Part shown: one piece after another, positions 1 through 64,000 of the stretch
Layout: the number at the start of each line of letters is the position of its first letter
Position numbering within the stretch: position 1 is the stretch's first letter
Assembly (NCBI RefSeq): GCF_014192335.1
Contig: NZ_JACHXU010000003.1
Location: 248,001 to 312,000, forward strand
DNA from: Aporhodopirellula rubra
GTDB lineage: Bacteria; Planctomycetota; Planctomycetia; Pirellulales; Pirellulaceae
Direction of reading: 5' to 3'
Length of the DNA stretch: 64,000 bases
Notes under the pieces: generated by a model
Databases searched by the model: none
Told to the model about the DNA's origin: nothing
What the model saw: the letters and a program-made list of their open reading frames with translations, nothing else
Program-made: the position numbers and the translations under genes

Positions 1-3000
1 AATGCCATTTCATGCTTGGGGGCAACGCGGCGTCGATTTGTGTTGTCGTGTTCTTGGGCGTTGACGCGTTCGGTCTCGCTAGCGTGCGTTGAAGTTCTGT
101 CTTGGGGGTTGCTCTCGGAGTGTGACTGGCCTCTCACGCCGGTCGGTTGCTCTCCGCGTGCTTCCGTTTCGTGAGACTCAACTTCGGTTGTTTCGTCGCG
201 GTCATCTGCCGGATCGGTCGACGCGGGCTCTCCAACGCCATTGGGTTGTGGTTGTTCAAAGGAGCGAATGCGTTCGTTCTGTGCCGATCGCTCGTTGAAC
301 AGCGACGCTTCGTTCAATGCGACGGCATCTTTCGGGTTCAACGATTCATCATCCGCGTTGAGTGACGCCGGGGCTTCGGCGAGGACTCTCTGTAGGTCGG
401 CAACATCGAAGGGTTTCGAGATGTAGTCGTCCATGCCTGCGGCGAGGCAATGTTCGCGATCGCCTTTCATCGCTTCGGCGGTCATTGCGACGATGAATTG
501 GTGTTTCCCTGTCGTCTTTTCGCCTTCCCGAATCACCGTGGTGGCTTCGAAACCGTTCATCTCTGGCATTTGAATGTCCATAAGAACGATGTCGAAATTC
601 TCCCGTTCAAGTGCGTCAATCGCTTCGCGTCCGTTGACTGCCAACTCGACTTGGTGTCCCCATTTATTGAGGAATCCCAGAGCGACCCTTTGATTAACGA
701 TTCCATCTTCGACCAAGAGGATTTTTCGAGGTGCGATTTTGGGATGCGGATCTCTCTGCGGCGGAAGCAAACGTTTCTCATGGTCGACCCCCATGACTTC
801 GAGTACGACGTCGCGGAGTTCGGACGCGATGACCGGTTTCGTTAGATAGCGGTTGATCCCGAGTTCACGCATGCGCGGCGAACTCAAGCCCGCGAACGAG
901 GACGAGAGCATCACGATCGGGCCATGTCGAAACTCGTCTGACCGTTTGACGAGTTGTTCGGCAAAACCGACACCGTCGAGATTAGGCATGTGGTAATCGA
1001 GGAGGATCAGGCCGAACGGATTGCCTTCGGAAATTGATTCGGCGATGACGTCGAGGGCGGTCTCGCCGTCATCCGCCATGACCGGTTTGAGATTCCACAA
1101 CTGCAAAATTTCTTGCAAGATACGACGGTTCGTCGCGTTGTCGTCAACGACGAGCACGCGGGTTCCGGCGATTTTGGAAAAGGCGGCGGGCCGGCGTGGA
1201 GTCTGGTCAGGCGAGATCCCCAGTCGCACGTAGAAATGGAACGTCGTGCCCACCCCGAGTTCGCTTTCGACCCACACTTTTCCGTCCATCATCTGGATCA
1301 ACCGAGCCGAAATCGTGAGCCCCAGTCCCGTGCCTCCGAATCGCCGGGTCGTCGATGCGTCCGCTTGTGAGAACGCCTCGAAGATTTTCTCTTGTTTTTC
1401 TTTCGCGATCCCGATGCCGGTGTCGCGCACTGTGACGTGCAAAACTGCTTCGTCGTCGTCGAGTGTTTCGGGGTTAACGTCAACGACGACCTCACCGCTG
1501 TTGGTGAACTTGATCGCGTTGCCGACGAAGTTGACAACGATTTGACGGAGTCTGCCGGGGTCGCCGATCAATTCGTTCGGAATCCTCGGGTCAATGCGTC
1601 CAGCGAGTTCGAGCCCTTTTTCGTTGGCCTTGAGAGTGAGCAGCTTGATCGCTTTTCCGATGCAGTCTCTTAAATTGAATGTCACCGTATCGAGTTCGAG
1701 TCGACCGGCTTCGATCTTTGAAAAATCTAGAATGTCGTTGAGAAGTCGCAGTAGCGAGTCCGCAGACTGCTGCACCAGCGTGAGGAACTCTCGCTGTTCG
1801 GCGGTCATTTCGGTTCCCGAGAGCAGTTCCGTCATGCCGAGGATACCGTTCATCGGGGTCCGGATTTCGTGGCTCATGTTCGCCAGGAATTCGCTCTTGG
1901 CAGAGTTCGCAGCGTCCGCGATTTCTTTTGCCGCCAGCAATTCTTCGGCCGCCATGCGACGGGCGGTGATATCGCGGCTGATGCCGACCATCCCCATCAC
2001 GTTGCCGTCTTTGCCGAACAACGGAACCTTTGTCGTTAAGAGCCACGTCGATTTACCGTCGGTCGATCGGAAGATGGTTTCTTCCTGGTCGATCAAAGGT
2101 TCGCCTGAACGCATCACGACTTGGTCGTCGGCAACGAAATTGCAGGCCAGCTCCGGAGGTGAGAAATCGTAATCGGTCTTGCCGATGAGCTCGCTCACAT
2201 CCTTGACGCCCAACATGTCGAGGATCGCCTGATTGCCCGTCATGAATCGGCTGTATCGATCCTTGACATAGATGATGTCAGGGATGTTGTTCATGATCGT
2301 CTTGAGCAAGTCACGTTCGCGTGCGAGTTCCGTTTCGGCACGCACTTGGGCGGTCACGTTGCGTGAAATGCCAAACGTGCCAATGATTTCATCGCGATCG
2401 TTCCGCAGTGGCATTTTGGTGGTCGAGCACCACGAGTCCGGTTTGCCTTCGCGGGTTTCCTTTTCGACTTTGCCGATGATGGATTCCCCGGTGCGGATGA
2501 TCCATCGCTCGTCTTCGAGTGCATCGGAGGCATGCTCGTCACCAAAGAAATCGGCATCGGTCTTCCCTACCGCGTCGTCCGCTTTAGCGAGACCAAACAT
2601 CTCCGCCTGCGCTTGGCTGATTCGGATGAATCGACTTTTGCGATCTTTGAAGTAAACCGCGTCAGGAATGTTGTCGAACCAAGCGTCCATCAGAAAACGA
2701 GTGTGCTTTAGTTCAGCCTCTGTCCGCTTTTGCTGTGTCACGTCCCAACAGATCACCTCGACACCGGTGATGGTTCCATCGGAGTCGTATGTCGGAAGGC
2801 GGATGACCTCGAGGAAACAGGCACCGCAGAGTTCCCCGCGAAGCATGTCGAAGTCGAGGATGTCACGGTCGCGAACTTTGGGTAGGTACTCCTCGATCAC
2901 GTGATCAGGTCGCCCGCTCTCCATCACCTTTTGTTCGATCTCGCATCCGACCTGGGCTACTTCCGACGAAAAAAGGTCGTAGTCTGTTTTGCCAATGATC

Positions 3001-3215
3001 TGATCACGCTCCAAACCGACTGATTCACAGAAGGCCTCGTTCACTTCCAAAATCCGTCCTTCGCGATCCTTTCGTAGAACGCATAGGTCCAGTCTTTCGC
3101 TTCGATTTTGACGTGAGCAAGCGGCCTTTTGGTAGAGGCTGTGGTAGACGTCGTGCGACGCCGCACCGTTGTCGCTGGCAGCAGACCGAGTGTTTTGAGG
3201 CTTGGAGTGGTTCAT
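1..3215 (-). CDS. Hybrid sensor histidine kinase with three PAS domains and two receiver domains (C-terminus outside window)
   Basis: Reading the minus strand from the ATG at 3215 gives an open frame that runs off the left edge, with about 1071 residues visible and no stop. Domains in order: PAS at about 42-160, PAS at about 175-290 and PAS at about 305-425; a HisKA dimerisation domain with SHEIRTPMNG, whose phosphorylated histidine is about His449; and a HATPase domain with the N-box NFVGNAIKFT and the G-boxes DTGIGIA and GGTGLGLTIS. Two receivers follow, with acceptor Asp740 (LLDYHMPNLDG) and Asp880 (LMDIQMPEMNG). No membrane segment is seen, so it is probably a soluble sensor. Signal, partner and any Hpt domain (usually C-terminal) are not visible. 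It is divergent from the TolQ-like gene at 3495, with the promoters between them. Confidence 0.9.
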   Translation of the reverse strand, partial: MNHSKPQNTRSAASDNGAASHDVYHSLYQKAACSRQNRSERLDLCVLRKDREGRILEVNEAFCESVGLERDQIIGKTDYDLFSSEVAQVGCEIEQKVMESGRPDHVIEEYLPKVRDRDILDFDMLRGELCGACFLEVIRLPTYDSDGTITGVEVICWDVTQQKRTEAELKHTRFLMDAWFDNIPDAVYFKDRKSRFIRISQAQAEMFGLAKADDAVGKTDADFFGDEHASDALEDERWIIRTGESIIGKVEKETREGKPDSWCSTTKMPLRNDRDEIIGTFGISRNVTAQVRAETELARERDLLKTIMNNIPDIIYVKDRYSRFMTGNQAILDMLGVKDVSELIGKTDYDFSPPELACNFVADDQVVMRSGEPLIDQEETIFRSTDGKSTWLLTTKVPLFGKDGNVMGMVGISRDITARRMAAEELLAAKEIADAANSAKSEFLANMSHEIRTPMNGILGMTELLSGTEMTAEQREFLTLVQQSADSLLRLLNDILDFSKIEAGRLELDTVTFNLRDCIGKAIKLLTLKANEKGLELAGRIDPRIPNELIGDPGRLRQIVVNFVGNAIKFTNSGEVVVDVNPETLDDDEAVLHVTVRDTGIGIAKEKQEKIFEAFSQADASTTRRFGGTGLGLTISARLIQMMDGKVWVESELGVGTTFHFYVRLGISPDQTPRRPAAFSKIAGTRVLVVDDNATNRRILQEILQLWNLKPVMADDGETALDVIAESISEGNPFGLILLDYHMPNLDGVGFAEQLVKRSDEFRHGPIVMLSSSFAGLSSPRMRELGINRYLTKPVIASELRDVVLEVMGVDHEKRLLPPQRDPHPKIAPRKILLVEDGIVNQRVALGFLNKWGHQVELAVNGREAIDALERENFDIVLMDIQMPEMNGFEATTVIREGEKTTGKHQFIVAMTAEAMKGDREHCLAAGMDDYISKPFDVADLQRVLAEAPASLNADDESLNPKDAVALNEASLFNERSAQNERIRSFEQPQPNGVGEPASTDPADDRDETTEVESHETEARGEQPTGVRGQSHSESNPQDRTSTHASETERVNAQEHDNTNRRRVAPKHEMA

Positions 3216-3494
3216 GAAATCGGCTCGCGTGGGGAATTGCTCGTTTTTATTCTACCCAGCCCACACCGAATTAACAGAAAACAAATTGGCCCGAAGCGAT
3301 TGATTTGATGACTCAAACGCCACAATCCTCACCCACGCAAATTGGTGCGTCGTCGCATCGGATCGATTACGTTGAGACGATGCCATCTGGGATCCCCGAG
3401 TTTTCGCGGTGAGTTCATTTGGGTGCGACGCGGGTTTAATCAATCCATGTCTTCATTTATCGGTCTTCCCACGAGTACGTTTCGAACGCGCGCA

Positions 3495-5231
3495 ATGGCC
3501 ACGTTTTTCAAAATCTCCTGCCCCGAATGCGGCAAGTCACTGAAGGTCTCTGACAACTTGTGCGGCAAAAGTCGTGCATGCCCCTATTGTCGAGCCACCG
3601 TGCGAATTCCAGATTCGCCACCCGCAGAATCGAACGAACCGGAAGGATCGTTAAAAGACATCAAGATTGATCCGCGACCGCCGAGCGAGCGAGCGAGCGA
3701 ACGAGCAGACGCGGCATCCGAGGCGACGGCAACCGTTTCGACAACGTCCGGTGGTGGCGTGGACCGACCTGCCGCCGAAAATCCGGGTGGGCAATCCGCT
3801 GCCGTTTCGGCCGCCGCAGGGGCGACACCCTCGATTGCGGTCGAAGCTCCTAAACGCGGCAAAACCGTCCGACGAAAGCGGGCCGAAAAGAGTTGGTTCC
3901 GTTCCAACAGCGAGTCGGCCAGCAGCGATGTTAGCCTCGTGTTGTCTGGGCTCATCGCTGCGGCAGTCACGGTGGTTTGGTTCGGCGTGCTGTATCCGTT
4001 TCGAGAGAGCTACTTTGGTGCACTGTTTTGGTTGCGGGGGCCGGTGCCTTTTCCCACCACGTTCTTGATGTTTTGGGCGATCGCCATTCTGGTGTTGAAA
4101 TGGATGAGGTTGCAACAACAACGTGATGCGATGCTGCTTGACGTGTTGCCCACTGAGGTCTCACCCGAAATCACGATCAATTCGATTGATGGCTTTATCG
4201 AGCATATCAACGAATTGCCGGGAGCCAGCAGCGATAGTTTCTTGATCAACCGTGTTGTTCGAGGGATCGAGCATTTTCGAGTACGAAAGAGTGCAGCCGA
4301 AACGGTCACGATGATGGAATCGCAATCGGAAATCGATGCGAACAACGTCGCCGGCAGTTACACCGTCCTGAAGGTCTTCATTTGGGCGTTGCCGATACTC
4401 GGTTTTATCGGCACGGTGATGGGCGTTAGCAGCGCCGTCGCGAGTCTCGCGGGAAGCCTCAGCAGCGGCGGCAGCATGGATGCGATGAAAGGTGCGTTGC
4501 AAGAAGTCTTCGGAGGTCTTGGAACCGCGTTTGACACAACCTTGCTCGCGCTGATCATGAGCATGCTGGTGAAGATTCCCGCGTCGGCCTTGCAGAAAGG
4601 CGAAGAGGATCTGATCACACGAGTTGATGAGTATTGCAACGAGAATCTCCTGCGCAGGTTGAACGATGGTCGTGAGGGCGGTGCCGAACGTGGACTCGCA
4701 AGCGGCGAAGATGCGGCCGACACGCAAGTGTTTCGCGATGCCGTTGAGCAAGCACTCGGAACACAACACGCCGAAATGGAACGATGGCTTTCGAAGCTCG
4801 ATGCCATCGGGGGACGGCTCACGTCACAGGTGTCCAAAGGATGGGACGAGGTGAACAACCGAATCGAGGAGCAGCAGAAAAAACATGTCCACGTGCTGCA
4901 CGAACAACAACTCGATCAGCAGGCACGTCTGCAGGCTCAACTCGATCAGATGGCCAACGCTGCAGATAAGATTCAGTCGACCCTCACCAATCTCGCTTTG
5001 CAAACCGAATCGCTGCAGAATCAGGTCAACCAGACCTACTCGCAAACCGGCGAAACGTTGACGAAGCATCTCGACGGAGTTCAGACGGGGCTCTCCAGCC
5101 TCAGTTCGGTGCTGACCCAACTCGGTGACAAGCAGGTCATCGTGCAGCAGGTCGAATCGGCGTCGACGGCGAAGAAGGGATGGTTCGGTCGCAACGCCAA
5201 GGCTTCCCGACGCGGCGGCAGGAGGCCGTAG
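3495..5231 (+). CDS. MotA/TolQ/ExbB proton-channel family protein with N-terminal zinc ribbon
   Basis: The product is 578 aa from the ATG at 3495. That start is preferred because it puts the zinc ribbon at the very N-terminus; in-frame starts at 3447 and 3342 would add unconserved-looking residues. Cys9, Cys12, Cys29 and Cys32 form a rubredoxin-like knuckle. Hydrophobic helices lie at about 145-168, 185-203, 293-312 and 349-362. The last two carry the MotA/ExbB signature region (ILGFIGTVMGVSSAV and GLGTAFDTTLLALIMSML). The last 150 residues are a Gln-rich coiled coil. By family it is the channel subunit of a proton-motive-force-driven motor in the inner membrane. The next two genes look like the matching ExbD/TolR-type partners, and a GGAGG just before the stop can serve the next gene. 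Confidence 0.85.
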   Translation: MATFFKISCPECGKSLKVSDNLCGKSRACPYCRATVRIPDSPPAESNEPEGSLKDIKIDPRPPSERASERADAASEATATVSTTSGGGVDRPAAENPGGQSAAVSAAAGATPSIAVEAPKRGKTVRRKRAEKSWFRSNSESASSDVSLVLSGLIAAAVTVVWFGVLYPFRESYFGALFWLRGPVPFPTTFLMFWAIAILVLKWMRLQQQRDAMLLDVLPTEVSPEITINSIDGFIEHINELPGASSDSFLINRVVRGIEHFRVRKSAAETVTMMESQSEIDANNVAGSYTVLKVFIWALPILGFIGTVMGVSSAVASLAGSLSSGGSMDAMKGALQEVFGGLGTAFDTTLLALIMSMLVKIPASALQKGEEDLITRVDEYCNENLLRRLNDGREGGAERGLASGEDAADTQVFRDAVEQALGTQHAEMERWLSKLDAIGGRLTSQVSKGWDEVNNRIEEQQKKHVHVLHEQQLDQQARLQAQLDQMANAADKIQSTLTNLALQTESLQNQVNQTYSQTGETLTKHLDGVQTGLSSLSSVLTQLGDKQVIVQQVESASTAKKGWFGRNAKASRRGGRRP

Positions 5232-5233
5232 CC

Positions 5234-6052
5234 ATGGCGAGGAGGCGAAACAGTTCCGACGACGACATCTCTTTGTTCCCGTTCCTCAGCATCATTGCGT
5301 CGGTCATCGGCGTTCTGACGATGATGATCGCAACGCTCGCGCTCGCCCAGACCGACACGCCTGACGTGGCGCAGATCGAGGAGTTCGAACAAAAGACGAA
5401 AGAACTCCGAGAAACTGACGAGGCGATCGAGAACCTTCGTCGCGAGATTTCGGTTTCGAATTCATCCGCCTTGCAACTGCGTGAACAGAAACAATTGCTC
5501 AGCATGACCGTCACCCAGCTAGAGGAGCTACTCGCGGAACTCGAGCAAGTTGAAAAGGAGCTGGCGGAACAGAAGGCGGTTGAAATCGTCATTCCGCCGG
5601 TCGACCAATCTTTGCGAGAAACCGCCGCCGACATGCAATCCCAAGCCGACGCACTGCGATCGGAAGTCGCTCAGTTGGAAAAAGACCTCGCCGAAAGGAT
5701 TGATGCGAGTGAAGCAAACGTGACGGTGCTGCCTCAGGGCAGCGGGTTGGACTTCATTCCGCACTTTGTTGAATGTGCCGCCGATTCGATCGTTCTGCAT
5801 TCAATCAATCCCACCAAACGGATTCGCCGAGCAGACGTCGCCAAGGACGAGGACTTCATCGCACTGATGGAGAAAGTCGTCAACGGCACTCGTGATTCGA
5901 TTGTATTTCTGGTTCGCAGCGATGCTTTGGGGACTTACCGGGCATGCAAAAGCCTCTGTGATGAACGCGACGTTCGCAACGGAAAAATTCCGATCGTCGG
6001 ACAAGGGCGAATCGATCTGAGTCAGTTCGCAACCGACGAACCTCGCGAGTAA
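5234..6052 (+). CDS. ExbD/TolR-like single-pass coiled-coil protein
   Basis: The ATG at 5234 is chosen because GGAGG at 5221-5225 is correctly spaced and the start lies 2 bp after the TolQ-like stop; this gives 272 aa. The N-terminus is charged (MARRRNSSDDD) and is followed by one membrane helix at about 12-37 (LFPFLSIIASVIGVLTMMIA). A long Glu/Gln-rich coiled coil covers about 45-170 and a small globular domain follows. The topology (short cytoplasmic tail, one helix, periplasmic domain) is that of ExbD/TolR/MotB subunits, and the Asp residues just before the helix fit that group. No peptidoglycan-binding OmpA domain is visible. It is probably translationally coupled to the channel gene. The function is inferred from neighbours and topology. 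Confidence 0.75.
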   Translation: MARRRNSSDDDISLFPFLSIIASVIGVLTMMIATLALAQTDTPDVAQIEEFEQKTKELRETDEAIENLRREISVSNSSALQLREQKQLLSMTVTQLEELLAELEQVEKELAEQKAVEIVIPPVDQSLRETAADMQSQADALRSEVAQLEKDLAERIDASEANVTVLPQGSGLDFIPHFVECAADSIVLHSINPTKRIRRADVAKDEDFIALMEKVVNGTRDSIVFLVRSDALGTYRACKSLCDERDVRNGKIPIVGQGRIDLSQFATDEPRE

Positions 6053-6115
6053 TCTCGCTTCGATAGGTCTGACTTCACTCTATTTGAACATTCATTCTCT
6101 TTCCTCCTGTCACTT

Positions 6116-7246
6116 ATGCGACGCAAACCAGACGACGATGACGACGGCGGACTCGATTCTCTGCTCGACACGATGACGAATGTCGTTGGCATCTTGGTGC
6201 TCGTGCTTATCGTGACGCAGATCAGCGTGGCGGACGTCGTGACCAGAATCACCGCTGAGAACCAAATCGACGATGAAACGCTCGTTGAACTCACCGAGCA
6301 ATTGGTCAACAAGAAAGAAGAGCAAGACGAACTGCAACGTGTTCTTGTCGACCCTCTCGATATCGATCCCGAGAAACAACGCCGTGAACTCGAGCTCAAA
6401 CGTGAACTGCTCGAACGACGGCAGAAAGAACTTGCCAAAAAGCAGCAGGAGAAAAATTCGTATGCCGTGAAGATTGAAGAGGACCGAGAGAAGGCCGAAG
6501 CGAACCGGAGGATGATTGAGGACACGCAGGCCACGCGTGAAAAACTGCAGGCCGAACTCGAACGTTCGCTCGAACGCAAAGCCGAACTGCAAGCGAAACT
6601 GGAGTCAACGCCGAACACGCCCGCACCTGCGGATATCGAGGTCAGTATTCCTAATCCACGGCCGGCACCTTCGGGTGCGAAACAGTTGGTCTTGATCTGT
6701 GCCAACGAGCAACTCTATCCGCTTCGCCTCGACGACTTTCGAGAGCGAGCGGAAGCTCAGGCTCGACGGATCATCGCCAGGTTCAAACTCGATCGCGATC
6801 CGAGCAAGGGCATCGACGCCAATCGGTTTACGGAGTACTGGCAGCGATTGACGGATAAGGATGAGTTTTTTGATGTGGAGTATTTTGTCGCAGCAAACCG
6901 CTTCCCGCGTCTGCGTTTTTCGCCGCGTCCGGACGACGGTGCGGGAGAGAAGGAGATCGCTAACCCACGCTCCCGAATTCGCTCACCTCGCTTGCTAGGG
7001 GCCATCGATCCGGAAAAAATGTACGCTCGCTTTTTCGTGCTGCCGGATAGCTTTGGCGTCTACGTAACGGCTCGCCGTTTCTTCACCGAATCGGGCGTTC
7101 TCGCGGGTTGGGAGCCACAATCAGGCGATTGGCAATACCAGACGGGAGTCCCCGGTGGCATCGAGTTGGGGCCGCCCCGGCCGAAGAAGCCGACTCCGCC
7201 GCCAGACCCGAATACGAAACCGAAGCCGAACAATTTGATCGACTGA
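6116..7246 (+). CDS. Second ExbD/TolR-like single-pass coiled-coil protein
   Basis: The product is 376 aa from the ATG at 6116, with no clear Shine-Dalgarno. The acidic N-terminus (MRRKPDDDDDGGLDSLLDT) is followed by one membrane helix (NVVGILVLVLIVTQISVADV, about 22-41), a coiled coil at about 55-165 very rich in Glu/Arg/Lys, and a C-terminal region ending in a Pro/Lys-rich tail. The tail appears to have no ordered domain. The DSLLDTMTNVVGILVLVL segment resembles the start of ExbD/TolR proteins. Together with 3495-5231 and 5234-6052 it forms a three-gene motor-like cluster, possibly with the two rods pairing as a heterodimer. The substrate or envelope process driven is unknown. Confidence 0.7.
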   Translation: MRRKPDDDDDGGLDSLLDTMTNVVGILVLVLIVTQISVADVVTRITAENQIDDETLVELTEQLVNKKEEQDELQRVLVDPLDIDPEKQRRELELKRELLERRQKELAKKQQEKNSYAVKIEEDREKAEANRRMIEDTQATREKLQAELERSLERKAELQAKLESTPNTPAPADIEVSIPNPRPAPSGAKQLVLICANEQLYPLRLDDFRERAEAQARRIIARFKLDRDPSKGIDANRFTEYWQRLTDKDEFFDVEYFVAANRFPRLRFSPRPDDGAGEKEIANPRSRIRSPRLLGAIDPEKMYARFFVLPDSFGVYVTARRFFTESGVLAGWEPQSGDWQYQTGVPGGIELGPPRPKKPTPPPDPNTKPKPNNLID

Positions 7247-7443
7247 ATTCGACCAATCGGCGGAGACAACAAGCGACCGAGAGCAGCTTGAGATGCCGCA
7301 GGCTGAGAAAATCTCGCCTGGGTAGCGGTGGCATTAGCCGCGAGGACGTCTAGAATAGGGGCTCGCTATGCAAACCCGTTCTTTCCCGCCTCAACACCCT
7401 CCCTCAATCTGAAGCCTCGATCTGATCTCGTGGCTTGAATCTC

Positions 7444-8673
7444 ATGCTTTGCACCAAACCGAATCGAAAATTGAAATACTCTCCCCTGTTGGCCTGGCTG
7501 GTCGGTCTTGCTCCCATTCTAGCTTGCTCAACGGTTTCATTCGCTGACGCGACTGCCACGAAATCAAGTTTGGGAATCGCGACGGAGAAGCCCGCCGAAG
7601 GGCCGTCGGTTGCTCTGGAAGACGGCACGTTCATGGTGCCTTACACCCAACGGATTCCTGGAACGGACATCCAGTTTGAAATGATTCCTGTCCCCGGTGG
7701 CGCCTTCACGCTCGGAACACCCGAGGACGCCGAAGATTTCGTGGACGATGAGGGGCCAACGATCCCATTGAAAGTCAAACCGATGTGGGTGGCCAAGACG
7801 GAAACTCGCTGGGACATGTACAAAGAATACATGCGAATGTACGGCGTTTTCAAAGAGTTCGAATCGCAAGGGATCCGGCTCGTTGATGAGTCAAACATGG
7901 CCGACGCGGTGACGGCGCCGACGGAACTCTACGATCCATCGTTTACGTTCGAATACGGTTCGAAAGCAACGCAGCCTGCGGTCACGATGACACAGTACGC
8001 TGCTCAGCAATTCACTAAATGGCTCGCTCGAATGACGGGCGTCCAGTATCGCTTGCCAACCGAGGCGGAATGGGAATACGCGGCACGTGCAGGAACCACG
8101 ACTGCATACAGTTGGGGAGACGATGCGGACGAGATCGAAGACTACGCGTGGTATTTCGACAATTCGCTCGACGGTCCCGGTGACGTCGGATCTAAAAAGC
8201 CAAACGCGTTCGGACTTCACGACATGCACGGCAATGCTGCCGAGTGGACGGTCAATGAGTACACCGAAGACGGATACGAATGGATGAAGGAAACCAATCC
8301 CGGCGACGCCACGAGTGCCACGCGTTGGCCCGAGAATCCTTACCCGTGCGTAGCCCGCGGTGGCAGTTGGGAAATGGATCCGCCAGACCTTCGCAGTGCT
8401 GCACGCTTGGCATCGGACGATGAAGAATGGAAATCGGAAGATCCAAACTTTCCACGCAGCCCGTGGTGGTTTACGAGCGACCCGTCTCGCGGTGTTGGTT
8501 TCCGTTTGTTCCGTTCGCTCGAATCGCTGCCTGATGAAACTATCAGCAAGTTTTGGGAAGCATCCTCGCAAGAAACGCTCGACGACGTCGAAAGTCGCGT
8601 GAGCGAAGGACGCAGCGGATACGGCTATGTCGACGAAGAGCTCGGCGAAGCAGCCAAGCAACTCGGTGAATAA
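7444..8673 (+). CDS. Secreted SUMF1/formylglycine-generating-enzyme-like protein
   Basis: The product is 409 aa from the ATG at 7444; an in-frame TTG at 7435 is also possible. A signal peptide covers about 1-35 and ends near SFADA. The FGE-sulfatase fold is evident from [59 protein letters not shown] and [12 protein letters not shown] enzymes need a redox-active cysteine pair near the C-terminus. Here the mature protein has only one Cys (YPCVARGG), so it is probably not a sulfatase-activating enzyme. It may be a structural or ligand-binding relative, or a C-lectin-like secreted protein, of which planctomycetes encode many. It is followed after 53 bp by a dehydrogenase gene. Confidence 0.82.
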
Positions 8674-8726
8674 ACTCTCTTCGCCGTGGCCACTTTCGCG
8701 GTAAACACTGGAAGGACCGAAGTTCG

Positions 8727-9653
8727 TTGAATCACGACGGAGCAGTATCGCCTGCGGTGGCAGGCAAAACGCCGATCGGTTGGGTTGGCACAGGCGTCAT
8801 GGGACGTAGCATGGTTGGGCATTTGCTGTCCGCCGGTTTTCCCGTCACGCTGACAACTCGGACGCGATCCAAAGCCGCGGATTTGCTCGACCAAGGCGCC
8901 CAGTGGGCCGATTCACCGAAGCAAGTTGCCGAGAAGGCTGAAATAGTTTTCGCGATCGTTGGCTATCCCGCTGACGTGCGAGATGTTTTCATGGACTCCG
9001 AAAGTGGCGTGCTCGCAGGGCTGCGTCCGGGTGGAGTTCTCGTCGACATGACGACGAGTGAACCGTCGCTGGCTATTGAAATTCACGACGTCGCCAAAAG
9101 TCGCGGTGTGCATGCTCTCGATGCACCGGTGTCGGGTGGTGACCGTGGCGCGAAAGAAGGCACATTGTCGATCATGATCGGCGGTGACGATGATGTCGTC
9201 CAACGCGTGATGCCGTGCTTTGAATGTTTCGGTAAAACGATCGTGCACCAAGGCGGCGCGGGCGCGGGCCAGCATACAAAAATGGTCAATCAAACACTGA
9301 TTGCCACCGGCATGATCGGCGTGTGCGAGGCGCTCGTGTATGCGTCCCGTGCAGGGCTCGATTTACCAACTGTTCTCAAGTCGGTTTCCTCCGGCGCCGC
9401 TGGCAGTTGGTCGTTGAGTAATCTCGCACCACGGATGATCGAGCAAGATTTTGAACCTGGTTTCTATGTTGAGCATTTCGTCAAAGACATGGGCATCGCC
9501 CTCGCCGAGGCCAAACGGATGAAGTTGTCGTTGCCCGGGCTGGCACTCGCCGAACAGCTTTATCTTTCGTTGATGGCCAAAGGTGGCGAACGAGCGGGGA
9601 CGCAAGCTCTCGTTCGAGCCGTCGCCGACATGTCTGGAATGGACTGGACTTGA
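8727..9653 (+). CDS. NAD(P)-binding beta-hydroxyacid dehydrogenase (3-hydroxyisobutyrate/tartronate semialdehyde type)
   Basis: The product is 308 aa. The TTG at 8727 is preferred as start: the Rossmann motif [17 protein letters not shown] begins about 17 residues later, no ATG lies between, and GAAGGA lies about 10 bp upstream. The N-terminal Rossmann domain is about 15-175. The segment [22 protein letters not shown] is the substrate-binding signature of the family. The C-terminal all-helical dimerisation domain contains [11 protein letters not shown], whose Lys is the family's catalytic lysine. It reduces or oxidises a small 2- or 3-hydroxyacid; the exact substrate cannot be read from sequence. 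The next gene overlaps its stop by 4 bp. Confidence 0.88.
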
Positions 9654-10954
9654 ATATCAGCTTTCGTCGCGGTTGGCCATGTTGGCTGTTCTTGGTCATC
9701 GCGGTGGTGGTCGTTCGAGGCGGATTTATTATCGCGAGATCGCACGCATTGAGTGATGATCCGGATGCTTACCGCGTGATCGCGGAGACTCTTTCCTCGA
9801 CCGGTGTGTTCGGATTGCCGGTGGGAGACGGTGAGGCTCGTCCGACCGCGTTTCGTCCGCCGTTGTACCCGTGGCTCCTGTCTTGGTTCGTCGGTGCCGA
9901 CGGGAAATTGTCGAATCTTCCACCCGCCATTCTGCAGTTCGTCCTCGGTGGGATTGCCGTCGGACTTACATGGGATATTGCCCGTCGACTGATTTCCGTT
10001 CGCGCCGGTTTGGTGGCAGCAATGATCGTGTTGGTCGACCCTATTCTGCTATGGCAGTCCACGCTCGTGATGACCGAAACGATCGCCACGACGCTCGCGA
10101 TGATCGTTTGGTGGTGGTGGGTGGTGAGGGTTTGTCGTGTGTCGGTATCTGATACATCGGACGATTGTAACGTTTCGAAGATGCCCTCCTATCTCAACGC
10201 GGGCGTCATGGGGGGCTTGCTGTTGCTAACGATTTTGTGTCGACCCACGTTTTTGGTTTGGTCGGCGATGATTGTGCCCGCTATGTGGTTTGCCGGCCCG
10301 GTTTGTCGGATTCGGCGTACCGCGGTGATCGCCGCTGCGCTCCTCGTGATCGTGGGAGGAGTCAACGCCTGGACGCTCAGGAATATGACCGCGATCGGCC
10401 ATCCCGTGTGGGGAACGACGCATGGTGGTTACACGCTTTTGTTGGCAAACAACGATTCATTCTACGACTATCTCGAACAGAAGCCGTGGCAACCTCTGTG
10501 GCATAGTGAAGCGTGGGAGCCGAGTGAGTTTTTCGAAGAGTATCAATCGCTGCCACACACCGGTGATGAGTGGGCCGATGACCGAGTCGCGTATGAGGCG
10601 TCCAAGTCGGTGATCTCTTCTCGTCAAGAAATGTTTTGCTACTCGTGCGGCGTTCGTATGTCGCGTTTGTGGCAGCCATTTCCTCACGCAACGGTTGGTC
10701 GGTCGACGGCGTCGATTCTCGCTGTCGGTCTCTTTCACACTACGGTGTACGTTTTCATTCTCGTGGCGGCGTGGCGATACCGGGATTACCTCTATCCGCG
10801 TCACTGGCGAGAATGGATTCGATGGTGGCCAGCGATCGCTTTGGTGATCACGCTGAGTGGAGTGCACGCGGTTTATTGGAGCAATCCGCGAATGCGATCA
10901 CCGGCGATTCCAGCGTTGGCCATCGCCGCTTCCGCGGTCGTGCGGCGACGGTAG
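9650..10954 (+). CDS. Membrane glycosyltransferase of the ArnT/PMT (GT39/GT83-like) type
   Basis: The product is 434 aa. The predicted start is a TTG at 9650 overlapping the previous stop (TTGA), which suggests translational coupling. It has about ten hydrophobic stretches, the first at about 10-28. An acidic motif in the first periplasmic loop ([16 protein letters not shown]) and the following [14 protein letters not shown] resemble the catalytic loop of lipid-linked-sugar glycosyltransferases. Such enzymes move a sugar from a polyprenyl phosphate to protein or envelope glycan on the outer face of the inner membrane. The acceptor is unknown. Confidence 0.75.
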
Positions 10955-11004
10955 TAATCCTCTTGAGGCAGGTTGAAACGCGGTGTGCGTCGGGAGGAAG
11001 CGGT

Positions 11005-11592
11005 TCATTGCGGAGGTGCTGGAATCGCGTGAATCGTCCAGTAGACATCTTCAGTAAATGGCGTTCCGACATCATCCGTTAGCTTCATTTGCAGATGGAG
11101 TTGATCGGCAGGTTGTAAGTCCGGGATGTGCAGACGCAGCGTTTTTCCGTCCCTATCAAGCTTGGCTTGCTCGATCAGCAATCTCTGTTTGCCAACCTCT
11201 CCGGTGACAGGATGGTAATTCGCCGATCCGTACCCGCGTGTCCATTGGTAGTTCCATTGTTCGGCAACATAAGAACTGACGTTTTGGGTAGACTGACGAT
11301 CGAGTTCGAAATTAAAGGTCAGTTTTAAGGTGTCAGAGTACACTTCGCACTGCGTCACCATGCGTGTCGGTTTGCCTGTGTAGCGAACACGGTAGATGCC
11401 TCCATCGGCCAATCCCGCTCGCCCGTTTTCGTTCCATCCGTTCATGCCGGTCACGTACACTTGCCCGTCAAACGGGTTGACGCGTCCACGCATGATCCCC
11501 GTTCCGAAATCATGTGGGCATTGCACGATCGCCGCTTGAGTGATCAATTCGCCTTCCTCGTTCGTGACCTCTTGTTGCATGAGATAGTACAA
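11005..11592 (-). CDS. C-terminal part of the interrupted c-type cytochrome/propeller protein
   Basis: This 195-codon open frame lies in the same frame as, and directly after, the TGA that ends the 11593-14160 reading frame. Its first codons after the stop (LYYLMQQEV) continue the preceding LLHTSFGKG without a gap. The sequence keeps conserved-looking repeats of the same fold (GTGIMRGRVNPFDGQVYVTGMNGWN), and a C-terminal Ig-like beta domain (DRDGKTLRLHIPDLQPADQLHLQMKL). It has no signal peptide or independent RBS, so independent expression is unlikely. It is best read as the tail of one gene split by a nonsense codon. Confidence 0.6.
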   Translation of the reverse strand: MYYLMQQEVTNEEGELITQAAIVQCPHDFGTGIMRGRVNPFDGQVYVTGMNGWNENGRAGLADGGIYRVRYTGKPTRMVTQCEVYSDTLKLTFNFELDRQSTQNVSSYVAEQWNYQWTRGYGSANYHPVTGEVGKQRLLIEQAKLDRDGKTLRLHIPDLQPADQLHLQMKLTDDVGTPFTEDVYWTIHAIPAPPQ

Positions 11593-14160
11593 TCACCCTT
11601 TCCCAAAACTGGTGTGCAGCAGTCGACCTGAGAGCGGGCCGAAACGCTCGTCGTCCACGAATAACTGTCCGCCCGATGAGTTGTCGACCTCCTGCGGCAT
11701 CCAAATGATCGGCTGGTCATAGGTTTCTGGCGGAATGACTTTCGTGTGGTCGATTCTTCCACCGTCGGGGGCCCACTCGCGACTCCGCTGTGTTTGGACG
11801 TAACCGTAAAAGCCACCAGGCTTCACCAGGCTGATTTTTGACGCGGGCATCCACGTGCCTTGGTTATCACTTACCGTGACGCGATCGTCGGGAAGAATCC
11901 CCATGCCGTTGGGCGTTCGGAAACCAGTGCAGACCACATCGCGTGTTTTCCCATCGGGGGAAATTTTGATGACCGCACCGGGCAGTTTGTAGTCAGTGTA
12001 TTGACCGCTTTTGGCGTAGTAAAAGTTGCCTTCGGTATCCGTTTGAAGGTCAAAGTTGAACGCGTGAAAGAAAGTCGATACGTCCGTGTCTGCGCTAAAG
12101 CTTTCATAGAAATCGGCTTCACCGTCGTTGTTGAAATCGTGCAATCGAGTGAGTCTGTCTTTGCACGTAACGTAGATCAGCCCGTCAACCACTTTGATGC
12201 CGAACGGTTCATACATTCCACCCGCAAATCGTTTCCATTGGAGGTTCAGCAGATCCTCGTCGATGCCCGAGACGATCCACACATCACCGCCCGTGGTCGC
12301 AACCGCCATGCGACCATCGGGAAAAAAGTCGAGTGCCGAGGTGCGGAACCAAGTATTCCAGGGCGTGGTTTTGGGCATCGTGATGGTGTCGACCGCATAC
12401 GCTCCACGTTCAAAGCCTTGATAGCCAACCGTTTCGAGCGTCTCCGGCCATCGCGGATCACCTCCGTGCGTCATCGTCAGAGGTTGGATTGGAGGAAGCG
12501 GTTTTGAGGAGTCGGCGTCCGACGCGGATGCGAAACGAATAACATCAATCACTCGTGTTTGTTCGTCGGAAGGTATTCGGATGATCCAGCGATTCGCGTA
12601 ATCTGTTTTCAAAATAACGCCATCGATGTCGCCGGAAATCCATGGCGGCTGAGAATCTGGGCCAGAGATTGCGGCGGTCAGCACGAGTGGTTTTCCGCCG
12701 CCGATTTGTAACGTGTGGCGGATCGCATCCTGTCCTTCAACGCTTGCGGGAACCTCGAGTATTTCGCGGCCGTCAATCGCATACGCGAGGACAACCTGGT
12801 CGCCGTGAAGGTAGTGACCATGGTAGTCGAGCCAGCGTTCTGGGAGCGGACCACGCGGCAAGAGATCCTCTGTCGGATAGTCAAGCGTTATATCGTGTCC
12901 CCATTTCCACATCGAGAGTCCATCGATCCGTTTCCCTTTCGGCTTCGGTTGTCCTTCGCCACGCCCTCGTTTGTGTTGCGTTTGGTCGACGTCCAAAAAA
13001 CCTCCCGACCAAATGGCCGCTTGGTCCAACGTGTGCAAGTCATACGAGATGGTTTGGTTGGTCAATTGGATGGTCAGCGCACTGTTGACGTCGCGTCCCA
13101 ATTGCGAGGCCAGTGCCGGACCGTAGTTGCGATCGGGGGCAGGTTTGAACTCGCCCATGTCAGTACCGGGCGGCAGCGACGCTAGGTATTCGTCAGTGAC
13201 CGGTTCGTAATCTGGGTTGGACGCCTTCATGAATCGATGGCGAATGAAACCAATGACTTCGTATCGCTCTCGTGGCGATAACGCGGATGTTGCCGCCATC
13301 AAGCCATTTCCGCGTGACAGCGTCATGAACATGCTGTAAGGATCCGCGCCGAACTTCAGTTTTTGTTTTCCAAACGCACGTGCGGTCGGCAGCGACGGAG
13401 TGTTGCCATCGACGCCATGGCATTGAACGCAGGACGCCTCGTAGATTTTACGACCGCGTTTCAGTTTGCCTGATTCGATGGTGCGGATGATATTGGCATG
13501 ATTTAGATTGCTGAGGTCGTCGTTGGACGTGAGTTGCTCGGGCGACGGTTTGAGTTCCGTTGCCCGTGTCGATCCGCCCTCGTGAATTGCAAAGAGGTAG
13601 CTAAGCAAATCCAGTAGCTCTTTTTGATTCTTGAATGTCGCCGTTAAGCCTTCTGGCATCATTGACGTCGGAGCACTCGAACGAACGTCAATTTCGTCCT
13701 TCTTAATGGAGATCTCTGATTGCAAATCTGCTGCGTCGCGAAGAACAATCGTCTCATCATTTTCACGCACCAGCATGCCTGAAACGATGTCGCCGTCATG
13801 AGTCACCAAGCGAATGGTCTCGTATCCTTTACGGATTGATCGAGACGGATGCAGAATCGCCTCAACCAAATGCACGTCGGTAATCCCTTCACCCAATTGC
13901 GAAAGAATAGGGCCCAACGGCGACGCCTGATTGTCACCTTCATGACACGCCGCACACGAAGCCGCCGAAGCATAGTAAACCAACGCCCCATCGACCGGAT
14001 CGCCCCGCAAACGAGCCTCGTTCGCAACCCATTCCAATCCAGCCTCCTCAATCAGTTCTAGCAAAGACTGGCTTTCGCCACCAGATGATGGGAGACTGCC
14101 AGTCATCATCAATAGAGCAGCGAACACAAAACTAAATCGTGAAACGAATTCCGGCATCAT
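11593..14160 (-). CDS. Secreted planctomycete c-type cytochrome with beta-propeller domain (interrupted by in-frame TGA)
   Basis: The product is 855 aa before a TGA at 11595-11593. A signal peptide covers about 1-28. Two haem-c sites are visible: Cys69-Ala-Ala-Cys72-His73 and Cys244-Val-Gln-Cys247-His248. Between them lies the segment TIRLVTHDGDIVSGMLV followed by SMMPEGL, typical of the haem-binding region common in Planctomycetes/Verrucomicrobia. A middle beta-rich region follows (about 350-560), then a propeller-like C-terminus (about 600-855) with SALDFFPDGRMAVATTGGDVW and TGFRTPNGMGILPDDRVTVSDNQG. It presumably transfers electrons from oxidation of a sugar or related substrate in the periplasm. 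The reading frame continues after the stop for 195 codons. Confidence 0.8.
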   Translation of the reverse strand: MMPEFVSRFSFVFAALLMMTGSLPSSGGESQSLLELIEEAGLEWVANEARLRGDPVDGALVYYASAASCAACHEGDNQASPLGPILSQLGEGITDVHLVEAILHPSRSIRKGYETIRLVTHDGDIVSGMLVRENDETIVLRDAADLQSEISIKKDEIDVRSSAPTSMMPEGLTATFKNQKELLDLLSYLFAIHEGGSTRATELKPSPEQLTSNDDLSNLNHANIIRTIESGKLKRGRKIYEASCVQCHGVDGNTPSLPTARAFGKQKLKFGADPYSMFMTLSRGNGLMAATSALSPRERYEVIGFIRHRFMKASNPDYEPVTDEYLASLPPGTDMGEFKPAPDRNYGPALASQLGRDVNSALTIQLTNQTISYDLHTLDQAAIWSGGFLDVDQTQHKRGRGEGQPKPKGKRIDGLSMWKWGHDITLDYPTEDLLPRGPLPERWLDYHGHYLHGDQVVLAYAIDGREILEVPASVEGQDAIRHTLQIGGGKPLVLTAAISGPDSQPPWISGDIDGVILKTDYANRWIIRIPSDEQTRVIDVIRFASASDADSSKPLPPIQPLTMTHGGDPRWPETLETVGYQGFERGAYAVDTITMPKTTPWNTWFRTSALDFFPDGRMAVATTGGDVWIVSGIDEDLLNLQWKRFAGGMYEPFGIKVVDGLIYVTCKDRLTRLHDFNNDGEADFYESFSADTDVSTFFHAFNFDLQTDTEGNFYYAKSGQYTDYKLPGAVIKISPDGKTRDVVCTGFRTPNGMGILPDDRVTVSDNQGTWMPASKISLVKPGGFYGYVQTQRSREWAPDGGRIDHTKVIPPETYDQPIIWMPQEVDNSSGGQLFVDDERFGPLSGRLLHTSFGKG

Positions 14161-14575
14161 AAAAGATCTTTCACGTGGGTTTCAAGCAACGTTACGTGGG
14201 TGTTAGCGTCTCAGCGTAACAAATCAGTTTGCATGCTGTACGGCTCGGCGCGAGCATGCGTCCGTAATGATAAAGCAATTGCAGACATTGCTCACAATCG
14301 GTTGGATGCCGGACTAGTTAGGACAATTCGTGTAGGTTCCCTACATTCGCAGGTTGGTTTGTTGCGATCAAGAAAGAACTCAGTCTGTGTAGAACTGTTG
14401 AAGAGCAGCGTATGTCCTGAGAGGGGCCATGCTGAAGGCGCTGATTTTGTTTGGGTTGGTCGGATTTGTGGTGGGGGTGGAGTACAATCTTTGCGGGTTT
14501 GGTTTGTGGCGTTTTTGACCGCGAACTTGTTGCTTTTGCCTTGCTGCCTCTTCCCGTCACTAGGAACTTGAATCA
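14161..14575. other. Intergenic region between divergent genes
   Basis: These 415 bp separate the minus-strand cytochrome gene from the plus-strand DUF1080 gene and should hold both promoters. The longer frames here look like chance frames with poor composition. The only candidate gene is the 29-codon plus-strand frame at 14430-14519, listed separately. No convincing terminator or repeat was found. Confidence 0.5.
14430..14519 (+). CDS. Possible 29-aa membrane microprotein
   Basis: An ATG at 14430 has a good purine-rich ribosome site (AGAGGGG, 14421-14427). It opens a short frame that begins MLKALILFGLVGFVVGV and ends with TGA at 14517-14519. Nearly the whole peptide is one hydrophobic helix with a Lys at the start and an Arg near the end, as in small single-pass membrane proteins. 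It ends 56 bp before the DUF1080 gene, so it could be a leader or a small partner. I do not recognise it. At this length, chance cannot be excluded. Confidence 0.35.
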
Positions 14576-15235
14576 ATGTTGATGCGATTGATCCCTCGTT
14601 TTGTTTTGCCGCTTTGTTTCTTTTCGGTGGTGTTTTTCGCCGCGACTTGTGGGGCGGGCGAGAAGGCCTCGCAAGCGGATGCCGCGGAGGAATCGTGGGT
14701 TTCGCTTTTCGATGGGGAGTCGATGGCGGGGTGGGAGAAAGTTGGCAAACGGGACAGTTACTGGGAAGTTGAAGACGGTGCCCTGTCAGGGTCTGGCAGT
14801 CAGTCGATGTTGGTTTGTACGAAAGGCCCGTACAAGAATTTTCGATACCGTGTTGAAGTGAAAATCAACGACGGTGGCAATTCGGGAGTCTATTTCCGTA
14901 CCACACGGAAACCAGGTTTCATGGATGGATACGAGGCTCAGGTCGACAGCACTCACCGGGACCCAATTCGCACGGGTTCGCTGTACGGTTTCTGTCACGT
15001 TTACAAGCAACACGTTAAACCTGACACCTGGTTCACTTATGAATTAGAAGTCCGCGACGATGTCTGGCGGGGACGCGAGATGACACGGGTGAAGGTGGCC
15101 GTCGATGGCAACGAACTGTACGAATACATGGACTTCGCCAAAACCTATCCCGCGGGCCACTTTGCGTTCCAACAGCATGACCCTGGTAGCAAAGTTCAGA
15201 TTCGCAAAGTCGAAGTCATGCCCCTGGACGATTGA
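14576..15235 (+). CDS. DUF1080 (3-keto-disaccharide hydrolase-like) secreted protein
   Basis: The product is 219 aa from the ATG at 14576, with AGGA about 10 bp upstream. A signal peptide covers about 1-27 (LPLCFFSVVFFAATCGAG; the Cys could be a lipidation site, although the box is not ideal). The DUF1080 lamin-G-like fold is shown by SLFDGESMAGWEKVG, WEVEDGALSG, KNFRYRVEVKINDGGNSGVYFR and the C-terminal GHFAFQQHDPGSKVQIRKVEV. Members act on 3-keto-glycosides or bind carbohydrates in the periplasm or at the surface. It is complete and normal in length. Confidence 0.88.
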   Translation: MLMRLIPRFVLPLCFFSVVFFAATCGAGEKASQADAAEESWVSLFDGESMAGWEKVGKRDSYWEVEDGALSGSGSQSMLVCTKGPYKNFRYRVEVKINDGGNSGVYFRTTRKPGFMDGYEAQVDSTHRDPIRTGSLYGFCHVYKQHVKPDTWFTYELEVRDDVWRGREMTRVKVAVDGNELYEYMDFAKTYPAGHFAFQQHDPGSKVQIRKVEVMPLDD

Positions 15236-15322
15236 ATGCCACCCAGGACGAATGTTGCTGGTGTCGGCGGTCCTGCTGCGGTGGATCCGGGCCCGTTGCT
15301 TTGCTTGCAGAAGCTGAAGAGT

Positions 15323-18007
15323 TTAGAAGCGGCGATTGATAATTAATCGCGTTTCATCGGCGGGGATCCAGCACCGTCGGCCGTCGGCTAATTCGATCTC
15401 GAGCCAGTCGTCGCGGCGTGAAAGGACGCGGAATTCCAAACCGTCATGCAGCGACTCGTTGAAGGCGGTGTTGTACGTGTAGGAAGGGCCTTTGCGACCA
15501 TAGATTTCACCGACGATGACAACCCCTTCTCCGCCGGAATGCATGTGGGCGTTAACGGCTAAAGCGATTGCAGCAAGAACGGTCGTGGTGGCAACGATGC
15601 AGCTGATTTTGGTTGCGAGGTTGCGATAGCGTTCATGGATCAATAGCAGTGCTATTAAACCGAAACCTAGAGGCACAATCGCCGCGCAGATCCAACGAAG
15701 CGGAAGTGCGCTCAGGCTCAGCGAGCGAGGTTCTTCCAATACGTCGACCGTTAATGCTCTCGCGGCACGGAGGTTTTCTCGGACCTGTTGGTCAAAGGGG
15801 CTGTAAATCTGAGCTTGACGATAACATGCGATGGCCCGCCCCAGTTCACCGGATTGGAACCATGCGTTGCCGGCGTTAAACCACGACGCACCCGGGCGGT
15901 GTTCTGAAGTGGCTGCACTCTCGAACTTCAACGCAGCCTGAGAGTACAACGCATTGGTTTCGGGCAATCCTGGCGTCGACTTCAGCGCTTCCTCAAAGAA
16001 CGATTCCGCTTCGTTCCATTCTGACCCGAAGCCGATCGACGGTGTTAACGCTCCGATGAGCAGAAGGAGAGCGGAGAGCGTGCGGAATTTTGCAAACAAA
16101 CGATCGGCAAGATGGTTGAGATTCGGCACCGTTGACGTCGGTTTCTGTTTCGAGAAATCAGATTGGTCGGCTGCCTCGTGTGCTTTCTCGATTAGCTCGA
16201 TGTCGTCGTCTGCTAAGTCGAGGTCACGCAGCCGCCGTTGTGCATCCCCGCTCGTCCATGCACCTTCGGGCATTGAAAAACCCGTTGCCAGAAAGTTGCG
16301 GAATGCGAGCCATTTTTCGGTGGTTCCCTCGGGTGCGTTTCGCAGTTGTTTGTAAGCGAGTGCCTGAAGTCGATACAACGGGTTAATTGCGCGACGTCGT
16401 CGTTCGATCACCCAGGGACGAGCGATCGCGTAAAGCACGACGCCTGCGATTAGCCAAACGTAGAGATATTCGGCCAGGATTCCGGAGAAGCGATTCATGA
16501 AGTCTGTCATCTGTGTTGGCCGTGCGTTGTGCCAAATTCCATCGGGTTGATCAGTTAAGGTCGGTTCTGTCACCAGCCTTCGGACATCGAAAAAACGACT
16601 GCCTTCGTGCGGGTTGACCGTCAGGGGCACCGAAGCGGTTTGAATGTCGCGGTACGTTCCACGCTCGCTGTCGAAAACCGGGATTTGTAATGAGGGAAAC
16701 GCGGTGACGTTGGTGGTAAGCGGGCGTACTCGGGCGCGGAACCCGGTTCCGTCGGGATACCAGGTTCGGCCGAATTCGGGTGAAACATGGAATCGACCAC
16801 GCAGGCTACGTTGGAGTGTGAGTGGTTTCAGGTCCAGCATGCCGTGCGGTGCGTTGCTGTGGACGCGAAGATCGACCTCGACGACTTGCCCGACTTCCAA
16901 TTCTTGGTCGGAAATCGAAACTTCGATTTCGCAAGGAGTGAAAAGGTTACTGAACCTTTCTGAACGATTTTCGCCGGGCAGAGGCTTTACGTCGATTGAC
17001 ATCGGCGGTGATTCGGCAAACACCCGCTCGTAGGACGTCAACGACGAGAGCGGTTCAAACAGTCCGTTGTTGTAGTAGGCGGCGTAAGGAGCGAAGGCGC
17101 CACCGTTTCCGTTTTGTAAGGCAACTTCCAGTCGCACCGCCGGAATCTCGATGAGCCCCGGTTTGTGAAACCGGACGAACATTGAGAAATGCACCGTGCC
17201 GAACTGTGTCGGTTGATCTTCGGGTGGTACACGTTCGACAATAAGCCGTCGACCACCGAAGGGCATTCCCATTTGGCGGTCTTCTTCCGCGGTGCAACGC
17301 GGGATTACGACTTCGATGTCATCGTTGTTGAAGAAGGCTGGGAAACAGCGCAAAGATCGGAATCGATTGGTGGCCTCTCGGCTCGACCATGTGACGTCCA
17401 TCCGCAGTGGATCGCCCGCGTATACCGTAGTTGATGCGGGCGACAGTTCGAATCGCATTTCTTCGCTCGATTTGGGAGCACCGACGATGAACTGGGTGGC
17501 GGGGGTCCGATAGGAATGTGTCTCGGAGACGAATTCGAGTGAAGGGAAAACCGAGAGACCGGTGCGTCGTGGTAGGAAACGGATTACTGCTTTATGGGCG
17601 TCACCACTCCGAGTTTTTGCGCTGATGGATATGTCGATGAGGGAAACATCGTCGCTGATCGGCATCTCGTCCGGTTCGACGACCGATTCGGGAACCTCAA
17701 CGGTGGCTGTCGCAACGACATCGGTGAACCAAGTTACTTGATCCAAATTCAACGCGACTTCGCTGATCTCTCTCTCAACGGTGGTCGCGTCGGTTTGGTT
17801 GGGATCGTTGGTTGCTAAATCGTTGGTTGTGATGTTATTGTTCGGACGGTTGTTTTCCACCGGTCCGTTTTCGTTTTGCGCGAACACGACCGACGACGAA
17901 ACGATGGTCAAGACGATGAGCAGCAGCAACGACGTCATGCGTGAGAATTGAAGCGAGACCGCTGTGTTGAACCGTGTGCGTGCGCGAAAGACGGAAGAAG
18001 CAATCAT
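15323..18007 (-). CDS. batD: BatD-like protein fused to TPR and SH3 (BatE-like) domains
   Basis: The product is 894 aa. The start is the ATG at 18007, which overlaps the upstream stop (TAATG); a TTG two codons earlier is possible. A signal peptide or membrane helix lies at about 15-40. Ig-like BatD domains follow: DQVTWFTDVVATATVEV, ELSPASTTVYAGDPLRMDVTWSS and EIEVSISDQELEVGQVVEVDLRVHS. A membrane segment occurs near 530, then a TPR module (ASWFNAGNAWFQSGELGRA), further helices, and a C-terminal SH3-like domain (WLEIELADGRRCWIPADET). In Bacteroides and Leptospira, BatD and BatE are separate proteins; here they are joined. Bat proteins sit in the membrane or periplasm beside MoxR ATPases and are linked to stress tolerance. 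It is the last gene of the operon. Confidence 0.8.
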   Translation of the reverse strand: MIASSVFRARTRFNTAVSLQFSRMTSLLLLIVLTIVSSSVVFAQNENGPVENNRPNNNITTNDLATNDPNQTDATTVEREISEVALNLDQVTWFTDVVATATVEVPESVVEPDEMPISDDVSLIDISISAKTRSGDAHKAVIRFLPRRTGLSVFPSLEFVSETHSYRTPATQFIVGAPKSSEEMRFELSPASTTVYAGDPLRMDVTWSSREATNRFRSLRCFPAFFNNDDIEVVIPRCTAEEDRQMGMPFGGRRLIVERVPPEDQPTQFGTVHFSMFVRFHKPGLIEIPAVRLEVALQNGNGGAFAPYAAYYNNGLFEPLSSLTSYERVFAESPPMSIDVKPLPGENRSERFSNLFTPCEIEVSISDQELEVGQVVEVDLRVHSNAPHGMLDLKPLTLQRSLRGRFHVSPEFGRTWYPDGTGFRARVRPLTTNVTAFPSLQIPVFDSERGTYRDIQTASVPLTVNPHEGSRFFDVRRLVTEPTLTDQPDGIWHNARPTQMTDFMNRFSGILAEYLYVWLIAGVVLYAIARPWVIERRRRAINPLYRLQALAYKQLRNAPEGTTEKWLAFRNFLATGFSMPEGAWTSGDAQRRLRDLDLADDDIELIEKAHEAADQSDFSKQKPTSTVPNLNHLADRLFAKFRTLSALLLLIGALTPSIGFGSEWNEAESFFEEALKSTPGLPETNALYSQAALKFESAATSEHRPGASWFNAGNAWFQSGELGRAIACYRQAQIYSPFDQQVRENLRAARALTVDVLEEPRSLSLSALPLRWICAAIVPLGFGLIALLLIHERYRNLATKISCIVATTTVLAAIALAVNAHMHSGGEGVVIVGEIYGRKGPSYTYNTAFNESLHDGLEFRVLSRRDDWLEIELADGRRCWIPADETRLIINRRF

Positions 18008-20205
18008 TACCAATCTTTCTCCACGTTCGCCTGATTGCTCTTTGCTCGCTGCTGTTGTCTGAACTGCAAACTGCCCTGCTCTTCCATCAAGATATCTTCG
18101 ACACTGTAGTTGGGCACCGGCAGCGGTTGCATGGACGAACCGCTCGCGAAGTCACCTTGTCCTTGCATCGATGACATCATGGCTTCTTCGGAGTCACTCG
18201 CTTCCATCATCTCATCGTATTCGGCGTCTTCATCCCACTCGCCTTCATCTGATTCCCCTGAATCGTTGCTCGATAGCATTTCAAGAATCTCTTGGATCTT
18301 TTTGATCGCGACGAGCTGTTGATCGCGTCCCGCGGGCCATGAGTTCCATTGTTGAAGTTTGCCGATCGCTTGTTCCTGCGCGTCGACGACTTGATCCATC
18401 AGTCGCAGCGGTTCCTCTAAGACGCTGACCTGTGGTTGCGATGAGTCGTTCACCTCGGAATCCGAAAGCGGGGCCTCGTTTTGCAATGAGATAGATTGGT
18501 CGATTGATCGCATGATCTGTCGAATCGAGGAACCTTCGTCGTGGAGCGATCGTTGAGTCTGCCTAAAACGTTTGGCGTCGGAAGACGCGGAATCGGGAGC
18601 CGATGGTGGAGGTTCCACGCCGGATTGGCCGCGTCGAGATCGCGTGTTCTGATTGGGGCGACCAGGAATTTCGTTTCGAAGTTCTGTCTGTTTCTCTTCT
18701 AGTTCTTTGAGCAGTTTCAATAGGTTTTGCATCTGCTCCTGGAGTTGTTGTTCGCGTTCATCTTCTTCCTCGATCAGTTGAATGTAATTCTCGATCAGCG
18801 ATGCGGTGGGATCGAGTCGCATCGCCGCTCGCACGAATCGCGGGTTCATTCGGCACGCTTCCAAGAAACAGTTTTGTGCAATTTGGGCTCGCGAAAGAGC
18901 CTGTCGCGGTTCCGCTTCGGCTTGCTCCTGTGCTAGCGACACGTGACACAGTCCTTGATTGAATCGAATGGTTGCTAGTTGCGTTGGGGTAAGGCTCGAG
19001 GCGAGCCATTGTGATTCGATTGCATCGAACGCTTCCAATGCTTCGGAGGTTTTGCCGCTGTTTTGCAAACGGGCCGCTGTTTCAAATTGGCTGGTAAGAC
19101 TCGTGTCCTCCGCGTTCACGGTGTTCCAGCCGATAGTTGAGAGCAATGCGATTAGCAGTAAGCTGGGCGATGGATTTGACGTCGGTTCACGCGTCGAAAA
19201 ATGTTTTCCGGAAAGATGTCCAGCAATTTCCGCGGCAAGCAACATGGCAATCGCGATTCCGATGAGTAGGAGGCCAACTTCGCGGTAGACCACGTAGGTT
19301 TCTCCTCCCGCGGTGCCTGCGATCGGTTTGTTGATCGCGTATTGCGCATAGGTGCCGGCGAGGTCGAATGCCGATGTGCCGGCCGAAACATAAGTTGCAT
19401 CGGTCGACATGCGTGCGAGCTGTTGCAGGCCCGTTTCGTTGAGTTTTGTCATTACGACATGACCATCGTGCTTCAAAACGTCTGGCTCGCCATCGTCTGA
19501 TTCGCCATCGTCTGATTCGATTGGGATTCGAGATCCGACGGTGGAGTCTCCGATGCCGATGATGAGTAGACCGGTCTCGTTTTCTTGAAGCAGTTCGGCC
19601 ACCCGCTTGTTTTGGTCGCCGTGTTCCTCGCCATCCGTCAGCACGACGAGATCCTGCATGCCCTTGCGTTCGGAATCGAATACGTTGTCGACGCTCTTTT
19701 CGGTCGCCGAGAGCAACGTTGTACCGCCGAAGTCGACTGCCCGCGGAGTCGCTTGGTCGAGCATGTAGCGGACGAATTCGTAGTCATGCGTGAGGGGGCA
19801 AAGGATGTTGGCGCTGCCCGCGTAAACCACCAACGCTACTCTTTCGGATCGAAAACTATCGAGTGCGTCGCGGATGCCATTTTTTGCAGCTTCGAGTCGC
19901 GAGGGAAACGCGTCTTTGGCCAGCATGCTTTGGGAGACATCGAGTGCAAAAACAACGTCGCGACCGCTCTGGGTGACCGAATGACGCCGAGGAAAAATGC
20001 CAGGGCGAGCGACCGCCAATAGTAGGAGCAGCAGCGCGAACAGCCGCAAGCCATCACGTAAAGAGGAGGGTTGGTTTGTGGAGCCACCCATTTGCCGGCG
20101 AACGATCTCGCGACGTTTCCGTGCACGGAGCATCAGCCAGCCGACCGGAATCAGAGTTAACAGCAACGCCAACAGGCTCGGGTTTTGGAATGCAAATGGA
20201 CTCAT
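18007..20205 (-). CDS. batB: BatB-type VWA protein fused to a BatC-like TPR/coiled-coil region
   Basis: The product is 732 aa. The ATG at 20205 overlaps the batA stop (ATGA) and is preferred over the longer frame, which lacks the typical N-terminal helix. Order: membrane helices near 10-28 and 55-72; a VWA domain at about 85-290 with the MIDAS motif DVSQS; a membrane helix near 305-325; a TPR-like region (FETAARLQNSGKTSEALEAF) and a long acidic/Gln coiled coil to the end. A 15-bp tandem repeat near 19487-19516 encodes SDDGE twice. The VWA protein probably binds metal-dependently to partners of the MoxR ATPase at the membrane. The BatB and BatC functions appear fused. Confidence 0.83.
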   Translation of the reverse strand: MSPFAFQNPSLLALLLTLIPVGWLMLRARKRREIVRRQMGGSTNQPSSLRDGLRLFALLLLLLAVARPGIFPRRHSVTQSGRDVVFALDVSQSMLAKDAFPSRLEAAKNGIRDALDSFRSERVALVVYAGSANILCPLTHDYEFVRYMLDQATPRAVDFGGTTLLSATEKSVDNVFDSERKGMQDLVVLTDGEEHGDQNKRVAELLQENETGLLIIGIGDSTVGSRIPIESDDGESDDGEPDVLKHDGHVVMTKLNETGLQQLARMSTDATYVSAGTSAFDLAGTYAQYAINKPIAGTAGGETYVVYREVGLLLIGIAIAMLLAAEIAGHLSGKHFSTREPTSNPSPSLLLIALLSTIGWNTVNAEDTSLTSQFETAARLQNSGKTSEALEAFDAIESQWLASSLTPTQLATIRFNQGLCHVSLAQEQAEAEPRQALSRAQIAQNCFLEACRMNPRFVRAAMRLDPTASLIENYIQLIEEEDEREQQLQEQMQNLLKLLKELEEKQTELRNEIPGRPNQNTRSRRGQSGVEPPPSAPDSASSDAKRFRQTQRSLHDEGSSIRQIMRSIDQSISLQNEAPLSDSEVNDSSQPQVSVLEEPLRLMDQVVDAQEQAIGKLQQWNSWPAGRDQQLVAIKKIQEILEMLSSNDSGESDEGEWDEDAEYDEMMEASDSEEAMMSSMQGQGDFASGSSMQPLPVPNYSVEDILMEEQGSLQFRQQQRAKSNQANVEKDW

Positions 20206-21233
20206 GGCACCGTCCGCAACCAAGTCGCTTCGAGGATCAAGGCGGGGACCAACGCGAACAAGCCAACTGCGAGTGGCAGCCAAAACAATTCCGATACTCG
20301 TGTGTAGTTTCGAGTCACGATTCGCGACTGTTCGAGTTGGTCGACTTCGGCGTAAACCGAGAGCAGCGAATCGAAGTCAAATGCGGTTCGAAACAGTCCA
20401 CCTGTTTCCGTTGCGATGTGTTCGAGCACCCGTTCGGCTTCGGAAAGCTGCGGTGGAGCTGAAGGGGAATTGGGATTGCCCGGCGCGTGGTCACCGAGAC
20501 TGATGCAGTAGATGCGACATCCCCATTGACGGGCGAGTCCCGCCGCCTCGATCGGTTGGTGTTGCCCCGAATTGTTTTCGCCGTCGGTCAAAAGGATGAT
20601 GACGCGGCTAGAGATTTCGCCTTCGAGACTTCGACGTTGGCGGACTTCGGGATCGTCGAGTTGTTCCAGTCTCGCGGCCGCTACCGCCAAGGCATCACCG
20701 TAGGCGGTGCCGTCTTCGTTGGGACGTTCTTGGATCTCGAGTGAGCGAACGAGCTGCAATAACGCGTCATGACCGAACGTCAGCGGGCTTCGTGTGTCGG
20801 CGTACCGCGCGAACGTGACCAGCCCTAAAAGATCGCCTTCACGACCGCTGAGCTCTTCACCGTCACCGGCGATAAACCGTTCCACCAATTCTTTTGCGAC
20901 TTCCATTCGTGTTGTCTGTTCTTGGTCGGGCAATTGAATGTTCATTGCCATGCTGCTGCTGACGTCGACCAACAATTGGATTGCGATTCCTTCATTGACC
21001 TGAGTCGTGTGTGTTGATCCGGCCTGCGGCCTCGCCATAGCCAAGATGAACAAGGTCATGGCGAGGACACGGAGGGTCGGTGGGATCCAAAGAAACCGGG
21101 CTCTTCCCGAATCGGCGTGTTGCCAGAGTTGCAACGAGGGGACGGCGAGGGTGCCCCGGGTTCGTCGTTGGAAGAAAACCGCTATCGCGGGCAACGGCAG
21201 TAATAGCAAGAGCCATGGGTAGGCGAAGCTCAT
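20202..21233 (-). CDS. batA: BatA-type membrane-anchored VWA protein
   Basis: The product is 343 aa from the ATG at 21233, overlapping the upstream stop by 4 bp. The N-terminal helices (YPWLLLLLPLPAIAVFF and TLRVLAMTLFILAMARPQA) are the typical BatA start. The VWA domain at about 82-290 has MIDAS residues DVSSS (IQLLVDVSSSMAMN), a downstream Thr in LVTFARYADTRSPLTF and LLTDGENNSG. A C-terminal membrane helix (LFWLPLAVGLFALVPALI) anchors it. It works with BatB and MoxR in the same operon. Confidence 0.87.
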   Translation of the reverse strand: MSFAYPWLLLLLPLPAIAVFFQRRTRGTLAVPSLQLWQHADSGRARFLWIPPTLRVLAMTLFILAMARPQAGSTHTTQVNEGIAIQLLVDVSSSMAMNIQLPDQEQTTRMEVAKELVERFIAGDGEELSGREGDLLGLVTFARYADTRSPLTFGHDALLQLVRSLEIQERPNEDGTAYGDALAVAAARLEQLDDPEVRQRRSLEGEISSRVIILLTDGENNSGQHQPIEAAGLARQWGCRIYCISLGDHAPGNPNSPSAPPQLSEAERVLEHIATETGGLFRTAFDFDSLLSVYAEVDQLEQSRIVTRNYTRVSELFWLPLAVGLFALVPALILEATWLRTVP

Positions 21234-22018
21234 ACCTGCAGCTCCGTTTGCAACGTGGAAGCCAGTGCAGCCGCATCCCTGGCGTGCTCCGGCACCTGGG
21301 CGGTGTGAGCGTACAGTGTCCGTTCGATCGTGGATCGCGTTTCGTGGGAGAGTTGGTGTTGAGGATCGTGTAGCAGCCGTTCGAGGTCGTCTCGTGGGAT
21401 CGTTCCGGATTTCAAATCACGAATGATGCCATCTGTTTGTAAACGTGGTGCGTCCGTTTGAACGGTTTCTTCCGGTGCTCGTTTTCCAATGAGGAGACCG
21501 CCCAAAATGAGTAGTGCGAGCAAGCTCAGCACCGCCGCGACGGTTGCCGCGAATCGAGGAGATTGTTTGGCATCAGGCTGTTCGGCGGGCAGTGGTTCGG
21601 GCGTGTTTTGGAGATCGGTTTCGCCGAAAGGGGCCACCTCTAATTGCAATGCAGGAAGTTCGATTTGTTGGGTGCCCTCAGCCGTCGTGAGTGACACGGA
21701 GGCGTCCTCAATCACGGTGGTTCCCGAGGCAACGGGTTGGAAGAGCAGGCTTTCACGCTGTCGATATTGGCCTTTGGAAAACTCAACAGGCACTCTCTCG
21801 ATAGCGATCGAATGCAGTTCAGAATGGGAGGGGACGTGCAATTCGAATTGTCCCCAACGCGTCCGGTTCATCTCCACGCGGAGTTCAACAGCTTCGCCAG
21901 GGTGGGCATGCTCGGGATGAAATCGTGCGGTGATCCCCGCAGACAGGTCGGTGGCTTGGGTAGTCAGCCAACCGGTAGCACCGCAAAAAACGATGATTGC
22001 AATTCGAACGAACTCCAT
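21230..22018 (-). CDS. Membrane-anchored periplasmic Ig-like protein of the Bat operon
   Basis: The ATG at 22018 is chosen because it begins a signal-like helix (MEFVRIAIIVFCGATGWL) and lies 5 bp after the DUF58 stop; this gives 262 aa. An Ig-like domain at about 30-150 (ARFHPEHAHPGEAVELRVEMNR) recalls the first BatD domain. A membrane helix follows (VAAVLSLLALLILGGLLIG), then a helical cytoplasmic tail with RDDLERLLHDP. Position between DUF58 and batA is the slot where DUF4381/BatD-like proteins occur in other bacteria. The specific family was not identified. Confidence 0.7.
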   Translation of the reverse strand: MEFVRIAIIVFCGATGWLTTQATDLSAGITARFHPEHAHPGEAVELRVEMNRTRWGQFELHVPSHSELHSIAIERVPVEFSKGQYRQRESLLFQPVASGTTVIEDASVSLTTAEGTQQIELPALQLEVAPFGETDLQNTPEPLPAEQPDAKQSPRFAATVAAVLSLLALLILGGLLIGKRAPEETVQTDAPRLQTDGIIRDLKSGTIPRDDLERLLHDPQHQLSHETRSTIERTLYAHTAQVPEHARDAAALASTLQTELQV

Positions 22019-22023
22019 CACGT

Positions 22024-22905
22024 TCACCCTCCCGTTTCGTCGGCAATTCGTCGCTGACGTGAATGGAAGAATCCCGCCAACGCCGTCACGCAATCTTCGC
22101 CCACGGCGACCTCCATCAGGCTAATTCCGCACTGCAGCATTTGTTCCTGCAAATCAACGTGATGGGGGCGATCTTGATGTTGAGTGCGTGACAGATCAAC
22201 GTATCGATGATCACCGGTCTCGGTGTCCTGCATGTGGACGAGTTCATTGATCGAGTCCGTTTGGGCGGGCGGTTCAAGAACGTTGACTGCGTTGACGTCG
22301 TGACGGCCGGCGAGAGCTCGGAGTTCTTCGAGGTAGTCGGGAGCGAGGAAATCCGACAGCACAAACACCACCGAGTGTTTTCGGGCCATATGTCCGAAAC
22401 GACTTAATACCGATTCAAAATGAGTGGTGCGGCCTTTGGGTTGAAAATGAAGGAGTGTGTCCATGATCCGCAACGCGTGGCGTCGTCCTTTTCCCGGTGG
22501 GATCACCATTTCGACGCGGTCGGAGAATAGGATCAGGCCCACACGGTCGTTGTTACGGATCGCGGCCATGGTCAACAGCGATGAAATTTCGACGATCGTC
22601 GCCCGTTTGCGTCCCTCAGGTGATTCGATAATCGAGGCGGAGACGTCAACCAAGAGATAAAGGAATTGTTCTCTCTGTTCGATGTACCGTTTGATGTGAG
22701 GTTCGCCGGTGCGTGCGGTTACTTTCCAGTCCATCGATCGGACGTCGTCTCCGGGTCGGTATCGGCGCACGTCTTCGAACTCGATCCCTTGTCCGCGGAA
22801 GATCGAGCGGTATTCGCCCGCGAGCAGATGCTCAACCGGTCGTCGGCACTGCAACTCTAAGAGCGAAAGCCTAGAGTCGGATTCGGCAACAGACTCCGTG
22901 ATCAT
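22024..22905 (-). CDS. DUF58 domain protein of the MoxR/Bat operon
   Basis: The product is 293 aa, with its ATG overlapping the moxR stop (ATGA). The DUF58 signature is clear: GEYRSIFRGQGIEFEDVRRY followed by RPGDDVRSMDWKVTARTGEP. The C-terminal half is a VWA-like fold (FLYLLVDVSASI and VVFVLSDFLAPDYLEEL). It is cytoplasmic or peripheral. DUF58 proteins regularly accompany MoxR ATPases and VWA proteins and are thought to act as adaptors; the biochemical role is not established. Confidence 0.9.
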   Translation of the reverse strand: MITESVAESDSRLSLLELQCRRPVEHLLAGEYRSIFRGQGIEFEDVRRYRPGDDVRSMDWKVTARTGEPHIKRYIEQREQFLYLLVDVSASIIESPEGRKRATIVEISSLLTMAAIRNNDRVGLILFSDRVEMVIPPGKGRRHALRIMDTLLHFQPKGRTTHFESVLSRFGHMARKHSVVFVLSDFLAPDYLEELRALAGRHDVNAVNVLEPPAQTDSINELVHMQDTETGDHRYVDLSRTQHQDRPHHVDLQEQMLQCGISLMEVAVGEDCVTALAGFFHSRQRRIADETGG

Positions 22906-23876
22906 GACTCAACCACTGGCACCGCGTCGAGCATTTGTTCGAGCAAGTCGTCCGAGGTCACGGAATCGGCTTCGGCGCGATAAGTGATCGCCAACCGATG
23001 CCGAAGTACATCGTGCGCGATGTCTTTTACGTCCTGGGGAACCGTGTAGTCACGCCCATTCATCATGGCGTTACCTCGTGCAGCGAGCGACAGATAAATC
23101 GACGCTCGGGGTGAGGCACCAAACCGTACGTAACGTTCGATGTCCAAATTGTATTTGGACGGATGGCGTGTGCAGTCGACGAGGCGAACGATATACCGTT
23201 GAATCTTTTCATCCAGGAACGTTTTGTCCAAGACGGCACGCATCTGTGTCAGCTCTTCGAGCGTCAGTACCGGCTGGATATCGATCTTGGCTTCCGTCTT
23301 AGCCATCCGCTGCATGATTACCAACTCGTCTTCCATCGACGGGTAGCCGACCTTCAGTTTAAACATGAAGCGGTCGACTTGTGCTTCAGGGAGAGCGTAG
23401 GTGCCTTCTTGCTCGATCGGGTTCTGCGTCGCGAGTACCAGAAACGGCGATGGCAAATCAAAGGTCTCTTTGCCGAGGGTCACCTGTTTTTCCTGCATCG
23501 CTTCGAGCAAGGCGGATTGCACCTTCGCCGGGGCACGGTTGATTTCATCGGCCAACAAGAGGTTGGCAAACACCGGGCCCTTTTCGGGCGTGAACGTGTG
23601 GTGCCGAGGGTCGTAGACCAAGGTCCCCGTGAGGTCGCCCGGCAAGAGGTCAGGGGTAAACTGAATTCGGCTGAATTGAGCCTGAACGGCATTGGCTAGG
23701 CAATTGACAGTCAATGTTTTAGCGATGCCTGGCACACCCTCCAGTAGCACGTGCCCGTTGCACAGCATCGCGAGTAATAACCGGTCGACCAGTTCCTGTT
23801 GCCCCACCACGAATCGTGATACTTCGGTTCTTATCTGATCCAGTTTCGTGCTGGAATCGATCATTTGCGTCGCCAT
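22902..23876 (-). CDS. moxR: MoxR-family AAA+ ATPase
   Basis: The product is 324 aa. Walker A is GHVLLEGVPGIAKT, Walker B is LLADEINRAPAKVQSALLEAM, sensor 1 is FLVLATQNPIEQEGTYALPE with the arginine finger region EAQVDRFMFKL, and the C-terminal lid contains RFGASPRASIYLSLAARG. These are diagnostic for MoxR. It acts as a chaperone-like ATPase on VWA partners encoded downstream, and it is the first gene of a six-gene minus-strand operon whose members overlap by a few bases or nearly touch. The promoter should lie between 23877 and about 24070. Confidence 0.93.
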   Translation of the reverse strand: MATQMIDSSTKLDQIRTEVSRFVVGQQELVDRLLLAMLCNGHVLLEGVPGIAKTLTVNCLANAVQAQFSRIQFTPDLLPGDLTGTLVYDPRHHTFTPEKGPVFANLLLADEINRAPAKVQSALLEAMQEKQVTLGKETFDLPSPFLVLATQNPIEQEGTYALPEAQVDRFMFKLKVGYPSMEDELVIMQRMAKTEAKIDIQPVLTLEELTQMRAVLDKTFLDEKIQRYIVRLVDCTRHPSKYNLDIERYVRFGASPRASIYLSLAARGNAMMNGRDYTVPQDVKDIAHDVLRHRLAITYRAEADSVTSDDLLEQMLDAVPVVES

Positions 23877-24371
23877 CGAATGGTGTTGTCGTAAGGTGGG
23901 TGGCTGTTTCTATCTAGCAGGGCCGCTCGACCAGCAGAGCTCTAATTGAACACGTTTTTCGAAAACACGCCACATGGGCGGCTTCATTCGCACCAGCGTG
24001 GACAAACGTCGCGATTCCCTCGTGTCGGTATAACGCGAGGGGCGACCTGTCGGCGACGCGTTTGTCGTGGAATGTTAGCGAGAACGTGTGCGCTCGCGTG
24101 CCCGAGGTGACCGCATGATAGTTATCGAAACTCGGCAAGTGGATCGGCCGGGAAGTAACCGAGCAAGAAAGAGGCGGCTAGCAATGTTTGAAGGGCGATA
24201 ATCGACGAATGGGGAGGTTGGCGGGGTCGGCGTCGGGGGGCGGTCACGAACGGAACCACCACACGGCATCGTCGAGCAGCTATCTTTGGTGAAACGAGCT
24301 CTGGCAATTTTTAGAGAAGATGTGCGGGGGGCTCGCGGGACGGCATCCAACACAGAGGTGGAAAACGAGAT
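23877..24371. other. Divergent intergenic region with a nested stem-loop
   Basis: No convincing gene lies in these 495 bp between moxR (minus) and the sulfatase (plus). A nested inverted repeat lies at 24001-24066. The outer arms are GACAAACG (24001-24008) and CGTTTGTC (24059-24066). The inner arms are CCCTCG (24017-24022) and CGAGGG (24036-24041), and TCGC/GCGA pairs lie between. It is 125-190 bp upstream of moxR and could be a leader structure, a terminator-like element or a protein site. No U-tract follows it on either strand. Confidence 0.45.
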
Positions 24372-25832
24372 ATGAATACACTCACCAAACTGATTCTCGT
24401 CATCGGTTGCGTTCTCCTCATTGACGCTCGCTCGGGGCGTGAATGTCGGGCCGGTAATTGGGATCGTCCGAATGTTATTTTGGTGATGGCTGATGACATG
24501 GGGTGGGGGCAGACTGGATATTACGGTCACCCGATACTCCAAACGCCGAATCTGAATGCGATGGCCGCGCACGGATTACGAATGGATCGGTTCTACGCGG
24601 GCGGACCCGTGTGTTCGCCGACGCGAGCGAGCGTGTTGACGGGGCGGACGCACGATCGTACGGGAGTCTTGTCTCACGGGTACGCGTTGCATCGACAAGA
24701 GCGATCGATCGCGTCGGCCATGCGGGCAGCCGGATATGCAACGAGTCATTTTGGGAAATGGCATCTCAACGGTGTGCGTGGTCCGGGAGTACCGGTGCTG
24801 GCATCGGACGCTCACCACCCAGGGCACTTTGGATTCGATCATTGGCTCACGGTGACCAATTTTTTCGACATGAATCCGATCCTGAGTCGAATGGGTGAGT
24901 TTGAAGAGTTTCGTGGTGATTCATCGGAAGTCATCGTCAAAGAAGCTCTGAAGCACATTAGTCAATTTGCCGAGGAGGGCCGCCCTTTCTTTACCGTCAT
25001 CTGGTACGGCTCTCCGCACGGTCCTTGGGAAGCGTTGCCGGGTGACCAGATTGCCGGAGAGCGTGAGAAGTCCGCGCATCATCACGGTGAACTCGTCGCC
25101 ATGGACCGCAGCATCGGCACGCTTCGCGATGGCCTCCGCGAGTTCGGCGTGGATCGGGACACGCTCGTTTGGTTTTGCAGCGACAATGGTGGGCTCCCCG
25201 GTGTCGGTCATGATTCGGTTGGCGGACTGCGCGGCCACAAGGGAAGCGTTTGGGAGGGCGGGATTCGTGTTCCCGCTATCATTGAATGGCCCGCGAAAAT
25301 TCGGCCCCGGGTGACTTCATATCCCGCGTCAACGATGGATATCTTCCCGACTCTGGTTGATGTTGTCGGTTTGCCCCGAGAGGTAATGTTGGAGAATATT
25401 GATGGGATGAGTCTTAAGCCCCTGATGGCGGGCGAGATCGAGCGACGTACCAAACCGATACCGTTTCACTACAACGAAAAAGCCGCGATCATCGATAACA
25501 GTTTGAAGATCGTTCAGGAGAAAATCGGTAGTGACAAATATCTATTGTTCGACCTCGATGCGGACAAGACTGAATCGACGGATCTCTTTGCCGCACGACC
25601 GGATGACGCCGAACGCATGAAAGCAATCCTTGATGAAACGGTAACGTCGATCAAACGCAGCCAAGCGGGTGAGGATTATCCCGAAGGTGAGGTGACACGT
25701 GAGGGGCCTCATGGACGCTTCTGGACCGAGATTCCTGATTATCAAAGGTTCCTCGATGAGTGGAGCTTGCGTCCTGAGTATGCAGGGCAGATTCGAAAGA
25801 GCCAAACGGCGAATGGTAAGGCGACGAAGTAG
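24372..25832 (+). CDS. Secreted sulfatase (Cys-type, formylglycine-dependent)
   Basis: The product is 486 aa from the ATG at 24372. The signal peptide is about 1-27. The sulfatase core starts at [15 protein letters not shown] (calcium-binding Asp41-Asp42). The active-site motif is Cys81-Ser-Pro-Thr-Arg, in which the Cys becomes formylglycine. Further conserved parts are [27 protein letters not shown] and [16 protein letters not shown]. It removes sulfate from a carbohydrate or aryl sulfate outside the cytoplasm, in keeping with planctomycete use of sulfated polysaccharides. Exact substrate cannot be assigned. Confidence 0.92.
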
Positions 25833-26366
25833 CCGAGCATGCGCCTAATCTGATCGCTTTGAACCATGTCGAATGCAGCACTAATGGGTTCAATTATTGA
25901 GTAGGCGATTCGGTTTCGTCTTTGAGGTGAGTTGATTCCGAGTCGCGACGCCTTTCTTCGGGCTTTTCTTTCAAAATGTCCGTAACGTTACCTCGTTTTT
26001 TGACATTTCCAAGTTGGGCAACGTCTTGCTGAATCGAGGTCTCCCGACTCGCGAGTACGAATTGCGACTGTCTCTGATGCGTGTGCCGATGTTGCATAGT
26101 GGCCGCAATTGCGTCTTGCCGGGAAACACCATCCGCTGGCATCGGGCGAGAGAACGTTTTCACGAATCAACGTGCTGCTGATACCGCGGACTGTTCGTTT
26201 CGTGCGTCGCGGACCGAATCTCGGTTACGCCATTTGCGATAAGGAATGGTTGCTCCATTCCGTATTGCCGAGTGAATGCCCGCATTCTGTACGGTTACAA
26301 TCTTTAGTAGCCATCAAATGGAACTCCTTTGACTCAACTCTCCGTGTCCCCCTTAGGAATCTACCT
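25833..26366. other. 534-bp intergenic region without a convincing gene
   Basis: This stretch lies between the sulfatase and the oxidoreductase. A minus-strand frame at 25894-26163 (89 codons, very rich in charged residues and Gln) is open but matches nothing I recognise. A 10-bp palindrome GTAACGTTAC lies at 25982-25991. Plus-strand frames entering the oxidoreductase gene from 26109 look like a non-coding extension. Confidence 0.4.
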
Positions 26367-27845
26367 GTGAACGAAATCCCTTCGTCTTCGAGTCGTCGAA
26401 ACTTCATCAAGCATACCGCGGGAGCCGCTGCGGTGGCGTCGTCGGTTGGGCTGTCGGCTCAGCGAGCCCAAGCTGCCGCTGGTTCCAATGAACGCATGCG
26501 AATCGGATTTATCGGCCCAGGCGGTCGAGGATTTGGCGCTCATGTGAAGTCACTTTGTCAGCTCCATGAGTCGGGACGGCAGATCGAATTGGTTGGTGTC
26601 GCCGAGGTATACGAAACTCAACGAGACCGCGTTGCCGATCATATTAAGGAACACACGGGGACCAACCCCGGACGTTATGTCGACTACCGCGATATGATCG
26701 AGAAAGAAAATCTCGATGCGGTTTGTATCGGGACGCCCGACCACTGGCACCACAAGCAAACCGTCGACGCGTTGAAAGCCGGTCTAAACGTCTACTGCGA
26801 AAAGCCGATGACGAAGACGGTCGAGGAAGCGTTCAGTGTTGAGAAGCACTGGAAGGAGAGTGGCAAGGTCATGCAGGTCGGCGTGCAGTCCACGAGTCTT
26901 CCCGTGTGGGACGAGGTTCGCGCGTTGCTGCAAGAAGGAAAACTCGGCAAAGTCCTCGGGTTCCAGACCGAGTATTTCCGCAACAGTGATGTCGGACAGT
27001 GGCGTTACTACAAACTCGAAAAGGGAATGACGCCCAGCACGATCGACTGGAAACGTTGGCTCGGAAGTGATGAGGGCTTGGCACCGGAGCAGCCGTTCGA
27101 CCGCGAAGTCTTTCGGCAGTGGCGACGATTTTGGCCCTTCGGCAGCGGGATGTTTACCGACCTATTTGTTCATCGCACCACGTCGATGTTGAAGGCGACT
27201 GGATTGCGGTTGCCCGGACGCGTTACCGGTGCGGGAGGGATTTTTATGGAGTATGACGGACGCGATGTTCCCGATGTCGCTACTGTGGTTGCCGACTTCA
27301 ACGAGGGAGTCCAGGGATTAATTACAGCGACGATGTGCAATCAAGAGTCACGCGTGAATCAATTGATTCGTGGCCACTTTGGTACGTTCGAGTTCGGCAA
27401 CGGAGAACAGTTCGACGGTTTTGATTTTGTTCCCGAGCGTGGTCCGGTCACGCACGTCCGTCAGGCTCCTGAACGTATTTCGACGACACCCGTCAAAAAT
27501 ACGACGCTGGCGCACTTTGAAAATTGGCTCGATGCATGTGAAGCGGCGGATCCGATGAAGTGCAACAACCCACCGGACTTGGGTGCGTCGGCAATGGCGG
27601 TTGTTAATCTCGGCGCGCAGAGTTACCGGAAGGGCAAGGTGTATTTCCTTGACGGTGAGAAGCGAGAAATTTCGACCGACGATCCTGGGTGGGCGAGTCG
27701 TTGGGAGAAATTGTCGGCCGCTCGTGGTGAACCGAATCATATTCCTGGCTGGAAGGCGGGCGATTACGGCAGCAAACTGATTGATCCCGAATACATGAGA
27801 TACGGCGGTCCGTGGACGGACGGGGTGGATCCGTCGGAAGCGTAG
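26367..27845 (+). CDS. Gfo/Idh/MocA family oxidoreductase with twin-arginine signal
   Basis: The GTG at 26367 is chosen because AGGA lies about 9 bp upstream and the product then begins with a twin-arginine signal (SSSRRNFIKHTAGAAAVAS, cleavage near AQAAA); this gives 492 aa. The Rossmann domain is MRIGFIGPGGRGFGAHV. The family signatures are GTPDHWHHKQTVDALKAGLNVYCEKP (split here as GTPDHWH and YCEKPM) and the C-terminal alpha/beta domain. It is exported folded with its NAD(P) cofactor and probably oxidises a sugar or glycoside in the periplasm. The length is typical of planctomycete members. Confidence 0.9.
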   Translation: MNEIPSSSSRRNFIKHTAGAAAVASSVGLSAQRAQAAAGSNERMRIGFIGPGGRGFGAHVKSLCQLHESGRQIELVGVAEVYETQRDRVADHIKEHTGTNPGRYVDYRDMIEKENLDAVCIGTPDHWHHKQTVDALKAGLNVYCEKPMTKTVEEAFSVEKHWKESGKVMQVGVQSTSLPVWDEVRALLQEGKLGKVLGFQTEYFRNSDVGQWRYYKLEKGMTPSTIDWKRWLGSDEGLAPEQPFDREVFRQWRRFWPFGSGMFTDLFVHRTTSMLKATGLRLPGRVTGAGGIFMEYDGRDVPDVATVVADFNEGVQGLITATMCNQESRVNQLIRGHFGTFEFGNGEQFDGFDFVPERGPVTHVRQAPERISTTPVKNTTLAHFENWLDACEAADPMKCNNPPDLGASAMAVVNLGAQSYRKGKVYFLDGEKREISTDDPGWASRWEKLSAARGEPNHIPGWKAGDYGSKLIDPEYMRYGGPWTDGVDPSEA

Positions 27846-27888
27846 GCGGGGCTCGTCACGCTCGGTTTGTTGCGTGACTCAAACGCAG

Positions 27889-27920
27889 GCGAGCGAGTTG
27901 TGTGTATGCAACTCGCTCGC
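27889..27920. terminator. Bidirectional terminator-like hairpin between convergent genes
   Basis: A perfect 12-bp stem, GCGAGCGAGTTG (27889-27900) with CAACTCGCTCGC (27909-27920), has an 8-nt loop. It lies between the convergent oxidoreductase gene and the 27969-28382 gene. There is no strong U-tract, so it may block transcription in both directions by structure only. Confidence 0.55.
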
Positions 27921-27968
27921 GGATTGGGTGAGCAGCAATCCTCACGCTTTTGCTAGACCGTGGCGGGA

Positions 27969-28382
27969 TTAGAAACGAGGGCGATTGAGAATCTCGCGGA
28001 TTAAGAACGCTTGTCGTACGCCATCGGGGCGCGCCAGCATCGCCTTCAGTTCGCTCGCGGTGCTGGTCTGGCGTTTGGCAGGTTTTGCGTGGCCATGGGA
28101 GAGCCCCACTGAGTGTGAGATATCGGCGGGTTGAACGCGATTGCTATCGAAGCCTCGACTTTCCTCTTCGAGGATTTCGATGCCGAGGATGGTTTCGTCG
28201 TCATCGTCGTAATCCAACTGTGCCGCGTCGACCTGACGCTCACTCAGTGCGTTGGTGTACTGTCGCGGGCGCGAGCGGTTTTCTTGCTCGGCCGCACGTT
28301 GCGCTTCGACGCGCTGTTCGAGCGACTTTTGTTGTCGAATCTCGGCGGCGCGGCGGAGGAATTCTTCGAGATCGTTAGGCAT
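27969..28382 (-). CDS. Conserved hypothetical protein downstream of floA
   Basis: The product is 137 aa from the ATG at 28382, 25 bp after the floA stop; an in-frame extension to 28448 would overlap floA. It begins MPNDLEEFLRRAAEIRQQKS, with a charged coiled-coil N-terminus. A middle acidic stretch follows (AAQLDYDDDDETILGIEILEEE). The conserved-looking C-terminus is ELKAMLARPDGVRQAFLIRE. No signal or membrane helix is seen. Position directly after floA suggests a shared transcript and possibly a membrane-microdomain role. I do not recognise a named family. Confidence 0.65.
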   Translation of the reverse strand: MPNDLEEFLRRAAEIRQQKSLEQRVEAQRAAEQENRSRPRQYTNALSERQVDAAQLDYDDDDETILGIEILEEESRGFDSNRVQPADISHSVGLSHGHAKPAKRQTSTASELKAMLARPDGVRQAFLIREILNRPRF

Positions 28383-28407
28383 CGCGGGGCGACCTTCGTA
28401 GAGATGA

Positions 28408-29493
28408 TTATTGGTGTGCGTTGATGCTGGCCGATTCCGGACGTTCACCTGAGAGCGAACGCCGCATCTCGGTATCCGCGATGACGTTCTGCATTCGGTA
28501 GTAATCCATGATCATCAATTGGCCGCTGCGAAACGCGTCGGCCATGGCTCGCGGCACGGCGGCTTCGGCTTCGACGACTTCGGCCCGGCTCTGTTCGATC
28601 TTCGCTTGCATTTCTTGTTCTTCAGCGACGGCCGCGGCCCGTTTGCTCTCGGCATTTGCACGGGCGACGGCGGTGTCGGCTTCCGCTTGGTCGGCCTGCA
28701 GGCGGGCACCGATGTTGGCACCGACGTCGATATCCGCGATGTCGATCGAGACGATCTCGAACGCGGTTTGCGAGTCGAGCTTTTTGGCGAGCACCGCTTT
28801 ACTGATCACGTCAGGATTTTCAAGAACGGCTTTGTGGTTGTCGGCGCTGCCGATCGCACTAACGATCCCCTCGCCGACCCGCGCGATGATGGTTTCCTCG
28901 GTGGCACCGCCGATCAATTGTTGTAGGTTGGCTCGGACGGTGACGCGAGCCTTGACCTTCAATTGAATCCCGTCTTTCGCGACCGCGTCGAGCGATGGTT
29001 TGGCGGCCCCCCGTGGCGGGCAATCGATGACTTTCGGGTAGACGCTTGTCTGGACCGATTCGAGAACATCGCGGCCGGCCAAATCGATTGCGGTGGCTTC
29101 GCGGAAAGTTAACGAAATTGTTTTGGCTTTCTTCGCGGCGATCAGTGCCCGGATTACCTGTTGCACGTTTCCGCCGGCCAGGTAATGAGCCTCCAACGCG
29201 CCGCCCGTCAGGTCGGGATCGTCGAGCCCCGCTTGGGTCGCCATGATCTTGCTTCTCACGATGGCCCGCGTGTTGACTTTTCGGAACGTCATCGCGATCA
29301 GGTTGGAGAAGCCGATGTTCGACTTCGTCAGCACGGATTGAATCCACAATCCGAAATAGCTGGCAAAGACGAAGAAAATCACCACGATGGCGACAAAGAT
29401 CACCAACGCGCCGATGAGTGCGGCCATGTTCGTATTGGAGATCGCCGCGACCAGGCGGGGAGCCGAGACAAACGTGTCTTGAAGCAAATTCAT
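28408..29493 (-). CDS. floA: Flotillin-like protein FloA
   Basis: The product is 361 aa from the ATG at 29493 ([16 protein letters not shown]), chosen over an upstream in-frame start at 29547 because it precedes the membrane segment with little extra sequence. The N-terminal hairpin helix is [20 protein letters not shown]. The FloA-specific stretch [19 protein letters not shown] is followed by the PHB/SPFH domain ([37 protein letters not shown]), and an Ala/Glu-rich coiled coil with [19 protein letters not shown]. It forms oligomers in membrane microdomains. Confidence 0.93.
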
Positions 29494-29905
29494 GTGGCTT
29501 TTCGAGTGAAATTGGGGATGACGATTGGGGAAGAGGCGGACGGGCAATCGTCTCGGTATTGTAGCAGCGTCCGGCCCGATGGTGTGCCCGATTCATGCGA
29601 TCTCGATCCCGTGAGGGGCGTGTCTCACTATGGAAAGTAAGCGAGTTCAGCTAAACTAGTGCACGGCCATCACCCTGTATTCGAATTGCTGCTGCGATTC
29701 TTGCAAAAGATCACATCCGCGGTGGGGACTTTGCAGGGGGATCCGGAGGTTGAAATGGCGAGCCTTTCTTCGCAAAAAGTTTCTCCTGTTTGAAACAACC
29801 GCTGGGCTCTCCGGTTCGGTGGCATTAAGGGCGTTGGCGGACATGTCTCCGTGAGCGACCGTTCGAGCGTCTGACATTTTCCTTTTCCAGTAGAATCTTC
29901 CAACG
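29494..29905. other. Divergent promoter region between floA and the DAC gene
   Basis: These 412 bp separate floA (minus) from the diadenylate cyclase gene (plus) and should contain both promoters. I see no credible gene; the short minus-strand frames near 29656-30050 look like shadows. No long repeat or terminator was found. Confidence 0.4.
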
Positions 29906-30850
29906 ATGGCAACTCAGCGACTAACGAAACACAACGCAGCGATGATCCGCGCGGGCGTTTCGTTGTTGACCGATCGCGGGGCCGACGCGTTATTGCTGTT
30001 GTTGGACGGTGGGACGGACTGGAAACGGGTGTCGGAACTGTCCGATGCAACCAAAAATACTGTGATTATCGCGGTCGACACCCTCGATGATCTCGACGGA
30101 GCGGCCGAGGCGGGGTTGCGTCCGTTGGCCCTGAACAAAGAAAAGGCGCCGTTGCTCGAGCGTCTCCAAGAAGCGTTGCTCGAAGCCGCCGCCGATGAAA
30201 TGATCCGCACCAACGGCGAAGTCGTCGCCGTGTATAGCGGTTTCCAACAAGGACGGCTCGATTCGATCAGCCACCTGCAGTTGGACGAGCGAATGCGGCG
30301 ATTCACGGTCCGCGACCTGCAAACGCTCGAAAGCAGCGTGCCTCTGAAAACGATCAAAGCGGTCGTGGACCTCGCCTCGCAGATCGGTCGGGAAGGCCGC
30401 GAGGGAAAACCGGTGGGCACCATGTTTGTCGTCGGGGATACCCGCAAAGTTCTCGAGCATGCCAACGACAGCGGCGTCGACCCGTTTCGTGGTTACAACA
30501 AAAAACACCGCAATCTGCTCGACCCGAAGGTTCAAGAGGACGCGAAAGAGGTCGCCCAACTCGATGGCGCGTTCGTGGTTACCAGCGAAGGAATCATCGA
30601 ACGCAGTCGTCAAATGCTGGAGGTGTCTCACGAAGACTTGAAAATGACCAAAGGTCTGGGGTCGCGACATTGGGCCGCAGCGGCAATTACGCGCAAAACG
30701 AAAGCCGTTTCGGTCGTCATTAGTCAGTCCACGGGTACCGTGCGTTTGTACCAAAATGGCTTTTTAATCCTGCAAATCGTGCCGATGGATAAGGCCGTGA
30801 AGTGGCAGGAGTTCGCCTTCGAACCGCCGCCGCAATCCACCGAAGACTGA
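29906..30850 (+). CDS. DisA_N-domain diadenylate cyclase, DacZ-like
   Basis: The product is 314 aa from the ATG at 29906. The N-terminal part (about 1-110: GADALLLLLDGGTDWKRV, NTVIIAVDTLDDLDGAAEAG) resembles the pyruvate-kinase-C-like alpha/beta domain found on archaeal DacZ. The C-terminal DAC domain has the DGA motif (LDGAFVVTSEGII) and GLGSRHWAAAAIT, where characterised cyclases usually have R-H-R. DAC enzymes condense two ATP into cyclic di-AMP, which controls osmolyte transport and envelope homeostasis. The RHR-to-RHW change means that activity should not be taken for granted. The next gene, fumC, is 121 bp downstream. Confidence 0.8.
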   Translation: MATQRLTKHNAAMIRAGVSLLTDRGADALLLLLDGGTDWKRVSELSDATKNTVIIAVDTLDDLDGAAEAGLRPLALNKEKAPLLERLQEALLEAAADEMIRTNGEVVAVYSGFQQGRLDSISHLQLDERMRRFTVRDLQTLESSVPLKTIKAVVDLASQIGREGREGKPVGTMFVVGDTRKVLEHANDSGVDPFRGYNKKHRNLLDPKVQEDAKEVAQLDGAFVVTSEGIIERSRQMLEVSHEDLKMTKGLGSRHWAAAAITRKTKAVSVVISQSTGTVRLYQNGFLILQIVPMDKAVKWQEFAFEPPPQSTED

Positions 30851-30971
30851 TCGCTTCGCCGATCGCTGGTCGTTCGCGCCTTGGCTCGGATTTGTTAGCT
30901 TCAACAGGCAATGAGGAACCCCACGGCGGGGCTCAACTTTTTCTGTCGCCAACTAATCTGAATCCGTCACC

Positions 30972-32396
30972 ATGACCAAGACACGAACCGAACGCGACTC
31001 GATGGGCGAAGTTCACGTTCCCGCAGACGCTTATTACGGTGCCCAAACCCAACGGGCGGTCGAGAACTTCCCAGTCAGTGGTTGGGAATTGCCTTCCTCG
31101 ATGATCTCGGCGATGGGACGCGTCAAGCTCGCCTGTGGAATCGCCAACCGTGATCTCGGCAAGCTCACCGGCAGCGGCAAGAACCCGCTTTCGGACAAAC
31201 AAGTCGAGTCGATGCTTGCCGCTGCGACCGAAGTCGCCGAAGGGAAGCTCAGCGGCCAATACCCCGTCGATGTCTTTCAGACGGGCAGCGGGACGAGCAG
31301 CAACATGAACGTCAACGAGGTGATCAGCAACCGCGCGATCGAAATCGATGGCGGTGATCGCATGGCCGAAGTCAAGCCGATTCATCCCAATGACCACGTC
31401 AACATGGGACAGAGCACCAACGACACCTTCCCGACCGCGATTCATGTCGCAACCGCTGTTGAAATTCAAACACGATTGATCCCCACGCTCCAACGGATGC
31501 ACGCGGCGTTAGTCGAGAAAGCAAAAGCCTGGGACAAGATTATCAAGATCGGACGCACTCACCTGATGGATGCCACGCCATTGCGGTTGGGGCAGGAATT
31601 CGGTGGGTTCGCACGTCAGATCGAATTGTCGATCGCTCGTGCTGAACGTGCCCGCGACGCGGTTCTGGAATTGCCCGTCGGTGGTACCGCCGTCGGCAGC
31701 GGAATCAACACGCACCCTGAGTTCGGCGCTCGTGTCGCAGCAAACCTCGCTGAGCAAACCGGGATCGCTTTTGTCGAGGCGGTCAACCATTTCGAAGGCA
31801 ACGCCAATCGTGACGGCTTGGTCGAATCACACGGCGAACTGAAATGCATCGCGCAGACTCTGCTCGGAATTGCCAACAGTATTCGGTGGTTAGGCAGTGG
31901 CCCACGTTGTGGTTACTACGAGGTCAAGTTGCCGACCCGGCAGCCCGGTAGTTCAATCATGCCCGGCAAGGTCAATCCGGTCATGTGCGAATCCCTGATG
32001 CAGATCGCCGCACGCGTGATCGGCAACGATGCCACGATGACGATCAGTGGCGGTTGCGGCGGCAACTTCCAGCTCAATATCATGATGCCCGTCATGGCTC
32101 ACACATCGCTCGAGTCGATCCGATTGCTCGATGGCGGTTGTGCCGCGTTCATCGACTTCTGTATCGAAGAAATGGAAGCCAATGAAGAAGCCTGCAACGC
32201 CGCCGTCGAACAGTCCTTGTCGATGTGCACCAGTTTGAATCCGTTGATCGGATACGAACAGGCCGCCGCGTTGGCGAAAGAGGCGTTCAAGACCGGGCAA
32301 ACGATTCGCGAACTCTGCGTGCAGAAAAATATTCTTCCCGAAGATCAGCTCACCGAAGCACTTGATCCGTGGAAGATGACCGAACCGCAGGCGTAG
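30972..32396 (+). CDS. fumC: Fumarate hydratase, class II
   Basis: The product is 474 aa from the ATG at 30972. It is full length for the class II enzyme, which converts fumarate to L-malate in the TCA cycle as a cytoplasmic homotetramer. Diagnostic segments are TERDSMGEVHVPADAYYGAQ, the substrate loop GSGTSSNMNVNEV, HPNDHVNMGQSTNDTFPTA with the catalytic His, TATPLRLGQEFGG-like DATPLRLGQEFGG, and the fumarase/aspartase signature GSSIMPGKVNP near residue 319. Aspartase is less likely, given the FumC-like N-terminus and length. Confidence 0.95.
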   Translation: MTKTRTERDSMGEVHVPADAYYGAQTQRAVENFPVSGWELPSSMISAMGRVKLACGIANRDLGKLTGSGKNPLSDKQVESMLAAATEVAEGKLSGQYPVDVFQTGSGTSSNMNVNEVISNRAIEIDGGDRMAEVKPIHPNDHVNMGQSTNDTFPTAIHVATAVEIQTRLIPTLQRMHAALVEKAKAWDKIIKIGRTHLMDATPLRLGQEFGGFARQIELSIARAERARDAVLELPVGGTAVGSGINTHPEFGARVAANLAEQTGIAFVEAVNHFEGNANRDGLVESHGELKCIAQTLLGIANSIRWLGSGPRCGYYEVKLPTRQPGSSIMPGKVNPVMCESLMQIAARVIGNDATMTISGGCGGNFQLNIMMPVMAHTSLESIRLLDGGCAAFIDFCIEEMEANEEACNAAVEQSLSMCTSLNPLIGYEQAAALAKEAFKTGQTIRELCVQKNILPEDQLTEALDPWKMTEPQA

Positions 32397-32446
32397 GTTG
32401 GTGTCATGAGGAGTGAAGCCGTCACGACCTTGAACCGCACTTTCTC

Positions 32447-32998
32447 ATGAATAAGAAACTCGTCCGCACGAGCAAATTTCTCAGCCTGGTGCTGCGGCAT
32501 CAGCCTGAGGTGATCGGAATGAATCTCGACCGGGAAGGTTGGCTCGATATCGGTCAGTTGATCGAGAATGCCAACCGACGCGGCAATGTGATCACGCTGG
32601 AAATGCTCCACGAAGTTGTCGCAACCAACGAGAAGAAACGTTTCGCCCTGAGTGAGGATGGGCTGCGGATTCGAGCCAGCCAGGGACATTCCGTGTCGAC
32701 GGTGAATTTGAATCTACCTCCTTCTGAACCGCCGAAGCTGCTGTATCACGGCACCGTCGCCGTGTTTCTCGACAGCATTCGCCAGCAAGGACTGCAGCGA
32801 CGATCTCGCAATCATGTTCATCTGTCCGCGGATCGTGAGGTCGCCAAAATGGTCGGCCAACGGCGTGGTAAGCCCGTGATCCTTACCGTCGCGGCGGAAG
32901 ACATGAACGCAGATGGTCACGCCTTTTACTTGTCCGCCAATGGCGTATGGCTGACCGAGGAAGTGCCGGCATGCTATTTAACATTTCCGTGCAATTGA
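32447..32998 (+). CDS. kptA: RNA 2'-phosphotransferase (Tpt1/KptA family)
   Basis: The product is 183 aa from the ATG at 32447, 50 bp after fumC. The N-terminal winged-helix part is TSKFLSLVLRHQPEVIGM. The linker Arg region is IRASQGHSVSTVNL, and the ADP-ribosyltransferase-like C-terminus has LYHGTVAVFLDSIRQQGL and NHVHLSADREVAKMVGQRRG. The family transfers an internal RNA 2'-phosphate to NAD+. Its normal substrate in bacteria that lack tRNA splicing is unclear; RNA repair is a possibility. Confidence 0.93.
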   Translation: MNKKLVRTSKFLSLVLRHQPEVIGMNLDREGWLDIGQLIENANRRGNVITLEMLHEVVATNEKKRFALSEDGLRIRASQGHSVSTVNLNLPPSEPPKLLYHGTVAVFLDSIRQQGLQRRSRNHVHLSADREVAKMVGQRRGKPVILTVAAEDMNADGHAFYLSANGVWLTEEVPACYLTFPCN

Positions 32999-33047
32999 AA
33001 ATAGGGACACTGGTCATCGTTGGTGCCAAGTGTTCACCTCGGCGTTC

Positions 33048-35285
33048 TCAGTGGGTCGCGGTGTCCTCGGCCGCATATCGTTTCAGTTTTCGATCGAGCG
33101 TGCTGCGTTCGATGCCTAGAATCGATGCCGTTTGACTTTTGTTGCCGCCGGTGCGTTTGAGTACGCGTGCGATGTGTTGTCGCTCGAGTTGAGCGAGCGA
33201 GATCGGCGGTCCCGATTCCGAATTCGTCGGTTCAGGTGACTCGGTTTGCGACGCCGAACGTGACATCGGTGGGGGCGAGGGAGTATCCCCGGCGACGGCT
33301 CGCGTGAGCATCAACTCTTCGGCACCGATTTCGTGGAGCCCCTGAGTTTCTAACGGCGCCATCACGACGGCGCGTTCAATCACGTTACGCAATTCCCGGA
33401 CGTTGCCCGGCCATGGATATTGGAGCAACTTCTTAGTCGCATCCGTTGTTAACTTCATTGGGCCACGTCCCATCGCTTGCACGAACGTGCCGACGAAGTG
33501 TTCGGCGAGCAACACAATGTCGCGTCCTCGTTCTCTCAGTGGCGGGACAACGATTTCAATGACATTGAGCCGGTAGAAAAGGTCTTGCCGAAACGTGCCC
33601 TTTTGCACCATTGCCTGTAGATCGCGATGAGTCGCCGCGATCACACGCACGTCGACGCGGATCGACGTGTGCCCACCGACTCGTTCGAACGGATGGCCCT
33701 CCAGCACGCGGAGCAATTTGGCTTGCAGGTCGAGGTTCATTTCACCGATCTCGTCTAGCATCAGCGTGCCACCGGAGGCGGCTTCGAATTTGCCTTTCTT
33801 CAAATCCGTGGCACCGGTAAATGCGCCTTTTTCGTGTCCAAACAGTTCGCTTTCGAGAAGGTCTTTCGAGAGTGCGGCGCAGTTCAAACAAACCATCGGT
33901 TCGTCCGCCCGCGGGCTCGCGTAATGAATCGCGGAGGCGACCAACTCTTTTCCGGTGCCAGATTCACCTCGCAACAAAACCGCTGCACCGGAGCGAGCCA
34001 CTTGTGCGATCTGGTACTGCACCTGGGCGATCTTTTCGCTGCGGCCGAGAATCTGAACTCGCCCCGCGATTTGTTTTCGCAAACGGCGGATCGTCTCTTG
34101 CGAGTGATGCAAGGTTTGTTGCAGCCGTTGGCGCCGAGACAGCGACCGGCAGGCTTCGCAGAAAATTTCACATGCGGTCACGATTACCGCTAAATCGCGT
34201 TCGCTTAACGAGGGATCACCCGCGGTGGTGATCACGTGAAGTAGTCCGCTCGCGCCCGATCGTTCGTGTTTTTGGGTGTCGTTCTCGAGGGGCTTGTCGT
34301 TTGATCGCGATTCCGCGTTTGTTGCTGGTTCTGCTGAGGTGATCGTGGGCAGGTCCAGCGGCACCATTACGATCGACTCCACATCGATTTCGCCGCGTGT
34401 GTCTTCCGTTGCGAGCCTGCGGTCTCCGACGACATTTCGCGCCAACAGTGCGGATGCCCCCGGTGCACGAATTTGGCGAACGAGCGATTCGGGGGGACGC
34501 CGATATCTGTGCCCCTCACGCTGATGCACGTGACGGGGCATTGGAAGGTTGGGCATCGGAAGGTTTCCATCGGACTCAAAAATGTAAAGTCCGATTTCCG
34601 CTGCCGGAATTTGCGCCGCGAGCGTTTGCATTAATAGTTCTGCCGCTGGCTCGAAGTCGTCGTCGGGCAGTTCCAGGCGGCCCAACGCGAACGCCATTTG
34701 CAACAGCGACTGGTCCGACGCCGATGCCGGCCCGATCTGTCCGGGTCGGGAGGATTGTTCGTTGAGCGGGCGTGGCGGGCCGGTTTGATCCGTTGCGGTT
34801 GAATCGTTTTGGGACGCCAACGTTGAGGCGGGTGAACGCGAGACAATATCCAGCCACTCGGATTCCGTTTCATTGGCGAAACCCTCGCCGAGCATCAAGT
34901 CGTCCTGGGTTGCCTCGTCTTCGTAGTTTCTTGTCGCCTGGTCACTTGCGAGCCTTGAGTGATTCGGGTCGCCGCCCGACCAGTGTGCGAGATCGTGCGT
35001 GAATCGCATCTCGAACCCAGCGACCTGCAGCCGATCGCCCTCACCGAGCCTGGTGGGTTGCTCGATTCTTGCGTCATTGACGAAAACACCGTTCCGGCTG
35101 CCCAGGTCCTCGATGTACCAACTCGTCTCGTCGCAGGCCAATCTCGCGTGCCGCCGGCTCGCCCTGCCACTTCGTAAAACGACCTGGTTTTCCGACGATC
35201 GACCCAGGATTACCTCCGATGGAGGGACTAATCGGTACACGTCGGTCCAGCGAGAACCGCGATGAAGCACCAGATAGGCATCCAT
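33048..35285 (-). CDS. Sigma-54-interacting regulator with FHA and GAF-like domains
   Basis: The ATG at 35285 ([13 protein letters not shown]) is chosen because the FHA domain begins at once; this gives 745 aa. The longer open frame upstream is a shadow of the divergent DUF1598 gene. Domains: FHA at about 10-95 ([32 protein letters not shown]); a GAF-like region at about 210-350; and the AAA+ sigma-54 domain at about 400-640, with Walker A GESGTGKE near 440, [15 protein letters not shown] near 490 and LDEIGEM. A Fis-type HTH closes the protein ([20 protein letters not shown]). It should activate sigma-54 promoters in answer to Thr phosphorylation read by the FHA domain. There is no receiver domain. 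Confidence 0.9.
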
Positions 35286-35421
35286 TATCGAGGAAACAGC
35301 GGGTGGCGGGGCAGGCTTGCTTGTCACTGGAAAACACCACAAGTATTCTAAACGGTTGCTAATAGTCTCAATCGTAGTCTCGATCCTACGAAACTTTTCA
35401 CCTGAGCAGGAATCTGTCTCG

Positions 35422-36858
35422 ATGCGTTCTCTCTTTCGACGCCCGTTTTCCACCAAATCCCCTCGGTCTCGCGTCAGTTTGCGTCGATTCGATCGAACGC
35501 CGATGGTTGGCTTGGCGTGCTTGACGTTCGTTTTGTCTCTCAGTGTCGTGTCGTCGACCGCTGAGGCAGGCCTTGGTTTAGGACAATCCAGTGCCGTCGG
35601 GGGTGTGATGATCGACCCCGAAGGCAACGTGCGGGCCGCCACACCACAAGAAGCCAAGGAAATGGCCGAATTGGTGCGAGCCGCCATCCAAGGTCCCGTC
35701 GGTGAACTCGCCGAAGTGACCGATAAACGAGTCATTTCTCTTGCCCGTCTGCAGCAGGCCCTTCGCGAAATGCACGAAACGGGCGGACGAATCGATGATG
35801 AAACCGCGTTCCTCGCTGGCTTGCAACGGATCGAATACGTCGTCGTTGATAAAGAGAACAATGACCTGTTGCTCGTTGGGCCCGCTGAGCCTTGGGAAGT
35901 CCGTGCCGATGGTGCGGTCGTCGGGAAGAACTCGGGCGGGTCGGTATTGCGACTCGATGACCTCGTTACCGCATTCCGCAGCGTCGAAGCGGCCCGCCGA
36001 GATGGCGGAATCCGTTGCTCGATTGAGCCAACCACCGAAGGACGACAACGCCTCCGCGGCTTCCTCAAAAACGTCAAACTCCGCCCCGGCCAAAACCCAG
36101 CGTTTCTGGAAGCCGGCATGCGAGAAGCGTTCGGTCCCCAAATGATCACGCTCGACGGAGTCGCCACCGACAGTCGATTCGCCCGCACGCTCGTCGCGGC
36201 CGACTTCGAAATGAAACGAATCGCCATGGCGTTGACCGAATCGCCCGTCAAAGGCTTGCCGAGCTACCTCGAGATGGCAAAAAATAAACGTCAATCGGCG
36301 GCTCAGAGCCCTCGTTGGTGGATGGCCTGCAATTATGACCCCGTCGCACGCGACGCCGATGGTCAGGTTTGGAAAATCAGCGGCCAAGGCGTCAAAACCA
36401 TGACCGAAGAGGACATTGTCGCTGCCGACGGTTCGGTCGCCTCCGACGGACGTCAGGACCCGCTCGCCTTGAAGTGGGCCAATACAATGACGGAAAAATT
36501 TGATGCCTTGGCGAAAGAACGCCCTGTGTTCCGTGACCTGCGAAACGTCATGGACCTCTCGGTCGTCGCCACGCTGATCACGCAGGAAAACCTCGATCAG
36601 CAAAGTGGAATCGACCTCAACGTGCTGCGTGGCGGCGATTCACTGATCGAAACGGCCAGCTTCGACATGCCCAAATCGCTGACACCACAGTGCAGTTTCA
36701 TTCACGGGCGTGCCGGTTGGACCGTCACCGCATCCGGTGGTGTTAGCATCAACGCATTTGGGATCGTCGATAATCAGGTTGAACAACCTGAATTGAAAAC
36801 GCTCGTCTCGGTCAGCAGCGCGAGCGATTCGGATCGCTGGTGGTGGGATGGCGAGTGA
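35422..36858 (+). CDS. DUF1598-type planctomycete secreted protein
   Basis: The product is 478 aa from the ATG at 35422, with GCAGGA about 10 bp upstream. A signal peptide covers about 25-50 ([22 protein letters not shown]). The body has no membrane helix. Segments such as [38 protein letters not shown] and [16 protein letters not shown], plus [18 protein letters not shown], match the pattern I associate with the planctomycete-restricted DUF1598. The role is unknown; it is probably periplasmic or in the paryphoplasm. It is divergent from the FHA-sigma-54 regulator, with 136 bp between the starts, so it could be its target. Confidence 0.75.
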
Positions 36859-36975
36859 GTAAAAGATCGAGACTCGTCTTGATTTGGTTGCCGGGCAATC
36901 GGTAAATCAGGGAGGTTTCACAGTCGACATGCGTACCGCTGTGACCATCAACTCCTACCTGTTCATTGTACCGGC

Positions 36976-38016
36976 ATGAATCCATCTGAAAATTTCCCCA
37001 GCGATGCGGGAACTGTAACCGTTGACTCATCGGCCACAACGACGGCCGCTGATATGGCTCACACTCAGGATTCGATGGGCATTGCCGATGCCACGTCGAC
37101 TCAGATTGCCAACATGACCAACGGAGACTTCAGTGGCCTCGCCGATTATGCGACCACGCACTTGGCACCGGCCGTCTTATCGGCCGGCATTGGCCTGTTT
37201 GTCATTTTCCTCGGGTATCTCGTTGCGAAATACCTGATGCGGGTCATCAGCCAACCGGTTTGCCGCCGTGTGGACGAAACCCTCGGTAAGTTTGTCGGCA
37301 AGATGGTCTTTTATCTGATCATGTTCGGCGTCGTCGGAGCTGTGCTCAGCAAACTGGGAGCCCCACTCGGTGGTCTCGCCGCCATGCTGGCTGCCGCGGG
37401 CTTCGCCGTCGGTCTCGCTTTCCAAGGAACGCTCAGCAATTTTGCCGCCGGTGTTCTGATGCTGGTCTTCCGCCCCTTCAAGGTCGGTGACGTTGTGACC
37501 GCGGCATCGGTGACGGGCAAGGTTAACGAGATCGACCTGTTCACGACCACACTCGATACACCCGACAATCGCCGCATCATTGTTCCGAACAGCTCAATCG
37601 CGAGCGGCACGATCGAAAACATGACCCACCATGCTCATCGGCGAGTGGAGATCTGTGTGGGCGTTGACTACGCCGCCGATCTGCAGACGACCCGCGAAGC
37701 ATTGCAGCAAGCGGTTGATAATCTTGCCGCGAAAACCATCCCCGGTGAAGGCCGAGGTAGCGCCATCGTTCTCGCCGGGCTGGGTGACAGTGCCGTTAAC
37801 TGGAAGGTTCGGATGTGGGTCTCCGCTTCTGACTACTGGCCCGTCAATGAACTGTTGCTCGCCGAAGTCAAAACACAGCTCGATGCAGCCGAGATCTCGA
37901 TCCCGTTCCCACAAATGGACGTTCATGTGAAAACGGGGACAGACGCCGTTCTGTCAGCTTCCCCGTCTTCGCGAGTTCGCCCAGCCCGCCGCGCCGCCGA
38001 CCGGCTCGCGAGCTAG
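36976..38016 (+). CDS. mscS: Small-conductance mechanosensitive channel (MscS family)
   Basis: The product is 346 aa from the ATG at 36976. After a disordered Thr/Ser/Asp-rich N-terminus (about 1-55) come three membrane helices: APAVLSAGIGLFVIFLGYLV, MVFYLIMFGVVGAVLSKLG and the pore helix LAAMLAAAGFAVGLAFQGTL. The beta domain (GVLMLVFRPFKVGDVV, GKVNEIDLFTTTLDT) and the C-terminal alpha/beta domain follow. It releases solutes upon hypo-osmotic shock from the inner membrane. The length is close to E. coli MscS plus the tail, and a terminator-like hairpin follows at 38068. Confidence 0.93.
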   Translation: MNPSENFPSDAGTVTVDSSATTTAADMAHTQDSMGIADATSTQIANMTNGDFSGLADYATTHLAPAVLSAGIGLFVIFLGYLVAKYLMRVISQPVCRRVDETLGKFVGKMVFYLIMFGVVGAVLSKLGAPLGGLAAMLAAAGFAVGLAFQGTLSNFAAGVLMLVFRPFKVGDVVTAASVTGKVNEIDLFTTTLDTPDNRRIIVPNSSIASGTIENMTHHAHRRVEICVGVDYAADLQTTREALQQAVDNLAAKTIPGEGRGSAIVLAGLGDSAVNWKVRMWVSASDYWPVNELLLAEVKTQLDAAEISIPFPQMDVHVKTGTDAVLSASPSSRVRPARRAADRLAS

Positions 38017-38067
38017 AATATTTGCTTATTCCTGTCGCTGCCGTCACCAGACGGCGGACCACCACAT

Positions 38068-38098
38068 CAGCCTCCCGCACGGGAGGTTGTTTCGTTTT
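38068..38098 (+). terminator. Rho-independent terminator after mscS
   Basis: The stem CAGCCTCCC (38068-38076) pairs with GGGAGGTTG (38081-38089), with one G-T pair and a 4-nt loop, followed by a T-rich run TTTCGTTTT. It lies 52 bp after the mscS stop. The rest of 38017-38410 shows no gene. Confidence 0.65.
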
Positions 38099-38410
38099 GG
38101 AGGTCTGTCATCCGTATCACAATGTCAGCGATGACATCGGAACAAGCTCGTGCTCCTGTTTCTCGCGCGGTGCCCACGCTGAGAGATTGTCAGTTGGCAA
38201 GACGGAACTGCTGGATGAACGTTGTCTCGCCTCGAAACGTCGCGCATCTCTTTCGCCCGCATTGATATCCATCATGGCTTCTCACGCGTTGTGTCCGGTT
38301 TGTCGGTGAGGCTCAATCCGCTCGCTAGCCAAGCGGCCGCAAAAGACTATCCTGTGTGGCACGCCGGGCCGCGATCGGACGGCGCCTTGAATCTGATTAA
38401 AGGGCGAACA

Positions 38411-39202
38411 ATGTGGCACACGAGTGACGGTGATCGTACCCTCGTCCGAGACGAGGCGGCCCTGGTCGGTAACGCGATCGACTCTCTCATCGACCGGTTG
38501 CTTGATCGGCTTAATTACGAGTCCCGAGATAGTAACAACGGCCAACCATTGAACGTTGAGACTGGTGTTACGCTGTTCGACGCGTTGACCCCGCACCAGC
38601 AGATTTGTCTTTTGCATTCGGTTGCGAGCTACCTGCTCCAGCCAACCGAGGACGTTCTGCCGCTCACCGCCGTGAACGAATCGGCGGTCGCGGCAATTTA
38701 TGCGAACGCCACTCGGGAGATCGAGTTGGAAATCGCGGCGTCACAACTTCGCGTCCACGAATTTGACGACCGCGGATCTGCTGCCCGCTCCCGGTTCGAT
38801 GATTTCAAGGATTTCTGTCCTGACGCTCCGCAGGATGCCGCGTTTGCCTATCCTGTGGATCCGTGTTATTGGCGGCAGCTTGCCGCCAATGCGTACAACG
38901 GCACGGGAGAATTCGCGTTCGTAGATGATGATGACGTCGACATGGTTCCTGAACTCGACTCGCCGGACGTGGACGAATGGCGGTATCTAGTCGAAGCCCT
39001 CAGTGATTGGGTGCTCTGGGACCGTGACTACGAAACGGCGGCATGCTTCCTCGATATTGATCCCAGGCGGGCCACAGCGACCAAAGCCGTCATGGGGATT
39101 GAGGGGGACTACTTTACGGGGCTTGTGCCTGATCCTCAGATGACCGAAATTCCACATCTCGTGTCCGCGACCCGAGAGATCGTGCGGCGTAAGCCTCGTT
39201 AG
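38411..39202 (+). CDS. Hypothetical acidic protein
   Basis: The product is 263 aa from the ATG at 38411 (MWHTSDGDRTLVRDEAALVG); in-frame starts exist back to 38222 but the added part looks non-coding. It is acidic, with no signal or membrane helix. The segments TPHQQICLLHSVASYLLQP, WRYLVEALSDWVLWDRDYE and ATKAVMGIEGDYFTGLVPDP suggest a helical cytoplasmic protein. Codon use fits the neighbours, so it is probably a real gene, but I recognise no family or function. Confidence 0.65.
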   Translation: MWHTSDGDRTLVRDEAALVGNAIDSLIDRLLDRLNYESRDSNNGQPLNVETGVTLFDALTPHQQICLLHSVASYLLQPTEDVLPLTAVNESAVAAIYANATREIELEIAASQLRVHEFDDRGSAARSRFDDFKDFCPDAPQDAAFAYPVDPCYWRQLAANAYNGTGEFAFVDDDDVDMVPELDSPDVDEWRYLVEALSDWVLWDRDYETAACFLDIDPRRATATKAVMGIEGDYFTGLVPDPQMTEIPHLVSATREIVRRKPR

Positions 39203-39470
39203 GACGCTTGCTCGTCTGCTGTAGCCACCGTCGCGAGGCGACGGACCACGTTCAGGTGAGGGTCGCTACGACATTCTAAGTCTTGGTTCGCTCATCAAGC
39301 TGCTCCAGAAACACAAACAGCCCACTCGCCCTCGGAGGCTTCATCTCGAGAATGGACCGTCTGAAAGTCGAAAAAGCATTCGTTCACCCGCGGTTCGTGT
39401 TTGCAAAAGGTTTGACCGTTTCACGCGGCAATCGACGCGTTCTCCGCCTCCCCCAACCCCGATGATGGGC

Positions 39471-40325
39471 ATGCAGTTTCTGATCACTAACGATGACGGG
39501 ATAGACGCACCTGGGATCCAAGCACTTCATCACGCTCTGCAGGCCTACTTGGTTAATCGCGGATATCACGATAGCGAGCTATTTGTCGTCGCTCCGGACT
39601 GTGGCAGAAGCGAGTGCGGGCACAGCGTAACGACCACTCGAGACTTGACCATTCGCCAAGCACGACCGGGATGGATAAGCGTCGACGGCACACCCGTGGA
39701 CTGCGTGAGGGTCGCGTTGACGTGCATTTGCCCGTCGGTGGTTGCCGTTTTTTCCGGAGTCAACGCGGGGGCAAACGTCGGGTTGGACCTCATGGTCAGC
39801 GGCACTTTTGCGGCGGCGAGAGAAGCGGCGATCCATGGGAAGCCCGCGATGGCGATTTCGCACTACCGCCGTCCTGACATTCCTAAAACATGGGATCATG
39901 TCGGCAATTGGCTGGAGTCCACGCTTGACGCATTCTTCCAGCGTGAAGCGAACTCAATGTCGACGCACGGTAGGTCGACAACAACTTCTGCGTCCACCGC
40001 CGAGCGACGCGAAGTGATAGCGAAGAATAGAGTCGTTTGGAACGTGAACCTGCCTGCGGTTCCGCCTGATGTGCCCCATCCGCCACCGGTAGCACAGTGC
40101 TTTGTGGACGAAACGCCGTTAGTGCGACGCGGTCCCGAGCTACAGACGCTCCTTCACCCAGGTCAAAACGGCGACTCGACCGGCCTGCCCGTGGATGCCA
40201 CGGTCAAACTCGTGTCCGAATTTCATGATCGCCCGCGAACGAGAGGCTCTGACGTCCAGCAATGTTTTGCAGGAAAGGTAACCGTCAGCTACGTGGATGC
40301 CCACGTAGCTTCCCGGGATCTCTAG
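39471..40325 (+). CDS. surE: 5'/3'-nucleotidase SurE
   Basis: The product is 284 aa from the ATG at 39471 (MQFLITNDDGIDAPGIQAL); ATGs at 39462 and 39465 are alternatives. The SurE metal site is the Asp-Asp pair in TNDDG, plus Ser in GRSECGHSVT and Asn in SGVNAGANVG. The enzyme dephosphorylates nucleoside monophosphates and short polyphosphates in the cytoplasm. There is a long hydrophilic insertion (about 150-200) relative to the usual 250-residue proteins. Its stop overlaps that of the convergent csrA by 3-4 bp. Confidence 0.92.
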   Translation: MQFLITNDDGIDAPGIQALHHALQAYLVNRGYHDSELFVVAPDCGRSECGHSVTTTRDLTIRQARPGWISVDGTPVDCVRVALTCICPSVVAVFSGVNAGANVGLDLMVSGTFAAAREAAIHGKPAMAISHYRRPDIPKTWDHVGNWLESTLDAFFQREANSMSTHGRSTTTSASTAERREVIAKNRVVWNVNLPAVPPDVPHPPPVAQCFVDETPLVRRGPELQTLLHPGQNGDSTGLPVDATVKLVSEFHDRPRTRGSDVQQCFAGKVTVSYVDAHVASRDL

Positions 40326-40570
40326 CGATCCATTTGACCTGCGACCGAGACTCCACGCTCCAACATCGCGGCAACTGCCGATGGCGAAGCACTGTCCGAC
40401 TTAGTCGATTTAGTGACTTGCTGCGTAGCTAACTCGCCTCGGACGATCGAGACCTCGCGAGGAGCCTCAATTCCGATTGCGACCCGGTTGCCCGCGATGC
40501 GGTTGACCGTGATCACGATGTTGTCACCGATTACGAGCTGTTCGCCTTCTTTGCGACTGAGAACCAACAT
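40322..40570 (-). CDS. csrA: Carbon storage regulator CsrA
   Basis: The product is 82 aa from the ATG at 40570, with AGGA 8-12 bp upstream. The canonical N-terminus MLVLSRKEGEQLVIGDNI is followed by ITVNRIAGNRVAIGIEAPRE and VSIVRGEL, the RNA-binding strand and loop. A 20-residue Ser/Ala-rich tail is lineage-specific. CsrA dimers bind GGA in mRNA leaders and control translation. Its own leader region (40571-41047) carries hairpins. Confidence 0.96.
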   Translation of the reverse strand: MLVLSRKEGEQLVIGDNIVITVNRIAGNRVAIGIEAPREVSIVRGELATQQVTKSTKSDSASPSAVAAMLERGVSVAGQMDR

Positions 40571-40633
40571 GGTGAATCCTTTCTAAGGTTTCTTTAGGGT
40601 GAGTTTAGGGGATGCTTTGCATCGTTAGCCGGT

Positions 40634-40897
40634 TTAAAGCAATTCGCGGGCCAAATTCGCTCGTGCGGAGGGTTTGTTCACGAAAACTGATGCGGGAATC
40701 GGAGAAAGTTGATTTTCTTCGAGTTTTAGCTCAATGATCTGTGATTGATTGCCGATCGAAAATGATTCAGAGATGCTTGGTTGGTCGAACGATTTTTGCG
40801 TATCCTGGTCAAAACGAGACCTCGTCTCAACGTGAGACGATTTTGAGTCAGTGAGTTGCCCGTCTGACACTCTTACTATCAGGTGTCGGGGTGACAC
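40634..40897 (-). CDS. Doubtful small hypothetical protein upstream of csrA
   Basis: The minus-strand frame has 87 codons and the same direction as csrA, ending 63 bp before it. The peptide has balanced composition and no Cys, with IIELKLEENQLSPIPASVF and SARANLARELL near the end. It could be a real small protein or just the csrA leader. The start region overlaps a 10-bp hairpin at 40886-40912. I recognise no family. Confidence 0.28.
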   Translation of the reverse strand: MSPRHLIVRVSDGQLTDSKSSHVETRSRFDQDTQKSFDQPSISESFSIGNQSQIIELKLEENQLSPIPASVFVNKPSARANLARELL

Positions 40898-40912
40898 GTT
40901 TGGTCACCCCGA
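40824..40912. promoter_or_regulatory. Two hairpins in the region between csrA and tRNA-Asn
   Basis: The first is GTCTCA-acg-TGAGAC at 40824-40838, followed by GATTTT on the plus strand. The second is a perfect 10-bp stem with a 7-nt loop, TCGGGGTGAC (40886-40895) with GTCACCCCGA (40903-40912). They may be part of the csrA leader on the minus strand or may insulate the tRNA. No experimentally known motif is matched. Confidence 0.4.
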
Positions 40913-41047
40913 AATCGGAAGCGGCAAAAAAACGGCAAGAAATGTTTTGCCAACCGGGGCGAACCCATCTTGAAGCCGAGGTGCGACGAAGTTAACATCT
41001 CGCCCTTACGAGTGAGCGAGCGATCCATCGCCCCGCACCACTCCCAA

Positions 41048-41120
41048 TCCCCTGTAGCTCAGTTGGTAGAGCAGGCGGCTGTTAACCGCCTTGTCACAGG
41101 TTCGAGTCCTGTCGGGGGAG
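41048..41120 (+). tRNA. tRNA-Asn (anticodon GTT)
   Basis: This is a 73-nt cloverleaf without encoded CCA. The acceptor TCCCCTG (41048-41054) pairs with CGGGGGA (41113-41119), and the discriminator is G41120. The D-arm contains AGCTCAGTTGGTAGAGC. The anticodon stem-loop is GGCGG-CTGTTAA-CCGCC with GTT at 41081-41083, and the T-arm has GGTTCGAGTCC. A strong terminator follows at 41166. Islands often sit next to such genes, but no copy of the tRNA 3' end was found elsewhere in the window. Confidence 0.97.
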
Positions 41121-41165
41121 CCTTCGTGGACAGTAGCGAAATGCTGCTGCCCACCAATTAACGCC

Positions 41166-41195
41166 AAAGGCCGATGCACCCGCATCGGCCTTTTT
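41166..41195 (+). terminator. Rho-independent terminator after tRNA-Asn
   Basis: The stem AGGCCGATGC (41168-41177) pairs with GCATCGGCCT (41182-41191), with a 4-nt loop, and is followed by TTTT. AAA before the stem can pair with the T-run, so it may be bidirectional. Confidence 0.85.
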
Positions 41196-41466
41196 GCGTT
41201 TCGCCCCGCGTTTTGCGGGACTTTCGCCCGCGGCGTGGTTTTTCGCCTGCTTCTTGGACGGTTCGGGCACAGTGCCAAACCATTCCTTTCCCGCTGTCTA
41301 ACCCCGATAGGACGACCGAAACTCTCGAAGTCTCTGGGTTAACATGGGCAGCCCAGTTAACAAAAATCGGCAGGCAGAGAGCTTTCGCGGGTCAGCAGAG
41401 AGAGAGTTCGAGACTTTCCTTTTCGACCATTGATTTACGCGGTCCCAACGGTCCCGATCAGCAGAA

Positions 41467-41739
41467 TTGCCACGAGCTATTAGAGACAGAAGGCTTCCCT
41501 TGTTCGACGAAATCGCGACGCTCTTCGCCTCGGCACCGTCGGCCGATACGGTGCTTCAATTCCGACCTTCTTCGGCGTCAGTGGATCGTGCCAGCGAACT
41601 CTTGGAGCTGAACCGACGCGGCACTCTCGACGATGCCGCCCGAGAAGAACTGAACCAACTTGAGTTCGCCGAACTGCTGATGCAATCCGTGAAAGCTCGC
41701 ATTCGACGCAAAACAACTGAGACCAAATCCTCGCCATGA
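41467..41739 (+). CDS. Small hypothetical protein preceding VF530
   Basis: Up to 90 aa from a TTG at 41467; a TTG at 41500 (before [13 protein letters not shown]) is an equally good start because the sequence looks conserved only from there. It is helical and charged: [20 protein letters not shown] and [11 protein letters not shown] resemble a widespread family of short antitoxin-like or unknown proteins. No domain name can be given. Its stop overlaps the next start (ATGA), so the two are probably co-translated. Confidence 0.6.
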
Positions 41740-42053
41740 ATCAATCCGCGCCCGATCAACCCCAACCCAACAACCCGCTCCACGGCGTGACGCTTAAAGC
41801 GATCCTGGAATATCTGGTCACCGAGTATGGCTGGGATCGTCTGGGCGAGCGGATCAACATCCATTGCTTCAACTACGAACCGACGATCAACAGCAGCCTG
41901 AAATTCCTTCGCAAAACCGACTGGGCGCGAGCGAAGGTCGAGCGGCTGTACCTCGACTCACTCAGCTTCGATGAGCGGAAGGGCAAAAACGCGTCGGCCG
42001 ACGAACCGACCGAGATGGCCAGCGTTTGGGATCGAGCCCATCGCGGCGAGTGA
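41736..42053 (+). CDS. VF530 family (DUF2132) DNA-binding protein
   Basis: The product is 105 aa from the ATG at 41736. The whole VF530 fold is present: [40 protein letters not shown] and [20 protein letters not shown]. The family comprises small cytoplasmic proteins reported to bind double-stranded DNA; the physiological role is unclear. It is the last apparently core gene before the A/T-richer two-gene unit. The 290 bp that follow (42054-42343) show no convincing gene. Confidence 0.88.
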
Positions 42054-42343
42054 CGGCCGCCGACGAATTCAAAATCCCGGCATTTGCTGCTTGTAATCGA
42101 ACTGCAAATCAGCCTGGACGGAGTCGGCCGCCGACTATGCCAACATGAGCCTGGAAGAAACGCTCGCGATCCTGGATTGCGGGCCGACCTCTGCATTCAA
42201 GGTAGTCAGCATGCAAAGCACTGAAGCGTTTGCTACATCTATCCGCGGCCGAATGCGGTGTATTGCTGACCACCGATATTTCGTCTGTTAGAATGCCGAT
42301 CTAATTTGGAAAAAATGAAGCCCTTGCTGTTTACACCCGTTTT

Positions 42344-45300
42344 ATGAACGAACTTCTCCATCTATCAACCAGAGCATTCGCAGGTTTTTTGTCGATTAAT
42401 TTACCGCAGCTTGGTGACAATTGGTGGCAGAAATTCGTCGTGAGTAAACTGAGTTTTCAGCAACAGCGAATGGTCGAGGAAAAGCGCATCGACGATTTGA
42501 AGCAGTTCGATTTTGCGGCCCTCGTAAGGCTTGTCGACCAGAATTGGTACGAACTTTCACGGTCTTTCAATTTACCACGCGAGGGTCGTAGTTGGATCAA
42601 GGAACTTCAGACCATTCGCAACCGCTGGGCACACCTCTCTTCGGAGTCCGTGTCTGCAAGTGATCGCTACAGGGATGCAGACACCCTGGACAGGGTTCTA
42701 GCGATGCTCGACGCCGACGGTGTCTTGCGTGGCAAAGTCGAGAAGTATAAGGACAAAGCGATTGCTGAAATGTCATCGCTGAACGCAAATGAGGAAACGA
42801 AGTCGAATTCCAGTCGTAGCGTCTCCTTCGATGTCAACAGCTCAGCATCCCCAGCCGAACCGGATGACAAGCCTGATCAAACTTCAGCGTCTTTCAGCGT
42901 AGGCGACATTGTTGTACTGAAGTCAGATTCTTCCGTTCTGGTTCCCATCATCGGTATCGACACTAGCGGAAGCGAAGTTAGATACAGTGTGTTCCACGAG
43001 GGAACGACCGCTCAGTACTACGAAAGCCAACTGACGGCAGAACAGCAACCAAGTGCTAAAGCGTCCACATTAACCGCGAAAGAACTACACGCGTATTTGA
43101 CAAGTCTGATTTTGCTGTCGCCTTCATCGACGAAACTGTTCTCACTACGCAGCGGCCGAGTGCAATTCGTCCCCTATCAGTATCGGCCCGTTTTGAAGTT
43201 GGTCCGTGCTGATCGACCGCGATTGTTGATCGCTGATGAAGTCGGCGTTGGTAAGACGATCGAAGCGGGCTTAATCATCAAGGAACTGAAATCACGGATG
43301 GACATCTCCTCCGTGCTCATTATTTGCCCGAAGGCGCTGGTGGCTGAACGCAAATGGTACTTGGAGATGAAGCGATTCGATGAGCAATTCACTGCCTTGG
43401 ACGGGTCAACCCTCCGTCATTGCATCAAGGAAACCGATCTCGATGGCGAGTGGCCTCAGCAATACCAGAAAGCAATTGTCCCCTTCTCGCTTTTTGACTC
43501 AAATTTGCTGTTCGGGCGCGAAGGAAAGAGTCGCAGAGCGAAGGAAGGCTTGCTGTCTCTCGATCCACCACCGAAGTTCGATTTAGTGATCGTTGACGAA
43601 GCTCACCACTTGCGAAATCCGCAAACGTTTCTGCATCAAGGAGTTAGATACTTTTGCGAAAATGCCGAAGCTGTCGTTTTCCTGTCGGCGACTCCTGTGC
43701 AGCTCGGCAGCGAAGATCTGTTTACGCTGCTAAACGTCTTGCGACCAGATTTGGTAATCGACCATGCAAGTTTTAATCAAATGGCCGCGCCAAACAAGCC
43801 AATCAACGCCGCGGTGAGTGAGTGCCGAGGCGCAGAAGTCGGCTGGCAAGGCCGAGCAGTTGAACATTTGCAAGAAGCCGCTGAGACCCAATGGGGAAAA
43901 CTGTTCCTTCGCGAGTCGCCTGCATTCCAATCTGCCTTCGATCTTGTTCGACGTGACGAAATCTCGGATCACGATCGAGTCGCTATCACCCGAACGATCG
44001 AGGAACTTTACACATTCAGTTCGCTCATCAATCGTACCCGTCGTCGTGACATCGGCGAGTTTACAGTGCGAACGCCAGAAACGTTAAACGCCCCTTTCAC
44101 CGTTAGGCAACAAGAGCTTCACGATAAGCTTTTGGATACGATCGCGAACATCCTGTCCATTTCCCATGGTCAACAGAACGTGAAGTTCATGATGACGACC
44201 GTTCGACGGCAAGCGGCAAGTTGCTTATACGGGCTCAAACCGCTGTTGAGCGATATCCTTCGAGGCAAATTGAAAGACTTGGAAGTCACTGACGAGTCCG
44301 GTGATGCACCAGCCGAGCTTGAGCCAGCATTGCTATCTCAAATCAAAGCAAGCGTAGATGAGATCATTTCGCTGGCCGAGAATCTCGATCCCGATGATCG
44401 CAAGGCGGATGAGTTGCTCCGGGTGCTACGAGACAAGGGCAAGATGTCAAACAACAAGGCGCTTTTGTTTACCACTTTTAGACATACGCTGAGCTACCTC
44501 GCTGGCCGCTGCGAACAGGAAGGCTTGCGTTTCGGTGTGATCCATGGCGGCATACCAGATGAGGAACGTGCCGATCTTCGCAAGCGATTTTCGTTTGAAA
44601 AAGAGCGTGGTGATGCGATCGACGTACTTCTCTCTTCGGAAGTCGGCTGCGAAGGTCTCGACTTCCAGTTCTGTGACTTGCTAGTCAATTATGACTTGCC
44701 TTGGAATCCGATGCGGATCGAGCAACGAATCGGTCGCATCGACCGTTATGGGCAGAAGAGCCAATCGGTTGCGATCGTTAATTTGATCACCCCAGGAACG
44801 GTGGACGCCGAAATCTACGAGCGATGCCTGCTTCGTATCGGGGTCTTCAACCACTCGGTAGGCGGTAGCGAAGAGATACTCGGTGAGATTACCGAACAAT
44901 TGCGGAATATCGAAGAGAGCTTCGCCTTGACCGCAGAGCAACGCGAAAGGCAGTTGCAGCAGTTGGCCGACAACGGCATTAGGCGAATCCAGGAAGAGCA
45001 AACATTGGAATCGAAACAGGCTGAGCTATTCGGTTTGAATGTGCCGAACCAAACGTGGGAACGGGAAATCGAGGAGGCCGAATCGTTCTGGCTCTCTTCC
45101 CAATCGCTGCAGAAAACGGTGGAGGCTTACTTCGCGAACAAGCTCGATCCGTCTGGAGAATACGTCTTGGGCGAGAAGCCACTCAAAACGCTTCGACTCA
45201 ATCAAGAGGCTCGGGCCACACTGCTCACTGATCTTCGTAAGTTTCCGCGTTCAATCGAACCCGTTTGGCGACATTGGGAGAAATGGCTCAAGGGAGATTT

Positions 45301-45946
45301 GCCAACGCTATCCGTCACGTTCGACCAAAAGACAGCGGCCGAAAACGACGGTACGACCTATCTCAATGTGCTGCATCCCCTGGTGCGACAGGCTGCCGAT
45401 GCATTGCAGCGAAGCGGAGTTCTTACCGTTAGCCTGGAGGTGGTTGATGCCAATCTCGCTCCAGGCGAGTACGCATTTGCCGTCTACCAATGGCGAAACA
45501 CTGGAGTGAAGCCAGACGAAACGCTCGTCGCTGTTTGCGATTCGCCCGTGGTTGAAGCTCGGCTGATGACACTGCTTCAGATGGCCACTGATTCAACCGA
45601 TGGCAAAATTCAAGAAGCTGAACAGACTAAAACATTGGACGCACGACATCACTCGAAGTGGAGCGACGCTCGCGCGGAGCACATCGCTCGCAATCTTGAG
45701 TTGGTCCAACATCGGATCCAGAGTTTGCTTGCCAGTGGAAAAGCCCGTTGCCAATTACTCGAGGATCAAATCAACGCAGCAACGAATGACAAAATCACCC
45801 TGATGAAGCAACGTGAGCTTGCGTCGGCGCAAAGGGACGGTCAACGGCGACTTGAGGATCTAAAGAAGTCTTCGGAGACTGCGGACATCCACGCGAAACC
45901 GGTTGTGGTAGGACGCTTAGCGATCACGAACGAAACGGAGCGTTGA
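42344..45946 (+). CDS. Swt1-type HEPN fused to SNF2-like helicase (putative defence protein)
   Basis: The product is 1200 aa from the ATG at 42344. About 1-125 is a Swt1-like HEPN domain with the RX4H motif Arg92-Asn-Arg-Trp-Ala-His97, the site expected for RNase activity. A small SH3/Tudor-like domain lies at about 183-232. The SF2 helicase of the SNF2/RapA/HepA type has Walker A ADEVGVGKT (297-305), DEAH (418-421), FLSATPVQL (447 on), and the C-terminal lobe with SSEVGCEGLDFQ and RIEQRIGRIDRYGQ. The C-terminal 250 residues are helical. Base composition looks more A/T-rich than the neighbours. The next gene starts 2 bp after the stop. I infer a nucleic-acid-sensing helicase with an RNase effector in an anti-phage pair. 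Confidence 0.85.
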   Translation: MNELLHLSTRAFAGFLSINLPQLGDNWWQKFVVSKLSFQQQRMVEEKRIDDLKQFDFAALVRLVDQNWYELSRSFNLPREGRSWIKELQTIRNRWAHLSSESVSASDRYRDADTLDRVLAMLDADGVLRGKVEKYKDKAIAEMSSLNANEETKSNSSRSVSFDVNSSASPAEPDDKPDQTSASFSVGDIVVLKSDSSVLVPIIGIDTSGSEVRYSVFHEGTTAQYYESQLTAEQQPSAKASTLTAKELHAYLTSLILLSPSSTKLFSLRSGRVQFVPYQYRPVLKLVRADRPRLLIADEVGVGKTIEAGLIIKELKSRMDISSVLIICPKALVAERKWYLEMKRFDEQFTALDGSTLRHCIKETDLDGEWPQQYQKAIVPFSLFDSNLLFGREGKSRRAKEGLLSLDPPPKFDLVIVDEAHHLRNPQTFLHQGVRYFCENAEAVVFLSATPVQLGSEDLFTLLNVLRPDLVIDHASFNQMAAPNKPINAAVSECRGAEVGWQGRAVEHLQEAAETQWGKLFLRESPAFQSAFDLVRRDEISDHDRVAITRTIEELYTFSSLINRTRRRDIGEFTVRTPETLNAPFTVRQQELHDKLLDTIANILSISHGQQNVKFMMTTVRRQAASCLYGLKPLLSDILRGKLKDLEVTDESGDAPAELEPALLSQIKASVDEIISLAENLDPDDRKADELLRVLRDKGKMSNNKALLFTTFRHTLSYLAGRCEQEGLRFGVIHGGIPDEERADLRKRFSFEKERGDAIDVLLSSEVGCEGLDFQFCDLLVNYDLPWNPMRIEQRIGRIDRYGQKSQSVAIVNLITPGTVDAEIYERCLLRIGVFNHSVGGSEEILGEITEQLRNIEESFALTAEQRERQLQQLADNGIRRIQEEQTLESKQAELFGLNVPNQTWEREIEEAESFWLSSQSLQKTVEAYFANKLDPSGEYVLGEKPLKTLRLNQEARATLLTDLRKFPRSIEPVWRHWEKWLKGDLPTLSVTFDQKTAAENDGTTYLNVLHPLVRQAADALQRSGVLTVSLEVVDANLAPGEYAFAVYQWRNTGVKPDETLVAVCDSPVVEARLMTLLQMATDSTDGKIQEAEQTKTLDARHHSKWSDARAEHIARNLELVQHRIQSLLASGKARCQLLEDQINAATNDKITLMKQRELASAQRDGQRRLEDLKKSSETADIHAKPVVVGRLAITNETER

Positions 45947-45948
45947 AA

Positions 45949-48900
45949 ATGAGTTTTATCGAACAGGTTCGAGCGAAACGACAAAAGCTAGCTGATGTCT
46001 TAGTCGACGAGGAATACTCGGGGCTCCGGCAGTTCGTTGAAGAACTCTACCCCGACAAGGCTCACTTTCTGTATGAACTGCTGCAGAATGCCGAGGACAC
46101 GGGGGCGGGCATTGTGCAATTTCGACTGGAGAAGAATCGGCTGGTTTTTGCTCACGATGGTAGACCATTTACTGACGACGATGTATGGGGAATCACCAAT
46201 ATTGGTAAAGGAACGAAAAGAGACGATGAGGACAAAATCGGACGTTTCGGCGTCGGTTTCAAAGCAGTGTTTGCCTATTCTGAAACTCCGTCGATCTGGT
46301 CACCGACGCATAATTTTAAGATCTGCGATCTCGTTCTTCCGACAGAAATCAAACCGCGCACCGCGAAAGACAACGCAACGGTGTTCGACTTCCCGTTCAA
46401 CAACCCCAAGAAATCAGCGGAGGCTGCTTTCGACGAAATTGCGGAGGGCTTACAGTCGCTTTCCGAAGAACTACTGATCTTCTTAAGCCACATTCATCGC
46501 GTGAGGTGGGAGATTGTCGGTGGCGCTGAAGGCGGGTTAAAACGCATCGACCGGCCGCCACATTTGATCGAAGTACAAAAGAAGGTTGGCGGAAAGGTAC
46601 TCGCGAGTTCTTCGTTCCTGCGTTTCAAGAAATCTGTTGATGGCTTGCCTTCACAGAACGTGTCTGTTGCGTTTCCGCTGGAGGCGAAAGACAGTGAAAA
46701 ACCTCTTCAAGAGTCGGACCCAATCTCGGATGTCTTCCGCGTTGTTCCGGGTGCCCCTGCGCGGGTGTCCGTCTACTTTCCGGCTGAAAAGGAAGTCTCG
46801 GGTCTCCGATTCCATGTTCACGCACCCTTCGTTCCCGAATTAAGCCGCGCGAGTATTAAAGATACTCCAGCGAATGACCCACTATTCCAGCAACTGGCGG
46901 GAATGATGCCAGATGTTCTGGAGCAGATTCGCGGTCTCGGTTTACTAACAGTTGAATTTTTGAATGTGCTTCCACATTCGCAGGACGGTGTTCCCGCCAA
47001 GTACCAACCAATTCGAGATGCGATCATCGGGGCGATGAACTCAAGTCCACTTACGCCCACGCAATCGAAGAAACACTTGCCCGCAACGCAATTGTTTCAG
47101 GCAAAGGCAGCCCTGAAGGATTTGCTGCCAAGTGAAGATCTCCGTCAAGTATTGGAAGATGACACTGCATTCGATTGGGCTGTCGCTGCCCCGCAACGAA
47201 ACAGCAATGCTGACCGCTTTCTTGGCAGCTTGGAAATTAAGCGATGGGACGTCGACCGTTTCGTGAGCCTTCTTGAACGCAGAAAGGGAGACGATGAGTA
47301 CTGGGATCAGCGGACCTACAGGTACAAAATATCGGAGCCAAACGAAGAATTTGACGCTTGGTTCGCCTCCAAGGATGCCACTTGGCTCCAACGGTTGTAC
47401 GCAATGCTGCATCGGGAATTGGGAGAGAACGGCGGGCTGGATCGTTTCAAGTCAATTCAGATCGTGCGGCTCACAGATCAGTCGTTTGCAAGGCCAGACC
47501 GATCGTTCTTCAGCAGAAACGGAATGGCAATTGATGATCGGTTTCCGCGTGTCGATTCGCAAGTTTACGAAGGCGGGAAAAGTAAATCAGACCAGGATGC
47601 AGCAAAGAAGTTTCTGGAAGCTGCCGGTGTTCGCGAAGTGGGAGAGAGAGAGCAAGTCGAAGCGATTCTGAATAGCACTTATGTAGGGAAAAACGAAATC
47701 GCATTTGACGATCATGTGAAGGATCTAAACCGATTTTTGCAACTGATTCACTCCGATCCCAATGCCGTCAAATTGTTTGTCAAGCGTCTGATATTGCTTG
47801 ACGAACACGGCAAGCGCTCGTCCCCATCTGATATCTACCTCGATGAGCCTTTTGTTTCGACTGGTTTGTCGGCATTTTACAACGCATTCGACACAGGCGA
47901 AGGGCGTCATGCTTTGTCACCACGGTACGCGGAAGTCCGCAGCCATCGAGAGTTCATTTGCGAGTTTGCCGAGGCTGTGGGGGCATTGTCACGTCTGCAG
48001 GTCTGCCAGGTAAGCTGTGATCGAAACCCGAACGTAGGCTATCTCGTCCATCAAGCTCCCGGCAACCCGAGTCGCCACAAGATTGACAAGGACTATCAAA
48101 TCCACGGTCTGGTGAATGCGTTAAAGAATCCATCGGTGCCATTGGCGAGACTTATTTGGTCAACGCTTGCAAGACAGACTGACATCAAATGGACGCGAGC
48201 AATTTATCGGAGCAATCAAACGCAGCAACTACGTGAAGATGTTTCGCAGTTGGTTGTGACCCTGCGAGATGCGAAGTGGTTGCCGCAGGGAGACGAATTT
48301 GTACGACCGGCCGAAGCTGATTTTCGATTGTTGCCAGAAGACTTCGAATACGCGCCAGGCTGGAAATGGCTTGCTGCGATAAAATTCGGCGAGAATGTCA
48401 CTAAACGAACGGAAGAGTACAAGAAGAAAAAGGAGTTTGCAGCTGAGCTTGGTTTCGACGACGACCAATCCCTTGAAGATGCTAAGTGGTTTGCTGCCTT
48501 AGACGCCGAAGCTCGGCAATTGTTTAAATCCGAGTACCGTTCGCGTATGAGTGTCGATTTGCCTGAGCGTTCGTCCGCGAATCCCGAGCGACGCAGCGAC
48601 AAGGTTGGTCAACTCGCACTGGACGCACCTGAGGAAGAGAAGGAAGTTCGTTCGAGATCGGTTTCGACCGTTATTGCGAGTGTGAAGAAGGAAATCAAAC
48701 CGTACCTTCGAGAGCAGTATACGAACGCTGATGGCGTCATGTTCTGCCAGATTTGCCAGGCCGGTGTTCCGTTTTCTTTGGCCAATGGTGAACCCTACTT
48801 CGAGACGGTTCAGCTAGTTCCTAAAACGGAAAAACTCTTCTTCCAAAACTATTTGGCTCTCTGCCCGAATCATGCTGCGATGGTTCAGCTAGCGAACGAT

Positions 48901-49065
48901 TCAAAGGACGCCATTGCTGAGCAGTTCGCAACTCTCGACGGTGACCGTTTACCGATCGTACTCGCTGGCAAGTCGCTTCATGTCTACTTCACCGAGACTC
49001 ATCGGAAAGATCTTCAAGCTGTTATCAAATCGACCGGTCAATCCGAAACCAGCGAAGACCAATAA
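45949..49065 (+). CDS. Sacsin/HSP90-like GHKL ATPase with C-terminal HNH-like zinc domain (putative defence protein)
   Basis: About 1038 aa from the ATG at 45949 (GGAG 9 bp upstream); a TTG at 45943 overlapping the helicase stop is less likely. The N-terminus is an HSP90-like ATPase of the sacsin type: YELLQNAEDTGAG (N-box), FAHDGRPF and GRFGVGFKAVFAY (G-boxes). A long middle region of unknown fold follows. At about 930-985 is a zinc-binding end, FCQICQAG then NYLALCPNHAAM. It is laid out like HNH nucleases, but the catalytic His pair appears replaced (YFETVQLV). Cytoplasmic. It probably forms a functional unit with the HEPN-helicase. Confidence 0.82.
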   Translation: MSFIEQVRAKRQKLADVLVDEEYSGLRQFVEELYPDKAHFLYELLQNAEDTGAGIVQFRLEKNRLVFAHDGRPFTDDDVWGITNIGKGTKRDDEDKIGRFGVGFKAVFAYSETPSIWSPTHNFKICDLVLPTEIKPRTAKDNATVFDFPFNNPKKSAEAAFDEIAEGLQSLSEELLIFLSHIHRVRWEIVGGAEGGLKRIDRPPHLIEVQKKVGGKVLASSSFLRFKKSVDGLPSQNVSVAFPLEAKDSEKPLQESDPISDVFRVVPGAPARVSVYFPAEKEVSGLRFHVHAPFVPELSRASIKDTPANDPLFQQLAGMMPDVLEQIRGLGLLTVEFLNVLPHSQDGVPAKYQPIRDAIIGAMNSSPLTPTQSKKHLPATQLFQAKAALKDLLPSEDLRQVLEDDTAFDWAVAAPQRNSNADRFLGSLEIKRWDVDRFVSLLERRKGDDEYWDQRTYRYKISEPNEEFDAWFASKDATWLQRLYAMLHRELGENGGLDRFKSIQIVRLTDQSFARPDRSFFSRNGMAIDDRFPRVDSQVYEGGKSKSDQDAAKKFLEAAGVREVGEREQVEAILNSTYVGKNEIAFDDHVKDLNRFLQLIHSDPNAVKLFVKRLILLDEHGKRSSPSDIYLDEPFVSTGLSAFYNAFDTGEGRHALSPRYAEVRSHREFICEFAEAVGALSRLQVCQVSCDRNPNVGYLVHQAPGNPSRHKIDKDYQIHGLVNALKNPSVPLARLIWSTLARQTDIKWTRAIYRSNQTQQLREDVSQLVVTLRDAKWLPQGDEFVRPAEADFRLLPEDFEYAPGWKWLAAIKFGENVTKRTEEYKKKKEFAAELGFDDDQSLEDAKWFAALDAEARQLFKSEYRSRMSVDLPERSSANPERRSDKVGQLALDAPEEEKEVRSRSVSTVIASVKKEIKPYLREQYTNADGVMFCQICQAGVPFSLANGEPYFETVQLVPKTEKLFFQNYLALCPNHAAMVQLANDSKDAIAEQFATLDGDRLPIVLAGKSLHVYFTETHRKDLQAVIKSTGQSETSEDQ

Positions 49066-49138
49066 GAACGCTCAACCGCCGGCAATTGCTTTGGCGAGTT
49101 GCTCAAGGCCGTATAGATGGCACGTCGGCCTGCGATAG

Positions 49139-49471
49139 ATGGCGATCGCCTGTGATGATGTGCTGAGGAAAATGCTGACGCTACGAATTCAGTTTGACGA
49201 GGTCACAGATGAAAACGGACCGCTGCGTGTGATCCTCGGTTAGCACGTTTCGTCAACAAGCGACGGCTTGGCGGCGACCGTTGATGTTCACGCCAAGGCC
49301 AGCGACACGCTGGTGATGCGTCGGTTGATCAGCCACTCGAGCGGTTCGTCGGTCGAGGGAACGAGTCGGCAACGCCGTATCTTGCATTTGGAATTCGCCG
49401 CATCGCCGGAGTTGGCCGACGGCGTTCAGTGGCATGATTCTGTTTCTCCGGCTTTGGACCTTGCTAGATAG
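49139..49471 (+). pseudogene. Remnant of a phytanoyl-CoA dioxygenase family gene
   Basis: One frame reads DDVLRKMLTLRIQFDEVTDE, then GPLRVILG, an in-frame TAG at 49241-49243, then H and ASDTLVMRRLISHSS and RRILHLEFAASPELADGVQW. This is the C-terminal third of the PhyH fold. The TAG sits where the family has the Ser of Gly-Ser-His (TCG to TAG). Another in-frame stop lies at 49136. The N-terminal part, including the iron-binding His-x-Asp, is missing, presumably removed by the defence island. The 3' end abuts the recombinase element. Confidence 0.65.
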
Positions 49472-49865
49472 CTTTGCCGGCGACCAAGCGTTTCCATGCG
49501 GTGCGTTGTTTGGTCCAGTTGGGTTCGATGGCGATTTGGCGGAGTTCTCGTTCTCGGAATTTCGGCTTGATGTCGGTGGTGGGCTGGAGGTCGAGGAGTG
49601 CTTGTTGGATGTCGGGGGCGAGGGTGGAGAGGTTGAGGATTTGCGTGACTCGGGCGCGGGTGATGCCGGCGGTGCGGGCGATTTCGGCTTGGTCTTTGAG
49701 TTGGCCGGTTTCGAGCAAGTCGTCCAGTCGAATAGCGAGCGCCATCAGTTTGGCGATGTGTGGGATTCGCGGTGGTGCAGGTTGTCGGCGGGGACGTTTT
49801 GAAGTGACGCGTTTTCGACCTTGCGGAGCGATAACGAAGTCGTATTGGTTTTTGATGTCGCTCAT
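49464..49865 (-). CDS. HTH (ParB/KorB-like) protein of the recombinase cassette
   Basis: The product is 133 aa from the ATG at 49865, overlapping the recombinase stop (ATGA). Basic N-terminus (GRKRVTSKRPRRQPAPPRIP), then a helix-turn-helix of the KorB/ParB type (DQAEIARTAGITRARVTQIL) and a short C-terminal helix. Such small proteins follow large serine recombinases in planctomycete elements; it may direct or regulate recombination. It is the last gene before the PhyH remnant, so the left end of the element should lie within about 40 bp of its stop. Confidence 0.75.
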   Translation of the reverse strand: MSDIKNQYDFVIAPQGRKRVTSKRPRRQPAPPRIPHIAKLMALAIRLDDLLETGQLKDQAEIARTAGITRARVTQILNLSTLAPDIQQALLDLQPTTDIKPKFRERELRQIAIEPNWTKQRTAWKRLVAGKAI

Positions 49866-51442
49866 CGGCTTTCCTCTTGTTGCTGTGACTTGTGTTCGGC
49901 ACTGAATGATTTCAGTCCCGTGGGGCTGAGCGTGATGGCGAAGGTGCTGTCGGAAGCGTCGTGGTCGATGCGTTCGATCAGCTTGCTGATTAGACGTCCG
50001 CGTTCGCCGTTGGTGAGGTGTTCCCAGAGCGATTGCAAATCCTTGATCGCCGACATGATCGTGTGACGATCGGGGGCCGCCGTGTGGATGTTGTTGAGTT
50101 CTTGTTGCAGTTCGGTGCGGCGGCGGAGGTCACGGGCAACTTGCTCGTTGAGCGACGCCAGCGTGTCGAGCCGTTTGGGTTCGCGTTTGTCGTCGCCGGT
50201 CGGCGTGGCGTAGGCTTCGATCGCTCGTTCGGTGTTTTGCAACGTCAGCGTGAGCGCGGTGAGTTCGTTTTCGAGTCGTTCGCCTTTGTTCCGAACCGTC
50301 TTGCGAACTTTCAAACAGGTTTTCTCGAGAAGGTCTTTGTCGATCGTGAGCGATTGCAGTTGGCCGACAATGAACTGTTCGACTTGGTCGGCCGGCAGCG
50401 ACGGGCGGGGGCATGTTTTATGACCGCCACGGTTCGCTTTGCTGCAAACGTAGTAGCGGTATCGCTTGCCGTTCCCGCTGCCGCCGCTGGTCGTGTGTGT
50501 CATGGCGGAATCACAAGCGACGCAGCGAATCAGTCCGGTCAACACGCCCTGAGTTCGCCCGTGGACGCGATCACCGATGTTGATGCGGTTGGATCGTAGT
50601 TTCTTCTGGACCGCTTGGAAAAGTTCTTCGTCGACGATCGCTTCGTGTTCGCCTTCGTGGACCTCGTCGTGGTAGGTGACCTTGCCGAGGTACATTCGGT
50701 TGGTCAGCAACGTGTGCAGCGTGTTCTTATAGATCGGGCCGCCGCCGATCGACTTGCCCGACTTTGTGATCCACAACTTGGTTCGCCACCCGCGAACACG
50801 CATGCCTTCGATGGTTCCGATCAGGCCTTCGCTCTCCAGATAAAGCTCGAAGATTTGGCGGACCCGTTCGGCTTCGGATTCATTGACGACCAGCTTCTTG
50901 TTTTCGCGGTCAAGGTCGTAGCCGAGGATCGGTCGCCCGCCGAGGTATTTGCCTTTGCGACGAGCCGCGGCCATCTTGTCGCGAGTCCGTTCGCTGATGA
51001 TCTCGCGTTCAAACTGGGCGAATGAAAAGAGGATGTTTAGAGTCAACCGGCCCATGCTGGACGTCGTGTTGAATTGCTGTGTCACCGAAACGAACGAGAC
51101 ATGGAGGTCGTCGAACGTTTTCATGATCAGGGCGAAGTCCATCAATGAGCGGCTGAGCCGGTCGACTTTGTAGACGATCACACAGTCGATCTTGCCGGCC
51201 TTGATGTCGTCCATCAAACGAGTCAACGCGGGACGGTCGATGTTGCCGCCGGAGAACCCGCCGTCATCGTATCGCGTCTCGACTTCGACCCAACCTTCGT
51301 TGCGTTGGCTGGCGATGTACGCCGAACCGGCTTCGCGCTGAGCGTCGAGTGAATTGAATTCTTGTTCGAGGCCTTCGCTGGTCGACTTGCGAGTGTAGAT
51401 GGCACAGCGGATGGTCGTCGGTTCTTTGCTGGGAGCGATCAT
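49862..51442 (-). CDS. Large serine recombinase (resolvase/integrase)
   Basis: The product is 526 aa from the ATG at 51442. The N-terminal resolvase domain has the nucleophile Ser20 in AIYTRKSTSEGLEQEFNSLD, the Arg motif KVDRLSRSLMDFA and FAQFEREIISERTRDK. The recombinase domain follows (GRPILGYDLDRENKKLVVNE). A zinc ribbon comes next (CVACDSAMTHTT...YYVCSKANRGGHKTC), then a C-terminal coiled coil. Enzymes of this size integrate and excise phages and conjugative elements at short att sites. It overlaps DUF2924 upstream and the HTH gene downstream, so all three should be made together. Confidence 0.94.
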   Translation of the reverse strand: MIAPSKEPTTIRCAIYTRKSTSEGLEQEFNSLDAQREAGSAYIASQRNEGWVEVETRYDDGGFSGGNIDRPALTRLMDDIKAGKIDCVIVYKVDRLSRSLMDFALIMKTFDDLHVSFVSVTQQFNTTSSMGRLTLNILFSFAQFEREIISERTRDKMAAARRKGKYLGGRPILGYDLDRENKKLVVNESEAERVRQIFELYLESEGLIGTIEGMRVRGWRTKLWITKSGKSIGGGPIYKNTLHTLLTNRMYLGKVTYHDEVHEGEHEAIVDEELFQAVQKKLRSNRINIGDRVHGRTQGVLTGLIRCVACDSAMTHTTSGGSGNGKRYRYYVCSKANRGGHKTCPRPSLPADQVEQFIVGQLQSLTIDKDLLEKTCLKVRKTVRNKGERLENELTALTLTLQNTERAIEAYATPTGDDKREPKRLDTLASLNEQVARDLRRRTELQQELNNIHTAAPDRHTIMSAIKDLQSLWEHLTNGERGRLISKLIERIDHDASDSTFAITLSPTGLKSFSAEHKSQQQEESR

Positions 51443-51939
51443 TTGGTGCCTCCTTTCTTCGGGTTGAGTTTGAAGAATGCGAATCCGTTGACGTGTGAAC
51501 CGGTGACCTCGTTGGCGATCGCGGAAAGCGTTTCGTAGCGTTTGCCGTTGAAGTTGAAGTCGTCCTGGTTGACGGTGACGGTGATCGTTTGGCGCTTGTA
51601 AATCCTCACTAACACCGTGCCAGCCGGCGGCAAACGTCTGTCACGTCCTGGATCCGGCGCGACCGTGGTGTCGTCGGCGGATTCGACTTGTTGGGTGAAT
51701 GACCGTGGTGGTCGCTTGCGAAGATCGGCATCGTCGGCCATTTCGAGGGCACGCCGGCGTGCTCGTTCGGGCAGTCCGCCCTCCTCGATCGCTTGCATTC
51801 GCCAGATGATCTTTTTGACCAACCAATCGCGGTTGTGGCTGCGCGGTGGGCAGCCGCAAACGTTTTCGTATTTGTCTTTCAGTTCGCCGGTCGTCAACCG
51901 TTTCATGTCGGCGACCTCGCGGGTGATGTTCAAACTCAT
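51439..51939 (-). CDS. DUF2924 family protein
   Basis: The product is 166 aa from the ATG at 51939. The N-terminal half has the DUF2924 pattern MKRLTTGELKDKYENVCG and RSHNRDWLVKKIIWRMQAIE. The C-terminal half has PPAGTVLVRIYKRQTITVTV and FNGKRYETLSAIANEVTG, resembling a small DNA-binding or adaptor fold. DUF2924 genes nearly always sit before large serine recombinases and may be directionality or DNA-binding partners; this is not proven. Its stop overlaps the recombinase start. Confidence 0.88.
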   Translation of the reverse strand: MSLNITREVADMKRLTTGELKDKYENVCGCPPRSHNRDWLVKKIIWRMQAIEEGGLPERARRRALEMADDADLRKRPPRSFTQQVESADDTTVAPDPGRDRRLPPAGTVLVRIYKRQTITVTVNQDDFNFNGKRYETLSAIANEVTGSHVNGFAFFKLNPKKGGTK

Positions 51940-51997
51940 GGGGTTCTCTGTGATGGAGAAATGGGGCGTTGAAAATCTCGGCGGTGTTTACCACCGG

Positions 51998-52168
51998 TCA
52001 CAGAGAGCGATCGTTTTCGGGTGAGCTCAAGCCGACATGAGAACGATTCGGCGAGTCTTTTTCGGCCGGTTTGTCACGGGCGGCCAACCATCGGGCAACC
52101 CCATTGGCCAGGATCTCGGCAACCTCGCCAAGGTTAGTGTCTACATTTGCGTCGTCATCGTGCGGCAT
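51998..52168 (-). CDS. Small conserved protein at the head of the recombinase operon
   Basis: 56 aa from the ATG at 52168 (MPHDDDANVDTNLGEVAEIL), preferred over 52204 because of the promoter-like element 54 bp upstream and the typical helical start. The helix LGEVAEILANGVARWLAARD resembles short proteins that precede DUF2924 in planctomycete recombinase cassettes. The remaining tail is hydrophilic. It may be a recombination directionality factor-like helper; this is inference. Confidence 0.6.
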   Translation of the reverse strand: MPHDDDANVDTNLGEVAEILANGVARWLAARDKPAEKDSPNRSHVGLSSPENDRSL

Positions 52169-52222
52169 CCGGTACTCCGTTCGGGACAGGTCGAAAGTGG
52201 GCAACGGAGTTAACGCACCGTC

Positions 52223-52263
52223 GCTACTTGTAGACCTACCGGAAGAGATGCCGAAGTGACGAA
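52223..52263 (-). promoter_or_regulatory. 41-bp promoter-like element, copy A
   Basis: On the minus strand it reads TTCGTCACTTCG, a 7-bp unrelated spacer, then a 22-bp block with GGTAGGTCTACAAG (52223-52244). An oppositely oriented copy at 56696-56736 has the same 22 bases and 11 of the first 12. This copy lies 54 bp before the ATG at 52168 and should drive the recombinase operon. GGTCTA preceded 15 bp earlier by a TTCG box suggests -10 and -35 parts. Confidence 0.75.
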
Positions 52264-52274
52264 TGCGGCCAAGA

Positions 52275-53213
52275 TTATTTCATCATTGGGTGACCGCGGC
52301 GGAGTCGCAGGATGGCTTCGATGTTGATGGCGGTGGACCAGAGCAGACGGAGTTCATCGGCTTGTTTGTCTTTGAGGCAGCGACTGACGTCCGAGGGTGT
52401 CATGTTGGTGGCTCGGGCGAGTTGGCTTTGCGTGGGACGCGGTAGAAGTTCGGGATAGCCGGACTCTTCGCTGGTTCGCATCGCGTGTTCGTACGCAGAG
52501 GCGAGGTGTTGTTTGAGTTCTTTGCGGAGAGCTTCAATCTTGGTGGCTCGGCTGGATCGTTTAGGTTTGGATGGTGATTCGGTGAGTTGGAAATCGAGGA
52601 TTACGTCGTCGACCGCGTCCCACTCGAGAGTGAATGCTTCGTTGGTTATGGCTGCGACTTCTTCGATGGAGCTGACAGTGTTTGAAAGTTGTTCAGTCCA
52701 GTAGCTCGCGACCATTCGCGTCGGTGTGAATACGATCGCTTTGGGGCGAGTGGCGAGATGATCGCGGATCGTGTCGTCGTGTTTGCCAACGCTGCTCCGA
52801 ATGAGGATCAACTCGCGACTGGTTCCATGGAACGCTCGGCGGCCGATTTGCCAGAGTCGTTCGGTTACGATTGGTTGCACGGAGATTCGTACATCCGCGA
52901 ACAGGTGTGTTAGCGTCCGCGCGGTGTCAAAGATCACTTGATCGAGTTGATCCGGGTGCAACTTTTGAATGCCGCAGGTTTCGCAAACGATGAAGCCGTG
53001 GCGATTGCCATGGACATCGTTGCGATAGATCACTTCATGGTCGACCGCGCAGCCGGAGCATTCGCGAGTGACCGCCGGCGTCGTTTGGCGTAGCAACCCG
53101 AGTCGTTGGAACGGACCGAGTTGCGCTTTGTGAACGCGATTGACTTCGTCGACCGTGAAGACCGGCGGGTCAAGCTCCCAGCGACGCCAGACCGGATTGG
53201 TCGTTCGCTGCAC
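52275..53213 (-). CDS. Hypothetical zinc-finger/HTH protein
   Basis: The product is 312 aa from a GTG at 53213, overlapping the upstream gene by 44 bp. It has a possible zinc site (ECSGC at about 51-54, and CETC at about 75-80), a basic linker (SPSKPKRSSRATKIEALRKE), and a C-terminal helix-turn-helix (TQSQLARATNMTPSDVSRCL), so DNA binding is likely. The middle part (IVTERLWQIGRRAFHGTSRE, KAIVFTPTRMVASYW) is not recognised. It is third in the repressor operon and probably a regulator of the element. Confidence 0.65.
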   Translation of the reverse strand: MQRTTNPVWRRWELDPPVFTVDEVNRVHKAQLGPFQRLGLLRQTTPAVTRECSGCAVDHEVIYRNDVHGNRHGFIVCETCGIQKLHPDQLDQVIFDTARTLTHLFADVRISVQPIVTERLWQIGRRAFHGTSRELILIRSSVGKHDDTIRDHLATRPKAIVFTPTRMVASYWTEQLSNTVSSIEEVAAITNEAFTLEWDAVDDVILDFQLTESPSKPKRSSRATKIEALRKELKQHLASAYEHAMRTSEESGYPELLPRPTQSQLARATNMTPSDVSRCLKDKQADELRLLWSTAINIEAILRLRRGHPMMK

Positions 53214-54363
53214 CGTCGATCTCCCAAAGTTTGAGGTGTTTCTGAACGATCTCGGCGCGGTCCGGCGTCAGGCTTCGCAGATTGCATGTCCGTGGTGAGA
53301 TGCGAATCTTGCGATGCCCGGCACTGGCGAACTTGGTGGCCGGAAAGTCGAATCGGATCTCGACCGTTTTCACGCGGAGTTCCCAAAGTTGCTGGTTCGA
53401 TGCCACCAATTCTTCACTGATCGCCCGGTGGATCGTGTCCTCGGGATTGCCTCTGTCGATACCGGTGAACAATGGCCGGTTGGTCACCGGGTTGAGCATT
53501 GAGATCGTTTCGATGCGGGCGCGGATGTTGTCGGCCGGGTCGGTGGCGAGAGTTCGGGTGGGGTCTTTCAAGTGATCGAGTAGGTACGCTTGATTCGGAT
53601 CGAACGGCCCGAGTTTCCAGCCCAACGCGACCTCGGAAAAAATCTGTTCGATGCGTTCCTTACGTGGTTGCTGCAGCGCCGTGCTGAGTTCGATCGAGCC
53701 GACCGCGCGATCGTAGGCCATGATGATTTGCACCGTCGGCCGAATCGCGATCGTCTTCAAATTGCCGCTGTCATCGTGAGTGTTTTCACAGCGAACGTAG
53801 TCATCGGGATTCGCGATGAAGTATTCCATCTCGCCTCGCGTGACTCGTTCGACTGTCACGTTTTGCCCGCGACCGTCATCTCGCAGCAGATTGCCGATCG
53901 CGATCGCCAGGTGTTCTTCGACGTTGCCGGCGAATTTCAGGTTGGCCGGGACGTCGTTGCGGCGTCGCCAATAGTTGCACGTTTCAAGTTTCAAGAACGT
54001 GGACGACGCGGCGAAGATCTCTGGTTCGTTCAAGCGAATCCACATCGCTCGACCATTCAGGTCGAGTTCTTCGGGAACGCGTGACATCAGGTCTTGCACG
54101 TCGAACAATCGAGCAGTGTCGTTGATCGCGGCCATGCCGGCTTCGCAAGCGAACGATCGAATGTTTTGTAAATCGACTTCGACGTCTTTGCGTTCACTGG
54201 GCAACAAATCGGTCAGGCAATTCAGCAGCGGACTGATTTCACGTTCGCCCAATGCGTCCCAGGGAACATCGGCGTGACCGGGGACGTGGCCTTTGAACCA
54301 CGGTCGCAGCAGCGAGTTGGGGACGACGCGGAGCATCGTGGAGATCGGAGCGGGTTGAGGCAT
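53170..54363 (-). CDS. Hypothetical protein of the repressor operon
   Basis: The product is 397 aa from the ATG at 54363, 5 bp after the LexA-like gene. No signal or membrane helix. Segments such as LNEPEIFAASSTFLKLETCN, AIAIGNLLRDDGRGQNVTVE and VTRGEMEYFIANPDDYVRCE suggest a mixed alpha/beta cytoplasmic protein. I recognise no family. Co-transcription with the repressor and the HTH protein suggests a lysogeny-time role, for example immunity or control. Confidence 0.65.
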   Translation of the reverse strand: MPQPAPISTMLRVVPNSLLRPWFKGHVPGHADVPWDALGEREISPLLNCLTDLLPSERKDVEVDLQNIRSFACEAGMAAINDTARLFDVQDLMSRVPEELDLNGRAMWIRLNEPEIFAASSTFLKLETCNYWRRRNDVPANLKFAGNVEEHLAIAIGNLLRDDGRGQNVTVERVTRGEMEYFIANPDDYVRCENTHDDSGNLKTIAIRPTVQIIMAYDRAVGSIELSTALQQPRKERIEQIFSEVALGWKLGPFDPNQAYLLDHLKDPTRTLATDPADNIRARIETISMLNPVTNRPLFTGIDRGNPEDTIHRAISEELVASNQQLWELRVKTVEIRFDFPATKFASAGHRKIRISPRTCNLRSLTPDRAEIVQKHLKLWEIDGAANDQSGLASLGA

Positions 54364-54368
54364 AGCAA

Positions 54369-55022
54369 TTAACTTTCAGACTTTCGAGAAACACCAATGA
54401 CTTTTCCAAGCACACGAAAGTCACTATCAGGCTGAACTTCGATCGGTTTGTACTTTCGATTTTCGGGCATCAACCGGACCACGCCGTCGTCCGTTTCCAG
54501 CCGCTTCACGGTGGCCTCGTCATCAATCATCGCGACAATGATCTCACCGTTTTCAGCGATCAGTTGCCGGCGAACGATCACGACGTCACCGTTTCGCATG
54601 TCGGCGTCCTTCATGCTGTCGCCACTGATCTCCAGTGCAAAGCATTGTCCGCGGCCGACCAAACCCGACGCCACCATCACTTCACCCAGACGGTTTTCCT
54701 CTGCCAACATCGCCGGCCCGGCTTTGACCACACCGATCAACGGCACCGACTTCATGGATCCGATCGACTGGCTCGGCCGGCGGATCACACGAAGGCTGCG
54801 AGCCTTTCGTGGTTGCCGGCGGACGTAGCCTTTGCGTTCGAGTTGCAGGATCAATTGGTGGGCACTGGCGGCGGTGATGCCAAGCTGTTCACCGAGTTCG
54901 GTCATCGTCGGGGCGATGCCGTTGCGGTCGATCGCGGCGGACAGTTCGTCGAGTGCTCGCGATTGACCTTCGGTGATTTCGGTTTGGCGTGGTCGTCCTC
55001 GTCCGGGTTTGGTGGGCTTCAT
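54369..55022 (-). CDS. LexA/CI-type self-cleaving repressor
   Basis: The product is 217 aa from the ATG at 55022. The N-terminal winged helix is LexA-like (MTELGEQLGITAASAHQLIL, KGYVRRQPRKARSL). The S24 peptidase domain has the cleavage site Ala101-Gly102 (VVKAGPAML), catalytic Ser136 (SGDSM) and Lys173 (ATVKRL). RecA-stimulated self-cleavage would relieve repression upon DNA damage. Its position at the centre of the phage-like element, beside repeated sequences, suggests the element's own switch rather than the host LexA. Confidence 0.88.
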   Translation of the reverse strand: MKPTKPGRGRPRQTEITEGQSRALDELSAAIDRNGIAPTMTELGEQLGITAASAHQLILQLERKGYVRRQPRKARSLRVIRRPSQSIGSMKSVPLIGVVKAGPAMLAEENRLGEVMVASGLVGRGQCFALEISGDSMKDADMRNGDVVIVRRQLIAENGEIIVAMIDDEATVKRLETDDGVVRLMPENRKYKPIEVQPDSDFRVLGKVIGVSRKSES

Positions 55023-55057
55023 GATGCGGCTTCCATTGCGGTGAATTCCTGTGGCTC

Positions 55058-55192
55058 GAATTAGCGCTGATATACTTCGTTTCGTGCTACAGCAAATCTA
55101 GTCCTGCCGATTGTTCCGTCTAGGCGAAATTTGCTAGCAAACCCGCAAGTCGTTGGCTGGCAAGGAAATCCATTCTTGAATTCGCGCTGATA
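55058..55192. promoter_or_regulatory. Putative repressor operators upstream of the LexA-like gene
   Basis: GAATTAGCGCTGATA (55058-55072) and GAATTCGCGCTGATA (55178-55192) match at 14 of 15 positions and are exactly 120 bp apart in direct orientation. Between them lies a perfect 12-bp palindrome, TTTGCTAGCAAA (55130-55141). The first copy is 36 bp before the repressor start, as expected for autoregulation. The recognition motif of this protein is unknown. Confidence 0.6.
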
Positions 55193-55230
55193 GATGAGGT
55201 GGACATCGGGGCGGGGCGAGACATTCGGTG

Positions 55231-55755
55231 CTAGGTCAATTCACACAGCAACGGAATGTCGTCGGTTCGAGCGGGCCGAGGATCGTTTGCGAAGCGGGCA
55301 TCGAACGCCGGCTTGGTGCCGAGGTTGGTCGTTTGAATACCTTCGATCGCAGGCACGAATTCAAAGGGCGACGATTGAAACCATGGCTTGCGGTTCTCGT
55401 CGAGGAGGCAGCCCACCAGATACGGCATGACGAAGGTTTCGCGACGCTCTTGTGAGACGACAGCGTAGTACCCGAACTCGCCGAGGCATTCTTTGATCGC
55501 ATCCCAACTCGAGCCCGGCGGTATTACTTGGTCGACGATGATCTTTCGATAGCCGCACAAGAATTGAATCATTTCTTGGTCGGCGAGGATCTCGTCCGTG
55601 ATATCGCAGCGGTCAAGTTCGGGGTTGAGCAGCAGTCGAACCAACTGTCCGAGCATCTTCTTCTCAAGGCGTTCCTCAACAGTCTCGCCGAAGAGTTCGT
55701 AACCGTATTTTCCGAGTGCTTCAGGGTTGTCGGGATCAAAGAGGGCGAGAGGCAT
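55231..55755 (-). CDS. Hypothetical protein of the phage-like element
   Basis: The product is 174 aa from the ATG at 55755 (MPLALFDPDNPEALGKYGYE); a longer open frame to 56496 runs over the divergent control region and the sigma gene and is rejected. It is acidic and helical, with VEERLEKKMLGQLVRLLLNP and FLCGYRKIIVDQVIPPGSSW. No signal, membrane helix or known motif. It is transcribed leftward from the region that also starts the sigma-factor gene. Confidence 0.55.
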   Translation of the reverse strand: MPLALFDPDNPEALGKYGYELFGETVEERLEKKMLGQLVRLLLNPELDRCDITDEILADQEMIQFLCGYRKIIVDQVIPPGSSWDAIKECLGEFGYYAVVSQERRETFVMPYLVGCLLDENRKPWFQSSPFEFVPAIEGIQTTNLGTKPAFDARFANDPRPARTDDIPLLCELT

Positions 55756-55881
55756 CGTTTGGCTCCAAGGTAGATACGAAAGTTGAAAACAGAGTCCGCC
55801 AGAATGACGAGGAGTCGTGACACGTTTGGTCCAAGGCCCGAAAAGTTTTTTCGCCAGCGTCCCCACGAGCGGGTGGGCCGC

Positions 55882-55997
55882 GTTGCAGTTGGTGCGATTT
55901 CGTGCAACTGCAACAACAGAAATCTGGATGCGAAAAGACCGTGTTTTGCTTGGTGAAACGGCAATTCGCAAATTGCAAAGTGCGATTTCGTGCAACT
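55882..55997. promoter_or_regulatory. Repeat-rich divergent control region
   Basis: An 18-bp sequence, GTGCGATTTCGTGCAACT, occurs twice in direct orientation (55892-55909 and 55980-55997; 88 bp apart). The first copy lies inside the inverted repeat GTTGCAGTT (55882-55890) with AACTGCAAC (55905-55913). Another inverted repeat, GCAATT-cgca-AATTGC, is at 55961-55976. The region lies between the leftward gene at 55755 and the rightward sigma gene at 56068, and probably holds operators. Confidence 0.6.
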
Positions 55998-56067
55998 TCG
56001 CCGGAGGGTGTGGCCGCTGCCGTGATGCGGCCTTTTCAAAACACTCGCCAGCCGACGGAGTCCGCTC

Positions 56068-56679
56068 GTGCCCAGCATTTCCGAACCCAAGACCACTCCC
56101 ATCACACCCTCGTTGACGAAGGATCCATTCACCCGAAAGGTCGTCAGCCGCCGCGTTGGACAACTGCTCCGCCGGCCCGAGTTCGCCGGCGACACCGAAG
56201 ACGATTTGACGCAAGACTTCCTCGGCCGACTCGCCGACGCGATGACCCGGCACAGCGACGAGGTCGGCCATCGCAACCCGTTCATCGTGATGATCGTCGA
56301 TCGTTACGTCGCGACGCTCGTTGAACATCGTCAAGCGTCGATGCGACGGACCGAGACGCCGGTGTCGTTGAGCCAGACGATCGTTGACAGCGACATTGGT
56401 GCTGTCGAGATGGCTCAGACGATTGGCGAACACGAACAGGACCGGCGTTTGGAAACTCGCCGACTTGATCAAAACGATTACTCGAACTTGAAGCACGATC
56501 TGGCTGTGGTGCTTTCCCGGTTAACGCCGCAGCAACAAGAGTTCGTGCGTTTGCTCGGCGATCATTCGATTGCCGACATCGCGAGGCTGATGGGAGTGCC
56601 GCGAACGACGCTGAATTTTTGGCGAGCCAAGATTGTCAAAATCTTCGAGGAAGCGGGCCTTCACGAGTACACGTCGTGA
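56068..56679 (+). CDS. Sigma-70-like (ECF-type) factor of the element
   Basis: The product is 203 aa from a GTG at 56068, with ACGGAG 7 bp upstream. The N-terminal half is compatible with a sigma region 2 (RKVVSRRVGQLLRRPEFAGD, DDLTQDFLGRLADAM). The C-terminal half is a clear region 4 HTH: LSRLTPQQQEFVRLLGDHSI followed by ADIARLMGVPRTTLNFWRAK. It would guide host RNA polymerase to element promoters. One copy of the repeated 41-bp element starts 17 bp after its stop, which suggests its target. There is no anti-sigma gene next to it. Confidence 0.75.
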   Translation: MPSISEPKTTPITPSLTKDPFTRKVVSRRVGQLLRRPEFAGDTEDDLTQDFLGRLADAMTRHSDEVGHRNPFIVMIVDRYVATLVEHRQASMRRTETPVSLSQTIVDSDIGAVEMAQTIGEHEQDRRLETRRLDQNDYSNLKHDLAVVLSRLTPQQQEFVRLLGDHSIADIARLMGVPRTTLNFWRAKIVKIFEEAGLHEYTS

Positions 56680-56695
56680 ATTTCTTTGGCCGGGC

Positions 56696-56736
56696 TTCGT
56701 CATTTCGAGGTTTGTTCCGGTAGGTCTACAAGTAGC
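56696..56736 (+). promoter_or_regulatory. 41-bp promoter-like element, copy B
   Basis: It reads TTCGTCATTTCG (56696-56707), a 7-bp spacer and the 22-bp block at 56715-56736 with GGTAGGTCTACAAG. It is the oppositely oriented twin of 52223-52263 and lies 52 bp before the ATG at 56789, first gene of the replication module. Confidence 0.75.
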
Positions 56737-56788
56737 CGGGGATCACTTCTTCGGCGTCACGCTTTCAGACCTCTCGCCGCCGGATCCC

Positions 56789-57028
56789 ATGCCCGACATT
56801 TCCCTCGACATCGAACGCCGCGTCGCCCTTTCGCTTGCCGTTGGTCGCTACCTGCGATCGGCCGACCGCTTCAACGAGGCGTCGCGTGAATTCACCGGAG
56901 CCTGCAAGTCGCTCCGCAAACGACTCGGCAGCCAGCAACGGTTTGTCGTCCAAGTCGACTGGAAGCATTACCTCGTGACCAGCGATCGCGACGGCAATTT
57001 CGATGTCGAACCGATCGCGTCGCTCTAA
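56789..57028 (+). CDS. Small hypothetical protein, first gene of the replication module
   Basis: 79 aa from the ATG at 56789 (MPDISLDIERRVALSLAVGR). Helical N-terminal half (RYLRSADRFNEASREFTGAC), then a short beta-rich tail (RFVVQVDWKHYLVTSDRDGN). No family is recognised. It starts 52 bp after the promoter-like element and is 36 bp before the Sak4-like gene, so it should be co-transcribed. Confidence 0.6.
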   Translation: MPDISLDIERRVALSLAVGRYLRSADRFNEASREFTGACKSLRKRLGSQQRFVVQVDWKHYLVTSDRDGNFDVEPIASL

Positions 57029-57064
57029 ATCAACCACTTACTCAATCAAGGAACTATCGAACCA

Positions 57065-57823
57065 ATGACCAACCTACTTGAAACGATCCAGTCCGGCCGC
57101 CAATCGAAGCCGCCCCGTGTCTTGCTCTACGGGGTCGAGGGCATCGGCAAGTCTACGTTTGGCAGTGAAGCACCGAAGCCGATCTTCATTCAAACCGAAG
57201 ATGGGCTGGATGAGATCGACTGTGACCGCTTTCCGCTGGCGACGACGTTTGATGATGTCATTGCAGCGTTGAAGACGCTCGCCAATGAGAAACACGATTA
57301 CGAAACCGTCGTGATCGACTCGCTCGATTGGCTCGAGCGTCTTGTCTGGGACAAGCTCTGTCAGCAGTATGCCGTCGAGTCGATCGAGAAGGTCGATGGC
57401 GGGTACGCACGCGGTTACATGCACGCCCTCTCTCTGTGGCGTGACGTGCTGGATCTGCTCGGGACGCTTCGATCTCGCGGGATGGTGATCGTGTTGATCG
57501 CCCATTCCAAGGTCGAGCGTTTCGAGGATCCGGAATCTTCGCCCTATGACCGCTATTCGCCGCGGCTGCACAAACACGCCGCGGCTCTCATCAAAGAGTG
57601 GTGCGACGCGGTCTTGTTTGCGACGCGAAAGATGCGAACGCAAACCGAGGACGGCGGGTTCAACCGCAAACGCACCATCGCTCACGCCATCGGCAAGGAA
57701 GGCGGCGAACGTGTGGTGCGTGCTTACGGATCGCCGACCTGCGTGGCGAAGAACCGTTACGGCATCGCCGAAGAATTGCCGCTCTCTTGGCCGGCGTTTG
57801 TCGGTGCGATGACCGCCAACTGA
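57065..57823 (+). CDS. Sak4-like phage recombination ATPase (AAA_24/RecA-like)
   Basis: The product is 252 aa from the ATG at 57065. Walker A is LLYGVEGIGKSTFG (about 21-33) and Walker B is TVVIDSLDWLERLV. A RecA-like core follows (GMVIVLIAHSKVERFEDPE) with basic segments RKMRTQTEDGGFNRKRTIAH. Phage proteins of this type bind single-stranded DNA and support annealing or recombination. A DUF669 protein follows, which is the usual Sak4 neighbour. Cytoplasmic. Confidence 0.85.
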   Translation: MTNLLETIQSGRQSKPPRVLLYGVEGIGKSTFGSEAPKPIFIQTEDGLDEIDCDRFPLATTFDDVIAALKTLANEKHDYETVVIDSLDWLERLVWDKLCQQYAVESIEKVDGGYARGYMHALSLWRDVLDLLGTLRSRGMVIVLIAHSKVERFEDPESSPYDRYSPRLHKHAAALIKEWCDAVLFATRKMRTQTEDGGFNRKRTIAHAIGKEGGERVVRAYGSPTCVAKNRYGIAEELPLSWPAFVGAMTAN

Positions 57824-57875
57824 ACCATTCCTGATTCACTGAACTTTCCCTTTCCATCCAACCAAGGAACCAACC

Positions 57876-58334
57876 ATGGCCAACCTTCAAGGCTTTGATG
57901 CCAACACCGTCGAACCATCCAACGACATGGAACCGATCCCCGACGGCAAGTACGTCGCGGTGATCACCGACAGCGAAATGAAGCCGACGAAAGCCGGCAC
58001 GGGAAATTACTTGCAGCTTGTTTTTCAGATCGTGGAGGGCGAGTACGCGAACCGTCTGCTCTGGGTGCGACTCAACCTCGACAACCCCAACGCGACCGCG
58101 GTGGACATCGCCCGGCGGGAGTTGTCCGCGATCTGCCGATCCGTCGGCGTCTTGGTGCCCTCGGATTCGACGGACCTGCACAACTTGCCGTGCCTGCTGA
58201 CGGTGAAGTTGAAACGTCGAAATGACACCGGCGAATTGCAAAACGAAGTGAAGGGCTATGCCAAGGTCGGCGCGACGGCCGAACCGAAGCCGGCCTCACA
58301 GATCAGTGGCACGGACGCCCCTTGGAAGCGATAG
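57876..58334 (+). CDS. DUF669 family protein (phage single-strand-binding-like)
   Basis: The product is 152 aa from the ATG at 57876, with AAGGA upstream. The DUF669 pattern is PIPDGKYVAVITDSEMKPTK, then GTGNYLQLVFQIVEGEYANR and CLLTVKLKRR. These phage proteins are OB-fold-like and probably bind single-stranded DNA together with Sak4 or other annealing proteins. A strong terminator follows at 58368. Confidence 0.87.
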   Translation: MANLQGFDANTVEPSNDMEPIPDGKYVAVITDSEMKPTKAGTGNYLQLVFQIVEGEYANRLLWVRLNLDNPNATAVDIARRELSAICRSVGVLVPSDSTDLHNLPCLLTVKLKRRNDTGELQNEVKGYAKVGATAEPKPASQISGTDAPWKR

Positions 58335-58367
58335 CCGCGGCCTCTTTTGGATCGCTTCCAAGCCTGA

Positions 58368-58404
58368 CGCTCGGCCGGCACGGAATGCCGGCCGGGCGTT
58401 TTTT
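58368..58404 (+). terminator. Rho-independent terminator inside the replication module
   Basis: A 13-bp stem with one G-T pair, CGCTCGGCCGGCA (58368-58380) and TGCCGGCCGGGCG (58386-58398), has a 5-nt loop and is followed by TTTTTT (58399-58404). It lies between the DUF669 gene and rusA in the direction of transcription. It may reduce expression of the downstream genes unless anti-termination occurs. Confidence 0.88.
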
Positions 58405-58431
58405 ATTCAAACACTTCTTTGATGTTGCACC

Positions 58432-58953
58432 ATGCAAAAACTGAAACTGCCTTATCCCCCTTCGGTCAATCGCTACTGGCGGCACGTCGGCTCGCGCGTG
58501 TTGGTCAGCAAGCAGGGGCGAGAGTATCGCACGGCAGTGGGCATGTACCTACATCGAAAGAACGTCAAACCGCTCGATGGCGATCTGGTCGTCGACATCA
58601 CCTTGGAACCACCAGACCGACGCAAACGCGACGTCGACAACGTGCTCAAAGCGATGTTGGATTCGCTGCAAGCCGGCGGTGCGTTCCACGACGACAGCCA
58701 AATCGTGCGTTTGTCGATCGAAAAGCACGCTCCGTTCCCGAAAGAGGGGCGGGTATACGTTTACCTACAAACGCTGCCCGAGTCGATCGACATCTCAGAA
58801 GCGCGCACGTGCCTACGTTGCAACTTCGTCTTTGCCGCAAAGGGACCAGCCAACCGCATTTGTCCCGACTGCACCTTCATCAACAACACACTTCCCAACG
58901 CGATGCCGATCGTGCGAGGGGAAAAGCGACACAACGGGGAGCCATTGAGATGA
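58432..58953 (+). CDS. rusA: RusA-type Holliday-junction resolvase with C-terminal zinc ribbon
   Basis: The product is 173 aa from the ATG at 58432. The RusA core covers about 1-120: LPYPPSVNRYWRHVGSRVLV, PPDRRKRDVDNVLKAMLDSL with the catalytic Asp cluster, and FHDDSQIVRLSIEK. After it comes an unusual zinc ribbon (CLRCNFVF...ICPDC) and a basic tail. It cuts four-way junctions during phage replication or recombination. Its stop overlaps the helicase start (ATGA). Confidence 0.9.
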   Translation: MQKLKLPYPPSVNRYWRHVGSRVLVSKQGREYRTAVGMYLHRKNVKPLDGDLVVDITLEPPDRRKRDVDNVLKAMLDSLQAGGAFHDDSQIVRLSIEKHAPFPKEGRVYVYLQTLPESIDISEARTCLRCNFVFAAKGPANRICPDCTFINNTLPNAMPIVRGEKRHNGEPLR

Positions 58954-60611
58954 AACTCCGCGGTTACCAACAAGCCGCCGTCGATGCGGTCTACGATCAC
59001 CTTCGCAACCGCGACGACAATCCTGTTGCCGTTTTACCAACGGGTGCCGGCAAGAGTCTCGTGCTCGCAAAGATTGCGTCGGACGCCGTGAACCAATGGA
59101 ACGGCCGCGTTCTGATCTTGGCTCACGTCAAAGAATTGCTGGAACAAAACGCCGACAAGGTTCGTCGGCTGTGTCCCGACATCAACGTCGGTTTGTATTC
59201 TGCTGGACTGAAAAAGCGTGACACCAACAATCCCGTGTTGGTCGCCGGGATCCAGAGCGTTTACAAGCGAGCATGTGATCTCGATCCGTTCGACTTGATC
59301 GTCGTCGACGAAGCCCACCTGATCTCAAAGAAGGGCGATGGCATGTATCGGCAGTTCCTTGCCGATTGCAAAGTCATCAACCCGAACGTACGAGTCATCG
59401 GTTTGACCGCGACGCCGTTTCGTCTCGATTCCGGCATGATCTGTTCGCCGGACCACTTTTTGAACAGCATCTGTTACGAGATCGGCATCAAGGAACTGAT
59501 TCGTGACGGTTACTTGTGTCCGCTAGTTTCCAAAGCTGGTGTCAACCGAGCAGACTTTGGCGATCTTCGCGTTCGTGCTGGCGAATTCGTGACGGCGGAT
59601 GTTGAACAACTGGCCGGCGATGACGCCCTCGTGTCCGCCGCGTGTGCCGAGATCGTTGAACTGACGTCTGATCGCCGGGCCGTGTTGATCTTTGCGTCGT
59701 CGGTGGCACACGGGCGTCAAGTCGTCGAAGCGTTGCGAGACAATCACGACATCGAATGCGGCTTCGTGACCGGACAAACACCGGCGGGCGAACGTGACGA
59801 GTTGCTCGCTCGTTTCCGTGGCGACGCACCGACATCATTGCTGGCCGACGAGCCGCTGCGATTCCTTTGTAACGTCAACGTGCTGACGACTGGCTTCGAC
59901 GCGCCGCGAGTCGATTGCGTCGTGATGCTGCGTCCGACCATGTCGCCGGGCTTGCTCTACCAATGCGTCGGCCGCGGTTTCCGTCTGCATCCCGACAAAC
60001 AGAACTGCTTGGTCCTCGACTTCGGTGGCAACATCGAACGCCACGGACCAATCGACCAAATCAAACCCAAGGACAAAGCCGCTCGCCCTGGCCAAGAACC
60101 GCCAGCGAAGGAGTGCGAGAAGTGTCACGCCCTGGTCGCTTGCGGATACGCGAGCTGCCCCGAGTGCGGTCACCCGTTCCCGCCACCGGACCGCGAAGCC
60201 CACGACGCCAAAGCCAGCGAGGCCGGTGTGCTTTCCGGTGAAGTTACAGACACGGACTATGACGTTCACGATGTGAGCTATCGCATCCACCGCAAACGTG
60301 ACGCCGACGATGACGCGCCGCGATGCCTGCGAGTCGATTACATGATCGGCCTGGATCACTTTCAAAGCGAGTTCATCTGCATTGAGCATTCGGGCTATGC
60401 AAGACGCAAAGCCGAAGCGTGGTGGCGAGATCGTTGTCTTGATCCGTGTCCAAGCGACGCAGACGAGGCAATGGACCTCGCCGCGGCCGGACTACTGGCT
60501 GCGCCGGAGTCCATCACGGTTCGATCCATCGCCGGTCAGAAGTACGACCGCATCATCAAACAAACGCTTGGCGAACTGCCGCACGAAGCCCTCGAAGAAG
60601 CCCCGTTCTAA
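58950..60611 (+). CDS. SF2 DEAD/DEAH-box helicase of the element
   Basis: The product is 553 aa from the ATG at 58950, which overlaps the rusA stop; longer in-frame extension to 58419 would run through rusA in another frame and is rejected. Motifs: Q-motif region KLRGYQQAAVDAVYDHLRN, Walker A LPTGAGKS (29-36), VVDEAHLIS, GLTATPFRLD, TTGFDAPRVDCVVMLRPT and QCVGRGFRLH. A zinc ribbon near the C-terminus (CEKCHALVACGYASCPECGH) probably binds DNA. It resembles phage replication helicases of the RadD-like group. Confidence 0.9.
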   Translation: MKLRGYQQAAVDAVYDHLRNRDDNPVAVLPTGAGKSLVLAKIASDAVNQWNGRVLILAHVKELLEQNADKVRRLCPDINVGLYSAGLKKRDTNNPVLVAGIQSVYKRACDLDPFDLIVVDEAHLISKKGDGMYRQFLADCKVINPNVRVIGLTATPFRLDSGMICSPDHFLNSICYEIGIKELIRDGYLCPLVSKAGVNRADFGDLRVRAGEFVTADVEQLAGDDALVSAACAEIVELTSDRRAVLIFASSVAHGRQVVEALRDNHDIECGFVTGQTPAGERDELLARFRGDAPTSLLADEPLRFLCNVNVLTTGFDAPRVDCVVMLRPTMSPGLLYQCVGRGFRLHPDKQNCLVLDFGGNIERHGPIDQIKPKDKAARPGQEPPAKECEKCHALVACGYASCPECGHPFPPPDREAHDAKASEAGVLSGEVTDTDYDVHDVSYRIHRKRDADDDAPRCLRVDYMIGLDHFQSEFICIEHSGYARRKAEAWWRDRCLDPCPSDADEAMDLAAAGLLAAPESITVRSIAGQKYDRIIKQTLGELPHEALEEAPF

Positions 60612-60614
60612 CTC

Positions 60615-61085
60615 ATGCCCTCCAATCAAGGATTTCCATTGGAACACACCATTCAACTCAACGACGGACCGCTCGATGGCGTTGAACTCGTTGTCGACAA
60701 TCCGATCGCTTGCCGCATTCGCAGCATCACCGCAGAGGTGGCACTCGATCAAGACAAAGAACTGCTCGACGACAGTGACTTCACCGCCGCGAAGTACGAT
60801 CTTTACCTCAACGAACCGACGGCCAGCGGCGAAGGCTGCGATCTGTGTTTCTATCACGAAGAATCAAAATTGCTACCGAACCATCCGTTGGCGAAGTTGC
60901 GAAACTTTCTATCCGAAAACGATCGCGAGTTCTGGGACGAGTGGGTGTTTGAAGTTTCGATGGCTTTGGATGCGTGCTTCGAGAACATGAGGACAAACAC
61001 ACGCGACGCCGCCGAGGCCGCCGAGCAATACAGGCTCGCAAAACGGCGTCTCAGCGAGGTGCCCAAGTTGGTCGACGAGTTCTAA
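60615..61085 (+). CDS. Hypothetical protein of the replication module
   Basis: The product is 156 aa from the ATG at 60615, 3 bp after the helicase stop. It starts MPSNQGFPLEHTIQLNDGPL and contains VDNPIACRIRSITAEVALDQ and LRNFLSENDREFWDEWVFEV; acidic with a helical C-terminal half. No known motif. Tight spacing shows that it belongs to the same transcript as the helicase and the primase. Confidence 0.6.
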   Translation: MPSNQGFPLEHTIQLNDGPLDGVELVVDNPIACRIRSITAEVALDQDKELLDDSDFTAAKYDLYLNEPTASGEGCDLCFYHEESKLLPNHPLAKLRNFLSENDREFWDEWVFEVSMALDACFENMRTNTRDAAEAAEQYRLAKRRLSEVPKLVDEF

Positions 61086-61139
61086 CCAGTCGCCGGCGTT
61101 GTTTGTGTTCTTGTTTCCTTCTCTGTTTTGTAGCTGGCG

Positions 61140-63344
61140 ATGGCTCCCACCGATCAAGCCGACGTCCGATCGCAAGTCGCGATCTATCGCCAGCGCGGCT
61201 GGTTCTGTGTTCCGCTGCGCCCACGGTCGAAGTCGCCGTCGCGTCGTGATTGGACAAACCTGCGTTTGCAACCCAGGGCGATTCCCGAGAACAGCAACAT
61301 CGGCATTATCCTTGGCGAACCATCCGGTTGGCTCGTCGACGTCGACCTCGATTGTTCCGAAGCAATCGAATTGGCCGACAGCTATCTGCCTCCAACGCCG
61401 TCGATCACCGGCCGGCCGTCGGCATTGCGATCGCATCGTTGGTACATCGCCACAGGCGCGAACACCGAAAAGCACCAAGACCCCAGCGACGGTTCGATGA
61501 TCGTCGAATTGCGATCCACCGGAACGCAAACCGTCGTCGGTCCAAGCATTCATCCCGAAGGTGAACCGTACGATGTTCTCGATGCCGAACCAGCAACCGT
61601 TCCCGCCCCCATGCTGGCCGCGTGCGTGAAAGCTCTCGCAGACGCTGTGATTGTCAAACGTGGCGTGAGCTTGCAGCTTGCGAAGCCTGAGCCAAGACCA
61701 GAACCGAAACCATCGCAAGCTGGAAGCTTACGCCACCGCGACATCGAACCCCGAGCGATTGCGTACCTCAACTCCATGCCGCCGGCGATCTCCGGCAGCA
61801 GCGGTCACTCGCAAACCTTCGCCGCGGCGACCGCTCTGGTGCACGGATTCGGTATCGAGCCCGATCGAGCGTTGACGATCCTGCAAACCGAATACAACCC
61901 GCTATGCACGCCCCCGTGGTCCGATCGCGAACTGCAACACAAGATCAACCAAGCCGCAACCAAGTCACACGACCGCCCGTTCGGATGGCTTCGCGATGAG
62001 GGACCGAACGAATCGGTCGGCGAAACGGTCGACCTCAGCGGCTTCATGGTCGCACCAAAGACCGTTGCCACCAAAGCCACGGAACCCAAGCTCGCCGACT
62101 GTCCCGATCCCGGCCACCTGCCCGAACATCTGTTCAACGTGCCGGGCTTCGTTAGCAATGTGATGAAGTTCACGCTCGCCAATGCACCGTACCCCAACGT
62201 CGCGTTGGCGTTCTGCGGGGCGATGGCGTTGCAGTCGTACCTGGCGGGCCGCAAAGTCGCGACGACCGGTGATCTACGAACCAACATCTATCTGCTCGCG
62301 CTCGCCGGCAGCGGCACTGGCAAGGAATTTCCCCGCAAAGTCAATTCACAGATCCTATTTCAAATCGGCGAATCGCAATCGCTCGGTGACAAGTTCGCGT
62401 CCGGCGAGGGCATTCAAGACGCACTCGCCCGCAGCAGCAAGATGCTGTTTCAAAACGACGAGATGGACGGTGTGCTGCGACAGATCAACCTCGACCGCGA
62501 CAGCAGCCGCGAATCCATCCCGAACATTTTGTTAACGCTCTACACCTCCGCCGGCGACTTCTATCCGCTGCGAGTGAAAGCCAACCAGAAGGAAGGCGGC
62601 TACGTCGACCAACCGCACCTAACGTTGTTCGGCACCGCAACGCCAAAGTACTTTTATGAATCGCTTTCACAGCGAATGCTCACCAACGGCTTCTTCGCCC
62701 GTCTGAACATCATCGACGTCGGCAAGCGTGGCAAAGGCCAAACGCCGGGATCGGCTCGTGACCTGCCCGATGAGATCCTCGAAACCGCGAAATGGTGGGC
62801 CGACTTCCATCCCGGCGGCGGCAACTTCATGGCCGTTCACCCGAAACCGCTGCGCGTGCCACTGACGACCGGAGCCGAAACTGCCATCACGGATCTGCGT
62901 CTGCAAACCGAGGTCGAATACGACAAAGCCGATGATGCCGGCGACGAAGTGGCTCGTGCCGCCTGGAGTCGCACATGCGAACACGCCAAGAAGCTCGCTT
63001 TGATCTATGCGGTCAGCGAAAACCATCTCCAACCCCAGATCACGCTCGATGCCGTTCGTTGGGCCAGCGAGTTCTCACTGCATCAAACTCGTCGGCAACT
63101 TTATCTCGCGTCCGTCCACGTTGCTGAGAACCCGTTTCACAAAGAGTGCTTGAAGTTCATGAAACGTCTTCAAGACGAAAGCTCCGGCGTGATCAGTCGT
63201 CGCCAGATCATGCGAGCAATGAAAATGAAATCGAACGAATTTGACCAGGTCGTTGATACGCTCGTTCAACAAGAGCAGATCAAGCCCGTCTGGATCGAAT
63301 CGAAGACCAAGCCCGGTAAGGGCTATCAGATCACGGTCGATTAA
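61140..63344 (+). CDS. Primase-polymerase fused to a DUF3987-like ATPase (phage replication protein)
   Basis: The product is 734 aa from the ATG at 61140. The N-terminal Prim-Pol domain (about 12-190) has the metal site Asp67-x-Asp69 in WLVDVDLDC, then SHRWYIATG and ELRSTGTQTVVGPSIHPEGE. A linker with Pro/Lys (about 185-205) follows. The ATPase domain has Walker A AGSGTGKEFP (about 385-395) and LFQNDEMDGVLRQINLDRD. A winged-helix-like C-terminus (SRRQIMRAMKMKSNEFDQVV) follows. It should start replication of the element; an iteron-like repeat cluster lies right after its stop. Confidence 0.87.
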   Translation: MAPTDQADVRSQVAIYRQRGWFCVPLRPRSKSPSRRDWTNLRLQPRAIPENSNIGIILGEPSGWLVDVDLDCSEAIELADSYLPPTPSITGRPSALRSHRWYIATGANTEKHQDPSDGSMIVELRSTGTQTVVGPSIHPEGEPYDVLDAEPATVPAPMLAACVKALADAVIVKRGVSLQLAKPEPRPEPKPSQAGSLRHRDIEPRAIAYLNSMPPAISGSSGHSQTFAAATALVHGFGIEPDRALTILQTEYNPLCTPPWSDRELQHKINQAATKSHDRPFGWLRDEGPNESVGETVDLSGFMVAPKTVATKATEPKLADCPDPGHLPEHLFNVPGFVSNVMKFTLANAPYPNVALAFCGAMALQSYLAGRKVATTGDLRTNIYLLALAGSGTGKEFPRKVNSQILFQIGESQSLGDKFASGEGIQDALARSSKMLFQNDEMDGVLRQINLDRDSSRESIPNILLTLYTSAGDFYPLRVKANQKEGGYVDQPHLTLFGTATPKYFYESLSQRMLTNGFFARLNIIDVGKRGKGQTPGSARDLPDEILETAKWWADFHPGGGNFMAVHPKPLRVPLTTGAETAITDLRLQTEVEYDKADDAGDEVARAAWSRTCEHAKKLALIYAVSENHLQPQITLDAVRWASEFSLHQTRRQLYLASVHVAENPFHKECLKFMKRLQDESSGVISRRQIMRAMKMKSNEFDQVVDTLVQQEQIKPVWIESKTKPGKGYQITVD

Positions 63345-63345
63345 T

Positions 63346-63606
63346 CCGTCACCAATCTGTCCCAATTCGTCACCGCGGCGTGACGGTTCCGGCGATTCTT
63401 GCTGACCAAAACGGCTTTCAAACCGAGAACCGTCCCAATCTGTCACCCCCGAAAGTGACGGATTGGTGACAGATCTTTTCGGGCGAAAAGTCCCTAAATA
63501 ACAAAAAAAACTCTCTCTCTTTCTTTATCTGTCCCCGTGTCACGCCCATGCCCCCGCGATACGCGTTTGTGCGCACGAGGGGGTGTGGCGACAGATTTCC
63601 GGTGAC
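63346..63606 (+). repeat. Iteron-like repeat cluster, possible replication origin
   Basis: Seven GTCAC/GTGAC cores lie within 260 bp: 63348, 63369, 63380, 63442, 63455, 63466 and 63602 (start positions). GTCCCAATTCGTCACC (63359-63374) and GTCCCAATCTGTCACC (63432-63447) match at 14 of 16. GGTGACAGA occurs at 63465 and 63601, with a variant GGCGACAGA at 63588. An A/T-rich and pyrimidine tract (63496-63531) lies in the middle. The arrangement beside a primase fits an origin; no gene is seen in 63345-63638. Confidence 0.55.
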
Positions 63607-63638
63607 AGACTTCTTTTCCCAACCCGACGGAGCTGCCG

Positions 63639-63917
63639 ATGCAAATCCGATGCGACGAGTGCCGATATTTCGAGCCGACGTTCAACCACCAAGGTCGCTT
63701 GACTGATCGAGGCGAGTGCCGTCGCCGTCCGCCCGCGATGGTTGGCGTCACCTCTGAAACGTTCATCGCCGACGGTCACTTCCCCATCGTCAATGACCAC
63801 GACTGGTGCGGCGAGTTCGCATCGAAAGGCGACGCCGAAGCCAACGCCGCCTTCGATGCGGCAGCCCGCGAGGACGCGACCGACGCCGCCGTGTGCGGCC
63901 ACGCCGGCGACGCGTAG
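63639..63917 (+). CDS. Small cysteine-rich protein
   Basis: 92 aa from the ATG at 63639, with CGGAG upstream. Cys5 and Cys8 (MQIRCDECRYFEP), Cys27 (RGECRRRPPAM) and a later WCGEF make a four-Cys zinc-binding layout found in small proteins of phages and mobile elements. The C-terminal 30 residues are Ala/Asp-rich and probably disordered. No function is known. The remaining 83 bp of the window contain nothing recognisable. Confidence 0.65.
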   Translation: MQIRCDECRYFEPTFNHQGRLTDRGECRRRPPAMVGVTSETFIADGHFPIVNDHDWCGEFASKGDAEANAAFDAAAREDATDAAVCGHAGDA

Positions 63918-64000
63918 GTACTCCCGGCCAGGGCGTTCTCTGGTCAGGGCCGCGGGAACAGCGGCGGTATTAGGCACAGTTTGTTTCGCTTGTCCGAATG

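Follow-up and report, generated by a model that had tools for sequence, protein, structure and literature searches.

Bacteriophages 7-11 and phiEco32 are lytic and encode ECF-like sigma factors, and in the defective prophage PBSX of Bacillus subtilis the sigma-like factor Xpf serves one late operon. Small integrative elements of the PICI/SaPI type carry an integrase, a regulator and a primase, have no virion set and are induced through removal of a repressor. According to PMC4331800 and PMC5333181, ECF sigma promoters in bacteriophages have an extended −10 element and no recognizable −35, and those of 7-11 and phiEco32 comprise middle and late classes. PMC8628076 describes activation of late genes by Ogr/delta for P4 with its helper P2, and also names the PICI/SaPI satellites.

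The element analysed here is a prophage of a Pirellulaceae-type planctomycete, and extends beyond the 64,000-nucleotide stretch of DNA under study (the window). As with Xpf, a prophage-encoded sigma-like factor would serve a late operon, but three modules take the place of a single operon, and there are several classes of coevolved site. Where PICI/SaPI depend on repressor removal, small elements found in the same bacteria as these phages are proposed to carry promoter arrays that match the sigma classes of their helpers. The likeness to 7-11 and phiEco32 lies in a phage-encoded sigma that would serve several phage promoters (PMC4331800 and PMC5333181). Unlike those phages, the ones described here have integrases, their −35-like box keeps a fixed spacing, and one site class accompanies the integration, replication and portal modules. 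Shared with P4/P2, as far as PMC8628076 describes it, are a proposed helper transcription factor acting on satellite genes and a small element with a primase-helicase and an AlpA regulator; unlike P4/P2, the proposed helper factor is a sigma, tandem sites would correspond to two or three helper classes, and the integrase of the small elements, where one was found, is a serine recombinase. No paper on a one-sigma lytic switch, or on satellite promoter arrays for several helpers, was found in a search covering few subscription journals and no bioRxiv preprints.

The two-box site and the adjoining sigma factor gene

The 22 bp at 52223–52244 are an exact inverted repeat of 56715–56736, and segments 52252–52263 and 56696–56707 share 11 of 12 bases, the 7-bp spacers being unlike; all of this had been described from the letters alone (the sequence-only reading) and was reproduced. 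Adjoining the integration operon is site 1 (52223–52262, minus strand), with a −35-like CGTCAC at 52256–52261 and a −10-like TAGGTC at 52233–52238; adjoining the replication operon is site 2 (56697–56736, plus strand), with CGTCAT at 56698–56703 and TAGGTC at 56721–56726. The hexamers are separated by 17 bp, a spacing also found between the putative promoter boxes of relatives aligned without gaps. ECF-type promoters have two boxes spaced 16–19 bp. A third copy with two mismatches is found beyond the window, in the gap that separates the terminase gene from the portal gene (contig C3:322959–322997), and the element is thus not the twin arrangement originally proposed: the 40-bp site precedes both the integration and the replication operon, and also the portal gene, each time directed at the first gene of a module. 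Both modules first named do have a site, as does the portal module, which had been missed. Distances to the start codon are 54, 52 and 30 bp; the first two agree with the earlier values, and the third shows that the distance is not fixed.

Leading the integration operon is a 56-aa protein (51998–52168, minus strand; of 40 other regions, G068, G190 and G143 have a homolog), followed on the same strand by a DUF2924 protein (51439–51939; Pfam E=6e-37), the large serine recombinase serving as integrase (49862–51442; Pfam Resolvase, Recombinase and Zn_ribbon_recom) and an ORF with a weak, below-cut-off Pfam ParB-HTH match and the PHROG annotation 'recombinase' (49464–49865). The replication operon opens with a 79-aa protein (56789–57028, plus strand); downstream on that strand are a Sak4-like annealing protein (57065–57823; PHROG E=6e-46), a DNA helicase (58950–60611; PHROG E=7e-97) and a DNA primase (61140–63344; PHROG E=5e-64). 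Between the two inverted sites are a LexA-like S24 repressor gene (54369–55022, minus strand; Pfam Peptidase_S24 1e-31, LexA_DNA_bind 7e-13), 5' of which are two TATCAGCGC(T/G)AATTC repeats (55058–55192, minus strand), and the sigma factor gene.

This gene (56068–56679, plus strand) encodes a 203-aa ECF-like sigma factor, and the conserved 40-mer of site 2 begins 17 nt past its stop, confirming the earlier placement. Sigma70_r4_2 matches the protein with E=2e-5 and 24.6 bits, just below the Pfam cut-off of 25.7, and was found in 11 of 29 homologs; Sigma70_r2 (E≤0.01) was found in 18 of 29, with no Pfam match to region 2 in the window protein by itself. The family profile matches ECF sigmas in the PDB, and the AF2 model, two-domain and sigma-like, matches mostly sigma factors: residues 19–92 superpose on pro-sigmaK (Z 8.0, rmsd 2.4, 68 aligned; such Z values are common in helical models) and residues ~132–201 on several sigma4 structures (Z ~8; a few non-sigma HTH proteins score alike). 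Of the marks of an ECF-type sigma-70 factor, the sigma2 domain, the sigma4 domain and the two-box spacing are present. The sigma has no match among INPHARED phages. No site of the 40-bp type was detected before the sigma gene itself; 5' of it are two identical 18-bp direct repeats, GTGCGATTTCGTGCAACT (55892–55997, plus strand; 2 found against 0.17 expected), kept with small changes in 8 close relatives, which are possibly the control region of sigma.

With ≤3 mismatches allowed, the 21-bp core matches the window at two places only (0 in 100 shuffles). A search of 8.55 Mb for the site, also with ≤3 mismatches, gave three matches (0 for the reversed pattern). Another genome scan with ≤3 mismatches gave seven places: the three prophage sites, a fourth candidate, one satellite site and two on contig C10. 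The weaker fourth candidate (contig 319252–319282, opposite strand) is, in the class F phages G146 and G206b and in class E phages, unlike the phage's own class. Scatter over unrelated sites had been named as grounds for doubt; the two C10 places, with 3 mismatches each, are without explanation.

Site classes and their covariation with sigma

Of 70 listed sigma matches, 41 regions were taken up, leaving out second copies, short contigs and weak matches. Of the 41, 40 have a site of the same form next to the sigma stop (in-sample, ungapped matrix; G011 has none), as do 21 of 21 IMG/VR loci, at least 2 of which are repeats, and, by a frozen matrix, 10 of 11 further homologs (absent at L270), bearing out the expectation that the motif accompanies the same sigma gene in related elements. 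These 11 are the further homologs with a locus; ten come from other families. G095:C181, one of the initial 70 matches outside the 41 regions, was used in the frozen-matrix test. When each region's own clade was excluded from training, 36 of 41 sigma-stop sites ranked in the top 1% of windows, five falling outside it, and 31 of 41 scored above every one of 500 random windows. The G210 site has no CGTCA box. All matrix scans were ungapped, so that other spacings would escape. The first-round detection matrices gave weight to the site of the phage being scanned, which biases them; our conclusions rest on the leave-clade-out, covariation, frozen-matrix and LexA tests.

The sites fall into nine classes as drawn, three of them close, and the copies within one phage share that phage's variant. 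In leave-clade-out scans, the best 40-mer belonged to the phage's own class before DUF2924 in 23 of 26 regions and before the portal gene in 13 of 13. G154, G048b and G207 have no site within 480 bp upstream of DUF2924; their candidates lie ~720 bp upstream, and one alone exceeds the shuffle maximum. Where the integration module is flipped (G091 and G097), the orientation of the site flips along with it. The present host carries two prophages with two different sigma/site pairs.

Concerted covariation of site and sigma was observed. Similarity of the distal integration site to the phage's own sigma-side site is 0.743, against 0.549 in shuffled pairings (n=26), and that of the distal late site 0.841 against 0.639 (n=13), both with p=1e-4, the floor of the test. 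In partial Mantel tests, which leave shared ancestry in, the integration site correlates with sigma given DUF2924 at 0.57 and with DUF2924 given sigma at 0.03, and the late site with sigma given portal at 0.75 (reverse −0.12). As judged from these sequence comparisons, the distal copies follow the identity of sigma, not the adjoining genes. Among distal sites of 29 phages, the −10-like part correlates with sigma2 given sigma4 at 0.51 (p=0.0005; reverse −0.12) and the −35-like box with sigma4 given sigma2 at 0.20 (p=0.034; reverse −0.01), suggesting that in distal sites the −10-like part follows region 2 of sigma and the −35-like box follows region 4 weakly. Three failed integration sites were dropped from this domain split and kept in the shuffled-pairing and partial Mantel tests. 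In distal sites the stretch past the −10 box tracks sigma4 (0.32), which had not been predicted. The variable spacer correlates as well (0.17); at sigma-side sites the split is unclean, the −35-like box giving 0.27 with sigma2 and 0.16 with sigma4.

Candidate readers of the site

Very probably the ECF-like sigma encoded by the prophage uses the site as its promoter and would thereby act as a one-sigma lytic switch over three operons. This reading is well supported owing to the sites at sigma stops, the distal copies that track sigma, the two pairs in one host and the improbability of LexA as reader. Sigma would be made first, from a different promoter, and join host RNA polymerase, whose binding at the sites would then switch on, all at one time, the operons for integration/excision, for replication and for portal/head; the trigger of sigma and the timing are likewise part of what we infer. 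The sequence-only reading had already taken the motif for a sigma factor site, which the covariation of distal copies with sigma over adjacent genes, split by sigma domain, supports well; its proposal that sigma co-activates integration/excision and replication is likewise supported, extended from two modules to three by the portal module. The phages offer a natural case of coevolution between sigma factor and promoter, with several site classes inside one phage group, and suggest a switch by which a single sigma of a temperate phage would turn on several lytic modules.

In lambda, OL and OR flank cI, and here too a repressor gene is flanked by sites, whose core contains a short GTAG-N2-CTAC palindrome. 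The sites could, with low probability, be operators of the LexA-like or another, unrelated immunity repressor, induction freeing the operons, and in the 11 phages that have a LexA-like gene the sigma-side sites do track LexA given sigma (0.82, p=0.007; with sigma given LexA, 0.49). With two distant phages removed, the 9 close ones left give 0.87 with sigma given LexA and −0.39 with LexA given sigma, and distal sites in LexA-carrying phages favour sigma (0.70 against 0.45). LexA-like homologs were detected in only 11 of 41 regions (E≤1e-3; short contigs are among the regions), and a LexA-like repressor is an unlikely reader because 13 of 23 integration sites lie in regions where no LexA-like gene was found; there the site does not accompany a LexA-like gene as a LexA/CI-type operator would its cognate repressor gene. 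G190 shares 84% identity with this phage in LexA and 92% in the integrase, but 42% in sigma, and its site class differs. The site is moreover asymmetric and directional, and the footprints before the LexA-like gene are other sequences than the sites. A LexA-to-sigma cascade is unsupported because the footprints before lexA (TTTGCTAGCAAA, TATCAGCGCTAA) and sigma (GTGCGATTTsGTGCAACT, twice) differ, as does TATCAGCGC(T/G)AATTC from that before sigma.

Conservation reaching ~9 bp beyond the −10 hexamer would suit a non-sigma activator or a host sigma, with the phage sigma merely linked. A single host factor is difficult to reconcile with two prophages of different site classes in one host, and a non-sigma reader with distal sites that track sigma conditioned on neighbouring genes, also by domain; we regard such a reader as quite improbable. 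A role in recombination or replication, with the inverted copies as terminal repeats, as att sites or as part of an invertible segment, is extremely improbable: the two flank 4.4 kb in an element with a serine recombinase, but the third lies 18 kb away before the portal gene, direction follows the downstream operon, and in other elements copies of different class stand in tandem on one strand. A resemblance to a tRNA D-arm is seen in some class F sites; tRNA mimicry was rejected, as by eye the stem is lost in other classes.

Small integrative elements with tandem sites

Two or three tandem sites that belong to different sigma classes stand ahead of a regulator/primase operon in small integrative elements that have neither a sigma gene nor recognised virion genes; these elements are probably phage satellites. 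One of them resides in this genome, on contig C21, and its site classes are those of the two resident prophages. By tblastn with sigma, terL, portal, capsid and tape-measure homologs, a search blind to unrelated virion genes, 11 regions have neither virion nor sigma genes, apart from a 17-aa portal-like match in L138 (E=0.004) and a 46-aa sigma-like match in the L140 flank (E=0.002). A serine recombinase is present in L135, L139, L140, L175, L178 and L181, with a 26% match in L176, and none was found in L136, L137, L138 and L177. A primase-helicase was assigned in L140 and has tblastn homologs in other elements. The L140 primase has no match in IMG/VR, and the remaining 11 IMG/VR relatives of the L181 primase show no site above threshold. 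For the small element in this genome, att repeats are limited to 10-bp candidates, with none of ≥11 bp at the searched prophage flanks, and an empty site was looked for and not found. G158 has a related element near the same flank.

Several helper phages probably switch on these sigma-less elements by way of the tandem sites. On balance we favour a general scheme in which phage sigmas and promoters diversify jointly, giving distinct classes of which satellites gather those present locally, so that any one of several helpers would switch the satellites on (an OR gate). Satellites serving several helpers, if such they are, could be tested by removing or swapping promoters in the arrays. The 22.9-kb record of the phage contig L233 has no match to the class C sigma, which carries no weight in a fragment; tandem C and F sites precede its portal gene.

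The two-box site at the sigma gene

The element carries genes for a serine integrase, a LexA-like repressor, a sigma factor, replication, terminase and portal, as well as a 1308-residue protein that we take for the tape measure from its length and place; owing to this gene set we refer to it here as a prophage. The same sigma gene is present in a 44,236-bp IMG/VR record (UViG_2824432718_000003), and the hosts of two related phages are TBK1r (CP036432.1), presumably Stieleria magnilauensis, and SV_7m_r (CP036272.1); S. magnilauensis belongs to the Pirellulaceae.

The 40-bp repeat, which comprises a −35-like and a −10-like box, is real, with copy 1 at window positions 52223–52262 (reverse strand) and copy 2 at 56697–56736 (forward strand). 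The sequence-only reading had described a twin element; both copies stand, and a genome pattern search adds a third, outside the window in the terminase/portal gap (C3:322959–322997, where C3 is the contig holding the window), flanked by genes with PHROG matches to terminase (5e-29) and portal (2e-66). The strict pattern (≤3 mismatches) has 3 matches in the 8.55-Mb genome, and the reversed control has 0. A separate search finds two 3-mismatch matches outside the prophages on contig C10, at 233613–233643 and 255950–255980, one of which reads with a low score in locus L141; these are either host targets or chance.

The 203-residue sigma protein (56068–56679, forward strand) matches sigma region 4 slightly under the Pfam cut-off, and among 29 homologs Sigma70_r2 is matched in 18 and Sigma70_r4_2 in 11. 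A PDB search with the family profile retrieved ECF sigma factors (best E = 2e-5), with SigW matching positions 16–181 (E = 1.6e-4). Its AlphaFold2 model (pLDDT 75.6, pTM 0.39, hence with an uncertain domain arrangement) contains predicted σ2-like and σ4-like helical parts; the PDB matches listed for it are mostly sigma factors, at Foldseek E-values no better than 2e-3 and a Z-score of about 8, a value common among helical models.

Homologs of the sigma factor (E ≤ 1e-5) occur in 46 of 241 Pirellulaceae genomes, the weakest being perhaps host ECF factors, and 41 regions, that of A. rubra among them, were taken for comparison. The search for the motif in related elements proposed by the sequence-only reading finds it within −31 to +34 of the sigma stop in 40 of these, using an ungapped matrix built from the same sites; the sole miss is G011 (L065), the site of G210 is without the CGTCA box, and those of G217 and G054b score low. 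With its own clade left out of the matrix, the site exceeds all 500 random windows in 31/41 regions and falls within the top 1% in 36/41. A frozen matrix located the site in 21/21 IMG/VR loci, of which at least L113 and L117 duplicate phages already seen, and, for 11 further homologs (ten from other families of the order and one, L246, from the same family), in 10 cases at a score beating the other sampled windows of the locus, with L270 (G403) the sole miss.

Site classes and their reader

We distinguish nine site classes, named here A–I: TCCGG-TAGGTCTA (A, the class of the window phage), TTGG-AAGGTCTA (B), CCGGG-TATTCCAA (C), CCGGG-TAGGTCAA (D), CCGGG-TAGGTCTA (E), GAG-TAGTTCAA (F), TGGG-TTGTTAA (G), GCGTG-TAACCCTA (H) and AAGGCCTATA (I); A, D and E are close to each other and their assignments less certain than the others. 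Within a phage the copies share one variant. To locate the distal sites, the 480 bp preceding DUF2924 (integration module) were scanned for their highest-scoring 40-mer, and a corresponding search was made before portal, using a matrix without the phage's own clade. A class-matching 40-mer is best before DUF2924 in 23/26 regions (box identity to the sigma-side site 0.65–0.94, some low-scoring; 0.35–0.45 in the three misses) and before portal in 13/13 (0.74–0.97). Reversed in G091 and G097 is the integration module, and the site is reversed along with it.

A fourth, weaker candidate (C3:319252–319282, in L004), outside the window and on the opposite strand, precedes small genes located upstream of terL. 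Its counterparts read like their own phage's class in the six B phages and G082, and unlike it in the E phages and in F phages G146 and G206b, the latter two reading like D/A; none was found in G036a, G038 or G048a, which shows a match of another kind. Tandem sites stand before portal in an IMG/VR phage contig (L233:2577, class C; L233:2780, class F), as if the phage were able to answer to two sigma factors. The −10 region (GTAGCTCAAGGGGTAGAG) of class F sites, for example the integration site of L075 (G147), resembles a tRNA D-arm, probably by coincidence, as the other classes, judged by eye, do not keep the stem.

Gene content, the sites and their covariation suggest that the site is a promoter. 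The A. rubra genome holds two sigma-bearing prophages, with sigma factors 41% identical, one having class A and the other class B sites, an argument against one host factor reading both. In partial Mantel tests on the distal sites, with the three misses kept and shared ancestry remaining in the figures, sigma goes with site identity given DUF2924 (0.57, n = 26), integrase (0.61, n = 26) or portal (0.75, n = 13), each at the p-value floor of 0.0002; given sigma, these neighbours explain nothing further (0.03, −0.05 and −0.12, respectively). LexA is an unlikely reader, with mixed outcomes among the LexA-bearing phages, where the figures again contain shared ancestry. In all 11 of the 41 regions with a LexA-like gene, sigma-side sites go with LexA more than with sigma (0.82 and 0.49), but in the nine close LexA-bearing phages they go with sigma (0.87) and not LexA (−0.39), and distal sites in the 10 available favour sigma (0.70 versus 0.45); moreover, 13/23 integration sites lie in regions where no LexA-like gene was found.

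By sigma domain, in distal sites of 29 phages with ancestry not removed, the −10-like part goes with σ2 given σ4 (0.51; cross term −0.12) and the −35-like box weakly with σ4 given σ2 (0.20, p = 0.034; cross term −0.01), over a spacer baseline of 0.17. Running counter to a clean split are the distal stretch past the −10 box, which goes with σ4 (0.32), and the sigma-side −35-like box (σ2 0.27, σ4 0.16).

Upstream of the window sigma gene the matrix scan listed no site above threshold, and a different conserved footprint is present, with two identical 18-bp direct repeats (55892–55909 and 55980–55997) conserved in close relatives; sigma is therefore probably made from a separate promoter, and the repeats are possible operators of a regulator setting the switch. 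Sigma would be expressed first from this promoter and would then start the modules, an arrangement of feed-forward rather than autoregulation.

Small elements lacking a sigma gene

Class A sites (≤3 mismatches) occur at 13 places in 8 of the 241 genomes (control 0), and in five genomes outside known sigma-bearing phages; the A. rubra genome has one on contig C21. These places hold small elements. The one on C21 (L140:2915–9711) is sigma-less, with tandem sites before an operon of an HTH_17 regulator (below the Pfam cut-off) and a primase-helicase; it also encodes DUF2924, a serine integrase and a ParB-like protein. Further elements with tandem sites, mostly differing in class (L135, L136, L137, L138, L139, L175, L177, L178 and L181), carry homologs of this gene set, partial or complete. 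Apart from two weak fragments, homology searches of the small elements gave no match to sigma, terminase, portal or capsid proteins, and L136, L137, L138 and L177 yielded no integrase.

The tandem sites stand before the regulator and primase and point to them. In a survey by regulator (25/26 loci placeable), 36.0 kb upstream hold 25 sense and 0 antisense sites and 36.5 kb downstream hold 0, at a threshold of 17.6, the maximum across 26 shuffled regions, which some stray matches in wider unshuffled regions exceed (up to 22.5, antisense in L181). At least one site is present in 12 loci, four of them (L193, L194, L199 and L217) first found via the site and the other eight independent, and at least two in 10; the 13 without include six whose regulator is <45% identical, one cut at 2 bp, and two close relatives, L197 and L200. 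Two or three classes, by best class, occur in 9/25 loci, and five more multi-class elements were found via site or primase (G170, G171, G106, G223 and, weakly, G066).

The A. rubra element combines one class A with one class B site, and the two prophages resident in that genome are of these same classes. In genus g42, two elements (G090 and G106) carry C, H and F in identical order at steps of about 113–115 bp, and prophages of that genus are of classes C, F and H, plus one D (L246). Among elements whose genus has known helper classes, the D of L246 not yet counted, 16/28 sites match a same-genus helper class (9.8 permuted, p = 0.02) and 12/28 do not. From gene content, sites and covariation, we infer that the small elements are probably phage satellites.

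Parts of the literature describe phage-encoded sigma regulons in phages 7-11 and phiEco32 (PMC4331800, PMC5333181), sporulation-like sigma genes in temperate phages (PMC9429907) and, in P2 Ogr/P4, activation of satellite genes by a helper transcription factor (PMC8628076). Our literature search found neither a sigma factor of a temperate phage that serves the integration, replication and portal modules together nor satellites whose tandem promoters belong to the sigma classes of different helpers. Four small elements also contain a short stretch resembling the region before the prophage terminase (L140:2699–2841, L135:2502–2982, L139:17031–17192 and L174:76–210; about 78–82% DNA identity, with 78–80% over 136–165 bp), which could bear on packaging.
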